Below are positions 1 to 64,000 of a stretch of DNA of 64,000 bases, in pieces. The DNA lies in assembly GCA_018902385.1 (NCBI GenBank), contig JABSSW010000011.1, forward strand, positions 496,001 through 560,000, read 5' to 3'. The stretch is from Physcia stellaris (Eukaryota > Ascomycota > Lecanoromycetes > Caliciales > Physciaceae). The position numbers were made by a program, and so were the translations under genes. Below the pieces are notes generated by a model, which was not told the origin of the DNA, made no database searches, and was given only the letters and a program-made list of their open reading frames with translations. Each line of letters begins with the position of its first letter. Within the stretch, counting starts at the first letter, position 1.

Positions 1-3000
1 GTGCTCATCGCGATTTACAGGAAAGGCCCCGCGAATAACGTAATTGAAATCGAAGTCGCCTGGCTTCGCATGATGGACGTATATGGAGTTGCCCCTGGTC
101 TCAATAGTGCTAACTGACGGCCTTCTATCCATGCCGCCCATTTTCGTAATATTGCGTGCTGGTACATGAGTTACCACACGAATTTTGCATAAGTTCCATC
201 CTCTACCCAACGCTTTTGTCCATGGAACGACTCAGATATTCACTGGCCAGGTCGCTGCTGCGATCTTTTTCGACTTAATGGCGGGTATCTGATCATTTCT
301 CCTTACTCTTTCGAAATTTCCGGTCAATAGACCCATTGTAGAGGCTGGGCGATTTTATCAGATGGACATGGCTTCCATCGAGATCAAGCTAGACAAGATG
401 TGTGACGATACTATCCCGGATGAATCAGTTTGGCCTAGAACTAATCTAGCTCCAATCAACGATGTGAGGGTCTGCTGGATGACATCGTATTCTGTGATGA
501 TGATGCCTCGCGAGATCAGATCTACAAAGTGATCCTTCCTCGGCTTGTATCTCGGGTCACGAATTAAGAAATTAAGAAGTCTGATTTGGATCATGACTTC
601 CATCAGATTCTATATTTTCAGATTTCAACATCTGTCGAATGATGACCGACAGATCTCCATGTTTCAAGTGCTAGCAAAAATGTGAGAACTGGCAATTGTG
701 AGCCTCAATCCTGAGTCTATCTTTTCTTTCTAGACGACCTTTACACATCTTTCTTCTTAGTGACGGGCGCGCTTGTAGTGTTTCTGATTTCAGATAATTC
801 GATAATTCGATATGTGATTTGTTTCTGTCACCAACAGAGTAAACCCTTCAATGTCGCAAACACGCATCCGGCAATCGGAAGCACTTCGTACGATGGATCG
901 CTCTAATTAATCTTAAGTCCCTTTCCAATTTCACTCACACTGATACTTCTCGATCATACTTAATTTCTATGCCGTTATCACTCCTTTCATTCGACTCTGT
1001 ATGCTGTTGAAGACGGAATGAAGAGCGAGGAAGTGGTCGCAAGAATCTCGAAGTCGGTCACAAGAGCCCAGAAAGGAGCTTCTCGCGTGACAAAACTTTA
1101 TGATGTTTATATTGTGTTACGCAAGAGGAGGAGAATAAGATGAACAACAAATGTTCCAACAAGTGTGGTAATCTGGTTTAAATCCTTTCGACCCACAGAT
1201 CTCGTCGATCTCGCCAAGCGGTTTACTGTGTGGATGGTACGCTTTAATCAGTTCAATGTAAGCTCAGTACCCTCAGCTTCGACGCTCGAGCAACGATCGT
1301 TGAGGATCAAGCGAAGACTCAGCCAGGCGATGCTATTATCTCAAGTTCTGATTTGAGATTCATCCTGATCAACGTGAGTACACACGGAAAGATAATTGGT
1401 TCTTCTCCTTTCTCGGGACTGTTTTAGGTCGCCTCATGATACGGATCCTGACAGAAAATCGGGCAGATATAGAATATCGAACCGTTGAGCGACTCGTCGT
1501 TCTCGAGCATAATACCGATTTGCCAATATCGGAGTGGAAAATTCCCGAGCGATCATAATTGAACTGTCAGACCCACGACAGCAGCGAAAAACTCGATTAT
1601 CGGTGCGGACATGACGATATTGTCAGCCGATGGTAATACCGAGCACCGTGACACCACCACGGACTCTCATAGCCACGCACTTGCGGAGCCACAAGGACTT
1701 GCAAAGACGGTTAGCCATCACTGTGCAAGTGGGTGTTGACAGGGAGACGAAGATTATTAAAAATAAATTTCTTTATTGATTTGACAAGAGTCTTCTTCAG
1801 ATTCACCCTCTAGAAGATGAAATCGAACTACAACCCGTCTGGAAAAATGTCGCGATTTAGTTCTCCCAGGGAATGTTTCTTTCCTTAAGCTTCGTACAAT
1901 CACACAGGCTCATCGCAAACAGGCCATGTTTTTGGGCTCCGTGTTGCAGAATTCCAGAAGCTGACGAGAACGTCTTCAGTCAATTTTCTTGAAAGTTGTA
2001 CCTATCGAAAACGAATGTAAAACATCTCAGACATGTAACTGACATTTCAAGTTTGACTGTCATCATTTCGACAATCAGTTAACGTGACATGATTGCGACG
2101 TCAATTCGTTAAAAATGGATCTTATCGTAAAATTTTTTTGAAAACGGGCAGAAAAATATGAGAACTGTCATTCATATAATCTATGCGAAAGATCAAAATC
2201 GCTATAGATACATGTTTCGTGCATGCTAATATGATATAGACTTTCTATATTTCGAGAGCGAATAGCAAGTCTCTCATCATTGCAAGATTCGATCATTATC
2301 GATATGTCTGACAACAGATCATATTGATTATATATTCCGCGTCTCCAACGATCTAAGAACGCGACATCAAGGAGAAAAACCCACAATGACAAAAGTGAGC
2401 TAAGGGTCGTTTCGGTCACTATTCCGCCTAATATCCTTGCCGATAGTTATATACCTGCCCCATACTTTAGTATTTTGGTAGAGCCTTAGCACTGAGACTA
2501 TCTACTTGTACATGCCAGGTTTGCAACCACCGCTACATACATGATGTCCTTCTAGAAGATGAACACACCTGGCGGAGAATGGAATTTACCGCTTGCTGCG
2601 CGATGGGGGCCTGCACATCATGTTGGAGGCCGTTTCAAGAGACAGGGAGAAGCACGTCAACTACGTTGGGGGATCGATGCACGCCCACTCTCACGAACGA
2701 TTTGCATGATCAAGTAATTGTCACATATCCGGCAATGAGGACCTCCCAGTAATCATGTCATCCAGACGTTCGACACCATAGCATTCTGAATACACTCGTA
2801 GAAAGATCGACACGTTTAAAATGGGACGATGTCTTGATGATTTTACCGCTGGCGCTGGAGATACTCACATCAAAACTGAGAAAGCGGCTTGTCCAAATTC
2901 TGTTCTCCCCTTACTGCTTATTGCCTGTTTATCATGTTTAGTTCTCTTCTTCTCTCATTACATTTGCTTCTTCAGCTCTTCGATCCAACTTTCGGCCCAA

Positions 3001-3978
3001 GTCGCTGCTCATCTGTCAATACTCTTCTCCTTATGTCCATTTCCGAGTTGAAATTGACATCAGCTGCAACAGAACATGCTGCCTTGCGACCATCAAGTTT
3101 CGAGTCAAGTTATCAAGACCGGAGTTGACTAAAATTCTCAGGGCTGATGCAGCTAATTCCGCCAGCTTTTAGAATTCTTTTCATGTCATCCTACTCACAC
3201 GTGCTGCAAAATCAGCCTCAGCAAAAACGCTCTGGGAAGCATGGGAGGACATTGCTTACAAGACCCGCCGACTTTTGTAGTGCCGCAATTTTTTGAGGCG
3301 AACAAATGGGTCACCAAATTCCTATGCAACTGCGCGTGTCTCTGGCGAAGTTGTTTAGAAAAAAAAAACCTGTCTGAGTTGTTCTCGGAGGTGTTGTACC
3401 CTATGTCATGTTCGGAAGTAGCAGCAAATGGTCGAGAGATTGTCATTGTTGCATATCGCGGCACATTCTGTACATGTTCGTCCATTTCGAGCCAAAACAT
3501 TGCTAGTTCAGCTTTTATGTCTTTATATTCAGACCTTTACGACTTAACAGCAGAGGTCATCTTTATGGCAAATGAGAACAAGTGATCAGATCAGCCGCTT
3601 CAGTGTGCTAGGAAAGGCAAACTTTTCCTCTACCGACAAACTTGTCCATCCGAACGGACGTCTCAAGAAACTCTCATGAATCTAAAGGGGGGTGAGGCTC
3701 TACCCCATAGAGACGGATGGTTCCTCTCTGATTTCTACCCAAGCTTCATTAGAAAAGGAGCAGCTTGGGTGACCTGTCTGGATACTGGAGGTCTCCCCTC
3801 CTTACCTCTTCCACCTACATGCCAATACCAATGAACACATTTTAGCTATCTGACTTGCATCGTGCAATGACCGGTTTCTTAACGGGGGTTGAATTTGTAT
3901 CTTAGTAGGCTGTTACTGAGCACCCAGGATAAGATGTACCATTGTGAGTAAGCTGACCAGGAAGAACCATGTCCGTAG
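1..3978. other. Gene-free or unresolved stretch
   Basis: I see no reading frame with recognisable motifs or a convincing exon chain here. Base composition is ordinary and there is no terminal-repeat structure that I could find. Short open frames at 358-603 (minus) and 3241-3585 (plus) have no recognisable features. Confidence 0.5.
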
Positions 3979-5561
3979 ATGCCGCCAAAGCAGAACGCCT
4001 CAATGTTCTCTGCGTTCGCAGATGCGGGTCTGCAGCCCCAATTCATTATGAAGCAGATCAACGTTCCCAAGAAATCACAGAAGCGCAAAGCAGAAGACGA
4101 TGCTCCATCTGCAACACATGGGAAAGTCGATGCAAAGGAAGAGGTAAGTGATCAGCTTTTGCCTTCGCACAGTACTAATCGCTAGTAAAGAACGCGAGGT
4201 TCAAACAAGCTGTTGCTCACCTGAAACAGCATGCCCCTCATCTCGCGGGTAACGACAAACCCGCAGAGCCCCTCTGACATTGAGCTTATCTGTAGTCTTG
4301 AATGTCAGGCCAGTCACGGGAGTATCATCACCAAGAGTGAGGCTGGGGTTGGAGACGTTGCTAGTTCGTGCGCTCTGTGGACAGGGAAGAAGCTTGTGAC
4401 GGGGACAACATCACTTACCATTTGCCCGAGCTCGCGGCCTCTGACCGGGAGGCTCATCACGCCATAAGGAGCGTGCCAACTAGCCAGGAGTTTGTCCAAC
4501 AGTACCAGGAACAAATAAGACAAGCTATCAGTGACGCTTCTACCCTTGCAGCCCCAATGCCAGAGGTAGCCTCTAAGAAGAAAACCAACCGCGCGCCTAG
4601 GAGGCGTTCATCCAAATCGGGGTCTCAGGACCAACGAATCAAACTAACTTCCCAATGTTGAGCCGTTAGGCTCTCAACCTCCCAGTCCAACATCCTATTC
4701 CGCGAGTGACAACAACCTTCGGGCACATCCAACCATCATCCCGAAACCATCAAACGACCTTGCAACGCCTCCATTGAAACGAAAGCTATCTGGTTTGCAG
4801 ACGTCTGAAGATCTTTGGTTTCGTCGTCTTTCAAGCGACTATGAAGAGGATGTTAGTGGCAAATTGCATTCCTGAGTCTTTTCTCTTTGTAAACTGGGTG
4901 CGGAAGAGACATGTCTTGCAGCCCAACGCTTGTTAGGGATCAGTACATTGACTTCGATCTGCGTCTAGGGAAGTCGCTGGCCAATCTCGAAGTAACGTTG
5001 CCGAACGGGCACCGGCAAAAAGTCCATGCTTGGCTCAGAGCTCGAAGAACAGGAAAGTTCTCGTGATTATCCCTGACAGACCTCACCTCCCCACCATCCA
5101 ATTACTCCATTCAGAAGGACCTGAACCCAAGCGGAGAGCCTCATATTCAACCTTCTTAGCATCAGTTGTCCTTTTTCAAATGCAGGAAACTCGAATAGGG
5201 TTGGTGAGCTGCTCGAAGAACAGAGCAGTTGACTGTTCATCAAACATCAATAAGAAACTCCTACCATTTACTATCGAACTCAGAGGACCAGCAAGAAACC
5301 CCAAAGCCAAATCAAAGAGCTACCCAGCCAAAAAGTCATGTACGGAGACTGGATGAGATTCAATATTACATTTTATGCTATGGCAATGTTCAGCTTCACC
5401 TTATTGTAGATCGCGAGAAATGTCTTGCTCGAAATTCAGATCAAGCCAGCATATTCTGGCCCGATTTGAGACTTTACAAGATCCATCCAGCTTTCATCAT
5501 ACCTGCACAAGCGATCCTAGCTAACACAATCTTTGAGAATTCGGACTATACCATCGTGTGA
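3979..5561 (+). pseudogene. Unrecognised multi-exon gene, probably decayed
   Basis: I do not recognise the family. A plausible start at 3979 opens a basic, Lys-rich N-terminus with an NLS-like KKSQKRK, followed by a likely intron (donor GTAAGT at 4143, acceptor just before 4191). Further coding-like stretches lie in different frames: about 4368-4661 (Gln-rich helix, then a KKKTNRAPRRR-type basic patch), 4673-4876 (Pro/Ser-rich, ending in an acidic SDYEEDVSG segment), about 4951-5056 (FDLRLGKSLANLEV region) and 5229-5561. Joining them needs frame changes that I cannot all explain by introns. A nuclear protein is possible from the basic patches only. Either a many-exon gene or a decaying one; the boundaries are uncertain. 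Confidence 0.35.
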
Positions 5562-6620
5562 GATCAGCAGAATTATCAACTGTGAGCTGACAAAGTGGTA
5601 CTAATCAGAGCGACCCTTTTGTCAGTGACGACGACAGACTCAGACTGACTGTTCAATGACCTCCCAAGTGATATGGTGTATTTCCTGGATTTCTCTGTTT
5701 TTCCCTTCCCTTCTCCCTTCAGCTACGATGGAGCATATGACGATAAGTCACACTCGTTTTTGTCTTCTTTACGCATATTTCAAGCACATTTACTTGTACC
5801 GTTTGTAATCTGCTCGAGATCATGGCTAATGAGGAGAGTGGCAACGGAGTAAAGTTCATGCGCGATCTCCCACTGTAATCAATCGTGGAGAATATTGGCC
5901 CTCCCCATCCTTCTCAATCGATCCCAAGAGCAACAACAGCAACACCAGTCCGGTCGGTTTCGTACGTATCTCAGAGTGTCTCTCTCTGTTTGAGATTTCC
6001 GGACGCAGGGAAGCGGCATGTCGCACCGACGTTTATTATTTGAAAACAGAACGTAGTGGTCTCTCTTTCCGCTCTTCGAATTTGGCGCTGACGGCTTCAA
6101 AATTCGTGGTTGTGCGGAGGTCGATAAAGGCAGATCTTCTATCTATTTACCTTACTTCCAGTCCTCATTCTGCGTTTTGCATTTAATTCCTTGCACAAAC
6201 GTCAAAAATTCTTGAAAAGGTTAAGACTGAGATGCCGATACAGATGCACTTTCATAATCAAGTCAGCCGCAATCATCCTCAATCCATGATTTTACAGCCA
6301 AAATTCACTGTGCTCACAGCAATAGGCAAAGAACGAACTTTATTCACCTCTCATCTTGCCTCACTAATCACTTTGGATTCTTCATAACTTAACTGGATAT
6401 AACGAAGACTAAATCTGAGCATCTAATGGTTGTCCTTCTTGAAACCGTCGGCCGACACATAGCCTATTATGAGCTTTTAGGAGTAGAGGCAACTGTTCGA
6501 GATAAATTCTATCTTGCTTCAAATTCTTAGCTGTAGATGAAGAATGAGAAGGCTTGGTGTGAAGTCATCTGAAGTTTTCTCTCTTTCTTCTCCAGTGTAA
6601 AATCAATCTCTACGATAATC
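5562..6620. other. Intergenic, nothing recognised
   Basis: No supported gene. The final ~100 bases before 6621 are pyrimidine-rich, as is common in fungal leaders. Confidence 0.45.
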
Positions 6621-7747
6621 ATGAACACAATCACCAGCACCACCTCTCCTACCAGGAGGAAGGGAGGAAAACTCTCTACGGCAGAAGGCAAGAAGGGTGT
6701 ACAATTTGTTGAGCAGATAGAGGAAGTGAACCATGTTCAGGGTGTGGCGAAAGACAATGCGTTTAATAACCCTCGACCAAACTCACCACGACGACCTACG
6801 ATTGAACCGAAGAACCTTTACAAGCGCATGGAGCGCCTTGCCGAGATCTCACGAAATGACTCCAAGCCATCGCCTCACGAGTTTCGCCCCACCTCAAGTC
6901 TCACTCCTACCTCTCCTACACCTCTTACTTCTCCTCCTTTTACTCTTCCTGCCTCTCTCGCGAGAGCAGGACCAGTTGTATCCGGTATATGAAATTTCCT
7001 TGATAGATTCAAGTATCGATCAAGGAGAGCAAACCGGCAGGCTAGACACCGTTGGCGGTGAGGAAAAACCGAGGAAACGACTTTACTAACACAGTATCTG
7101 AGCAAGTCAACTGAGAATACCACTATGGATGCCTTTCTCTAAGAATTGGAGGACAAGAAGGAGATCTGGTGAAATATCTCGCCACTATGGTGGCCAGCAG
7201 CAATTCAGCTTACGAGCTCGAGCGGGTACGGGTAGTTTCCGCCCTCCTTTTCTAACAATCCCCATCCTCCTGCTAGTTGCCGTGTACTGTCCTACCGAGA
7301 CGAATCCAAGAGGCTGCTCTCTGAATATCGAGACATCCAGAAGCTCATACTTCTGTAAGCGGAGTCATTTTCGGTCTTTTTATCATCTCGCACTTCCTCG
7401 AGGCAAAGAAGCTAAGACCTTGCCCCGGACATGTCTCGAATGGTCAGCCTATATGGCGCAAAGTGACCGATGTGAACACCAAGGGTGTCCCTGGAACTGA
7501 GTGTAACTTCAGTACTATGGCCAGAACCTTCTTGCTCCTACTCTCGGAGCCGCGGTCGCGAAAGCGGGCTTCCACGCAACTGCCTTGGCCAGAGCCAGAA
7601 AGCAAGAAAGGGAAGACAAGCCGATAGACTACAGTCCAATCGAAGCCCCGTCACAACATCGATTCGAACTTTGTGGTGTCTGAGGCCGAAGACGGATCCG
7701 GCTTCAGCATCGGTGAGATTGAGACGAATCAGAATCTTGTCACCTGA
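6621..7747 (+). CDS. Hypothetical multi-exon protein, family unknown
   Basis: The ATG at 6621 starts a basic, Ser/Pro/Thr-rich N-terminal region (PTRRKGGKLS near residues 10-20, later a long TS/P-rich stretch) that runs open to 6992. Downstream coding-like pieces appear in different frames, as expected for exons: about 7151-7210 (helical, ending NSAYELER before a GTACGG donor), about 7276-7350 (a charged helix with YRDESKRLLSEYRDIQKL) ending at a GTAAGC donor, about 7441-7628, and an acidic C-terminal piece near 7690-7747 ending in TGA. The charged helix suggests a short coiled coil. I recognise no domain and cannot fix every splice site, so the internal structure is tentative. It could be partly degenerate. 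Confidence 0.4.
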
Positions 7748-9052
7748 CGTCAAAATCGGCACTTAGGAGGGTGTAGCGAGCCGACGCATCACAGGCGGAC
7801 TTCTTAGCTTTGGCTTGCACAAAACTCATCTTATCTCTCGATTTTGAAGGAAGCCTTAACTGTCCGGTTTGACAGTGAATGTTGATTCTCTGCGGATATT
7901 GCGAAGACGATGGCCCGACACGCGATTCATCCTGGCCATGCGTGAGACTTTTCACACGCTTTGATTTAATGCTGGTATTAAGCAAATATCTACAAATCAT
8001 GACTTCAAAGTTCGGATTGCGAGTGGATGGCTTTGGATAGAACTGGGCATCTTCTGTGGCATTTTCAATCTGGATGAGATATTGGCTCAGAGCTTATTAT
8101 CATCCGATCAGCGGCGCCCGCATTGTCGTCATTCTGTCGACTGGTGGGAATATCTGATGTGGAGTAGACTGCAGGACAAGGCTGTCTATTGAGGGGGTTG
8201 TGATGCCATGCTGGGAGGAAAGGGTCGCAACGATTACTGATGAAGCCAGTAGTGCTCTGTTTGAGGCATTTCTCTCTGTTTCAAGCATTCGGGAACGATT
8301 AGAGTTGGGATGGCCGGTCCCGTGATAAATCTTCTGACTTTGATCTCACTCAAAAGCCCAGAAGACATGGGTCGACAAACATGCTCAAAGCACGAGCTCG
8401 AAACGTGACTTTTGAATTTTCACCTGCCGAGCCAGATGATACCCCAAATTATTTCTCCGCTGACCAATGTATTAGTTCAAACGTTAATTAGCCGGGTTCC
8501 TCTAAAAACATACCTAGACGGTCCCGGAAGCATCCGGCCGGTCTAGGGGTGGCTTACCTTATCTGGGTCGCACTGTCAAATGCTGGAAAAGTCAATTCAG
8601 GTGAACTTTGTGGATCCAGTCAGCAGGTAGGTGAAAGTCTCACATGGTCTTTCCCACTCGGATAGTTGGTCGTATGACCATCCCCAAACCTCACTCACGC
8701 TTGGCATCAGCGGAAAGACTGGAAGCTCAGACATCAAAAGAAGTCCTTTTGAAAGCTCACCGAGGGGATTCGCCGATTTGGATCGAACTTGTAAGCGTTC
8801 GATGACCGTTGAAACTTGTATATAATCCCCAGCTCTCCCCTTCAATAGGAGAATTGTTTCCTCACGACGAACATCAGATAGGCAAAATCAGTTCATCAGT
8901 ATCTCCACTTTTCTGTCTTCGCCATTTCCATATATCATTTTTGGGCCCATCTCCTGTCAGCATCTCCACCTATCATCGAGTCTTTCATTTATCATTCACC
9001 TTCTCACATACTAATAAGATTACCTTCACGACTCAGGTCACCTTAACCAAAT
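7748..9052. other. Intergenic, nothing recognised
   Basis: No convincing coding signal. A pyrimidine-rich leader-like stretch at about 8890-9050 precedes the gene at 9053. Confidence 0.5.
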
Positions 9053-10109
9053 ATGAGCAAAGCCATCGGTACAGTTGGTGCCAGCCTCGGCATTATCTGG
9101 TTCAATGAGGTCCATTTCGCCCCATCCATGGCAGAATCTTCCGCGATGCGCGTAGCCGTCGGTCTGAACAATGACTTGGCAGGAGGTTCGACCTTCAGTG
9201 GCGATGCACCAGACGTCCGAGTGTTCAACGAACATGGTGACTTCATTGCTATTAACAACACTGGTCTACATATAGGCGAAGGGGGTTTCATCGATATCTA
9301 TATTGAACAACACAACACGCAGCAACCAACCTATGGTCTATTGTCAGGTAATGAGGGAATATGTATTGCGTACGTTACGCAAACGTGGCCTGACCAACAG
9401 AATTATGGCTGGGTTGGAAACTGGGGTAGAGATTGCGGCGTACCATGGTATGTATTGGGATGAAAACCATCTCGCGATCGCAATACAATTGACGCACTCG
9501 TGTAATGCAGGTACTACTCCCAGGTCTACCTCGACAACCATCTCGTGGACTGTACCTGGCTTGATAACGATGGGACCGCGACTTACGTCACGGGGATCAA
9601 AATACATTTCCCCGAATTCAACGACCAAGGCGAAGGTTTCGTTTCAAATTCAACAGATTAGTGAGTGTGCACCTATACTTAATTGGCCCCAACTGCCCTG
9701 TCTGGCATATGGCTTACCCAGGTCTTACAGCTACTGCACAAACACGCCAGTACTGGAATTTAACTCCGAACCTGATCCCAAGGGCATAAGTTTTTGGACT
9801 GGTGAAATTACTCCTCCCCTAGAGCGCCGCTCTACCTTCGTCCCACGGAAGATGAGCCATCGTCTCCAGAAAAGCCGCCACGCCACACACAGTGCGACCA
9901 AGCTCTGTGAAAGCGCAACTTCTTCCGGACCTGACTTTGTGTCTTACGAGGAAGGCAAGTTCTGCGATATGGACACTAGGACAATCTGGCCCCTTTGCGA
10001 GACTGAGAGCGATCGAGAATGTTTCGATGTCGACGCCGGGGACTTTAGAGTCGAAGTCTCGGCTTTGGCGGGGGCGAAGAACTATACGAGGGTCGGGGAA
10101 TGGGCGTGA
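9053..10109 (+). CDS. Conserved-looking fungal protein of unknown function, three exons
   Basis: Exons 9053-9447, 9511-9661 and 9731-10109 fit GT-AG splicing (donors GTATGT and GTGAGT), giving about 307 residues if one base is discounted. The first exon is Gly- and aromatic-rich (WPDQQNYGWVGNWGRDCG near residues 108-125). The second continues WYYSQVYLDNHLVDCTW, and the third begins YYCTNTP. Several Cys residues (CG, DCTW, YCTN, KFCD, LCET, ECFD) suggest disulphides, but no clear cleavable signal peptide is visible; a short hydrophobic patch (ASLGIIWF) lies near residues 10-17. The A run at 9599-9603 shifts the frame by one inside exon 2: with four As the sequence reads IKIHFPEFNDQGEG, with five it does not. 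I do not recognise a named family. Confidence 0.6.
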
Positions 10110-11291
10110 TAAGTGTATTGTTGCGATTCATAGCTTAGCACGAAGTAGTGATATCATGTTTAATCCTGTACCAACTCATTAACTAATGTCCAAGACAAGG
10201 TTTCAAACGAAAATGGAAGGCAACTTCCCCTTAGTTTACATCCTCATTCTTCACGTCTAGTCATACCTTTGCCCATCTCATCTACCCGGAATCATGAGTA
10301 GCCTAGTCCACGGTGAACAACGAAGTCTTTTTTGTAAGAGCCTGGACCGGATGATGCCACCGCCCAAATCGGCGTTGCAGGCAAGGATAATATAGTGGCG
10401 ATTAGAGGCATCGCACGGAGCACCTCTAACTCCTAACGCTCTCATATTTCAGTCCATGTCCCACAGAATAATGAGCATGGCGTCAGTTGATCTCAATAAG
10501 GGAACTCGATGAGAGATTCACCGTCAAGTGTGATTCGCCCGAGCCAGATCTGCCAAGAATGACGAAAATGTCTCCCAGTAAAATTGCCCGTTGGTAGAAT
10601 AAGTTTGGCGCCTTTCGCAATCGGTTTGGATTATGATATGCCACGCTTTACTCTGCAATGCTCATTGGCCCGCTTGAAGAGCAGGGAAATAATTGCCGAG
10701 GTGTGAAACCAGTACTAATATGCATGCAGCTAAACCTTGCATAGAAGGATTCTGGATAGCAGCGTGGCAGCACACCGTTATCTTGCACCAGGCCGGATCG
10801 AGCACATCGCTGTTCATAAAGCATCCAGATCTTTGATCCCGTGTGCGAAAGGCCAATGGACTCTTTTTCAGAGACTTCTTTGATACATGTAATGTAAACT
10901 CGCGATTTCGGCTTTACGTTCATACCGACCTATCTGTGGGACTCAAGCTGTCAGGCTGACTTTGACCACAACAAGATAACATCGCCGTGAAACTTCATGT
11001 GCCAGAGACTATTTTTGTATCATATCTGATCAAGATTCAAGTTCAAACCATTCAATGCAGTGACAAAATGTGGCCGGAGTCGCTTATTCCATCTGGCCAT
11101 GGACGCATTTAAGTGTTTCGGGCCAAATTCATTCATGCAAGGTCAGACAGAGGTGGTCGGAAAAAATCTCCGTCTTCTGAAGTCAGAGACCGCATTCCTT
11201 TTTTGCAACATTTAACTTGAAGACGCTCTAATCACGGCATTGCGTTCTGTATGATACGTCAATATAAATCTCATTTTCTCAACATGATGGA
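10110..11291. other. Intergenic next to the transposon, nothing recognised
   Basis: Ordinary composition up to the target duplication at 11292. No supported gene. Confidence 0.5.
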
Positions 11292-11299
11292 TATATCAA
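11292..11299. repeat. Left target-site duplication TATATCAA
   Basis: Eight bases immediately outside the left inverted repeat, identical to 14060-14067. Confidence 0.85.
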
Positions 11300-11377
11300 G
11301 ATAATCGATATTCACATTTATCATTTCGATAAACACATTTGCAAATTCGATATACACATTTTCAAAATTTTAATTTT
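11300..11377 (+). repeat. Left terminal inverted repeat of the MULE (78 bp)
   Basis: Starts GATAATCGATATTCACAT and matches the reverse complement of 13982-14059 without a mismatch; the match breaks at position 11378. The repeat contains no CC, CT, AG or GG dinucleotide. Confidence 0.92.
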
Positions 11378-11908
11378 CGAATAATGTTCGAATTTTTCAT
11401 TCGAAAATTTGCAAAATTTTTATTCGTCATATCATGTTGCAAAAATTTCGAATTCGAACGATTCAACATTCATTGAAAATTGTTTTATTTACAAAAAATG
11501 AAAATCATTTAATATAATGAAACGATCATTTTTTTTGAATTTATTAATATATTCAATCATTTTTGTTTTTTTTGTTATTATGTTTGTCGTCGTCAAATTT
11601 TTCGTCATTGTTTTCGAAATTTTCGAAATCGTTGTCGTTTTTTTCGTTTTTTTCGTTATCGTTAAATATTTCGATAAAATGATCGATGATTTTGTTTTTA
11701 ATCGCAATCGTATTTTTTTCGTTTTTCGCGATCGTCATTTTCACGATTTTCGCGATTTTTTTTTTCGAAATTTTCGTTCGTTCGTAATTTTTTTTTCACG
11801 TGTAATCATTTTGATTCGTTTGTAACGAATTTTCATTATTTGTTTCACGATTTCGAAATTCGAAACGTCACGTTTCGTAAATTTGACGATTTTTTTTTTC
11901 AATTTTTG

Positions 11909-13457
11909 TTATTGTATTTTTTTTGTTTTGCGATTCACGAAATTTTTTTTTGATTTCATTTTTTTCGATTCGTTGACGTTTAAAAAATCATTTATTTCAA
12001 ATATCGAATTTGAATCGAAAAAAAACGCGAACGACGAAATGCGATTGTTGCGATTATGAAAAATATCGTCGAATTCAAAAAAATCGTCATCGAATATTTG
12101 TTCAATGTGTATCGATTGATAAAATAACATTGACGTTATGTTTGAAACGACAAAAACATCAATAAAATCGAAAATGAAATCGTCGAAAAAAAAATCAAAA
12201 ACGAAACGAACTTTTTGAATTTTCAATGAAAATGTACGTTTTTCAAAAATAATTTTTTTGACGTTTGAATGATGATTTGAATGATGTGAACACACGAAAA
12301 ATTCATGATTTTGATAAATGCATGATTGCACGATTGCAATGAATGTTTTTTTGATTGTTTTTCGATTTTTTTGACAAATTTATATTGTTTTTGTATTTTT
12401 TGCAATGCGTAAAATGAAATTCGATTTATTAAATTGCGCATTAAATCACGTGATAAATTTATTGCAATTTTGTTTTTGATTTGATTCAATCGATGTTCGT
12501 AATTTTTCATTTGATTCGAAATAAAAATTTTTAAACGATTTACAACGATCATGAAATTATTCGTAAAAAATTTCAACATGTGTTTCAATACGCGATGATC
12601 GTTTTTCATTCGCGAAATGATAAAAATATTGAAATGAAATATTTCGTTGATTTTGTATTTGCAAAATCGATTTCGTCATGATGTCATTCAAATGTTTTTC
12701 ACATATTGTACGTTTTTTTGATGTTCGTTTCGAAATTTACGAACGAATTTTTTGTATGTCGCATTGTATTCGATTTTGATATGAACGTAAACGATTCGAT
12801 ATCAATAAATCAAAAATTTTTTTCAAATTTTTTGCGTGCGAAAAAAATTTGCAATTTTTGAACACGTTTTTGTTGATATGTCAAATGCACAAAAAATTGA
12901 AAACGTCAAAATATTGAATTTTGAATGCGTTCATTAAAACGAAATTTTTGTCAATAACAACAACAACGAAATTTTTCAAATCGAACGATTTGTATAAAAA
13001 TTTGATTTGTTCAATGATTCAAACGAAATTTTTTTTTTTTTTTTCAATGAAAACGAAATCGATATAAAAATTCGTATTCAATGAAATATGATTCATGACA
13101 ACAAACATCGACATGTCGTATTTATTGATTTTGTACGTGCAATTCATGACGAAAATTTCGAAATTTTTGCACAAAATTTTCTTGATGTGTTTGTTGACGA
13201 AAAACAATTTTTTGATTCGTTTAATTTCGTTTTCGAACAACATTTTCGTGAATCAATTATTTCGATTCAAAATCATTAACAATGTTTGCGTAATATTGTA
13301 TTTTTTTAATCGTAATTGTTTGATTTTTTTTTTCGCATTGTAAATATTTTGAAATTGAAACAAAATGTTGAAATTCTGTTTGCGAAATTTGATTCAAATT
13401 TCGTAAAAAATAAAATTTTCGATCGATTAATTTCAATATACAAATATTTACGAACAT
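11909..13457 (-). pseudogene. MULE transposase remnant (DDE core and SWIM-type zinc finger)
   Basis: On the minus strand, 13019-13243 reads NCTYKINKYDMSMF followed by a T/LNTNFYIDFVFIE segment. This aligns with the family core DCTYKTNKYGMPLL...FAF around the first catalytic Asp of MULE transposases. Further downstream (12223-12609) a CVHII segment preceded by a Cys resembles the C-x-C...C-x-H SWIM finger at the C-terminal end of these transposases; the tail to about 11909 is Phe/Asp-rich. The core changes are Asp to Asn, Thr to Ile, Gly to Asp and Pro to Ser, each explained by C to T before C or T on one strand or the other. Stops and frame breaks separate the pieces. The N-terminal limit near 13457 is a guess. 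Confidence 0.75.
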
Positions 13458-13981
13458 ATATTTGAATCAATATCAATCGCGATATTTCGAAATATTTTTT
13501 CGATCGATTTATTGTGACAATGCATTTAATACGTAAATGTTTTGATGTTTAAATAATTATGTATTACAATTTTAACAATTATTTTTTATTTTTTATTGTC
13601 AAATAACGATTTCAAAATCATTTTTCAAAAACAAACAATTTTGATAATGTTGACGTTTTTAATTTTTTTGTTTTCGCGTTTTTTGTATATGATATTTCGA
13701 TCGTAAATCAATTCGATATAATTGAATTATTTCGTAATTTTGATTTTTTTAAAACGTCGTTTGAAAATGTCGAATTCGTGTTTTTTTGCGTCGCGTTAAA
13801 ACACATTCACAACGATTTCATAAAAATCAAATATGTAAAAATTATCATAATCGAAATCAAAATCAACGTCGTCGATCGATTCAAAAATCGAAAAATTGTT
13901 TTCGATCATGACGAGATAAATGAATGAATAAAATTTTCGATGTTTTGACAAATTTCTCGAAAATAAACAATAGAATTATTT

Positions 13982-14059
13982 AAAATTAAAATTTTGAAAA
14001 TGTGTATATCGAATTTGCAAATGTGTTTATCGAAATGATAAATGTGAATATCGATTATC
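13982..14059 (-). repeat. Right terminal inverted repeat of the MULE (78 bp)
   Basis: Mirror copy of 11300-11377, ending ...GAATATCGATTATC. Perfect identity between the two ends after heavy mutation implies that the process treated both ends identically. Confidence 0.92.
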
Positions 14060-14067
14060 TATATCAA
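14060..14067. repeat. Right target-site duplication TATATCAA
   Basis: Eight bases immediately outside the right inverted repeat, identical to 11292-11299. Confidence 0.85.
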
Positions 14068-14540
14068 TCTTTGTGTTCACTTCTTAAGGCAAAGTCGCTG
14101 TATACATACTTTGAGTGATGACAAGGGAAGAAGAAAAGATGAAACAAAATAAGAAGCGCAACAGTTTATCAGTGGCGTTAGATACATTGATGTGTAGGTA
14201 GTCTAGATGTGGTTGTTTTAATTACGGAGTACTTTACGTGCGAGAGGGTTTTAGCCCTAGTCAATGCCGTCAAATGATAATACCATGAGCCCTCCAGATC
14301 ACACAGCCATCGGTTGCATCAGCAATATGGTCGGGACTTCAATCTTGTGTGACTGCCGTGCGATCCTTGCACACGCATTCCAGCGCACATGGCCATCATT
14401 ATTGTCATTCAGTGGCATCGAGCTCGGCCCGCCACGAGATCTATGCGCATAAATTCCTCTGTCGATCTCCGGGACATTCCTCGCCCCGGGTTCATTAATC
14501 ATTAATGTCACCAGTGGGCTCCCAATTCTTAGGCGAAGTA
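14068..14540. other. Spacer between the two transposons
   Basis: Normal composition; no supported gene. Confidence 0.45.
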
Positions 14541-14678
14541 CAGTCCCTTACCACAGCGGGTGGTTAGCGTAGATGATTGTTTCTAACTTCAAGAAGTAAG
14601 CGTCACAAACACAATCCTGCTGAACCAAGATTTATTGAGTCGCTAGAGAAGCTAACCACCCGCTGTGGTAGGGGACTC
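14541..14678. mobile_element. MITE-like element, 138 bp, TA target duplication
   Basis: The left end CAGTCCCTTACCACAGCG and the right end form an inverted repeat of about 31 bases (14541-14567 plus neighbours against 14651-14678) with two mismatches. TA dinucleotides lie directly outside both ends (14539-14540 and 14679-14680). A short element with terminal inverted repeats and TA duplication and no coding capacity fits a non-autonomous Tc1/mariner-type MITE. Unlike the neighbouring MULE it keeps many CC, CT, AG and GG dinucleotides, so it escaped the mutational process. Confidence 0.75.
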
Positions 14679-15002
14679 TACCTGTAGCACGCCCTGGTGG
14701 CTGGAACAACAACCCGCCCAGCCACGTACATGCGGCAGCTCCGCCACTTACCTGTTGGATAAAGCATAGATGCTATCGTTCGGCTTTATCAGTAGTCCGA
14801 ATGGTCTCATTTCTGATTGCTTTGTAGTGCATTTTCCTCATTCGCAACCACGAAGGTGGGATTGGGGCATTATAAAGATTGTAGTGCTCTGCGCTTGAAT
14901 CACGAGCAAAAAGAGATGTCAGAATTCGATTGACATCGTCCATTTCCATTATCCTAAAAGTACCCATCACTTTGTCGTCTGTGTACCGCCTTTGTAACCG
15001 TT

Positions 15003-16739
15003 ATGGTCCTGGCCGTGACTGACATTAAACTTCCTCAGGAGCCAGCCCACGTTCGCATAAAGTCCGGGCTCGAAAGGAGGTTCGAGAGACCTCAGATAAA
15101 CCCATGCGACAAAGAGTCAAAGGACTCTGTAGCAAAACACGACAAGAAAGGACCATGGGCAAAATACGTGGACGGGTATCGAGATACGTACTGCCCGCGA
15201 GCAGCTCCAACCTTGATCCTTCCGAGTGCTCCGACATACGTCGAAAAATACAATTACGTGCAGATGAACCGCTCATTCCTAGTCACATGCAGTGTTATCT
15301 CTTTGATATTCCTTGCAGCTGGGACATGGATGTTTGTAAGAGCGTCTCCAGTCTTTGCATGGTACGCCATCTACGTTTTCATCACCCAAGTCTATATCTT
15401 TATCTCCATGTTCGTCTCGATTCTTGGCAATCGTTTCGACCTTGCTGCTCACCAGAGACTTCTCACCAAATACCCTCTATCGGAATCCGATGCGCCGACT
15501 GTCGACATCTATCTTCCTGTCTGCCTTGAGCCTCTGGAAATGCTTGAGAACACCTGGAAGAACGTAGCAAAGCTTCAATACATTGCAGGCAAGAAATCTG
15601 TATATGTACTCGATGATGGCGCAGACATCGCTGTTCAGTCTTTGGCCAAACAATTTGGCTATACCTACATCTGCAGACCGAACCGGCCAGAACTGAAAAA
15701 AGCCGGAAATCTTCGCTACGCGTTTACTCAAACATCCGGTGATTTCTTCGTTGTCTTCGATGCCGACTTTTGTCCTCGTTCAGATTTTCTTCTCGAAACA
15801 ATCCCTTATCATCTCGCCGACGGAAAAAGAGCAATCGTCCAGACGCCCCAATTCTTCCGCTCAACCGCAGACAGAACGTGGACAGAGCAAGGAGCCGGTG
15901 CATCGCAAGAATACATCTACCGCGTCATGCAAAACTGTCGCGACAAGTGGGGAGGCGCTATTTGCGTAGGAAGCAACGCTGTCTACCGTCGAGCAGCCCT
16001 CGAGTCTACTGGGGGTACTGTACCTGCTGAGAGCTCCGAAGACATCCAAACCGGTTTCGCCGTCATGACACTGGGCTGGAAAGTCAAATATATACCATTA
16101 GTCCTTGCCTGCGGAGTCTGTCCTGATACTCCGCGCGCTTACTTCAGCCAGCAGATGCGCTGGGCGGACGGTAGCGTCGCATTGGTGTTGCGTCGAGACT
16201 TCTGGACTAGTGTGTTGACTACTAAGCAGAAGCTGTGCTTTATGATTGGCTTTCTGTATTACACTACTACGGCGATGGAGCCCTTATTTCGGATTGTGCC
16301 TGCGCCTCTTATTCTGTGGGCACGGCCAGAGTACTTCAGATATTATTACATGTTTTTCGCCATTCCCAGCCTGCTTCTGGAGGTATTGGCGTACAAGCTG
16401 TGGGCTCGTGGGCGGTATACATTATCTGTGCAATATGCTCGGCTCATTCAGTCTTACGCCTATCTACATGCGATATGGGATATTTTGGCGGGCAAGAAGC
16501 TAAGCTGGATGCCAAGTGGAGACGGCAAGGCGCATCGCGATCATCGATACAGGAATATGCGGATCCTTGCTTGGGCATGGGAGATTATCCATGCCTGTGT
16601 TCTCATCCCGGCCTGCGTATATCGAGTAGTGCAAGGGAAGACGGCATGGTACAATCTTCTTCCGCTAATGATTTTTGTTGGATATAATCTGCTTTGTGTG
16701 CACAGGTTCTTGCTCTACAGGCATGCCAGACGCCAATAA
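15003..16739 (+). CDS. Membrane glycosyltransferase family 2, cellulose-synthase-like
   Basis: Single exon, 578 residues. Two membrane helices (about 91-112 and 117-141) precede a cytosolic GT2 domain with the processive synthase signature: DDG at 204-206, DAD at 253-255, a TPQFF segment at 281-285, SED at 345-347 and QQMRW (QxxRW) at 383-387. Four or so further hydrophobic helices follow (about 410-437, 445-465, 520-540, 550-570). Such enzymes polymerise a nucleotide-sugar into a beta-linked polysaccharide and pass it through their own membrane channel. The product (glucan or another polymer) cannot be told from the sequence. The length is close to short fungal GT2 synthases, shorter than bacterial BcsA, and no PilZ domain is visible. 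The start is the first ATG of the frame. All catalytic motifs are present, so it should be functional. Confidence 0.9.
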   Translation: MVLAVTDIKLPQEPAHVRIKSGLERRFERPQINPCDKESKDSVAKHDKKGPWAKYVDGYRDTYCPRAAPTLILPSAPTYVEKYNYVQMNRSFLVTCSVISLIFLAAGTWMFVRASPVFAWYAIYVFITQVYIFISMFVSILGNRFDLAAHQRLLTKYPLSESDAPTVDIYLPVCLEPLEMLENTWKNVAKLQYIAGKKSVYVLDDGADIAVQSLAKQFGYTYICRPNRPELKKAGNLRYAFTQTSGDFFVVFDADFCPRSDFLLETIPYHLADGKRAIVQTPQFFRSTADRTWTEQGAGASQEYIYRVMQNCRDKWGGAICVGSNAVYRRAALESTGGTVPAESSEDIQTGFAVMTLGWKVKYIPLVLACGVCPDTPRAYFSQQMRWADGSVALVLRRDFWTSVLTTKQKLCFMIGFLYYTTTAMEPLFRIVPAPLILWARPEYFRYYYMFFAIPSLLLEVLAYKLWARGRYTLSVQYARLIQSYAYLHAIWDILAGKKLSWMPSGDGKAHRDHRYRNMRILAWAWEIIHACVLIPACVYRVVQGKTAWYNLLPLMIFVGYNLLCVHRFLLYRHARRQ

Positions 16740-18603
16740 ATTGTGGCGCCGTCTTGTAAAATTGGGAATTCAGGTAATTAAGGCTACGTCACCAATGATA
16801 GAGTTAGAAACGTCAGCATTTGCTTTCTCAGCCATGCTGTGGGGTGATCAATAGGTAATATAAATCTCCTAGAATTACGTACAATGCAAAATGATCATTG
16901 CACACGACGATACATCACCGAGATCTATGAAAAGGCCCCGCCATTCTGTTTCCACGGCCGCTCAGGGCAACCCACTCAAGCAGCTACAAGTCAACAAAAG
17001 TCAATGCCGGGACTCAGAGGCGGGGGCCTAATCCCTTTCTACATTATTGTCACAACAGAGGCGCATCCAAAGAACATGAGGGTATATTAACGGGGTCCAA
17101 CATGCTCGGTTTGAATACATTTTTGAGAACAGCAAGATGCAGGAATGCAGAAGTGAGCCCGTGGTATCTTACCCGAGTTATCTGGGGGAAAAGTGCTTCC
17201 ATGCTCATCGAGATGGGTCCTTCAAGCCTTACCTGAACGATGCCATGGGTCCAGATCTCGCTATTGCTCGGAAGGCTAAGGAGGGTCCAAGCTGATGGCG
17301 GCGAGTAGCAAGATTGATGCGAATTTCCGTTCACGCAATCCCAGGCTTCATTATACGCCTATCCGGACTTCGCTACACACGCTTTCTGGCTTCATATTAC
17401 ATTTTTCATACTTAATTTCATACCTGTTCATTCCGAACCTAATGCAGAAGAGCGATGAACAAACAAGCTATTGGACAAATAGACTGCCCAGCAGAGAGGC
17501 CGCTGGTAAGACTCGATGCCGCTTCGAGACTGTGATTCCAGGGCTATCGCAAACATTTCATAGTTGTATCTTCAATGAATCGTTGCAACGGTTTTTGCAG
17601 CTATGTACTGACTCTGACTTGAGCAATGAATTAGATATTACAAGCTGGATATGTTATCATATCACAAAGCCTTGACTCTTATTGTTCCTATCTTATCTCG
17701 CGAAACGTAATAGCTGTATAAAGATCCATCATCAGCCACCATCATGAGTTCTTTTACAGTCTTTTTCACACAAATAAAATCTTAGCAGAATATCATCTCA
17801 CTCTTGCCCTTGAACCAATCCTCAAAACGTCAAAGTAACCTACCAAGAGAAGAGACTTGTCGTACACGACAACATCAAGTGCCTCTACAAACTTACAACA
17901 GCCATTAACGATGAATCGAGCACGTCGCTTCGATCTAATGTGACATCTTTGAGTATCTTCCTTGCCGCGACACCCTTATATCTAATCAACGACTATGTTA
18001 CGCAGAAATTCGGCTGGAGATCTGTCTGCTGAAAACATCTGTCTGCTTCAGAATGGTTACTCGCTGTGAAAGTCTTTCACGATGAGACTACTGTCCATAT
18101 CTTACCAGTCGGCATTTCTATATCTAAATATTCTTCAACTCTACAGGACGACATTGATGACTTTCTTTGATGATGACGACAGAGCCATGACCCAGTTGCA
18201 ATAACACTCTTTCACCAGCGCCAGCCACTCATTACCGCCGCGGAAGAATGCTGGGATTGGCGAGATAGAGCAGATAGGAGCGGGATTTTGGCGCACGACA
18301 TTTGCACCGATTCACTTCGCGAGTACAGTCTTCAAAAGCCAGGCATTTCTATAAACTACCATGGAAGTTGAAGCACTGACAAAGTTTCTATCTTTCTTTC
18401 TGGCGCCGTCAGTTTGTATAGATAATACCCGGAAATGTTCATTTTTTGAGATCAGAATTTCCTTGCGTTCGAACCTCGATTGCATTTTCACAATGTTGAT
18501 TTGTAACGTTAAATCGTTTCTTTCATTTTCTATAGATTTCAAATCATAACGTGTCTCACACCTCGTTTCTCTTCCCAAACCTCGTCACTCTTCAAAACAG
18601 CAG
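16740..18603. other. Intergenic, nothing recognised
   Basis: Short frames only, without recognisable motifs. The stretch 17750-18300 looks like decayed coding sequence but no frame holds. Confidence 0.45.
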
Positions 18604-19206
18604 TTGAAATGGATATCCAGCCCATCTGGGTCTATTAACATTGATCGTTCCCTCATAAACAAGATCAATTTTCTTCTTTGGACGATCGAGTCCTTCATGC
18701 ACATTGACGTGCACGGCGAGCAAATCACTAGACTTTATAGCAGCAGCTTCGATTCTACGAACCTTCAATACGTTGGCGCAGAAGTCAGGTATCTATTAAG
18801 ACTTGAACGCTTCAAGGGATCTATAATTCATACCCGTGCCTCTGGACTGGTGAGCGCTGAGCTGATGACTGGGGATTCTGGTTGGAAGTTATCAATTCCG
18901 TTTAAGACCAGGAAACAGCATCATTTTCTGGCACAACCCTCCTTGCCGCGATCTATGTCTCCACTTTTCCGGGAAGCTGAGCAAGAACCATTTACGATAG
19001 AGTTCGGAGAATTCACTGAGTCAGACCAATTCATGGAAAACTTGGCAAGAATCAAGAATGGGGATCTCCCTCTCACTATGGTGGAAAAGTTCGAGACAAA
19101 GGAGACAGCGGCGGATTCTATGTCAAGTTTGCTAGACGCTATCCCGAAAAACCGAAATTTCGAGCTTATTCTCTTGAATTGTGAACGCAGTTCTCTTCTC
19201 ATCTGA
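18604..19206 (+). CDS. Hypothetical protein or exon
   Basis: An open frame of 200 codons without an ATG at its left end (first in-frame Met near 18697), so it is either an internal/last exon or a gene starting at that Met. The product is mixed helical and charged, with segments such as RYLLRLERFKGSIIHTRASGL and an acidic Phe/Glu-rich middle. I recognise no domain. The 3' end, from 19197, is part of a 26-bp direct repeat found again at 19259. Surrounding DNA offers no partner exon that I can support. Confidence 0.3.
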   Translation: MKWISSPSGSINIDRSLINKINFLLWTIESFMHIDVHGEQITRLYSSSFDSTNLQYVGAEVRYLLRLERFKGSIIHTRASGLVSAELMTGDSGWKLSIPFKTRKQHHFLAQPSLPRSMSPLFREAEQEPFTIEFGEFTESDQFMENLARIKNGDLPLTMVEKFETKETAADSMSSLLDAIPKNRNFELILLNCERSSLLI

Positions 19207-19284
19207 TACTTCACAAATCAACTGTCAGAAATTGCTTAAATTTGTAGAACTTTGACTCTCTCATCTGATATTTCACAAATCAAT
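19197..19284. repeat. Short direct repeat pair (26 bp, two mismatches)
   Basis: TCTCATCTGATACTTCACAA at 19197 recurs as TCTCATCTGATATTTCACAA at 19259, extending to 26 bases each. Confidence 0.7.
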
Positions 19285-22200
19285 CATCAAAATCCAGCAC
19301 GAGGACGATTCCATTCTCTCAATGCAACCGAGATCGGTCATCCCACCTCAATTACGTGTGCCCTTCCCCTTCCTCATTCTCAATTTCCCATCCTCTCTTC
19401 TTCCTCCTCTTCATCCTCATTCCCCCTTCTCTTCAGTACTCAACAATCGTCGCTATGCAATTTGCCAACTGGAGGCAACACAAAGTCTATCGTGCTGCTG
19501 TTGCGTCTGATGCCAGCGACGCAACGATACAACAAACTGCACAGCAGACGTTCGTAACCAACTGTTTTGCCACTTCGGGCACGTGAGCCCTACCAACATA
19601 CACTCACAAGAATCAGCGCGCAGGACCTTCGTGGGGCAGAAAAAGAACTCGCCCATCACAGGCCCCTACTTTGTCTACCTCTACTAAGCTCTCCTGCTAG
19701 CCTTTAACCTCTATCTTCCTCATCCAACCTCCTTTACGATCTCGATTTCCCCATTCCGCGATCTCATTTACAGTTCACTCTATCGCCCAAGCTCTCTCTT
19801 CCTCCTCTCTGGCGCATTGACCGTTCGTGTCACTTGCATGAGTGCTGCAGTATCCATCACTTACCTACTCCAATGGCATCAATCACAGCCTTCGATCCAT
19901 TCGCGCTCCTTGGGTACGATGTTGGTAACATGCCACTCAATTTTGAGGACAAGGAGCGATCATTATTCGAATCTGGCAAGCTCTGGACAATCTACCTATG
20001 TTGATAACTTCGAGAGAAAACTCGGGGATGGCAATGGATTACAGACTAATAAATCAGAAGAAGCTTTTGGTTCATCTCCAGCCTTGACGAATGCTAAGAC
20101 GGTGGAAGATTTCGACGATTTCAGCATGATTTTGTGCACCGATGATGATCTCTTAATCGCCCTGAGTTTTGGAAATTATTACAATCACGGGACACAGTCA
20201 TATCATTCATATATACACTATCAATCCTCTCCATTCCCCCTTCCTCTCACTTGCCGACTCGTCGGTGTGAAATAGTTCTAAATCAACAAACATGCCAAAA
20301 CTCGTCTAGCTAGAAGGTCACCAGATTTGAAAGACAGATAGCATTGAGATGTTTCTCGCCGATTTCAATTCCAAGCGCGGAATTCAAAAGAACCGGATGT
20401 GCCGCTAAGATCGAAAATATTCGGCACTATCAGCGCATTACAGACAGGAGATCAACAGCAGATTTATAATTTGAATTACTCTGCTTTCGATAAATCAAAT
20501 CATATCCATCTTGACATTCTGTGCTACCGTTCAACGATAGTCACCGCCAACAGATCCGTGGATATAGGAGCAATCCCACATCATGTGGATAATATACGAC
20601 ATCTCTACATCATCATTGATTGCAAAAGATGTACTACTCGCTATTTACCTTTCGACGCGAAGAAGAAAGTTCATTTCCCATTCTTCACCTTGAATTGCAG
20701 ATCGGATCTCATCTATCTATTCCCTTGCAATTGCGAATAGATTTTTAAAGTATCGCGATTCTTACTTCCCAGAGAAAAATCTCAATCACTGACCAAGCTA
20801 ATCCAATGAAGTACGAAATCACGTCTCTGAAGACGCGCACTGATCATTCTCAACGAGCTACCAAGCCTCATAAGTGCAAATCCCTCCAATATTCCATCCT
20901 AAGTTCATCTGGAATGGCCCATCTTGTGTGCGCTTTACATTCGCGACAACGAACTGAAATCCTAAATGTCCCATAAGAGTCAGCGATTCAGCGATCGGAG
21001 TCTGAAATCGGCGTCTTCTCTGTAAGAAGAGATACGTGACCATAATGAAGCTGAGGACAACTCGATGTTATGAACCTCGCCTGGCATGGTGCCACAACCA
21101 TCGCCTAGTAATCTGCTCGAGTCATTGATCAACTTAGATCAAAGGTGAGGATTCAATACAGCTGATCAGCAAGCTGAGAATCATTTGGCGTTATCATATA
21201 ATAAATGAATGGTATCTATCATGTCGTGCATTATGACGCTAAATTCTTCTCTAGGATTTTCGCCGAGACTGGACAGCAGCGCGTTCAAAACCATGCAGAC
21301 TTCCGAGTGCTGACACCCTGGCGTGGCTGGGGCCTCCAAAAAGAGGCAGAGACGCAAGTAGAGTGGGGAGAGGGGGTAGAAAAATCAATGTTATATTGGA
21401 TTTTGAAATTGAACATCGCGGCTTATCGTAATCGATCTATCATAATCTGCATGTTCTACCATATGTGATCAACAAGTGCACCGATAAAGTCAAACGATCT
21501 CACTTCTTTTCTTTCGACGCTCATATGAGCCCACAAGCCCATTTCTTGAAACATAACAGGGAATCACTCGTTATTCATAGATCCGTGTGCGGATATGTGA
21601 AAAAACTCCATCAAGGCTACGCTACTAGAAGGAATGTCCCAAAAATCCCGATTCTTCCGCTACCGTCTTCATGAATCCGTCGACTACTGAACAGCAACTC
21701 TTCGTCATCGACGAGGACGCTTTAGGTTTTCATTGTCTTGGAGGGAAATATATCACGATGAGTCTGCCTTAGGTTGATGGAATGCCAAATAACTTGTCTT
21801 AAATGGACCTGGTGACAAAGATTGAGCATGGCGGTGTAATCCACAGAAGGGAAATAAGCCGACAGCACTCGTCTCAAGAGTGCAATGGGAAACGTCCGGC
21901 TCTTCACGCATGACGCCAATTGAGTAAAAGAGCAAGATCAAGACGAACAGTCACCTTCTCCCGGAAAACCATCACAAGTATCCTCAACGAAGAGTTTCCA
22001 GCTTGGTTAAAGCTCTTGCCACTCACACAATCACCTTCTCTCAGCAAATCAAGCTTGGTTAAAGCCCTCGAGACGATATTCTCAACACCGTGTGAAATTG
22101 AACACTCTTTTCATGATAGCAGTGACACTGCAGGCTACGTCGGCTTGAACTCTCTGTTCAAACAACATGATATCTTACTTGTCTTTCGAAAGTTTATGGA

Positions 22201-23530
22201 CGTCATAATTCAACACGGGATTTTCAGATTTATTACACGAATTATCTTAAATTCGAACTCGATTTGCTTTAAATGTCAACACAGAAATTAACCTGAAAAT
22301 GAATGCAATTTTCCGAAAAAAGTTCTCTCGATTGACTCATCTTCATCTACTTTTGAGAAGTCGAAATTTACTTCTTGAAGATCGAAAACTGACAAAAATG
22401 ACAAATCTATGTACTCAATATGAAAGAGGGAAAATTTGCCACATCACTATCATCCCGTCTGCAAGATTGTCCAATTCAAAGATCTACGCCAGCTAGCAAC
22501 CGTAACGCACGTTCAATCGACTTAAGGACCCCGAGAAACCTTCATCGACTTAATCAAGAGCATGTCAACGCGGTAAATACCGTCATAGATAAAAAAATTG
22601 CGACGCCTATTGAGTCTTGTTCAAAGCTCGAATGAAATACCTCTCTCGACGACTTTCGACCAGCAAAGCCCTGGTTGTGATGACTCACGGTACTTCAGTC
22701 GCTGGAAAAGGTCCCGCTCAGGGCACGAGTGATCATAACGAGATATATGAGCTGGTAGAGAGCTTCCGGCAAAGTGCAGAAGCCAGATTACCTGGGCCAC
22801 GTCATGGAATGGGTATAGGATTTTGCCGTCCTGGTGGCAGGGACACTATCGGGATTTTTGACACAATGGACAATCCCCTTCTAGCTGGGTAGGCGGTAGA
22901 CATTTGATGGAAGGATGCTGGAGTTACTGGTGTGTGAGTACAGGTCTCATTGCTGAACTGAAAGGAAGTTGTTCTCTCTGATGCTAACAACATTGGTTCA
23001 ACATCATCTCTTGTGGATACCAAAGACACCGCGATGGGGCCGTGACATTAGCTGAGGATCTGTTGACCCTCGCAGAGTTTGAAATAGCAGAGGTTCCCAG
23101 TCGTGTCTGACAAACAATAGATACAATGAACACATGTACATACCAACTTTCACAAAATCGTTCTGATTGATCAAAAGGTGATCTTGATTGTTTGATAGCA
23201 GTAGGAGAATGTCATTCTATTGCTGCTATTAATCTAAGATGATAAGCTGAAGCACATCCCTAAATGTGCAATTGCCTCGAATCATCCTCGGTCATTCTCT
23301 GATCAGAGTCGGACACATCTCAAGCTAGCAATCGCGACACATTAATAATTGTCGTGATCCCCTGAATTGAGAAGACCAGAACTCACATGCTTTAGATTTT
23401 CGTGAATAAGACCCATTATCAATAAGAAATGCTCATTTTATCGGACCGTCACACGCTCCATGGCCACTTGTGGCTCTTTACTGTTCCTTTCCTAGTCTCG
23501 CCTATCTCCATCAACTTTTTGAGCATCATT
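19285..23530. other. Gene-poor stretch
   Basis: No gene that I can support. The frames at 19817-20275 and 20399-20740 have no recognisable features. A coding-like piece at 22617-22892 (MTHGTSVAGKGPAQGTSDHN near its start, ending at a GTAGGC that could be a donor) may be an exon of an unknown gene. Confidence 0.4.
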
Positions 23531-23974
23531 TTAAGGTCGACGAGTGCGTGTCGGTTCCTGTGGCCAAAACGAATCTAGCCCTGATGCGTTTCGTCTGTCT
23601 TGCTCCACGATCTGGCGGGCAGCTTCAAGTCGAGTTGTGATCAAAGCTTTGATCGTGCCCTCTGGTAGCATTTGGACCCAACGAGCGAGGATATCTTTAA
23701 CCTAGCACCAAGTAAAGTCAGTCATCGCGCTATGACAAGATATGTGAATATCTTCACATACTTGAGTTGCCGGGACGGGCGTAGTCCTTATGACAATAGT
23801 GCATGGTGGATGCGTAAATTGATGGACCAATCTTTGCTGTAAGGTTTTGATGCAGCTGTAGCACAAAAGGTGACCACAGGACAGGGCATGTGGCTCTGCT
23901 AGTGTTGCCTTGCACGAATGGCAGTCGAAGGCTGATAGTAATAACATAGGATCTGGATTTGCTGGAGGAGGCAT
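23531..23974 (-). CDS. Small RING-type zinc-finger protein
   Basis: Two exons, 23762-23974 and 23531-23701, joined across a 60-nt intron (donor GTATGT at 23761, acceptor GCTAG), encode 127 residues. The N-terminal half has a C-x2-C...C-x-H-x2-C-x2-C pattern (FDCHSC, SCGHLLCYSC) typical of the first part of a RING finger. The second half of the finger is degenerate, with a single Cys (HPPC) visible. The C-terminal exon is a basic, Arg-rich helix (LITTRLEAARQIVEQDRR). RING proteins usually act as ubiquitin ligases, but with an incomplete final zinc-binding pair this activity is uncertain. Start chosen at the only upstream ATG in frame. Confidence 0.7.
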
Positions 23975-24895
23975 GGTGTAGCTCTGTGTTTTTTTGCTCG
24001 CTTTAGATTGGGTGTCATATCTAGGACGACAAATTGTAGATCAAGTGAGTATTTCGACAGTAAGCAGTTTCATTCACTTCGTCCTGATGCCGATATCTGA
24101 TTCACTTCGGCTGATCAATCTATCGTCAGAGATCTATCGGTTGATCATGATAGTTAGTGAAGTCGTCAAGTATTTTGTTGGGTGAGGTGTCGAGGATACC
24201 ACACACCACAAACCTAATAGTTCCAGAACCGAATACCTTAGATGGCCGTCCTCGGACAGAAATGCGTGAATCGCAAGTACGAGTTGTTGACTAGATCAAT
24301 AATTGAGCAGTTGACTTTTAGTCCCCAGCGTATCAACTTGAACACCGGCTCTTGGAGCTGTTCATCATCATGCTATGTTTCCAGCTACGTCGGCGGCGTT
24401 GTAACATGATCAACATGATTCACCCCTACTCTCCCTATCGAAAAAAATGTTACCCTTTACCCCGTGCTTGGGACGAGACTTGAGATTTCCATGAGTGCCA
24501 CGACTCAAAGACGGGAGGTCAAAGTTGCCGGTAAGCGAGCCAACGTTCCTACCTTCTTTGTGTCGAGTGTGTTGAGCATCCAAACAAGGAAGGCACGTAT
24601 CACTAGCGTGGTCGACCCATATTTCGGTACACCAGCTCTTTCACTTCACTTGACACTCTTCATGATACTCCATCCATCATCATTCCTAACGCACTTCACT
24701 CATCAGTCTGCTCTACCCTATTTGAACATCCGTTGCTGCAGACCCATACATGAACTCTCATCATCTCTAAGGCTCTCTCCGAATCTCTAAAGGTGCGCCT
24801 TATCAGCTAGGTAGTTGACCGCTGTGCTGACCCGTTCACAAGCCAGCTAAACAAACCACAGAAGTAGGCCTGCTGTGTCAGCAAGCAAAACTAAG
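23975..24895. other. Intergenic between divergent genes
   Basis: Contains the promoters of the RING gene (minus) and the 2EXR gene (plus). No gene recognised. Confidence 0.45.
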
Positions 24896-25894
24896 ATGGC
24901 AGACGGTGGCCCTCAGGAGCTTACACTGCTCCAAAAATCTGTCCGACGAGGACGCTATAAGAGCTTACGCCTGAGCCAGACAGTAGCTCTTTCAGCGCGT
25001 GCGCCCGGGCAAAGGGATGCAGAAGTGATGGGAGAAGGCAGTTCGAACACCCCAGATACCACCTCTCGCGAAGATGACAAGGAGGCATCAAAGGAAAAGC
25101 CAGCTAAGGTTCCGTACCAGCCCTTCCGACTCATGGATCTGCCGCTTGAGGTCCGTACTATGATCTTCAAGGAGCATCTGGTTATGCCGGGACCAGTCCT
25201 ATTCAGACAATACGTACAATCCGAGGATCCGGAAGTTAGTTTTCTGGCTAGCCCTCACGCGATAATCGATCCACAACCATCTCAATATTTGGTTCAGGAG
25301 TCTAACGTCATCTGGCAAGAACCCCTCCTTAGAGTCTTTCTGACCTCCAAAACCATTTATCGGGAGACCGTACCTATCTACTTCGGGATCAATCTCTTCA
25401 AGTTCGATTGGCTTGAGATGTTCGAAAACTTCATCACAAAGCTAGGGCCACAGTGTCGCTGGCAGCTCGGTCGTCTTAATCTACACCTTCGCGGTAATGC
25501 TCCAGCCAGAGCAATCAAGCACCTGGTTGACTGTGTTGGTCTGCGGAGACTCGTGTTGAAAATCTATTCATACTCGGCTGCATATCACGATCAAGTTGCC
25601 CCTTATGCGCCACGGCTTTACGGGATGAAAGATCTCTTGAAAGTCCGAGGTTTGACTAAGCTTGATGTGGACTTTTCAGAATATCATCCACATTACCTGT
25701 CACGGAATCATGAACCAGAGGAGGCCAAGTCCGCTCTCCTAGAGCAACTTCAGGTGTTGAAACAGCCGCAGGATCCGAAGAAGCTCAAAAGGCTAGAGAA
25801 CAAGGATTTTCCGGCAAGGACCATGAGGCGTATCGTCATTGGCTCAGCCAACGTGGTGACTCGGGCTGAGAAGCGATTGCTAGACGCGCAGTGA
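24896..25894 (+). CDS. 2EXR / F-box-like fungal protein
   Basis: Single exon, 332 residues from the ATG at 24896. After a basic and then acidic disordered N-terminus (residues 1-75), the segment FRLMDLPLEVRTMIFKEHL (about 78-96) matches the short helical 2EXR/F-box-like motif that opens many fungus-specific proteins. The remainder alternates hydrophobic strands and helices as in these families (LTSKTIYRETVPIYFGINLF; a VGLRRLVLKIY segment). Members are expanded in Pezizomycotina and mostly uncharacterised. A role as substrate receptor of an SCF-type ligase is possible only if the motif binds Skp1. The C-terminus is Lys/Arg-rich. Confidence 0.7.
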   Translation: MADGGPQELTLLQKSVRRGRYKSLRLSQTVALSARAPGQRDAEVMGEGSSNTPDTTSREDDKEASKEKPAKVPYQPFRLMDLPLEVRTMIFKEHLVMPGPVLFRQYVQSEDPEVSFLASPHAIIDPQPSQYLVQESNVIWQEPLLRVFLTSKTIYRETVPIYFGINLFKFDWLEMFENFITKLGPQCRWQLGRLNLHLRGNAPARAIKHLVDCVGLRRLVLKIYSYSAAYHDQVAPYAPRLYGMKDLLKVRGLTKLDVDFSEYHPHYLSRNHEPEEAKSALLEQLQVLKQPQDPKKLKRLENKDFPARTMRRIVIGSANVVTRAEKRLLDAQ

Positions 25895-26804
25895 GGCTGA
25901 GGTAAGTACGCAGATCCATGAATCCTTCCATCACTCCAGTGTACTGAGATGTACAGGCAATGCCAGTGAGTAGCGGTAGTGCCTAAGATCTCATGAGATG
26001 GACTAGCAAAACTTTCGAAAGGCGATTGGTAGAGGATAGCTTGCATCATCTGATGACTGTACGTGGGGGCCAGGACATGGTCGAATAACTTGCATCTGCT
26101 TTCACCGATTCTTACCAAGTAGAGATACTTAGCTAACACACAATAAAATGACGATTTGCTTGCTCTGAATATCAATGTACTCTGAGGAATCGAGGAAATG
26201 CCTAGTCAGTCCCTGAACCGCCTTCTCGCAAGTGCTATCGTTCCTCTACAGAACGGCAGGCGATAGTAGGAGTAGAAATGCTGGAGCAAAGCGCGTTTTA
26301 TCGCCCCATCTTGAATCCTGATACTGGTCCCTGTCAAGGCTGTCATGACAAGTAACTATTTACTCATCAAAACGTAGTACATCATGAAAGAAACCAAAAT
26401 CATGAGTGAGTCAAAGAGTATGTTCTCTGGGGACTCTGTCTAGCCCGGGACCACTACTGGCTCGAGGTGACTGACTGTTATCGATGGAGGCTTGCTTAAT
26501 TTTTATGCTCTTTCGGCAATTAAGAATTTTTTTCACACTGGCTTCTTTGTAAGAGGGAAAGTCTGGTGAGAATGAATGACAAGGCGGCACACACGGCGAT
26601 GGGAACATTAGGTATTAGGCATTGGCTTTACGCAGATCTGACATATTGAGGGTTGTTGAAGCATAGATCCTACGCAACGGAAAAGAACCAGCAAGAAGGA
26701 ATATGATAGAGAAGATCTACCCACCCACCCAGCACCTTCCGAATTATATCCCATATTTGCATTTCCCCGTTCCCAAAATACCCTGCATAAACTAATCTAC
26801 AATC
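25895..26804. other. Intergenic, nothing recognised
   Basis: 3' flanks of two convergent genes. No gene supported. Confidence 0.5.
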
Positions 26805-27961
26805 CTACCCCCTCAAAACCAACACATGCTGCGCCAACACCGCCTGCCTGCAAAGCGGACACTCAGGCTTCTCCCTAATCCAATCCCCAATACAGGTCCA
26901 GCAAAACACATGCCCGCACGTAGTCACGCTGGGATCGCGCATGGGCTCCAAACACAGCGTGCATTTCCGCTGCTGCTTGCCCTGCACCCACGCCATCGTG
27001 TCCGGCTCCTTGAGGTCGTAGCGCGGCTTCTCCGGGTCCAGGACGGGGGTGTGTGTCGTTTTCTCGATGCGGTGGTGCACGGGTGCGGACTGCCGGAGCA
27101 GGTCGTTGTTGCTCGTGTATTCGCGTCCGCCGGTGCCGATCTCCACGCCGCCGTCGACGATCGCGCTGCCGCCTGTTGCTAGGCTGCCTGCGTCTGCTAT
27201 CGGTGAGGGGTTGGGGGCGCGCAGGGTGGAGTGGAGGTGTAGCCATGCTTGCACGGACATCTGGAGGACGAGGAGGACGCCGAGGACTTCATAGCCGACG
27301 CGCTGCTCGGATGGGGGATGCGTTTTGTGAAGATGTAGCGGAGGCCGAAGAGTCGTTTGCTGAGGTGGTAGTAGGAGCCCGTGAAGTAGAAGAGGGTGAG
27401 CGTGAGGGCGTAGATGGGGGAGGGGGAGGTTATGGTTGAGAGGTGGGTGAGGAGGTAGGATTGGAGGCGGGTGGAGAATGCGTTGGCGCTGTCATCTTTG
27501 GAATGTGGTTGTGATTGGCGGAGATTGGCTTCCAGTTTCAGCCGGACGCGTGTCCGTAAGGTGGGCAGCAGTTTCGTGAGGATGTAGGGTAGCAGGACGG
27601 CGGAGAGGATATAGCCCGCCCTTCTTCCAACGGCGGGGAGTTGGAGATTGTCGTCTGATATGTGCAGGATATCGCAATATTCCTCCCCGAGCGTGCGGTT
27701 GCCGATGAAGGTCGTGAGGCCGAGGTAGAGCAACTCGGTAAAGGTGCGCGCTTCGGAGTCAACGCGGTTGGCGGTTCTGATGCCGTAGAGACGGCGGATG
27801 AGGGTGGAGAGTTGCGTGTGGAGGATTCCTTGGAAGTAGGTATCTTTTTGGTTGGAACGGATTATGTCGGGCGCGGCGGCGAAAGGGTAGTTGAAGGTTG
27901 GGGAGGAAGTTGGAGGTTTACCGGCGCGAGAGGAGGAGGGATGGGAGGAGTCCATGGTCAT
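26805..27961 (-). CDS. Peroxisome biogenesis factor 10 (RING E3 ligase), with a one-base frame change
   Basis: Peroxisomal membrane ubiquitin ligase of the PEX2-PEX10-PEX12 complex, which recycles the import receptor PEX5. The N-terminal part (from 27961) has the family segment YPFAAAPDIIRSNQKDTYFQ and membrane helices (VGRRAGYILSAVLLPYIL; YALTLTLFYFTGSYYHL). The C-terminal part ends in a C3HC4 RING (CTLCLEP, TCGHVFCWTC, ECPLCRQ) 10 residues before the stop. The two halves lie in different frames. The switch is at the run of five G at 27313-27317 (C on the coding strand): one more C would give RIPPSEQRVGYEVLG and an uninterrupted protein of 385 residues. No plausible intron fits. As PEX10 is normally single-copy and needed, an assembly error is likelier than a null allele. 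Confidence 0.9.
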
Positions 27962-29050
27962 AGCCAGGCGACTGCATTCAGAGCTGGCGGAGAATCGAAG
28001 AATGCAATTGCAGTGTGGTCTTACTTGTACATCTGAAGTTACTCGAGCCGAGGCAGGGATGTCGGATTACTAAGCTACTTTATCATAAATCCCAGTGCAT
28101 TAACATTTATGCACGCTGCACACTACCGTATTACCATGATGGAACAGCAACTAGGAGAATACACAAACGCCATGTACCGATCTTCATGCGCATTGATTGC
28201 TTCAACTCTATGCGTACTGCAAGTAGAAGAGAGTCCCCATGTGGATGCTTTGAACACCGGATGTCTTCCTGACCAAAACCTCACCGTGCTTCAACTAGTT
28301 CTATATATTCTCTGAAAGGCCCGGAGCTCGAAAACACTACCTTCGTCCCCAATGCAATAAAGCCAGATTCCCTAATCATAGAATATTGTGGGAGGCGAAA
28401 TGATAGAGATACGCAGGACGACGCGCATCGAGAAAAATATCATCTCGTTATATGCGTACTTTTGACATATAGCAGCTCCGTTTCCTTCTCAATAACAATG
28501 AGGCTATTTCTCTTCCATAGATTCAATCAAACCTTCGCCTTTCTTCAACCGTCGCACTCTTTGCGCACTTCGCCTCGGCCCTCGCATTATCTTCTCCACA
28601 TCATCGACTTCGCCGCTTTTCATCAATGCCGATCGATTTAGCACCCTCTTCCAGCCTCCACTCGTCATTTCATTCATCCTCTGTATCCTTGGAGCATTCG
28701 TCGATCTGAGGTCGGTTTCAGTGTAACCGATCGCAGACACCCAATCGCAACCGTCCACTAGACCCAAAACTGTGACATACCCATACGTTAATGTCGAATT
28801 CTCACACCATTAGTGCGATCTTCTCCACTCAAACTTCCGTTCTTCTACGCGCTCATTTTTCCAGGAAAGAAGGGAGCGTTTGAGAGAGATTCCAGATCAC
28901 GTGCTAGATTTTGGCATTGCTGCTAAGTACACAACCAATCAACGAGTACCGAAAAATCACTAAAAGCGCCCCTTTTTCATTCGTTGTTTTCATATAGACT
29001 CATCCCATCTCACTTTATTTAGCGTCAACCAGTCATCATCATCACACCCT
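27962..29050. other. Intergenic with one doubtful minus-strand frame
   Basis: The minus-strand frame at 28504-28767 (about 88 codons, no ATG at its left end, Arg/Lys-rich C-terminus) looks coding-like (GYVTVLGLVDGCDWVSAIGY) but has no recognised domain or start. It could be the last exon of an unknown gene. The rest shows nothing. Confidence 0.3.
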
Positions 29051-30381
29051 CTACCCACTCCCACCATTGTCGAGCTGTCCACACGGTCCATTCCCAATCG
29101 TATAGCCCGAGCTTGGCGAGAACCCAGCATTCGTCTGGAAGAACTGGCCGAAATTCTGCGATGCATCGCATTGTCCGTTGCTGAAGAGGAAGCACCGGGC
29201 TGCGCCGGGGTACTGGGCGTACCCATTGCAGCCTGCCGTCTGCTGGCACTGTGCACAGCAAGCCACGGCATCGGAGATAGCAACCTCATTTGTTGTAGGC
29301 GCAGGACCGTTGCCATTGAAGGAGACCACGTTAACGCCTTGGTTGCCGTTGGCGCGGTTGATCACGTTGTTGCTGCTGCAGGCGGCGTAAACGGTGGATG
29401 AGGCTTGGACGGCAGTGACGGTCTGAGTGACGGTGTTGGTTGCAGTCTCGGTTGCGGTATCGGTCTCGATGACCGTCGTGGTGGTGGTTGTTGTGGTGCT
29501 AGCCGGGGCTGCGAGAGAGGTGGTTGTCTCTGTCGTGGTGGCGGTCGACTAGAAAAATATCAGCTCCTTTAGTTTCTATTACGTGGTTCCTTTGGCTGAA
29601 GGTAACCCACCGTGATAGTATTGGTAGATGCAGGCAGTGTAGTGGTAGCTTTAGTAGATGCGGTGAAGGTCTTGGTTGTGGTGGTCTTCGCCACTACAAG
29701 CGCACCGCAGGTCACTGACTGAGGATATTGCGAGAACGAGCCCGGTTTCCCAATTGGGGGGCAGGCTGGAACCTTGGGCGAGGTCCTTGCTTCCACATAT
29801 CTACCTCGAATGGCGGGCGCAGCTGCTTCGATCGACCGCTTCTTTGGGACATACCCAGGCTCGTTGGCTATAGGTGTGAACCCTGCAGGCGTGGGGACAG
29901 TGGTGGTGGCGACCGAACTTGTCGTGGTGACCGTGATGGTTGTGTCGGTTGTTATAGTGGCAGTTATAGTGGTCTTTTGATGGGTTTCAGTACATTTGTG
30001 TGAGGGTGTAATTGTCAATTGGTACTTACAGTATCGGTCTCGGTGTCAGTCTCAGTGAAGGTACTGGTAGGTGTTATGAAAACAGTAGCCGTAGCCTGAT
30101 CGCAGTCAGCTCACTCGCCCAGGAAACGGATCACTGAGCCGTACTGTCGATGTGGTTGTGGTAGTAGTTGTCTGAGGTGGAGGAGTGATAGTTGACGTCG
30201 ATGTGGTCGTGAACTTATTGGTGATGGTCACCGGAATAGTTAGAGCATATGACGTTGTTTTGGCTGATGTGGACTTTGGCCCGTACTTGGTGGTGCAGAG
30301 TTTCGCTGTCGAGTAGTCATAAGCTTGGATTGGGAGAACACAGGTTGAGAGAACCGCAAAAGCAAATGCCGAGAGCCACAT
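29051..30381 (-). CDS. Secreted Thr-rich protein with PAN/apple-like Cys-rich tail
   Basis: Four exons (30145-30381, 30030-30095, 29611-29973, 29051-29548) join in frame to 387 residues. Residues 1-20 (MWLSAFAFAVLSTCVLPIQA) form a signal peptide. Then come long Thr/Ser stretches, heavily O-glycosylated in such proteins, interrupted by a segment with KKRS (possible Kex2 site) and paired Cys. The C-terminal 110 residues are Cys-rich and contain CCAQCQQTAGCNGYAQYP followed by CFLFSNGQCD, a pattern of PAN/apple-like domains in fungal secreted proteins. Location outside the cell or in the wall is expected; no GPI signal is visible. Function unknown. Splice sites GTACGG, GTAAGT and GTGGGT precede introns of 49, 56 and 62 nt. 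Confidence 0.75.
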
Positions 30382-32053
30382 TCTGAACAGAGCAGAGCTT
30401 ATTATCGGGTCTCAAGAGCTTGAAAGAAATAAGAGCTGTCCGGGAAAAAGGAAGCGGAGACCTGTATAAATACACGGCGAAGGAAGACGCTCTGCTCCCA
30501 AGCACCGAATCTGGCTGAGTTAGTAACTGCTCCATTCTGGCCAGACCCTCTTGGATCATTGCGAATGTCTATCGTAGGCAGGCGGGAAAAGGCGGATCAG
30601 AGCTGGTGTTGATCATTGGCACCTTCATTCGTTCTCCCGTGCCAGATGAAGACTTGGTCGAGAGACGGTCGAGAATAGCTTTCATCTTAACAAGTACATC
30701 TCGGGCCTGTTTTGGTCATGGAAACCGAGAAAATGAAGCTATACGGAGCCGCTTAGCACGAAAAGACAAAGTGCTGAAATTTGCATCTGGGATTACCTAG
30801 ATAGGACTGCACTACTTTTTAGACACCTGAGGCCGGTGAATACCTTGCTGCATAAGCAGGCATCGAGGGCGATCTAGATCTCATACGTTTCGCGCTACGA
30901 GCTCTGCGGCAGTGCGGTCGACCCAAACTTGCTGAGATTTCCGGATATGGCACGCTAATTGATCAAGCTTTGAGCTTGGGAGTCAAGCGTATTATTCTCC
31001 CAAGCGAAGTCCTCTCGTCGAATCGGTTGGCCACCAGGCCATTACTAGTTTAGGCAATTATCTAGTTCTTTCTGTTCATACAAGTTTCTTCGAATAACGG
31101 CCGGTATACCGGGGACCTGCCATGACACGGGGGCAAATGGGAATGATGTTTGAAAAGTCGTTGCGGCATGTTCCTTTCATAGCATGGAGTTTAGGATCAC
31201 TATGCTGGATGGCAGTGTCAATCTGGCCCACGATGGCTGGGAAACTTGCGGGACTGTACCAACTCTGACGACGACTCACACGAGTCTCGTGGTCCCTCCT
31301 CTCCGAAGCCCTGCAGCCATGTTTGACATTGGTACCACCGGGACTTAAATACCTGAGGGTTGGCTGCTAGTTTCAATACCCACCTATAAGTCCGATCTAA
31401 GTCCCTAGACTCAGGTTCCAACCTACACCTGAATGTTTTGGAGCACTGTTACTCGCGCTCACTTAGCCTCTGTTCCCTACTATTTGAGACATGATGTAGG
31501 AATTATGTGAGATGCCGCGTTGTAGATGGTCCTGTGGTAGCAGACTTTAAGGAGTTGAAGATTACTATCGTTGCTGAAGAGTTCTTCTCATACGAGGGAA
31601 ACAACATGCCTTCGCGTAGAAATCTTGTACGAAATATCCTGTATGTAACATTTTCGACGAACCATGAAATAGAATTGTGATTGCGGACTGTCGGTGACTA
31701 CTTGCTGATTAATCGGGGGTCAGGACTGCACTAAAACTCAGGGCCTAAAGGATTATCTAAGGCTACTTCCATATCAATGATCTGCTCTCGGTAAGAGGGC
31801 AAACTATTCGTACCAGCTTGCCTGACAGGTAAATGTTGCTGTGACTCAACTTTGCGGACTTTCTGCTAATTATTGTGCGTATACCGTCAGCTTTGTGTCT
31901 TCCTGTACGACGACAGCCAGAGTTTGTAGCACTTAATATTCTTTTTCTGGTTATCGTCTTATGGCTGAAGATCGTAGACTGTATGCTGGATCCGCCGTAA
32001 TAAGATGCTGGATTCGATGAGATAAGACCCCACCACCTGGTATAACTGCAGCC
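30382..32053. other. Gene-free stretch with a possible coding relic
   Basis: At about 30856-31053 (plus) a 65-codon frame without a start reads like a globular protein piece (LDLIRFALRALRQCGRPKLAEISGYGTLIDQALSLGVKRII) and ends in TAG. It is probably a gene relic; I cannot name the family. Nothing else recognised. Confidence 0.35.
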
Positions 32054-33890
32054 TCAAGCATTACGGAGTTTGACACGGCAAGGCATACCCTCGCTCGGCC
32101 CTCCATTAAGAGCTTGATAAGCCCTTTCACCAGCTACATGCTTTGGACCTTTTTTAGGATGCAGCTGATCCCACTCATCATATGGCATGCAAAAGTGGAA
32201 GCGTCGCATAGCTAGGACGAGCACTGCTTTCATTTCGAGCAGAGCGAGTTCTTGTCCAATACAGTTCCGTGGTCCAAACTCGAACGGTCTCCATGTCCCC
32301 TTGATTGGGTACAGTTCGTGGCCAGGCTGCACCAGCCAGCGATCGGGGATGAAATCGTCCGGATGTGGCCAGAAGTCTGGTGAGCGTTGTATCGTGTGGG
32401 GACTTGACCACACGAGGCACTCCTCTGTAGGGTAGATCCTCCCATCCTCGGCCACTACCGAGAAGCCAGGTTCGCCAGATCTAATACTTGACGCCACAGG
32501 GAAGAGCCGTAGTGTCTCCTTAATCACCGCAAGAGTGAATGGAAGTTGATTGAGGATATGGGGGTCTTCTGAAATCATTGCAGGAGCTCGATCCAAGTCA
32601 TTCCCAAACACTTTATCGTGTTCAGCACGGATGCGGTCCAAGTCTTTGAGACTCTTGGAGAGCAGATAGAAAGACCAACAGACCGAAGCGCTCGTGGTAT
32701 CGTGACCGGAGAATAAGAAGAGTTTCATTTGGCCTGCTATGAGCTCTTTCGTGGCCGCGTCCATAGATGACGTCTTCTGCGGTGCGGCAGAATTGTTGGA
32801 CAGGTCATTCAAGTATGTCTCAATAGATCGATCGATGGTGGACTTGTTGCTCGCGTCGTTTGGCCGTTGGGTGTATGCTTCGAACCGCTCCCTGAGAGCT
32901 CTATTGATGTATGCATTCATGATTCTAGCGTTGTACCAATGCATGAGAGGACGTACAGGATGCCATCTCTCCCAGAGGTTTAGCTCCGTCCCAATGGAAA
33001 GCTTGTGACTTGTCAGAGATATTACTTTTCGTGTTACTGCGGAGGACTTACCCATTGCACCTGCCGTCTAAGGGCAGAGACCATAGGATGAGGAGTTCTC
33101 TGACAATTAAAATTGACGTTGCTAATAGATTAGTCCAATCTTTCTTTTCATTAGAGTCATCGCTTACAGAACAAGCTTTCCAATGACATCTACCGTGAGA
33201 TTATCCGTTAGAGGCTTCAATTGGAAAATGTCTTCGAACGCCGCTCGCTCTCTCAATATATCACAGAACACTAATGCTTCTTCGATGATTTCGGGAATCA
33301 GTGTAGTGAGGTGCGCCGCGCCAAACCCAGGATTGAAGACACCTCGCCATTTCTTCCACAGCGGGCCCTCCATCGTTATAAGGTCGTACTTTCCAGCGAT
33401 GGGTCTGAAGAAGTTTCGGGTGGCTGGAAACTTGGGCAGACTATGCTCTTGGGTAATTTGCTTAGCCGTAGATGGAGATGCCGTGACTAGCATGGGGGCC
33501 ACAAAAGGCCAATTGTCGATATAGAAGACGTTTCCTACATGCGGAAATCGTCGTCGGATCGCTATCGCTATGTACTGTGGGTTCACATCTCGAGGAAGCT
33601 CCGCCATGATTTCTTTCATGGCCAGCAAGCTTCCAAATATGGGGTGGTGAGGTGCGAAAGACTGGGAGCGGTAAGCTTGGGAATCTCTGAGAAGTTGAGT
33701 CCGTTTTCTGTACAAGACCATTTTTCCGCAGCTTGACTGTTCGTTGACGAATGCTAAAAGCTCTATAGAGAACTGTGACAACAATACAAAAGAGACCAGT
33801 CGCGCCCGCCACAAACAACCATTCGAGGTTGAGGGAAAAAGCTAAGCGTCCCATTATAGCGAAGAATGTCAAGCTGGATGGCAATACCAT
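32054..33890 (-). CDS. Cytochrome P450 monooxygenase
   Basis: Four exons (33719-33890, 33168-33675, 33052-33121, 32054-33001) give about 565 residues. An N-terminal membrane anchor (LEWLFVAGATGLFCIVVTVLY) is followed by the P450 fold: I-helix SGHDTTS, ExxR as ETLR, PDRW in the PERF position, and the heme-binding loop FEFGPRNCIGQE with the thiolate Cys. It hydroxylates or otherwise oxidises a small lipophilic substrate at the ER with help from NADPH-P450 reductase. The overall look resembles the StcS/CYP59 type of secondary-metabolism P450s, but the substrate is not readable. The first intron (33676-33718, 43 nt, donor GTCTTG) is inferred from the need to change frame and could instead be a frame error. 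It stands alone, about 14 kb from the NRPS-like locus. Confidence 0.88.
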
Positions 33891-34563
33891 CTGTTAATAG
33901 TGAACTCACCCTGGTCGATAATTCGATATAAGGCTCAGGGTGAGAATTTTCATGCGGGCGAAGATGGAAATGAGCAAGAAAACAACAGTCGCGTAGTCTG
34001 AAGGATTCTGTTTCCGCGGCGACTCATCCCGTAAAGTCCTTTTCCCAACCAAAGCCAAGACCATCATTTGACACTGACTATACATCCCCAGCAATGGTTC
34101 TGTAAAGATTCTGTGTCAAAGCTCAACGCATATGCTTTGCCAAGTACCTCCGTAGAACTATTAGGATCAATCCTCTAGCTCTTCAATTGCTACTCATGGA
34201 GAGTATCCTTTGATGGACATCTGTAATCTCCAAGGACCGAAATATTTGGACATGCAATAGCTGATTCAATCACACGCTCAGCTCAGTCGTACTCTCTAGT
34301 GTTTCGATATTGCAACAGAGCGAATTTTTACTACTTGCTTATGGATACATGAACGGGTAAAAACCCTTCCTGCCGGAGCCTCGGCTCCACGGCTCCACTT
34401 GGCAGGAGTACAGGGTTAGGGCTATCATATCTCAAAGTCACTCTCAGACGACGGTCTGAATCTTTAGGCATACTCTACCTATCTCCTTCCTTCAAGCTCC
34501 GACCTTAGTCGCTCCTTACCACTGGGCATCTACTGTTGTCTTTACATGTAGTATGTCGTTATC
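33891..34563. other. Promoter region between P450 and ERD1 genes
   Basis: Holds both divergent promoters and the 56-bp imperfect palindrome listed separately. Confidence 0.5.
34362..34417. repeat. Imperfect 56-bp palindrome upstream of the ERD1-like gene
   Basis: Arms AACCCTTCCTGCC (34362-34374) and GGCAGGAGTACAGGGTT (34401-34417) pair with a 4-base bulge; the loop contains a second hairpin GGAGCC...GGCTCC. It lies about 147 bp before the ATG at 34564. Confidence 0.6.
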
Positions 34564-35922
34564 ATGCAAGCCGATCCGAACGTTGAGCCTGCGGTGGACT
34601 GGTTCAGCTGTGTCCTGCCATTGCCCTTCCGGACTGCGATAATATTTGTCTCTTGTGAGCTCTGAAGCCTACCGGAGCCAATCGCAAACCCGCACTGACG
34701 TCGTCAAGGTATCTGGCTTTGGGGCGCGGGCATACAAGGGCTTCAAAATACAGGCATCGTAAGCTACAAAGTGTTCTTCCGAATCGATGGCTCTTCCTAA
34801 TAGTTCGGCAGGACCTCCTCGCCTTAATCAAGTATCATAGTCGCGTCAGTACTACCACTACTTCACATCATCGACGAACCTACCGATTCGCCATTATACA
34901 AACGATTCCTCTAGTAACATCGATTTTCTTCTTCTGGTTCGTCACCCGGGGCCAGCCGGACCTGGTCCAGGCATGGGATTTTGTTCCTCAATTGGAGCTT
35001 GTGGCACTCTTCCTCCTGTTCTTCGTACCAATCCCTCGAACATCACATACTGGTCGGTCCAGGTTGCTTTCGACGCTGAAGAGGATATCGATTGGGAACA
35101 TAGCAGAGAACCAAAACGGAAGATTTGGAGATCTCTTAGCAGCTGATGCTCTGACTTCTTTGGCCAAACCGCTTGGGGATCTCTTCATCGCACAATGCAT
35201 GTTCTTCTCTCCAGGCGTTTCGGCAACGGCCATGCCAGATCGCGGATGCGGAGGAGCCTACCTTGTTCCACTCCTCCTGGCATATCCTTACGTGGTCCGG
35301 CTTGTACAATGCGTGGTAGAATATAAACGTGTCAGGGACAACATCAGGGATAGTCCAAAACTAGCTGCTCAGCTGGGTTGGGGTGGCCAACACTTGGCCA
35401 ATGCGTTAAAATACGCCAGCGCCTTTCCAGTCATCGTTCTTAGCTCGTTGCAAAGAGGAGCATCTGACCCGAACGATATCGGCCTCACGGAAACATCATT
35501 ATATGGAGTTTGGTACCACTCAGCCCTTTTCCTACTGCTGGATTACAAAGGCTAACGCAGGCCGTAGGTTCTTTTGCGTTCTGTTGAACTCTAGCTTCTC
35601 ATTCTGGTGGGACGTAGTCAAAGACTGGGATCTTACCATGTTCTCCTCATCCGCAGAACGAAACAGCCCAGAGCATCCATGGGGTCTGCGCAGTCGAATC
35701 CAATTTCACAACAGCAACTTGTACTATGGAGCCATACTCGGAGATCTTATGTTGCGATTTACCTGGAGTCTGAAACTCTCTCCGCATCTGTATCATTTCA
35801 GCGATGTTGAAGGTGGCGTATTTACCATGGAACTTCTGGAGATCTTTCGACGTTGGATATGGTTGTTTTTTAGGGTAGAAGCTGAATGGGGTAGGCAGGA
35901 TTTCAAGGTGGAAGACCCTTGA
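34564..35922 (+). CDS. ERD1/EXS-family membrane protein
   Basis: Four exons (34564-34654, 34709-34758, 34812-35512, 35568-35922), 398 residues. The N-terminus LPLPFRTAIIF plus WLWGAGIQGL and GIDLLALIKY, several membrane helices (IQTIPLVTSIFFFWFVTRG; LELVALFLLFFVPI), and the EXS core (LLAADALTSLAKPLGDL; LLLAYPYVVRLVQCVVEY; LANALKYASAFPVIVLSSLQR; SFSFWWDVVKDWDL; LEIFRRWIWLFFRVEAEW) identify the family. Yeast Erd1 retains Golgi enzymes and recycles phosphate from luminal glycosylation; the EXS domain is shared with XPR1/SYG1. There is no SPX domain, which fits ERD1 rather than SYG1. Each splice junction restores frame exactly, and the conserved segments join smoothly. Confidence 0.85.
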
Positions 35923-36563
35923 TTGAAGCTGATCACGTTATAGTGCGCTCAAACCGTGGTCCGCCACCTGAGGATATTCTATTGGTCGACTACGATGGAA
36001 GGCTGGAAGATGGATATGTGGAGTAGGGATCTGAAGTTTAGATTTTCTCTACTTGCGGCTTTCCCTCCAAACAATCTAATCATGACTTTCATGATATATC
36101 TTTCATCGCGTAGTCTTCCGATAGCCAGATCGCCTATCCCTAATCAAAGCGAGCGTTCCAAGTGTCTTAAGCCACAGGTAAACCGACTTGGAGACGATAT
36201 CAATTGCAAAGCTCCATTGATTAAAGTATCCATACCCAAAGACGGCCAAAGCTGGTTTCACAAAGAGCACAACCTTGCTCTTGGCGGCTGTTTAAATTAC
36301 CACCGGCCCGAGCATCATTCACCACAGCTACATGTAATGAATGTGAATCATCTACATCCTGCCTCTGCTGCACTACCTTACCCTGTACCTCTACGTGTTC
36401 CTGAGCTCGGGAGATTGGCATCAGTCATTGCGCGTCCTTCTAGCCAGATTGTACGTGTATGCACAAACGTTGAACCTATCCGATCAGAGCTAATTCTGTC
36501 AATCTACAGATTCTGGCCGATCCCGCCATCGAACCTTCTGCGATCCCTTCAACTATTCACATC
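35923..36563. other. Intergenic, nothing recognised
   Basis: A 217-codon frame runs through it but shows no motif and overlaps the next gene's start. Not supported as coding. Confidence 0.4.
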
Positions 36564-38691
36564 ATGGCTATCAGTGATCTTCTGGCTGGCGAGAAAGCGC
36601 ATAGCCTAAATGACTTCGGATTTGGTCCAGGCGAAGAACATGATCTGCTTTCAGATAAAAATAAAGCAAAGCAAGTGAATGCTATTCTTGTTTACAACCG
36701 TAGCGGCAAAACCATATGTGTTGGGAACATCAACCCGGACCCCAAAGGTAGTCTTACAGACATACAACTTCTCACGCGCATCAGTAGCAGCTGGTGTGGC
36801 TTTAAGCTGTTCATGACATGCAATCTGCCAAATCCTGAGACACCTTCCGTTGATTCGATCCGCCGCGAGTTTCTATTTCGACTTCGTTGGGTGTGCCGGG
36901 ACTTCTCATACCATGAGGCGCTTGATGCCGAAAAACGACAAATAGTAGAGTCAGCCTCGTCAAGGTCTTTAGCGCAAGATTTCGTGGGCCAATCGCTGTT
37001 CCGCCTCGACTTCTTACATGCTGACGATGAGTATCCCTTTGTTATCAAGGAGACGGGCTCACAATGCGCAAAGCGGGAGTCTTGTCCTGCTCAGCATGTT
37101 ATCGCCTCTCTACTAAACGGCCAGAATTTCCGACTGTTCTTCCATGAGCAGGACATTGTCTTTGGCTTCCAGAGTTGGGTGGCCGATAGTAACTTGGGGA
37201 CATGGTCAATTCGTCCACATCAGGATCGCGGACAAATTCCTGATGTAGCACTACGTCGGTGGCCAGGCAACGTTCAAAATTCAATGGCTTCAGGCCTGGC
37301 CGATCTGGCCAGTGCAATTTTTTTTGGTGGTGCGCTAAGGAATGGTCCGAGAACCGCACTTGATCATCTACCTCTAGCACGGTCTCTCCGAAATTTCTTC
37401 AATGTAAGACACGAGGACCTCATCAATGAGCGTCCTGGCTACGCGTACCCCCTCTTTCTTGACGTTGGTTTCGGGGAATGCAGCAGTGACAGACTTGTTA
37501 ATGAGGACAATGTTGCCACAAGCATTAGCTTAATTGAAGATATGCTACAGTCGGTACCGTTACTTCGTTCGAGAGACATTGGGATCATCACTATATATGG
37601 ACCTCAAGTTAAGATGTATTCAAGCGCACTGGAAAGATTAAATTCTCAATACCCCGGCCGTGGGTACACGGACTTACAAGTGGGTACTGTTGAATGGTGG
37701 ATCACCCGCCGTGCAGAGGTTGTGATATTCGACATGGTTCGAAATGGTACGGACAACAAATTGAAATGGGAACATCTATCACAGGAGGTGCGACTTCAAA
37801 TTGCGCTTACATCCCACCGTCAAGGGCTTGCAATTGTCGGCGCTAGCAAGTGCTTGAAAAGTATGAGCAACTGGGTAGGTCGAAAGGCAGAGAAGACGTT
37901 TGCCGAGGAGAACAAAATGCTTGCGGCCATGTTTGATTGGCTATCCAATAAGGGTCGAAAAGTTACCACCAATCGCACTAGCTCTCCCACGCCAGTACTG
38001 TCTATGGACGTCATCAGAGGTAAAGTCACACAGACTGATCTGTCAGTGAATCCACTGAAGAGGCCCATCGATATACTTAGGTCGGACCGTACACATAGCG
38101 ACTCTCCACATTTGAGGAAGAACGCACCTCGAGATAGTAGCATCATCAATCTGCCTGATGATACCGAGTCTCGATTCAGTTTCGATAGCCTGAATAGTAT
38201 AGACACATCCGGGAATGTCGTGGAACGCGAGGACGGAGAGGTTACCCCGGAGCCCAAGAGAATGATGATATGCAAACAGGAACCTGCGACGCCTCCAAAC
38301 GGTCTACCTGAAATCTCATCACTTGGTCTACGTTTTACAACAGCGGAGACTCAGACTTTCGACGGTTATAGTTCAACAATACCTGCTGGTAGGTCCTTCC
38401 AAAGCATTTCTTTTATCTTCTACTTCTCCCAGAAATAAGAGTGAAACATCTCCTGCAGCCCAACGCTTACTCACTCCGAACTGATGAATAGATACAATAC
38501 ATACACTTCAGCAGCGTTATGAGGCGATCAACGAATTCTTCAAGCTGTTACCTAAACCTGATGGCGTCTCCTCAACCCTTGAAGATCGCCTGTTCCGCGG
38601 TTTGGGAGAAGCATATATGCGGAAAGATGTGGCAAATTTCGATTCTATATTCGGGCAAATGCTCGATACCGCGAAGGACATGAAGGGGTAG
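36564..38691 (+). CDS. Orphan second-RecA-half of a UPF1-like helicase
   Basis: Two exons (36564-38388, 38492-38691; donor GTAGGT, acceptor AATAG) encode 674 residues. From about residue 235 the order of segments matches the second RecA lobe of SF1B (UPF1/DNA2-like) helicases: a FFGGALRNGP region, PLFLDVGFGE, a helix with VATSISLIEDML, RDIGIITIYGPQ, then motif V as QVGTVEWWITRRAEVVIFDMVR and motif VI as LQIALTSHRQGLAIVG. In active enzymes motif V has a QG dipeptide (SFQGRE), here ITRRAE, and motif VI ends in RAR, here SHR. No Walker A or B is visible before residue 235. The C-terminus (about 450-600) is disordered, ending in a helical tail. Catalysis is doubtful; a binding or regulatory role is possible. 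Neighbours give no hint. Confidence 0.7.
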
Positions 38692-40713
38692 ATGATGCGT
38701 CTGGTTTGAACCTTGCTTTGAAATGAAGACGCTTCATGAACGACTTTGAGTCATAGCTGAGCATTTGCTGCTCTCAATCGCCCTGACTATATTATCCATT
38801 GAGAGCATAGCGGCTGTCAGTCTGCGGGAAGAAGATGCTCCTTAATCAAGTACCTACCTACATCAAGTTGCAATTGCGGTTTATCGCTCAAGGAGCAATC
38901 CTTCAAGAAGTTGATTTCGCTTCTCCTTGCTTAAAGCCATCGTGTAGTAACATCTTCAGTTCCTTCAAGCAAAGCTTCTCAAGTTTTGCTATGTGAAAAC
39001 GCTAACTTTGTTACCCGACATAATCTGAATGCTAGATTGCAATGGGGTATGTAGGGCCCCTCCATCAGACAGACATCTAAGCCAGCATTTCTCAGTGTAT
39101 CTCAGCTAATCGCAATAAAAGCTACCAAGCCACAGCCCATAATCCATACAATAAAACCACGCTCCACCCCTTCCCAAATATCCTTCCGCCTTGCCCTAAA
39201 TACCAGCACACCCTACCCACCTCCCGGCCGTCCCGGCGACTCCAAATCCAGAAAAGGACAGCTCCAGCATTTCTCATGAGAGCAGTTCCAGCAGCGCCAC
39301 TGGTAAAAGCATTTCCGGCGGCAGGCGCAGCAGCGCCAAGGGATGACTCGGGCCATCTATGGTTGTTCGGATTGTGCTGATTTGGGGAATTTTCGAGGGA
39401 GGAGAGACTTTTTGGTGGGCAGGGGGGAGGATGGAGGAGGGTAAGTGGTAACCGGGACTGATATTGACTCATGACGATGACAGGTCTTTGGACTCACAAT
39501 TACGACAATCTCATCCCCTTTTTCCTTCCCCCCAATAGACACATTAGACACACACACACGATCAATGATTTCTAGAAACCACATCCTCATAACTTCCACT
39601 CAAAGATCGAAATAAATCGAATGCGCAGACTTCCTTCTCGATTTTCTATGGAACATAGAGTACTTTTTCCCATGGATTTCCAGGGGATCCCATCTACGAT
39701 TCGCAGCTACTTCGATTAGCGCTAAGAAAATAATTTCAGATCTCAGGTCTTGAGTTGCTGGGATAGCTGCGTATGCTTTTAAGATCGTAGTGATGCGTAG
39801 ACCGACGCCGATGGATCAAAGCCTCAACGGGCTGAGGATTGATGATGGACGTAAAGGAATCAAGAGGTCACAGCCTCTCTTCAGCGTTTGAGAGATTGTA
39901 TTTGACAACCTCTCTTCCCTTTCACTATTCTTCTCCTCATCCGTTTTCCTTTCCTAATTTTAGAAAATGACGTATGACAATAGAAGACATCTCTGTCTAG
40001 CGCGGCTACAGATCATCCTCATTCTCATTCTATCTCCTCTATCTCCTTTCTTACTCTCCCTCTTGTAATGCGTTTTGATGTCTCCTCTGAAAAGCAGTAC
40101 CGTATTGTTATCTACCTGCTCGCAAGGATCAGGCATCTCTTCTTTTCCCATCTCTCCAATCTCCAACGTTCATCTCCCTAACCTGATCTCGACATCCAAG
40201 CCACGAGCCATCACGTTCCAACCCATCTCAAGACGTCGACATCACTCTCTCTAATCCTGACAACGCAAAAGCCTCTACCTCTCTTTGCAATAATGTCGTA
40301 AAGCTCTGAACTGTCGCCTTTCTGGCAACCATACTATACAACCAAACTTTTCTTCATCGACGCTGTTTACTGTCCCCCAAAAAAGCTGGTCCTGCAAATT
40401 TCGCACCTCTTAACCCAAATCCCTATTTTATGACAGTTCTATATCCAGGAGACAAACTGAATGAGTTATGCGAATACAAATTTGATTGAGATGAAGGACA
40501 GCATCGAGTCCCCTTACGGCAGTCTCTTTGTCAAAAGATATACAGAATTAATTCTGATAAGCATCCAGGCTAGACGTGAAGAATGAAGTGAAAGCGGCTG
40601 GCCTTCCTATTGAACAAGATGTCAATGTCTCGAAATTTCCCTCAAAATCCATTGTTCGTCTCTTCTCTGCCCTCATCCTCATTCTCAGCTTCTAATCATA
40701 TCTTTCACAGTGT

Positions 40714-41485
40714 TTTCACACGACTACGTGAAGGATTTGTGAATCTAGGACATTCACAAGCTCAATTGGAAAATTTAAGCGAGCCTCGCAGCTATTTAAA
40801 CCCCCAGCTTGCTCCGAAGCAACTCTTTCTTTTACATATTTCTCAAGCAGACACTTCTATCCCATGATCTGGTACTGAGTGGTGCTAATTTTCTGTGACA
40901 GATCTTTCTAATAATATCTCCCGACAGACCTGCGATTACCCGACTTGAGACGATATCTGAAGACATCATCTATAGTCAATCACTTTGTGCCAAAGACGGA
41001 GACATATTTTGTTGCATTGAAAATGGAGATGATGGTGCATGAAAGACATAATTAGCATCACATCAGAGCATGAGATACATCTCAAATCCGATCTCTATCA
41101 TCTCGACCAATTCACGCATTGAATGAATCTTTCATTCATTCGAGCTTTCACACATCTATGTGAAGGATTTGCGGTTCTAGAACGTTCACAAGCTTCGCAA
41201 CTATTTAAATCTCCGGCTTGCCTCGAAGAAACCTTCCCATTTACATATTTCTCGAGCAGATTCTCCTATACATCTCAAACTCGATCTTTATCATCTCGAT
41301 CAATTCACGCATCGAATGGATCTTTCATTCACGCGACCTTTCACACGATTACGTGAATCTAGGACATTCACAAACTCAATGGTGAAGTTTAAGCGAACTT
41401 CGCAACTATTTAAACCCTCAGCCTGCCTCGAAACAACCTTTTCTTTTACATGTTTCTCAAGCAGACACTACCATATGATAGTGAC
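40714..41485 (+). repeat. Three degenerate promoter-like repeats
   Basis: Copies begin at 40714, 41146 and 41338 with TTTCACAC. They share, in order, a YGTGAA box, a TTCACAA block, CAACTATTTAAA-like (TATA-like), a GCYTGCYTCGAA-like block, and CATRTTTCTCRAGCAGA. The second and third also share the 60-70 bp before TTTCACAC (from about 41082 and 41274), so the full unit is 192 bp in that pair. Each looks like a core promoter plus pyrimidine-rich leader. Confidence 0.7.
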
Positions 41486-41565
41486 ATATGATACTAGAGG
41501 CTTTCCTGACATTTCCGTCCACTGACTTCTATTGCTGCTATATTCTCTGCATGATTTATATATAT

Positions 41566-41643
41566 ATATATACATGAGACATCATGATAGACAGACCTAT
41601 CTTCTATATATAACACACATGAGACATCATGATGGACAAACTT
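41566..41643. repeat. TA microsatellite and 2x CATGAGACATCATGAT repeat
   Basis: A TA run at about 41558-41572 is followed by CATGAGACATCATGAT near 41573 and again near 41619, each followed by RGACARAC. Confidence 0.6.
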
Positions 41644-41945
41644 CTCAACAACGACAGTATCTAACTCATCAACCATCTCTCTCTATGACTCTCTCTCCTG
41701 CTCCGTCCGTCTAAGTCCGAGTGAAATATTTTATATCTACCTATTCTTCTCTGACAACGAAACATTGTCTATTTGGGATAATAGATCCAGTCACCATCCT
41801 CTAGCTTCTCCTTGCTGACTCTCCATCTCCACCCCTCCCCTTCCCCCTCTCAAGCGGGACACCTATAATCAGCCGCTAGCCTCATCCTCGAATCCAAACG
41901 CCCTCTGGCAGCATTTTCACACTGCTGCTCCCTGCTTCGCTTGCA

Positions 41946-43224
41946 ATGTCAAATACTTCGGTAAGTAATGTCTCTTGTCAATAAGAGATTTCTTTATCAT
42001 CAATAACTAATTATCGCCGACAAGAACAAAAGTCCACCCCCTCCAGCAACAACTACAGACCCAGACCCAGCGACAACGGCAAAAACTCCCAAACTCCTAC
42101 AACTCCCACAACTCCTGGAGCAAAGGCAGTTCAACCATCTCCAACAGAGTACGAACGCGTTGCAGGGGGTATCGCGCGCAAAAAGCCGGCAGGATACCAG
42201 CCCCCAGATGCCACGACGAACGACAGCGATGAGCAGAGTAATGTAGATAGCGATGAAGATCATAATGGCGGCGATAGTGCTGGGGCTGGTAACAATGATG
42301 AGGGCGACAAGAAAGATCGCGACAATAAGCAAGCCGCCAAAGTCCAACGCCCGAGACTCACGCAGCCCAAACCGCCACCTGCGTCCCAAACAGCCAGCAG
42401 CTCTGCTCCGTCCAAGAAAAAGATTGGGACTGGCTCCCATCGCGAGCCGACCCCAAAGATGTGTGAATATTCGAGTAGTAAATATACCCTCTACAACCTC
42501 GACAACCCCCAGCTGCTGCCGAACAAGGTCGCAGAAGCTTTCAGAAGCTTCGACCAGTACAATGATTATCTATTGTACAGCAGCCCCAATGTGAAATCCT
42601 TTGAGGAAATGCCGAAGCAGGGAGTCAGGGTGGATGATTTGACGATAATGAAACTCTACGAATGGGGCATTAAATCGGGGACGCTGAATGATTCCTTTCC
42701 GGCTGATTTCGACAAGCAAGGTATGGTGCGAGCCACTCGAGTTCCTCTTGGAAATGCGGCCAAAGTCTGGAAAGAAAAGGGAGACAAGGATATCGACGAT
42801 AGAGAAATTAAGAAATCCGGATGGTATTCTATTTGGTACGCAGACATACACCAACCTCCCTGCGGATGAAGGCCTCATAGGTTCCACCATTCGCCCTTCC
42901 CACGAATACAGGAACAAAGCCGGCCTTACCGGCACGAAGAGAAGCTCCTGGGCGTCCACCCAGGCCCCGCCTGGCGAGGCGCCTGCCACCCAAACCGACA
43001 AGGATGAAGGCGAAGATGACGGCAACGATGACGGCAACGATGACGGCAAGTGCGGGGCCAAAGATGACGGCAAGGGCGGGGCGAAGCGCGGCAGCAAGGG
43101 TGGGATGAAGCGCGGCGGCAGCAAAAAGTCTGGGGGCAAAGGCGGCGGCGGCGAAAAGACTGGGGGCGCGGAGGGCCGCAGCAAGAAGGCTGCAAAGAAG
43201 GTTGCGAAGAAGGCAGTCAAGTAG
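41946..43224 (+). CDS. Unknown protein A, intact member of an inverted paralog pair, with a frame change
   Basis: Exon 1 (41946-41960) and exon 2 (from 42033) join across a 72-nt intron (GTAAGT). After about 145 disordered Pro/Ser/Asp-rich residues comes a folded region beginning KYTLYNLDNPQLLP, continuing DDLTIMKLYEWGIKSG, FPADFDKQG, VPLGNAAKVW and SGWYSIWYADIHQ. It is shared with the decayed copy at 47705-48347 (VPLGNASKVF, SGYYYVWYGDTHQLP). In the present frame it stops at 42869. Homology with the other copy (RPTYEDHNF, SKIVSWA) continues in the next frame (RPSHEYRNK, RSSWASTQ) to 43224, followed by a Lys/Gly/Asp-rich basic tail. One extra C near 42851 would explain this. The family is unknown to me and no catalytic motif is evident. 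Confidence 0.55.
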
Positions 43225-44571
43225 TCGGCGACATTTGAAATATTTGAGATATCGGGAATGTTGAGGATAAATACGTCCTCCCTGGAAACCTTTCTCTTTC
43301 TTGTACCTAGACGTCAGGAATATTAGCCATCGAAATTATATACAACGACGAACTTAAATTTCTCCCACCCAACAGGTAGACGTTCGAACGTTTCCAGCTG
43401 GCCCTTTGTTAAAGATACGTAAGAAGGAGTCTGAGATTCATCAGGTCTAGACATGGATGCTAACACAGAGACGACGAAACGAAAGGAGACGGAAGAAGCA
43501 AACCTTCCTATCAAACAGGAGGCTTCTCAACTTTTCTGTTTCTCGTTATTCGTCTCGTCTTTGCCTAGCACATCCACTCCTGTCGGCACCCTCGGCATCT
43601 TTTCCACCTCCCTAGGGCAGTCTCGCTCTATAGTCCGACCGCTCATTGAGAAATCGCAAAATAAAGGAAAAAGTATTCTCTGAATAGTGAATCCCCCAAT
43701 ATATAACGAATGTCGCGCTATGATAAATTACCAAACCGTTACACGAACCGATGACGTAAACAGCCTTCACTGCCTGCTAAAATACGACGCTAAAGACTGC
43801 TAGAAGAGGTCTCCGTTGGACGCCTCCCTAGCCCTTCGATCGGGACAGCAGAATCGGCCTCATTACAGTACAACAACCACGCATCATTGAGTATTCAGAA
43901 TCAGGAATCAGCATCCAGTACACATAGGGAATAGAAATATCGAGTTACAGCATTATACGGAACCATAGGAGTGCGTTGTTCAGAGCAACGTACTAGAACT
44001 CTCAGAGTGCTACCCACGAAATTTCGAAATCGGACATAACGAGTCTTAAATCCAGTACCCATACCCAGGCCAGAACAACTACGAAAACCAGCATTACACT
44101 ACGAGGTGGTGTAAATACGTCATTACTCGGTGACAGAAGCCGATATTTGACTTCGGTATATCAGAATCAGTACAAAATCAGAATCCAGTACCCAGAATCA
44201 GCATCCAGAATCCAGCATCCAGAAATCAGAAATCAGCCCCCGTCCCGATACCCCAAACACCAGTCAGTCACTTCGATACCTTGATATCAGTACAAGAATA
44301 GGTGACACAGCAAGTACCCTTGTCGGAAAGGCAATAGCAGAATTCAGAGAGTCAGAATTCGGATTACATCTCGGCCTTGCGGAGCAAGAATTCGATCAAG
44401 GAAAGAGATGGATAGTGCTGGAGATATCTGATCTTTTTGCATACAAATCGGCCTGGATCTCCGGCAGGACCTCCTGAATTACATAAGGAGCACAACTCGG
44501 TCAAATATGCACTTTTCGCATCGGTGTATGCCCGACCCCGTCATATCGATTTCTCGTCTTGATTAGTCACC
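43225..44571. other. Intergenic with degenerate AGAATCCAG-type minisatellite
   Basis: From about 43900 to 44270 short units such as ATCAGAATCCAG, ATCCAGTACC and CAGCATCCAG recur irregularly. No gene supported. Confidence 0.45.
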
Positions 44572-46890
44572 ATGGCGCCCCAGCTTTACTACGATGGAAC
44601 CACCAGTCTCAGTCACTTTCTTCACGAACTGTACGATCGATGCTATCCACAAACCCCAAGCGCATGGATAAAAGCGGTATACTGCCGTCTCGCGGGTGAG
44701 GCGCTTGAATGGGCAAAGAAAGATGAGGACGTGGTTAGAATATACTACAATGCGTATCACAACGTTGCCATCGATCGCGACGGACGTAGATTGTATCAAC
44801 TTCTTGAAATCCGATTCGCTACTCCATTGCATCATAGAGTTGACAAAGCATTGAAGGAAATCAAGCAGGGGCCTCATGAATCCATCGAGAACTATTATAC
44901 TCGCGTCAATACTCTCTTCGAGCACGTTGGAGGTCAAGATAGACCTATCGATGTTGACAAATGCCTAGATCACGAGCACGGTTCCTGTTTACTCAAAGCT
45001 GTTGATTATTTCGTTGATGGACTAAGGAACACCACATTACGTCGAAGTATGTTTAAGACACTCCAAGAAGTATCAAATGAAGGCAATGCTGCAGCTGTTA
45101 GTCTCGAATCAGTCAGTAATGCAGCCCAATGGAGCTATACAATGATAAAAAGGACTCGAAAGCTTCGAAATCGACCGTCTGCTACTTCTCAAGTCGATAC
45201 AGATACTAGTATTGTTATCGACATGTCTCAGTCTTGTCTGGAGGAAACAACGTGCGATTTACCGGAGATCAGTACATCTATCTATCCACCTGCGCATACC
45301 TCGAAACCGTGGCTTACCCAGAACTGGCGTGCTCGACCGTTACCCGAAGCCAGCTTTGTTGACGAGTCTCCGCCTGTTCTGGTGCAAATACGGCCTGAAA
45401 TATCAGAGATCAGTGCAACTACCCTGGATCCTAGTGATACCGAGTCAACCGACGAGATTCTTGCTTCTGGGCCTCCCAAATGGCCTACGCCTACTACGTT
45501 ATCTGAAATCCCTGATGCCTACGAGTCTCCGCCCGTTTTGGAGGAAATGCCATGCGATTTGTCAGAGACCAGTACAGATATCGTGAGTTCTAGTGATACT
45601 GAGTCAACGGACGAGATTCTTGCTTCTGGGCCCCGCAAATGGACTGCTGCAGAAAAGGAGGTTTTTGATTCTAATAGTACATCCGCAAGCGCCTCGAAAA
45701 GCCCGCCCGCACCTGATACTGATAAGGTTATTGAAGCAGTGAAAGCCCCGGATAATTCATTTGCTCAAGGCATTGTTGATAAGGAGACCACGAAAGAGGA
45801 GGTTTTTGAGCCCACAAGCATACGTGACCAAGAATCGAAAAACCCGCCCGCATTATACTCTGAGGATATCGAGATCTCGGCCGCCGTGGATATGTCATCT
45901 CTTGAACATCTCACCAACGAGGACAATTCTGTTATTGGAGCTTTTGATTCTGATACTGAATTAGGCCCACCTTCGAAAAACCCGTTGATACAGCATATCG
46001 AGGATTCAGAGACAATGGAGAAGACTTCTGTTTCGGCTTTTGATTCCGCTTCTGATTCGGCCTACATCTACGAACTTCCTGCACTTCCTGCCTTCGACCT
46101 GACCATTGATATCGACTTCGGGACCTATACAACCGATACCGAAGCAGTCATACACTCGAGCATTCAAGCTACTGTTACGTCACCTAGACGAAAGATGCAG
46201 CTATCACCGTTTCGTGGCCTCGCATTGCGCAACACCACATTTGGCTGGAGTCGTTCAATTTCTAGTTCTATTGACCGCCGCACGTCTTCGATTTCTACTT
46301 GTACTACTACTTCGGATGTCACAGTCGATCCTATAGAGACCGCAAAGACTGTTGATACTGCAGATACCGAGTTCTGTGAGGGAGAGCAGTTGTCCTGCTC
46401 CACGATGTATCCTTGTACTACCATTTCGGACACGGACTTCTATGAGGAGGAGCAGTCTTCCTGCTCCATTGATTGTTTTGTTTTAGCTTCTGTTGATGTC
46501 ATTTCTATTGTTAGCGAGCATAGCGATTTCTATGGGGGGGAGCAGTTTTGCTCCCCTGCTGATACTGTTGATATTGTTGAGATTATTTGCTCTGCTGTTG
46601 TTGTTGTGGATACCGACGCACTTACCCTGACCGCTGGCATGGTTAAGAAGAAGAAGGAATCTAGTTGGATATCACTTCTGGGCCTGATACTCCTGTTGGC
46701 TTGGGTCTGTATCGAATATTTGGCCACGAAATCGAAGCACAAGGGGCTACCGAAGGTGAAAATTAAGAGGTCATCAGAACCAGAGCATATCGAGTCAAGA
46801 AGTCAAACCATTGCTGGGATATCCACCGAATCCGCATACAAAATGGCCCTGTTCTCTGGCATCCAACAACGGCTAGGACCTTTGAGATAA
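44572..46890 (+). CDS. Gag-derived protein (LTR-retrotransposon kin), single frame
   Basis: One reading frame of 772 codons. The N-terminal ~170 residues resemble the capsid-like gag domain of Ty3/gypsy-type elements (segment LAGEALEWAKKDED; later IKQGPHESIENYYTRVNTLF, the usual position of the second half of the domain). No zinc knuckle, protease or polymerase follows. Instead there is a long acidic Ser/Thr-rich region with two ~60-residue internal repeats (DTESTDEILASGP in each) and a hydrophobic segment near residue 705 (WISLLGLILLLAWVCIEYLA) followed by a basic tail. No terminal repeats were found around it. The frame looks whole; it may be a solitary gag relic or a co-opted host gene. 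Age cannot be judged. Confidence 0.6.
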   Translation: MAPQLYYDGTTSLSHFLHELYDRCYPQTPSAWIKAVYCRLAGEALEWAKKDEDVVRIYYNAYHNVAIDRDGRRLYQLLEIRFATPLHHRVDKALKEIKQGPHESIENYYTRVNTLFEHVGGQDRPIDVDKCLDHEHGSCLLKAVDYFVDGLRNTTLRRSMFKTLQEVSNEGNAAAVSLESVSNAAQWSYTMIKRTRKLRNRPSATSQVDTDTSIVIDMSQSCLEETTCDLPEISTSIYPPAHTSKPWLTQNWRARPLPEASFVDESPPVLVQIRPEISEISATTLDPSDTESTDEILASGPPKWPTPTTLSEIPDAYESPPVLEEMPCDLSETSTDIVSSSDTESTDEILASGPRKWTAAEKEVFDSNSTSASASKSPPAPDTDKVIEAVKAPDNSFAQGIVDKETTKEEVFEPTSIRDQESKNPPALYSEDIEISAAVDMSSLEHLTNEDNSVIGAFDSDTELGPPSKNPLIQHIEDSETMEKTSVSAFDSASDSAYIYELPALPAFDLTIDIDFGTYTTDTEAVIHSSIQATVTSPRRKMQLSPFRGLALRNTTFGWSRSISSSIDRRTSSISTCTTTSDVTVDPIETAKTVDTADTEFCEGEQLSCSTMYPCTTISDTDFYEEEQSSCSIDCFVLASVDVISIVSEHSDFYGGEQFCSPADTVDIVEIICSAVVVVDTDALTLTAGMVKKKKESSWISLLGLILLLAWVCIEYLATKSKHKGLPKVKIKRSSEPEHIESRSQTIAGISTESAYKMALFSGIQQRLGPLR

Positions 46891-47012
46891 TTGCAGGATT
46901 CGCATACAAACTGGCCACGTTCTCGGACACGTCAATAAGGATGAATTCCTCTGGGATATCTGCTGTTTTCGCATACAAAATGGCCCCGTTCTCCGGCGGC
47001 TTGCAAGGTCTA
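46812..47012 (+). repeat. Three tandem degenerate repeats of 68-69 bp
   Basis: GCATACAAAATGGCCC-like cores begin at 46834, 46902 and 46971, each preceded by a GGGATATC-like block and followed by GTTCTCYGG. The first copy overlaps the 3' end of the gag-derived frame, the others lie beyond its stop. Confidence 0.75.
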
Positions 47013-47704
47013 ATAACATGCAAAATCGAGGACCTCGAATCAGCACACGTTTTCGGTATTTCGGGCCTGAATAACAGTCACCTGGTAGCATGCAATTGTG
47101 ACGAGGGTAAAGCCCTACTTCTATGATTTCTCGGTATTCTCCGATACCTGTTCTACGAACCTCCTGTCTTGCGGCGCACAACATGGTTTATTTGGCCTGC
47201 TCTTCGATGTCAATATTGCCATGCGTAAGGAGATACGTACTGCATGCTTGGAGGTGGTTTAACGAGGTGACGCTGGGGACAGCGTCTTGCTATGAGAGGG
47301 AGCTGTTAGGGGGAAGGAACAAGGAAACTGGTAATTGGTCAATAAGCGAGGCGTCACGTGACGCACCTTAATTGCTTGGCAATAGGCCTACTAGAAAACC
47401 GCCCATAGCACACCTACAGAACAACAAGATTATGACCCCCAGAACGACCATATCATGACCAGATTACATGCCTTATTAGTGCCCTATTGTGCAGCCCCTG
47501 CGTACTGCTAAGAACCCCACTTTTCTGCGCCGCGGCGCGTATTGGTAATTTAAACGGAATCTGAGCAAGCAAATGTTGTTTCATGTGGAATGAACAATGT
47601 CCAGAGTGAGTCGCAGAATGACCCGATCGCATTGCCTAGCAATGATCCCTACCTGCTCCAAAAGAACAAGTTTCAAGGTTCCCTTTTCGCCCTTTGTTCG
47701 TCTC
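47013..47704. other. Spacer, nothing recognised except a palindrome
   Basis: Contains GCGTCACGTGACGC (47351-47364), a perfect 14-bp palindrome with a CACGTG core. No gene. Confidence 0.45.
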
Positions 47705-48347
47705 TCAGTTGGGCGTCTTATTTTCAGCCCAAGAAACAATCTTGCTTCCATCAAGGCCTTTGAAGTTGTGATCTTCGTACGTGGGACGTTTTGTATGCAA
47801 AATAAAGCGCTCCTGACCAGGCAGCTGGTGGGTATCTCCATACCAGACGTAATAGTAACCAGATTTAGGATATTTCATCCCATCCATATCTTTTGCACCT
47901 CTCCTGATGAACACTTTGGACGCGTTGCCGAGCGGCACCCGAGCAGGGCGTATTACTCGTATTCCATTTTGATCGAAATCGGCAGGTCAATTGTCATTCA
48001 ATTTTTTGCTTTTCCACCCAGCCTGGTAAACTTTCCAAATGATCAAATCGTAAATTCAAACGCTTTGAGTCGGAACATGATTGATTTCCTCGAAATCCAG
48101 GTTGACTTACAATAAATATCCGTCAAATTGACTGAATGAGTTGCGAGTTGAATGGCCGTGTGACGCTGGCAGGAAGAGATTGGGGGATAGTGAGATCGTA
48201 GAGAGTGTAATGCTCCGTGTTGAATGTCAGGTATTTATTCCTAGGCTTTCGATGAATCCCGGTGAACTTTGAGGGTTTGACAGCTGCAGAAGAGGTTGCC
48301 TTGGACACATCGCAAGCAAAGTTCCGCAATTTTTTGATCAATCTCAT
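47705..48347 (-). pseudogene. Decayed paralog of unknown protein A
   Basis: Minus strand. Segments HYTLYDLTIPQSLP, YDLIIWKVYQAG, PADFDQNG, VPLGNASKVFIRR, SGYYYVWYGDTHQLPGQE and SKIVSWAENKTPN occur in the same order as in protein A at 41946-43224, in inverted orientation. Several in-frame stops and a frame change interrupt it, so it cannot give the full product. It lacks the long disordered N-terminus and the basic tail. The level of divergence suggests that it is not a recent copy. Confidence 0.65.
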
Positions 48348-48465
48348 TCAGCCAAGGACAATGCGTGTCAAACGGTTCGGATCCCCTCTAAGACAAGTTC
48401 GAAACCTATTTGTAAGCCATCTGGAATCGATCAAGATGCACACCTTCTGGTATAACTTGAAAGCA

Positions 48466-51400
48466 TTACTCCCCAAAGCCCCACTGGCGCATCCAAATCC
48501 CAACCCATTGCTCTCCCACCGGCGTCAATTTTTCGAGGGTGGTGCTATGCTTCTGAGTTTCTGACGTGCCCAGGACAGGCAACGGCCCAGACACCGGCTC
48601 CAAGAACTGTTTGAAGAAATCAAGGAGTCTGATCGCTGGCAGCTTCGCGATGTTGCTTTCGCTTTCTGCAGATTGTTCCAATGCTTCCAGCCAGTCGGGA
48701 AAGGGCGTCAACTGCAGTGAGGTGGTACAGTGTTCCCGGAATGAGGGGTTGAGATGCCGCCAAGTAGTCGTACGGGGGTTGACGACTTGGTATACCTTTG
48801 AAGTCCCCGTAGGCGTTGAATGATCAATACCATTTTCGATTGCTATCGGTGTGTGTGCCGCTTCGTCTAATGCCGGGATAGGATTTGAATGGTTCTTGGA
48901 ATCCTTTGAAACTTGGGATTGAACTGGAGATTGGCTGTCGCTGGTGGAGTCACACGCTACCCCTGAAGAGTTCGAGTCTGAGAGGCCACCGTTTTGCAGC
49001 TTCAGACTTTCTTCGGAACCAAACAACAGCTCTACAACGATCTGGGCGACAAGATTGACCGGGACCCAATCAATTAAGTCCATGAACGAGAGTGAGTCGG
49101 GCAACTTCCCCATATGAACAGAACTGGCAACGAGGCTTGGGAACCATTCGCTCAAGCTCCAGCATCCGTATTCGTTTGTAGGACCTGAAATTTGGCCCAC
49201 TCGACAGACGGTCGAACTAAGATTGGTACTATGTGATGCTGTCTCTATCAGTCTTTCTGCGATGAGCTTGGATTGAGCGTAACCCGTTGTTTGGCAACTT
49301 GCCCAATTCTGAGAAAAGTCTTCATGTATGGTTGCATGCTCTAGCTGGCGCTTATTACGGACCGTACTCTCGGTTGAGACAAACAACAGCTGCGCATTGC
49401 ATGCTGATTTGTTGCAAAAATCAATCAGGTGGCGGACACCGGAAATATGGGGCGTGACAAACGCTTCAAGAGAATGGTAGAAGTTAACGTCCCAAGCATT
49501 GTGTATCACGTGGGTGACTTCCTGTAACAAGGAGACAAACGTGCCTTCGTCAATCCCTAGCCCTGGCTTTGATAGGTCGCCATGCACAAAAGTCACTATC
49601 TGGAATTGCGTCGTGAGACCTTTGGATTTGGAAGAAGTCGCTTGGCGTGATTCTCCGTTTTCATTTCTGTTCATGCAATAAATCTTCTGAACCTTGCCGC
49701 AAGACAAGAGCGTATCAAGGATATAAGATCCAAGCGAGCCGGTAGATCCAGTCAGAAGGACGACTAGATCACTACTGGGACTTGAGGGAGAGATCGGTTC
49801 TCCTTGTACAAAATTTGCTGAATATTCGTCAAAGATGGCCTCCATTCTTTGAGATTCATTCGACGAAGGGTCAACCACGTTCTGCAAGGCATGCTCCAAA
49901 CTTTGAATACTAGAATGGGCGTAGATTGTCTGAGGTGTGATTGGTTTCGTACTAGGTTGGGCTTGCATAAGGTAAGAATTGATCTGCTTCGATAGCGAGA
50001 TCGTTTGTAGGGAATCGAGACCCAACGCGAAGAGATTGGAGTCAAAGGTCAATTCGCCCTTTAGCCAAGTACACGCTGAGACGAGTCGGTATAGCGCGTC
50101 ACGCAAAGTCTCCGAATTCTGAAATTCAGTCCCAGTGAGTAGCTCTGGAGATCTATTAGGCAACTCTGGCATCTCGTAGAGACGATTGATCTCTTCTTCG
50201 TATAGCTGTAGCGTCATCATCCGCTGGACGGTTCCTTTACCAGCACGTTCTACACCCTTCGTTTCGTCTGTGAAGAGTATAAAATCCTTCATGACTTTTG
50301 CATGAGCAGGGCAAGCGCGGCTGGCTTCTAAAACAATCGGCCAGATGTGGTTCAACAAGCTAGAGTTGTCGTAGCCGTTCTTGTCGACTTCGCCCGGCTC
50401 AATCAATAAGCAGGGTTGAAATTTACCATGTCCACCGACTATCGCCGTCTTGATGCTTGGATGAGCCATAAGGGCGCTCTCGAAGTCTACAGGGTTGAAC
50501 TTCTCAGCAGACGAAAAGACGATGACATCATCTGTCCGGCCACAGAACTTCCACAGGTTTGGCTGAGTTGGGTGCTGTCGATATAAATCCTTGGTCGAGA
50601 ACTCGTCCGTGTCAGGGTACGTGGAAAAAACACCCTGAAAAAGGTCCAGTTCTCTCCTCCTGACAATGAACTGTTCATGAAGCCCATCCTCGTGCAAGGG
50701 CCGGAAAATGTTCCCGCAAAAGGGACTATAGCAAACGTAGTCCCAATATTCTGACTCGATCAGTTCTTGTGGAGGGAAAGCAGTCTCTGTAGAGCCAAAA
50801 GCCGTCGAAAGATGTGTGACCTTGGATATGCCGTCTCCTACATCCTGAGGAAGAGGCCCACCAGCATAGAAAACATACTTCAAACGACCAAGTCTTGACA
50901 GCAATGGCTTTTCGTGGTATAAGTCAACGAGTATGGAAGGCGGAAGTACACTGCCATCTACTTGAGCATTCCCGTGGACCGAGTCTATTAGGTGTGCAGT
51001 CATTAACTCGCTGGACGGAGGAAGGACAACAACCGCGCCATAATATACTGCAAGGCCAAGCAGTAGGGTGAAGCTTGCCATATGGAAGAGGGGAAACCCT
51101 ATGAATATTTTTGTCCCTTGAAGAGAACAGCCTAGGATTTGTCTACCAGTAAGTAATGGAATCAGCTGATTGGCGTCCATACTCGCCAGTGTGCCATGGT
51201 TGACACTGACAGTCTGCGGCATCCCTGTTGACCCTGAGGTATGTAACACAACGAATGGCGAAAATCGTACATGTTCAAAGCTTTCGTTATATGGATAGCT
51301 GGGGACCTCATTTGGCTGGAGAAATATATCAAGTCCAGGAACGCTAATCTCTCTCATAGCTTTTCCACCAACCATATTTCTGAGGCTCGGAGGTATCGAT

Positions 51401-51858
51401 GTCTGGATTAGGGAGATCTTGCAGCCTATTGCATCAAAGAGGTGTGCATTGGCCGCAGAGCTGTTACGGTGAGAGGGCAGGAAAGCCTACCAGCTATCAG
51501 TAATCCCTGCTGGATTTGAGGGTACTGATCTCACAGTGTGCCCAATCTTGACTGCCGCTAGAGTCACGATATGATACATCAGATCCAAAGGTCCGACATA
51601 AGCAATCGTTTCGTGAGCAATGTCCCTTCCCAACTCCATCTCCAACCACCAGGAGCATCTGTTGATTGCATTAGCAAGTCGAGCGAAACTGATTTCGTCG
51701 AAGCCATCTTCCGGGTTTGCAGTCCTTGGTAACAAAGCGAACGGTCTCTTGGGGTCTGAACCTGCTATCTCGTCGATAGTGGTGAGTAAGAGCCGTTGTC
51801 CACAGTTATGTCTGGGCGAATTGTGATCGTACGATGGCTGTGAGACACTGACAGTCAT
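48466..51858 (-). CDS. NRPS-like enzyme, adenylation-thiolation-reductase
   Basis: Two exons (51535-51858, 48466-51486) across a 48-nt intron (donor GTGAGA, acceptor GGTAG) give about 1,114 residues. An adenylation domain (core motif HTSGSTGMPQTVSVNH near residues 190-205; later GRTDDVIVFSSAEKFNP) is followed by a carrier domain with the phosphopantetheine Ser in LGLDSL (about 597). A thioester-reductase domain follows, with the NAD(P)-binding LLTGSTGSLGSYIL (about 687). There is no condensation domain. Such enzymes activate a carboxylic acid (aryl or alpha-keto acid, or amino acid), load it on the carrier and release it reductively as aldehyde or alcohol. The Lys2 architecture is similar but Lys2 is longer and differs in its N-terminus. 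Substrate unknown. It is flanked by GMC oxidoreductase genes, which fits a small biosynthetic locus. Confidence 0.88.
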
Positions 51859-53069
51859 TCTTGAGAATTAGCTGTTTGAAATTTGATTATTGATCACGAT
51901 GCCACAGTTTGGACGCTCATATCCAGGGTGGTCATGAGGAGGGAGTTACCAGAAGAGATGGTAGAGGGCTAGTACAAAGATTGCGTGCCCTGCTGCAGAG
52001 ATGGATTCGAGACCGAACAGGTCCTTCACCATTTGCGAGCATTGCCTGGTCTTCTTCCAGGGTCCCTGGCATGTCCGAGATGTCGTGACACGTAATATTG
52101 CTGACTTGCACAGATCGGCTGCCAGTAGTTGACGTGATGCGGCAGTCTGCCCATTTTGCGAGGATGGCTTCATGCGACCACTGCGATATGCTATCGTCGT
52201 CCACTGTGCGAACTCACTCTTGCACTGCGAGCATCGCATTCGTGCCAAGACCGGCAATAAACTCCAATTATCCCGATTTGGGGCGATGCCAGGGCGTAGA
52301 TTGGACGGCTTATGAAGACCGTTCTTGCTGATACCGTATGAAACCTGCATTTCGCATCCCAGATGACTGTGATACCTGAGGCGCGTACACGTAGATCCTG
52401 GAGGATGAGGATTCGAGGTCTGCCCATATCGAATGTCTCGCATATAGCTGCGCGCTAGGTGGTAAATAAGGCAAAAGAAGGCAACTACCCAAGCCTTGTC
52501 AACATCCAATCTTCGGACGCATCTTTTTTGAGCCTCCTGCATATCCACCGCCGCCCTATCCGGAGAATTGCGGCACTTACTCCTTCGGGACCCAATAGGA
52601 ACTCCTCTGCTACTAGTTGCTGAGAGGGCATCCCTTCTCCACACCACCTTGACGCACGGCCGCATTATTGGACACACATTGTCATCCCATTGTCAGGCGT
52701 ATGCAATCATCAAAGAGGCAGATACCCAATCGAAGACACACCCGCTTCCTTCGCCCCAGGCCTCGCGCGTCACTGTATCCGTTTGCGCATCGCGGGTTTA
52801 TCGTCGCTATGATCCAGAGGGAGGGTGACTTCAATTCAGATGAAGAACCATTACTCCCCTTTCAAAAGTTCTACCATGTGAAGTTGACTATTCTTCTTGA
52901 GTAACAGCAGCTAAGATCATTGACATATTTTCCACCAAAACAGGGATCTTAGGCTCACTCGGCCAGTTTCACCTTCCCTGCATTGTCCTCGTGAACAACA
53001 CGAGGGAAATACATGACCAGACAGTCGAATCACTGACTGCCAACGCCTTCTTGGTTGGCACGCGTCGCA
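51859..53069. other. Intergenic, no supported gene
   Basis: A minus-strand frame of 243 codons (51946-52677) exists but lacks recognisable motifs. In another frame a short coding-like piece starts with MPSQQLVAEEFLLGPEG near 52632, possibly a first exon of an unknown gene. Confidence 0.4.
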
Positions 53070-55023
53070 ATGCACGTACTGGAATCGGTCCGTTCTTTGC
53101 TCATCCTTGTTCCAATCCTGCAGGTTGTCCGCGGGCAGGCTAAGGCACAATCCCAAGGGCAACCGACTGTTGCCCATTCGCCTGGCGTTCCCGGGATCAA
53201 TGCCACGTTCGACTACGTAATCATCGGAGGTGGTACAGCAGGATTAACTGTTGCTTCTCGTCTCGCAGCTGAACCCTCAATCAGCGTGGCCGTGGTCGAA
53301 GCCGGGGGTTACTATGAGGCTGATGATGGCAACGTCAGTGTCGTCCCCGGGTATTGTACTCGGTATGCAGGGACAGATCCGACTGATACGAATCCATTGG
53401 TGGATTGGGGTTTTGAGACAGTGACTCAAGCAGTAAGCAGATCGTGGATGTTGATCATGGTAGTCGTTTGACCTCTTAACGAGAGATTAGGGAGCCGACA
53501 ACAGACGCCTTCATTATGCTCGTGGCAAGACCTTAGGGGGATCTTCCGCGAGAAACTTTCTGTACTATCATAGGCAAACAGTAGGCTCTGCGCAGAAGTG
53601 GGCAGCTGACACCCAGGACACTACCTATACCTTCTCCCGGTTGTTGCCGTATTATAAGAAAAGTGTCAATTACACCGCCCCGACTGTCTCATACACCAAT
53701 AGTACAAACAGGCAGGATGAGTCCGTTTTCGACAGGGGCGGAGGCCCTCTACATGTCTCGCATGGAGGCTACAATGACCCTTTTGCGACCTGGGTTCTTC
53801 CTGCTCTCCAAGGTATCGGACAAAGAGCTCTTGATGGGTTTCAAAGTGGTAATCTGCTGGGATCTGCATATGTGCCTGCTACCATTGATCCTACTAAGGC
53901 AACAAGATCCACTTCGGAATCGAGTTTCCTCGATGGTGCCGTTGGTCACACAACCCTCAAGGTATACAAGAATACCCTTGCTCTGAGGCTGCTGTTCAAT
54001 GGCGGAAAAGCTACGGGTATCTCCGTTAGCTCTGAAGGGTTATCCAACCATTACGTACTGAATGCGCGGCGAGAGGTCATAGTATCCGCGGGTGCATTTC
54101 AGTCGCCGCAACTTCTTATGGTATCTGGCATTGGCCCTCGCAGAGTACTCGACAGCCTCAAAATCCCAGTGCTTGTGAACCTCCCAGGTGTTGGACAGAA
54201 TCTGTGGGACCATGCCTGGTTCGGAACAACATTCAGGGTGAACGTGCCAACCAATTCTGCTGGACTCAACAACCCCAAACTGGCTGCCGCGGCTGTAGAA
54301 GCATATGTGAAGAGCGCAAAGGGTCCTCTCTCCGTATCCGGAACAATGGTGCTCGGCTTTGAACGTTTGCCGCCAAATTTCCGAAATGCCTTGAGTGTTG
54401 CTACACGCAAGGCTTTGGATGAGACATTTCCGGCTGACTGGCCAGATCTTGAATTTCTCCCCGTGAGTGGTTATCTCGGGAACCACTCAAATTATGAACT
54501 CGCGGATCCACGCGATGGATATAATTATGCATCAGTAGCTACAGCGCTGGTCGCCCCCCTTAGTCGTGGAAATATTTCAATCAATAGTACCAGCATGCTA
54601 GATGCACCACTAATAAATCCAAATTGGCTCACTCACCCTGCAGATATTGAGCTAGCTATTGCATCTTTCAGACGACAGCGTCAAGTGTGGACAAGAATGA
54701 ATAACCTTACCATTGGACAGGAGCAAGTTCCAGGCGCGTCTGTACAAAGCGATGCAGAGATCCTACGATACATCCGCGATAACCTAGCACCAGTCTGGCA
54801 TGCAGCTGCTACTTGTAAGATGGGGCACAGTGGCGACAAGATGGCTGTTATCGATACACACGCGAGAGTCTACGGAGTCCGCGGACTACGGGTAGTGGAT
54901 GCAAGTAGTTTCCCATTCCTACCACCTGGACATCCTCAAGCAACTGTCTATGCTCTGGCGGAGAAAATTTCGGATCAAATACTGCAGGAATTGCGAAAGC
55001 CTGTCGCCACATCAAAAAGTTGA
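53070..55023 (+). CDS. Secreted GMC (glucose-methanol-choline) oxidoreductase
   Basis: Two exons (53070-53432, 53491-55023) across a 58-nt intron encode 631 residues. A signal peptide (hydrophobic LLILVPILQVV near residues 10-20) precedes the FAD-binding fold FDYVIIGGGTAGLTVASRLA (GGGTAG at 53-58). GKTLGGSSARNF is the first GMC signature and GAFQSPQLLMVSGIGP the second. The catalytic His lies in VWHAAATCKMG and its partner in PPGHPQATVYALAE. It oxidises an alcohol, using FAD and passing electrons to oxygen or another acceptor. Substrate is not readable (aryl-alcohol, choline or glucose types all share these motifs). It lies 1.2 kb from the start of the divergent NRPS-like gene and may act on its aldehyde/alcohol product. 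Confidence 0.9.
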
Positions 55024-55223
55024 TGTTACACCCAAAAGTCAGACAACCACACCGCATCTAGTGGACAGGGATCAAACCTAGGTAGGATTGATTTGTCTTT
55101 GTCACTGCTGTGACTTGCCGACGCCTATTGGGAGGGGGAGGGGAATGAAGGCAATACACAATCTTTCTAGGAAGGCTGAATTTCCTCCGACGCGCTGTAC
55201 ACTCTCAATGGGCGTAGTCTGAA

Positions 55224-56501
55224 TCAAAATCTTGGATTATCTTCAACCTGTTGCTTGAGTGTTTGCTGCTTGACAATTCGTTCTGCGACGATCGGCAAAT
55301 CATCTCTCGCTGCGCTGGACGCGTGCGCTGTGACCGAGCTCAGCCCCACGGAATTCTCATCCTGCAATTGTGCGAATCCATTCCTGGTGGTATCGAAGGA
55401 GCCATCAGTCGCGGGTCGTGACGCGTACTGCGGGAGCGGAATTGCACTTGAGTGAGCTACTTTGTGGGATTCTGAGTCATGACCAGTGCTATGCTTGATG
55501 TTATGCAGCCAACGACCAAATAGAGGCCGAGTTGGTGGGAGACATGCACAAATGATACCGATGGATTGCTCAATCGTAGTCCAGATCGATGCAGTAACGA
55601 GCGTATATTGTATGTCGTTGAAATCAACTTGGTCGAAAGCTACAACACGTACGATAGAGGCAGCACAGGCACTATATTGTGTTCATTAGCCGCATAGTTC
55701 GTTGTGAAAAGAAGCGTATCTGAAAGGCGCTTACAGTAGGCCGAGTAAAAAGATCGCACTGAGCGACAGTTTTTGCCGGGTATTTAGATGCAGGTGCCAA
55801 ATGACTGGAATGGTAAGGCTCCAGATAGCGAAATCGATAAGTAGGTTGGCAACCCCATTCCAGCGGTAGAACTGGTTTTGGTTGATGCAATGGCCGTTCT
55901 TGATAGATTTATCCCAGTAGAATCCAACCGGGCTGCACTCAAAGACGGCAGTGAAAAGGCAAACAATAAAGTAAAGGAGCACGATAGCCCACACAGCTGC
56001 TAAGAACCACCGAAACCAGCGGATGACTCCAAAGATCCGGTAGTACAGGAGGATAAGCGATGTTTTGATTGATACGGCTGAAGCAAAGTACAGAAGCTGG
56101 ATAGCGAGAAAGAGCTAGCTCCTAATCAGATATGCGGAAGCTTGAGAGAGTCTAGGCGGAATTGCCTTGAAGAATATGACACTTTGATCTGGACCTGTAG
56201 GCCCCCCAGCAGCGGTAGTGTGACGGCCGAGGCCGCCATATATGATTTGCATCCAGTAGCAGGCGCTCAGGCCCCAATCAAAGACCTTGTAAGCAGAGTC
56301 AATTCTCCACCTCGAAAAGGCTGATGCACTTTGATCTCCACTCACCAAAGCAACAACAATGACGAAATCATCCCACCACAAGTTGGCTGCCGACGATTTC
56401 CTGGCATAGAGGCGCGCAATGACAAGGAGGGTTGCTAGTGAGATCAAGGAGATTGTGCCTCCGTAGATCTGTGACGTCCGGCTTTCGTCGTATAGGGTCA
56501 T
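55224..56501 (-). CDS. Rhodopsin-like fungal integral membrane protein (PTH11/SAT4 type)
   Basis: Four exons (56346-56501, 56166-56285, 55735-56114, 55224-55671) give 367 residues. Helices include GTISLISLATLLVIARLYAR, VSIKTSLILLYYRIF, VWAIVLLYFIVCLFTAVFEC and LLIDFAIWSLTIPVIW. The family signatures are CSPVGFYWDKSIKNGHC and, near the end, SIWTTIEQSIGIICACLPPTRPL, followed by a hydrophilic tail. The second intron (56115-56165) needs a GC donor (GCAATT), since the frame is open through it except for the TAG that the intron ends with. Such proteins sit in the plasma membrane and are mostly uncharacterised; a few act as receptors. Its place between the two GMC genes may be accidental. Confidence 0.82.
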
Positions 56502-56910
56502 GGCCAGCTGGATCCTGTGTGAATGGGAGGTAGAAGGTATGCGCTGTCGTGTCTATTCCTCTGAAGAATCTTGCCATCTTTGTATTTCCAATCATGTCTT
56601 CACCCATTGGTAGTCTGGACATGGCACCAGCCATGCATCGCCCGAGGACAGCCCCCACTCGACTGAACCTTTGTTATGCATGTCAGACGCAGCAGCCTCA
56701 TTGGGAACTCAGCTCCGTCGAGACATGGAGGTTAGCGTCGATCATGTTACGCTGCTCTAATTCTTAGAATCCTGGGAGACTTGATTAGTACTGGTGAGCA
56801 CATAGTGGGACAGTTGATCGTCGCAAAGGGTATGAGAGTAGTACGTGTACACGGTTAGTTGAAACCAATGGCTAACGGACCGAGCCCGCCGGGTTTGGCT
56901 TGCGGACTGC

Positions 56911-56929
56911 TATCGGACCCTATCGGACC
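56911..56929 (+). promoter_or_regulatory. Direct repeat TATCGGACC x2
   Basis: TATCGGACC at 56911-56919 and again at 56921-56929, with a further CGGAC at about 56876. CGG-containing repeats are typical binding sites of Zn2Cys6 regulators; no binding is shown. Confidence 0.4.
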
Positions 56930-57136
56930 AACCAAGCACACATACATCCATCTTGAAACAGAATCGCGGCAACCGACATAAACGGCTTTCAGGCGTAGCA
57001 AAGTTTCAATTGGGTTGAGAAGGGATTGGTCCGCATGGTGCTCGTCGCAGTGCTTGCATGACAATGGTTGTGCAGTGGGATTCTCGATTGGGATGCACCT
57101 TGCTTCTTGCATCCTCCATTACGCCTCACTTGGTCA

Positions 57137-57207
57137 ATCTTCATGTGACGTACCCCTCCTGTTACCTCTGTGAATCTTCGTGTGACTTCGTGTGACTGCA
57201 CGTGATC
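57137..57207 (+). promoter_or_regulatory. TTCRTGTGAC repeats before the second GMC gene
   Basis: ATCTTCATGTGAC (57137), ATCTTCGTGTGAC (57174) and TTCGTGTGAC (57187), then CACGTGATC (57199), 150-220 bp before the ATG at 57359. Plausible bHLH or bZIP sites. Confidence 0.4.
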
Positions 57208-57358
57208 ATGGCCATGCCTAGGATCATCACCTGGCTTGCTGCGTAACATGGCGCGTAGCAAAAGAATCGAGCCTGGTTGGAATGTAGTATTCTGTATTCA
57301 CGCTTAAAAGAACTCCGAATACTTGTTGTTGCACTTTGTGAATATCCCGAGGACGATC

Positions 57359-59571
57359 ATGGCCGACTTTGACTACATTGTCGTCGGAGGTAATTATCTG
57401 CTGATCCCTAACCGGATCACACAAGCTGAACCAGATACACAGGTGGAGCGGCTGGATGTGCACTGGCTGCCCGTCTTGCCCAAGGATTGTCCCAGGAGCG
57501 TGTTCTACTTCTCGATGCTGGTGGCCAAAACAAGGACCAGAGCCTTCAGAGCTTTGCGGAAAGACATTGGACGTTGATCGCTCCGGGTTACAATTGGGGC
57601 TACAAAACCATCCCCCAGGAGGAGCTCAATGATAGGGAAATCGACAGCAGTAAGGGTAAAGGCTTAGGGGGAAGCACAGCGATCAATTTTTGTGTCTACA
57701 CTCGAGGACCCAGTGCCGATTTTGACCACTGGGCACAGCTCGTGGGAGATAATACATGGTCTTGGGAAAACTCCCTGGCACGGTTCAAGAAGGTTCGCAT
57801 CTATTGACCGGTCATGACACGTCTCTCAATGTCTCATAGATCGAAACATTTCATGACGCTGCCCCCGACTTCGAAGAGTTCACTGCCATCTCAGCTGCCA
57901 CGCATGGCAAAGACGGGTAGGATCAGCCACTCGTCCCGAGACTTGAGGATACTTACTTGCTACAGACCAGTCGACGTTGGTGTGGCTGAAGTTTGGGATC
58001 CTGGATTCGGAGATTTTATGAGAAATTCCTATCACTATCACCCTAAGAATCTTGACCACAATTCGGGCGACCCACTTGGCATCAGCGTGTGCCAGTTGAG
58101 TGCACATGAGGGCAAACGAGTCACGGCGTCAGGGGCATATTTGACTTCTAGTGCGCCGAATCTGACTATTACGACAGAGACGGCCGTCACCAAGATTATC
58201 ATTGAGGATGGAAAAGCGGTAGGAGTGGAGGTAGATGAAAGGCGAAGTAGCTCAACTTCCCGCCTCCTCAGACTCTACGAGGAAATGCTTACATCTGAAC
58301 AGTATACGCAAAAAAGGAGATTGTTCTTACCGCAGGCGCCATCGATTCGCCAAAATTACTTCTCTTATCTGGTATTGGCCCAGCAAGGGATCTTCAAAAC
58401 CTCAAAATCCCAGTCATTCAAGACCTTCCCGGCGTTGGCAAAAATCTTCAGGATCGGTTGTTTCTAGAGCTAGTGACTGTACAGAAGCCAGACAGCCATC
58501 ACCGTACATCATACATCGACTCGCCTGATACGTTGGAGCAAGCTCGCAAAGAATGGACGAGTAGTCACTCGGGGCCGCTCTCCGACTACTATCTACCACA
58601 GATGATTGGATACTTCAAAAGTGATAATGTTGTCGCCTCTCAAGAGTTTGCAGACCTTGACAGCAAGACTCAGCAATTGTACCATTCCAAGACAAAACCG
58701 TTGTACGAGGTCATTTCCGTAAGTTACAATAACATCTATGGTGATTGTTTGTACAAATCATCCTGCCCCCTTTCGGAGAACAAGAAGGTCACATCTACAT
58801 GACATCATCACCTCAAGTGCAGCTTTCAAAGTCCGTTCCGATTTGCTTGTGACAATGCTCCAAAGCATCAGACACAATCGCTAATATTACTGAAATCCCA
58901 GCAAAACCCTAGCCCGAGTGTGAAAGCACCGGAGAAGTACCTCGCAACCGCAGTGGCTTTCCCCGGAAACTACGGCGCGGGCGAGGTAAAGCTGTCATCC
59001 TCCAAAGCCAGCGACCTCCCACTTATTGACCCCAAATACCTCGCCCATCAGTTCGACAAGCGCTTGGCCATCGAGGCGGTTCGAGAGACAATGGACTTCC
59101 TGAAACAACCGCTTATGGCGGAAAACTCACTTCGCTTTGCTGCTGGCCCGGACGGGATGGCAGACGAGGACATTCTGGTACGTGAGGCTTTCGACCCAGC
59201 CACCAACCATGCTTCAGGTTCACGAGGTCAGTGAGAATAACTCCACTAACAACCTCTGGTGTCCAGGCGTACGTGCGGAAAACCGCCATCAGCATGTGGC
59301 ACAACTGTGGCACGGTGAAGATGGGGAAAGTAGGAGAAGAAGGGACATGCGTGGATAAAGATTTCAAAGTCGTCGGCGTGCGGAATCTGAGAGTGGCGGA
59401 CATGAGTATCGCACCCTTTCTACCGAGGTGAGTCTTGCCCCTATATTAAACCCTTGGGCTCAGATGCTCACGGCAGCAAATCCGTAGTGCTCACTTGCAG
59501 GCCGTGGCTTATCTTGTGGGGAGACCGCGGCCGAGAAAATCATTGACGAACATCATGCGGTTTTCGACTAG
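57359..59571 (+). CDS. Intracellular GMC oxidoreductase, many exons, with an apparent frame change
   Basis: Likely exons 57359-57389, 57443-57792, 57840-57916, 57966-58246, 58303-58718, a poorly resolved part (58719-58901), 58902-59177, 59267-59427 and 59488-59571. The FAD fold starts at once (ADFDYIVVGGG...CALAARLAQG), so there is no signal peptide. GKGLGGSTAINF and GAIDSPKLLLLSGIGP are the GMC signatures; SMWHNCGTVKMG and SAHLQAVAYL carry the catalytic pair region. Between 58719 and 58901 the coding piece ILPPFGEQEGHIYM is not reachable by a clean splice. In the last exon the G run at 59518-59521 shifts the frame: one more G would give LVGETAAEKIIDEHH and a stop at 59571. Either assembly errors or early decay. 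Confidence 0.75.
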
Positions 59572-61514
59572 TCAGTGGGGTTCCAGCTGGCTCACAGCAA
59601 TGCTGGTTGCTCTGAAACTGTTGAGTGACTAAGCTAGAATCTAAGCAATTGGCAATACAGCTTGTTGAAACACGAATATCGGATGTTATCTCGATACGTT
59701 CACGCAGACACTCCCAAGACCCGAAAATCTGGACAGTAAGTAGACGATGTGTACCAAACCCCAAACCTCGATCCCAACCGTGTTATCCCATGCATTGGTG
59801 TGGCACAGCGGTTCCACGCCGAGGACTCACTGGAGCGGCGCCCGGAATCGCCCCTAGAGCGCTCCGGGGATGGGAATCTCTAGGCCCGAACTTTGAAGTG
59901 CCACCCCTTACCAGTACATGCCATAAACGCCTCCGGGAAAAGTCATCCCAGCATCCCACAGCCTCTGCCTCTCCCCTACCTTCCTCACCACCCCAAATCA
60001 ATCTCTCAACCCATATGCTTCAAAGAACTAAATCCATTCATGAACCTACTCAAGATCCAGAAAGTCCATCATATAAGAAAGAAGCCACGCCAAGCCCGAA
60101 AGGTGGCAATTCATGACTAAGTTCCCATCATGGGTAATATTCTAAGATCCCCAAAGGGAGATGCTCTAAATATCAGAATCTCCGAGTAGTCGATACCATG
60201 ATCAGGGGCTTCAACTCTCTCTTTGATGTTTGAGCCCATGTTTCTGATTGATGATGGAAAGATACTAGCATACAATTCAAAGATACAACACACGACTCAA
60301 TGAAAAAGTTGAGCAAGCAAATAACCCCTTTCACTCTCCGAAACACCCCATCCTCTCCAACCCTCCCATTCTCATCAAGAAGATATCACATCAGCTCTGA
60401 ATCTCTACATACATCCATCTTCTCCTTATGATTCGCAACGCAACTTTGCTTTTCTCGATTCATACTTGTCTGGTATAGATCTGTGTGGGGGATGGATCTT
60501 GAGTTTCTACTCTGCCTCATATTTCTTTTTCCGAGATAGTATAGCAACCTGAATCGCGTGGGTGGGTGGGTGGCAGTTGAGCTATTCTAATTTCCAGCGA
60601 ATAAGGAGGAGAGCGTCGGATTGGGAAAAATGGCACAAAAGAGGAACAGTAAGAAGAAGAGAAAAAGAATCGACCATTATCGGATTTTAAAACCGGTGTA
60701 TATTAATTTGCTAAAATCTATGGAGCTGACGGGATGATGGTAATCCGTTTTTCGAAACTCCCACGGTTGACCCACGCGATCTCGAAGAACCTTCTGTCTC
60801 AATTTTCTTGCTTTTCTTTTTCTTGATTGGCATAGATATCCCCGTATCCCCGTACCTCCCCCTCCCTCTTCCCACAAAACCTCATCTCCATCCCATTCCC
60901 CATCCCCACCCCTCAATCCCCCTCAAAATCCCACACCTACATCCCTCCCCCCTCATTCTACTCCGCATCAAGCCAAGTCAACAGCCCGCGCAAAGCGACA
61001 AAGACTGCAAAACTCTCCATAAACCCCTCTCATGCCAATCTCCTCAACCAGAGCTCAAGAAAGGTCCCTCGTTCTAAAAATTGATATGAATATGGATGGA
61101 GGTAGGCTGTACGAGCCTCGAGAGATGTAGTGGGATAGAGGAGAGGAAAGGGCATATCCGAAGGGGGTGGGATGATGGGATTGATGGGATGGGTGAAGAG
61201 AGAAGCGAAAGGTGGAAGGGGATTTGATTTGGAAAGGGCCGAGTACATGATCAATTGGGCTGAGGGAATCCATGTAAGGAAGATGGAATTGGGGCTGCGA
61301 ATTGGGGGCGGGTAGCGACAATATGACTCTTGAACGAACGATTCATGGTTTACTCAAGACGCAGAGTCCTACATCCTCTGTGACAAGCGCAACGTCAGAC
61401 GAAGCAATATCCTACTTCCCCATCCTAGGATAAAGACAAAAGCCCTGCATTCAAACCATCTTCATTGCGTAAATCGACATGACCTATCCTGTATTTGGAA
61501 GAGCTTTCATATAT
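59572..61514. other. Intergenic, nothing recognised
   Basis: Pyrimidine-rich in places (60835-61000). No supported gene. Confidence 0.5.
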
Positions 61515-63281
61515 CTAGTCCTCCGGCCTAAGAGCGTTCTTAACACTCTCCCCGAGCCCGCCAACAGCAGCCTTAGTTCGATTAGCAGCGCCATCAGCCG
61601 CCAGCGCGCCCTGAAGGCCGAATTGGGTCGGGATCCCCTCAACACGATGCGTAGAGTTGATGTTCTTGACCAGAACGATTTGATAGCAGGTAGCACTACC
61701 CTGTCGGGAGATGATGGTCGAGTAGGCGAGGAAGTACTCCCATATCTATCCAAATTGTTAGTGTTTTACATCTATTGTATGGTATGAGGATAGTTGCTCA
61801 CCCTAAACCATCGCTTCCCGTACTTGGCCTCCACTTTCTCCCTATTGCCGATCCAGTTCCTGTACCATCTCCACAACGTAGCGGAGTAATGCACGCCAAT
61901 GGTGTCGAGGCCCTTCACTTCGAAGCCTGCTCCCTCGAGCTTGTCTACGAACCAACCGAGTGGTGTAGATGCATCCGCGCCAGGGAAGACGTATTTGTTC
62001 ATGAATAGTCCCCAGATCAAATCTTCATACTGCCAGCATTTCCTCAGACCCGCAATCTGAAGGAAGAAAACGCCGTCGTCGTCAAGCATGTCGTACACCT
62101 GGGTCAGGAAAGTGGAAAAGTGCCGTATACCGACATGTTCGGCCATCTCCAAGCATGTGATCTTCTTGTAGCCTCCTTGAGGTACGGGAATGTCGCGGTA
62201 GTCCATGCACAAGATCCTGCTCTGGCTTTCATCGACGCCAGCTTTTCGCAACGCGTTGTTGCCCCATGCAGTTTGATTCCTTCCGAGTGTCACCCCCGTC
62301 GCTTGTGCACCGTAATTCGTACTCGCAAACTTCGCGAGTGTGCCCCAGCCGCATCCGATGTCAAGCATGGTATCGCCGGGCTTAATGCCGATTTTCTCGC
62401 AAACGACCGCCAGCTTATTGTCCTGCAATTGCTCCAGAGATTCTTCCTTGTTAATATCTGATACTATGCCAGACGTATATATCATTCGCGGTCCGAGGAA
62501 CCAGCCGTAAAAGTCATCGCCGCGGTCATAGTGATCGCGGACTTGCTCCTCATCTACTACGATCAGTAACGCACAGTATCGCATTTCAAGCCAATGAACG
62601 TACCTTGCGAGCGCGTGTGCATTATGACTTCTGGAATCATCCCGGTAAAGAAGTATTTGAACAAGCTGATGGTGAATCTGAAGTTCGCCCAGTCATGCCT
62701 GTATTCCATGATTTCCAGCGCATCGCCCTTGAAGTCGACGGCTCCTTCAAAATACATCTCGTGAAACGTCTCCATGGGGATCTTGTTCTTCCCACGATAC
62801 TTGATCCTGTCATTCTCACTTCGAAAGTGGAGGTAATGCTCGGTAGGCCGACCAGGATATCTCGCTTTCTCATTCTTCCTGGGAGAAATTGTAGACGCGA
62901 TACTCCAAAAGGACATGAGAATGGGCACAGAGGTGAATATAGCGATGAAGATCCATGTGAATAGTCCACCACCAAGCTGCCGCGCAAAGTATGCAGGCAC
63001 TAGGGCGAGCAGGGCAAAGAGGATAATGTTGGAAAAGCTCTCGCTTCCCGCTGCATCAGCAGGGAGGGGCCCATTCTTGATTGCGGGATACTAATTAGAA
63101 GAATCAGCTTTGTCAAGCGAGATAAATATCATCCTCAATGAGTGGGCGCTCAATGGCCGTATAGCTTACTCACTGTTGTCGTCCGAACGCCATAGTCTTC
63201 AGGAGGAGGTATGGGTGTTGGTGCAGCAGGTGTCTCGATAAACTCGAAGTCGTCGGACGTGTCCGACACCGCCTGTGACAT
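61515..63281 (-). CDS. Sphingolipid C9-methyltransferase
   Basis: Four exons (63174-63281, 62604-63090, 61802-62553, 61515-61745) give 525 residues. It methylates the C9 position of the long-chain base in fungal glucosylceramides with S-adenosylmethionine, at internal membranes. Two membrane helices (SFSNIILFALLALVPAYF; LFTWIFIAIFTSVPILMSFW) precede the family signatures ARYPGRPTEHYLHF, RGKNKIPMETF and EVMHTRSQ-type DEEQVRDHYDRGDDFY. The SAM site is MLDIGCGWGTLAKF, and CLEMAEHVGIRHFS, the cyclopropane-synthase-like core, follows. Length and motif order match the fungal family. Introns are 50-83 nt and all join in frame. Fully intact; alternative would be a cyclopropane-fatty-acid synthase, but the N-terminal membrane part argues for the sphingolipid enzyme. 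Confidence 0.93.
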
Positions 63282-63675
63282 TCCAGGTCTCCCTCAGGAA
63301 AGCCAATGGATCAATGCTGGGTTTCAATTGAGTATTTGGACATTTGGAGGAAGACATTTTTCCCTTGTTGCAGGGGTAATTCTTAGCGTGCGATATCGCT
63401 TGGCAGTTTCAGGGTTTCTTTTGATTAGGGTGTTACTGACACGTGACCTGGGCAAGTCCGTTGTTCGAAAGTAATGTATGTACCTTGGGTCAATGGATCG
63501 CTTTGAGAGCTGACCAGCGTGCTATAATCAACATAGTAGAGCAAATAGCCATATCTAAAGACTAAACGTTGGAACTTTTTAGACAAAACCGAAACGTCTT
63601 TCTACATTTGTTGGAGTAAACTCACCATCAAAGACAATGCCAAGGCGTTATTCTGTTATAGGCTAGCGTGCAAAC
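63282..63675. other. Upstream region of the methyltransferase gene
   Basis: Promoter-side DNA of ordinary composition; no gene. Confidence 0.5.
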
Positions 63676-64000
63676 TTTGTACAATAATTCACATTCATCA
63701 CATGTACGATAAATAATATTATCATGAATATAAACACGTTGCATTTTACATATTTGTAACAAATTATAAGTTCGACAATGTTTGTCAAACATCATTCGAA
63801 TCGATTTATATTATTTTACAACGTTCGAACGTTGATTTCATGCATCGATCGAAAAATCTTTGATTGATTAAACGACGATCAAGTTCGAAAACATCAAATT
63901 GAATTCACAACGAGTTTATCGTCATTTAATGTCGTCAATAAAATGCATATTGTTTACTCTAACGATCGTCATTTAATTTCTCAAAAATTCAAAAAATCAA
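63676..64000. mobile_element. Edge of a second AT-rich, CpY-poor block (cut by the window end)
   Basis: From about 63676 the sequence becomes strongly AT-rich with many CG and CA but few CC, CT, AG and GG (about seven by eye in 320 bases). This is the same bias as in the MULE, though less complete. No terminal repeat or coding motif is visible, so the kind of element is unknown. Confidence 0.5.

What the first reader, a model, noticed from the sequence alone, without database searches (positions are those of the whole stretch)
11300..14059. RIP-like hypermutation with a CpC/CpT preference instead of CpA
Seen directly: in 2,760 bases I find no CC or GG and only six CT/AG dinucleotides, while CA/TG and CG are abundant. 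Established: Neurospora-type repeat-induced point mutation favours CpA and leaves TpA excess. Here C seems to have turned to T only when followed by a pyrimidine, on both strands, to near completion. That would be an unusual, nearly deterministic context rule, possibly a different deaminase or methyltransferase specificity.
Basis: partly seen in the sequence, partly recalled or inferred. Interest (0 to 1): 0.9.

Follow-up and report, generated by a model that had tools for sequence, protein, structure and literature searches.

The report
Transposon stripped of pyrimidine-followed cytosines
A dead fungal jumping gene looks as if nearly every C that stood before a C or T was turned into T on both DNA strands, while C before A or G was largely spared; this resembles the known fungal repeat-mutating defence (RIP) but with a different sequence rule.

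Summary
Window 11300-14059 is exactly one MULE-type transposon: 78-bp identical terminal inverted repeats, an 8-bp target duplication and a Pfam MULE transposase domain. Inside are 0 CC/GG and 6 CT/AG (336 expected from composition), while CA, TG and CG remain. Converting every C before a pyrimidine to T, on both strands, in 21 neighbouring segments gives nearly the element's GC, dinucleotides and trinucleotides (r = 0.991; 0.39 unconverted); the other 10 rules tried fit far worse. CA/TG is slightly low and TA slightly high, so CpA conversion of about 0-10% is allowed; CpG conversion is not favoured. A transposase frame with in-frame TGA and no Gly, Pro or Trp codons argues that the ancestor contained CC/CT. 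A partial second stretch at the right edge shows the same depletion. Standard RIP indices miss both.

Best reading: RIP-like C-to-T hypermutation with CpY instead of CpA specificity. The context rule is well supported; enzyme, repeat dependence and species are untested (no genome held, no relatives found). CpT as a major RIP target beside CpA is published; CpC plus CpT with CpA spared was not seen in the passages I read.

The parts
11300..14059 (.). Whole MULE-type DNA transposon, depleted of CC/GG/CT/AG
11300..11377 (+). Left terminal inverted repeat, 78 bp, identical to the right one
13982..14059 (-). Right terminal inverted repeat, 78 bp
11292..11299 (+). Left target-site duplication, 8 bp
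   Evidence: 8 of 8 bases equal to 14060-14067
14060..14067 (+). Right target-site duplication, 8 bp
12740..13426 (-). Transposase frame A with TGA read through; Pfam MULE PF10551; 229 codons, 4 TGA, 0 TAA/TAG, no Gly/Pro/Trp codons
   Evidence: Pfam E 2.7e-10; codon census
12139..12933 (-). Frame B with TGA read through, probable C-terminal part of the transposase in another frame (apparent frameshift somewhere in the 12740-12933 overlap); 265 codons, 6 TGA, 0 TAA/TAG
   Evidence: Codon census; no Pfam match; family likeness seen by eye against recalled MULE motifs only
11299..11300 (.). Junction-spanning AG (CpT on the bottom strand), unconverted
14059..14060 (.). Junction-spanning CT, unconverted
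63677..64000 (.). Second stretch with the same depletion, cut by the window end; near its start 12 of 13 bases equal a motif of the MULE inverted repeats; left edge placed by eye

Best explanation
The element is a MULE transposon of a fungus (probably a filamentous ascomycete, inferred) inactivated by RIP-like C:G-to-T:A hypermutation whose target is C followed by a pyrimidine (CpC and CpT) rather than CpA. Shown: the depletion, its exact confinement to the element, the near match of the trinucleotide spectrum to local DNA put through a CpY-to-TpY rule, and coding damage of the predicted kind. Inferred: direction C-to-T, targeting of repeats, and an enzyme reading the 3' base, most likely a RID/DIM-2-class cytosine methyltransferase with altered specificity acting together with deamination, over enough rounds to reach about 99% conversion on both strands.
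For: CpY/RpG: 6 observed, 657 expected from flank frequencies, 336 from composition. Deviance over 10 dinucleotide classes: CpY rule 46; next CpT-only 713, CpC-only 1247, CpG+CpC 2775; CpA-only 6113; CpN 14089 (11 rules). Trinucleotide r 0.991 against the converted flank, inside the 0.987-0.998 leave-one-out range of the 21 segments; 0.39 against the unconverted flank. GC 24.4%; 20.7-26.0% in 21 converted segments. Frames A+B end to end: 429 codons, 7 TGA, 0 TAA/TAG, no Gly/Pro/Trp codons; Gln 4.4%, His 3.5%, Cys 1.6%, Arg 3.7%, against 4.1, 2.6, 1.6 and 3.3% when the rule is applied forward to 6 long ORFs of the window, which also gives 62 TGA and 0 TAA/TAG in 3537 codons. A second stretch shows the same depletion.
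Against: No other copy, ancestor or genome was available, so direction is inferred. Two of the 10 dinucleotide classes lie just outside the range of the 21 converted segments: CA/TG 324 (336-425) and TA 156 (109-153), in the direction of some CpA loss; 5% CpA conversion fits slightly better than none (39 against 46). TCA 163 against 207 +/- 16 and TCG 199 against 148 +/- 20. In the second stretch TA is 26 against 15 expected, with CA/TG unchanged. Absence of Gly, Pro and Trp codons, and nearly of TAG, follows from the missing dinucleotides themselves, so only the MULE match with in-frame TGA is independent; frames were picked stop-to-stop, and 46 of 1000 dinucleotide shuffles reach a read-through ORF of 265 codons. 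Asp 1.9% and Thr 2.6% are below, Lys 14.7% above, the simulated 5.1, 4.3 and 10.1%. No methyltransferase gene was looked for beyond the 10 ORFs. Published RIP favours CpA, or CpA with CpT or CpG.
Confidence: 0.68

Rival explanations
1. The element was hypermutated at another locus and then moved here in trans as a dead copy, so the CpY signature predates this insertion.
For: Both junction-spanning CpT sites are unconverted although inside conversion is about 99%; by chance about (6/657)^2, near 8e-5 (my arithmetic). The 8-bp duplication is perfect and the inverted repeats are identical over 78 of 78 bases, as in a young insertion.
Against: In-place mutation bounded by repeat homology gives the same unconverted junctions; fully converted inverted repeats would also be identical. 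It needs a transposase that recognises converted ends.
Confidence: 0.25
2. A deaminating activity unrelated to RID (a DNA cytidine deaminase reading the 3' base, or one attacking every C except those protected at CpA and CpG) made the changes.
For: Near-complete conversion on both strands with CpG, and nearly all CpA, spared is unlike the RIP described in the passages read. Protection of CpR would give the same end state.
Against: No such enzyme is known to me. AID/APOBEC-type enzymes read the 5' base (recalled), whereas C survives here after A, G and T alike when a purine follows (all six NCR counts within z 2.8 of expectation).
Confidence: 0.17
3. The transposon always had this composition and no hypermutation occurred.
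For: Two stretches, perhaps of related families, share it.
Against: A frame matching MULE has in-frame TGA and no Gly, Pro or Trp codons, which a working transposase under the standard code is very unlikely to have; the spectrum is close to that of converted local DNA.
Confidence: 0.03
4. Ordinary damage: ultraviolet dipyrimidine mutation, or loss of methylated CpG.
For: Both yield C-to-T.
Against: Ultraviolet damage also hits TpC (recalled), but TCA plus TCG total 362 against 355 expected. CpG is 171 against 138 +/- 15, not depleted. Neither would stop at the transposon ends.
Confidence: 0.02

Closest known systems
Repeat-induced point mutation (RIP), Neurospora type, needing RID
   Same: C:G to T:A on both strands, confined to a transposon, dense enough to kill the gene; 3'-base context
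   Different: CpA (almost) spared and no TpA excess like RIP's; CpC and CpT about 99% converted; TpA/ApT 0.41 and (CpA+TpG)/(ApC+GpT) 1.41 would score as no RIP
CpT signature in RIP-affected fungi (passages read): Botrytis, Sclerotinia, Magnaporthe (PMC4352252), Anisogramma (PMC10998396), Neurospora Tad1 (PMC2621366), RIP-capable controls (PMC7882544)
   Same: CpT is a target, in some cases the commonest one (Magnaporthe, Botrytis T4, Tad1, the controls of PMC7882544)
   Different: In those genomes CpA is also reported as a target, or TpA-based indices score as RIP; here CpA is almost untouched and CpC is fully converted. RIPCAL also reports short rDNA repeats of S. nodorum with CpT but no CpA change, which its authors think may not be RIP
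CpG-biased RIP-like mutation (basidiomycetes, Tuber; PMC4014442 and PMC4352252, passages read)
   Same: RIP-like process with another dinucleotide
   Different: CpG is retained here
Fungal MULE transposons
   Same: MULE transposase domain, long terminal inverted repeats, short target duplication
   Different: 8-bp duplication where 9-11 is common (recalled); coding region destroyed

Membership tests
RIP | C:G to T:A transitions on both strands | tested here: met
   Inferred, without an unmutated copy, from the dinucleotide and trinucleotide match and the coding damage
RIP | CpA preference with TpA excess | tested here: not met
   CA/TG 324 and TA 156, against 382 and 132 in the flank, that is at most about 10% CpA conversion; 0 of 127 windows of 1000 bp pass canonical RIP thresholds (thresholds as printed in PMC10998396)
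RIP | Restricted to repeated DNA | tested here: inconclusive
   Confined to a transposon, flanks unconverted from 10 bp away; no second copy by blastn within the window; no genome held
RIP | Depends on RID (or DIM-2) methyltransferase | not testable with these tools
   No genome held
RIP | Occurs in the sexual cycle before meiosis | not testable with these tools
   Needs crosses
CpG methylation decay | CpG depleted | tested here: not met
   CG 171 against 138 +/- 15 in 21 converted segments
AID/APOBEC-type deamination | 5' base sets the target (recalled) | tested here: not met
   ACR, GCR and TCR all retained, each count within z 2.8 of expectation
MULE superfamily | MULE transposase domain | tested here: met
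   PF10551, 41 bits against a cut-off of 27.6, E 2.7e-10, in 1 of 7 read-through frames scanned
MULE superfamily | Long terminal inverted repeats and short target duplication | tested here: met
   78 bp identical and 8 bp

The most novel reading that the evidence does not exclude
A fungal genome-defence mutator with an almost deterministic CpY rule that has replaced CpA-type RIP altogether, through a RID-class enzyme of new specificity or an enzyme outside that class, and that current RIP indices cannot see, so it may be overlooked in other genomes.
Probability: 0.4. Interest if true: 0.85.

Novelty: new variant of a known kind. Interest (0 to 1): 0.72.

Why it matters
RIP surveys mostly look for CpA loss and TpA gain; this element scores as unmutated by those indices although about 99% of its CpY sites appear converted. 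If general, a form of genome defence has been missed, and the host's methyltransferase would be a natural specificity variant for asking which residues set the RIP target and how deamination follows. Near-complete, context-exact conversion also makes the damage predictable: Trp becomes a TGA stop, while Gln codons survive.

Tried and rejected
Looking for other copies: whole-genome search not possible because no genome is held. Protein search of viral contigs (3 stretches matched a pattern, none confirmed) and of genome contigs (20 matched, none confirmed), an exact inverted-repeat pattern in viral contigs (0), plasmids by tblastn and blastn (no match), PDB up to E 10 (0). These collections hold few or no fungal genomes, so the misses say little. 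The phage, E. coli and metagenome collections were not searched.

DNA similarity between element 1 and the second stretch was no better than shuffles (98 of 100 shuffles scored as high on each strand); the best translated match had E 0.006 without composition correction, among 6 x 6 frames. The shared inverted-repeat motif was picked by eye after seeing both; it agrees in 12 of 13 bases, and one more one-mismatch match lies at 36335-36347. So 'second MULE' is only suggestive. ORF length as evidence of coding: weak (46 of 1000 shuffles reach 265 codons, 16 of 1000 have a second ORF of 229 or more). Region 2001-2150, the lowest in CpY share outside the two stretches (0.23 in 150 bp), looks like chance (my estimate, no test run). 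Rfam and tRNA scans: nothing. Canonical RIP in the window: 0 of 127 windows.

Papers: 9 of 10 searches; one search listed 20 of 23 papers and 10 of 43. I opened 14 papers, seeing passages only, plus one whole section and the abstract of PMC12543289. In those passages none reports CpC plus CpT mutated with CpA spared; the nearest are CpT-dominant cases (PMC2621366, PMC4352252, PMC7882544), and PMC8959702 mentions CpC-to-TpT double mutations beside CpA. Clutterbuck (2011), the main survey, is not held and was not read, so absence from print is not claimed.

Full report
What is there. Window 11300-14059 is bounded exactly by two 78-bp inverted repeats that are identical over 78 of 78 bases, with an 8-bp target duplication outside them, 8 of 8 bases equal. 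Read through TGA, the minus strand gives a Pfam MULE transposase domain (PF10551, E 2.7e-10, 41 bits; 1 of 7 frames scanned). A second open frame downstream (12933-12139) looks by eye like the C-terminal part of such transposases, from recalled motifs, but has no Pfam match.

The composition. CC 0, GG 0, CT 4, AG 2, against 336 expected from the element's own composition; CA 141, TG 183, CG 171, TA 156. The 555 overlapping outside windows of equal size have 531-753 CC/GG/CT/AG. The edges are sharp: the nearest sites lying fully outside, at 11289 and 14069, are unconverted, and so are the two dinucleotides that span the junctions, 11299/11300 and 14059/14060.

Testing the rule. I applied candidate rules forward to flanking DNA. 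Full conversion of C before a pyrimidine on both strands gave, over 21 segments of 2760 bp, mean +/- sd: CA/TG 382 +/- 20, CG 138 +/- 15, TA 132 +/- 12, TC/GA 357 +/- 19, AC/GT 230 +/- 14, TT/AA 1100 +/- 56, AT 386 +/- 16, GC 36 +/- 8. The element has 324, 171, 156, 369, 229, 1081, 385 and 38. CA/TG and TA fall just outside the range of the 21 segments (336-425 and 109-153), the others inside. Of 11 rules tried, CpY had deviance 46; next were CpT-only 713 and CpC-only 1247; CpA-only had 6113 and CpN 14089. On top of the CpY rule, 5% or 10% CpA conversion fits slightly better (39, 41) and 20% worse (66); at every CpA level tried, any CpG conversion fits worse. The trinucleotide spectrum correlates 0.991 with the converted flank, inside the 0.987-0.998 range of single converted segments, and 0.39 with the unconverted flank. 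The largest residuals are TCA (163 against 207, z -2.8) and TCG (199 against 148, z +2.5).

Direction. Over 429 codons of the two frames placed end to end there are 7 TGA, no TAA or TAG, and no Gly, Pro or Trp codon; the same rule applied to 6 long ORFs of the window (one, 44563-46887, without a Pfam match) gives 62 TGA, no TAA or TAG, and no Gly, Pro or Trp in 3537 codons, while a CpA rule gives 206 TAA/TAG. The lack of GGN, CCN and TGG codons follows directly from the missing CC and GG; what it adds is that a sequence still recognisable as a MULE transposase cannot have worked in this state. Gln, His, Cys and Arg are near or above the simulated level; Asp and Thr are lower and Lys higher. 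The frames were chosen for lacking TAA and TAG, and 46 of 1000 shuffles reach the same ORF length, so the Pfam match with in-frame TGA carries the argument, not the ORF length.

A second case. In 63679-64000, 7 CpY/RpG are seen where 77 are expected, with CA/TG 44 (45 expected), CG 18 (16 expected) and TA 26 (15 expected). Near its start 12 of 13 bases equal a motif of the MULE inverted repeats. A weak translated match to frame B (E 0.006) suggests a MULE relic; DNA-level similarity does not exceed shuffles. By contrast a small pair of inverted arms (14538-14568 and 14651-14681), 479 bp beyond the first element, keeps its CC and GG; whether it is repeated in the genome is unknown.

Mechanism. 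A rule set by the 3' base, applied to both strands and confined to a transposon, is the style of RIP, which in Neurospora needs the cytosine-methyltransferase homologue RID (PMC12543289, section 9 read). Here the specificity would be CpY. Published passages bearing on this: PMC4352252 reports CpT signatures beside CpA in Botrytis, Sclerotinia and Magnaporthe, CpT being the predominant one in Magnaporthe and one Botrytis strain, and links signatures to Dnmt1 subclasses; PMC2621366 reports CpT changes exceeding CpA in Neurospora Tad1, and CpT without CpA in short rDNA repeats of S. nodorum; PMC7882544 calls CpT-to-TpT dominant in RIP-capable controls; PMC10998396 reports CpA and CpT together; PMC12543289 concludes that RIP-like defences share a CpA preference. 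So CpT is a known target; what I did not find in these passages is complete loss of both CpC and CpT with CpA nearly intact. I file it as a probable variant of RIP, not a proven member, because the CpA feature is not met and repeat dependence and RID were not testable.

Timing. The unconverted junction sites fit either mutation bounded by repeat homology, or mutation before the element moved here. The present data do not separate the two.

Surroundings. The window is fungal in character: cytochrome P450, an AMP-binding/reductase enzyme, a GMC oxidoreductase whose best PDB match is patulin synthase (E 4.3e-135), Pex2/Pex12-type and RING ORFs in overlapping frames, and a CMAS-type methyltransferase (10 ORFs scanned). 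The species is unknown; 'filamentous ascomycete' is inference.

Noticed in passing
14538-14681: Pair of 31-nt inverted arms (94% complementary, 82 nt apart) close to the MULE and not depleted of CC/GG; perhaps a small non-autonomous transposon too short for repeat-directed mutation.
   Followed up: partly
63677-64000: Second stretch with the same CpY depletion, cut by the window end; near its start 12 of 13 bases equal a motif of the MULE inverted repeats.
   Followed up: partly
13914-13973: Three of the six surviving CT/AG sites lie within 60 bp next to the right inverted repeat; possible later change or gene conversion.
   Followed up: no
40739-41469 and 45362-45642: Local direct repeats, 79-87% identical, from self-comparison.
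   Followed up: no
36335-36347: A one-mismatch match to the inverted-repeat motif TTCACATTYATCA on the minus strand, in DNA that is not CpY-depleted; probably chance.
   Followed up: no
48469-55020: AMP-binding/reductase enzyme beside a GMC oxidoreductase similar to patulin synthase: possible secondary-metabolite genes.
   Followed up: no
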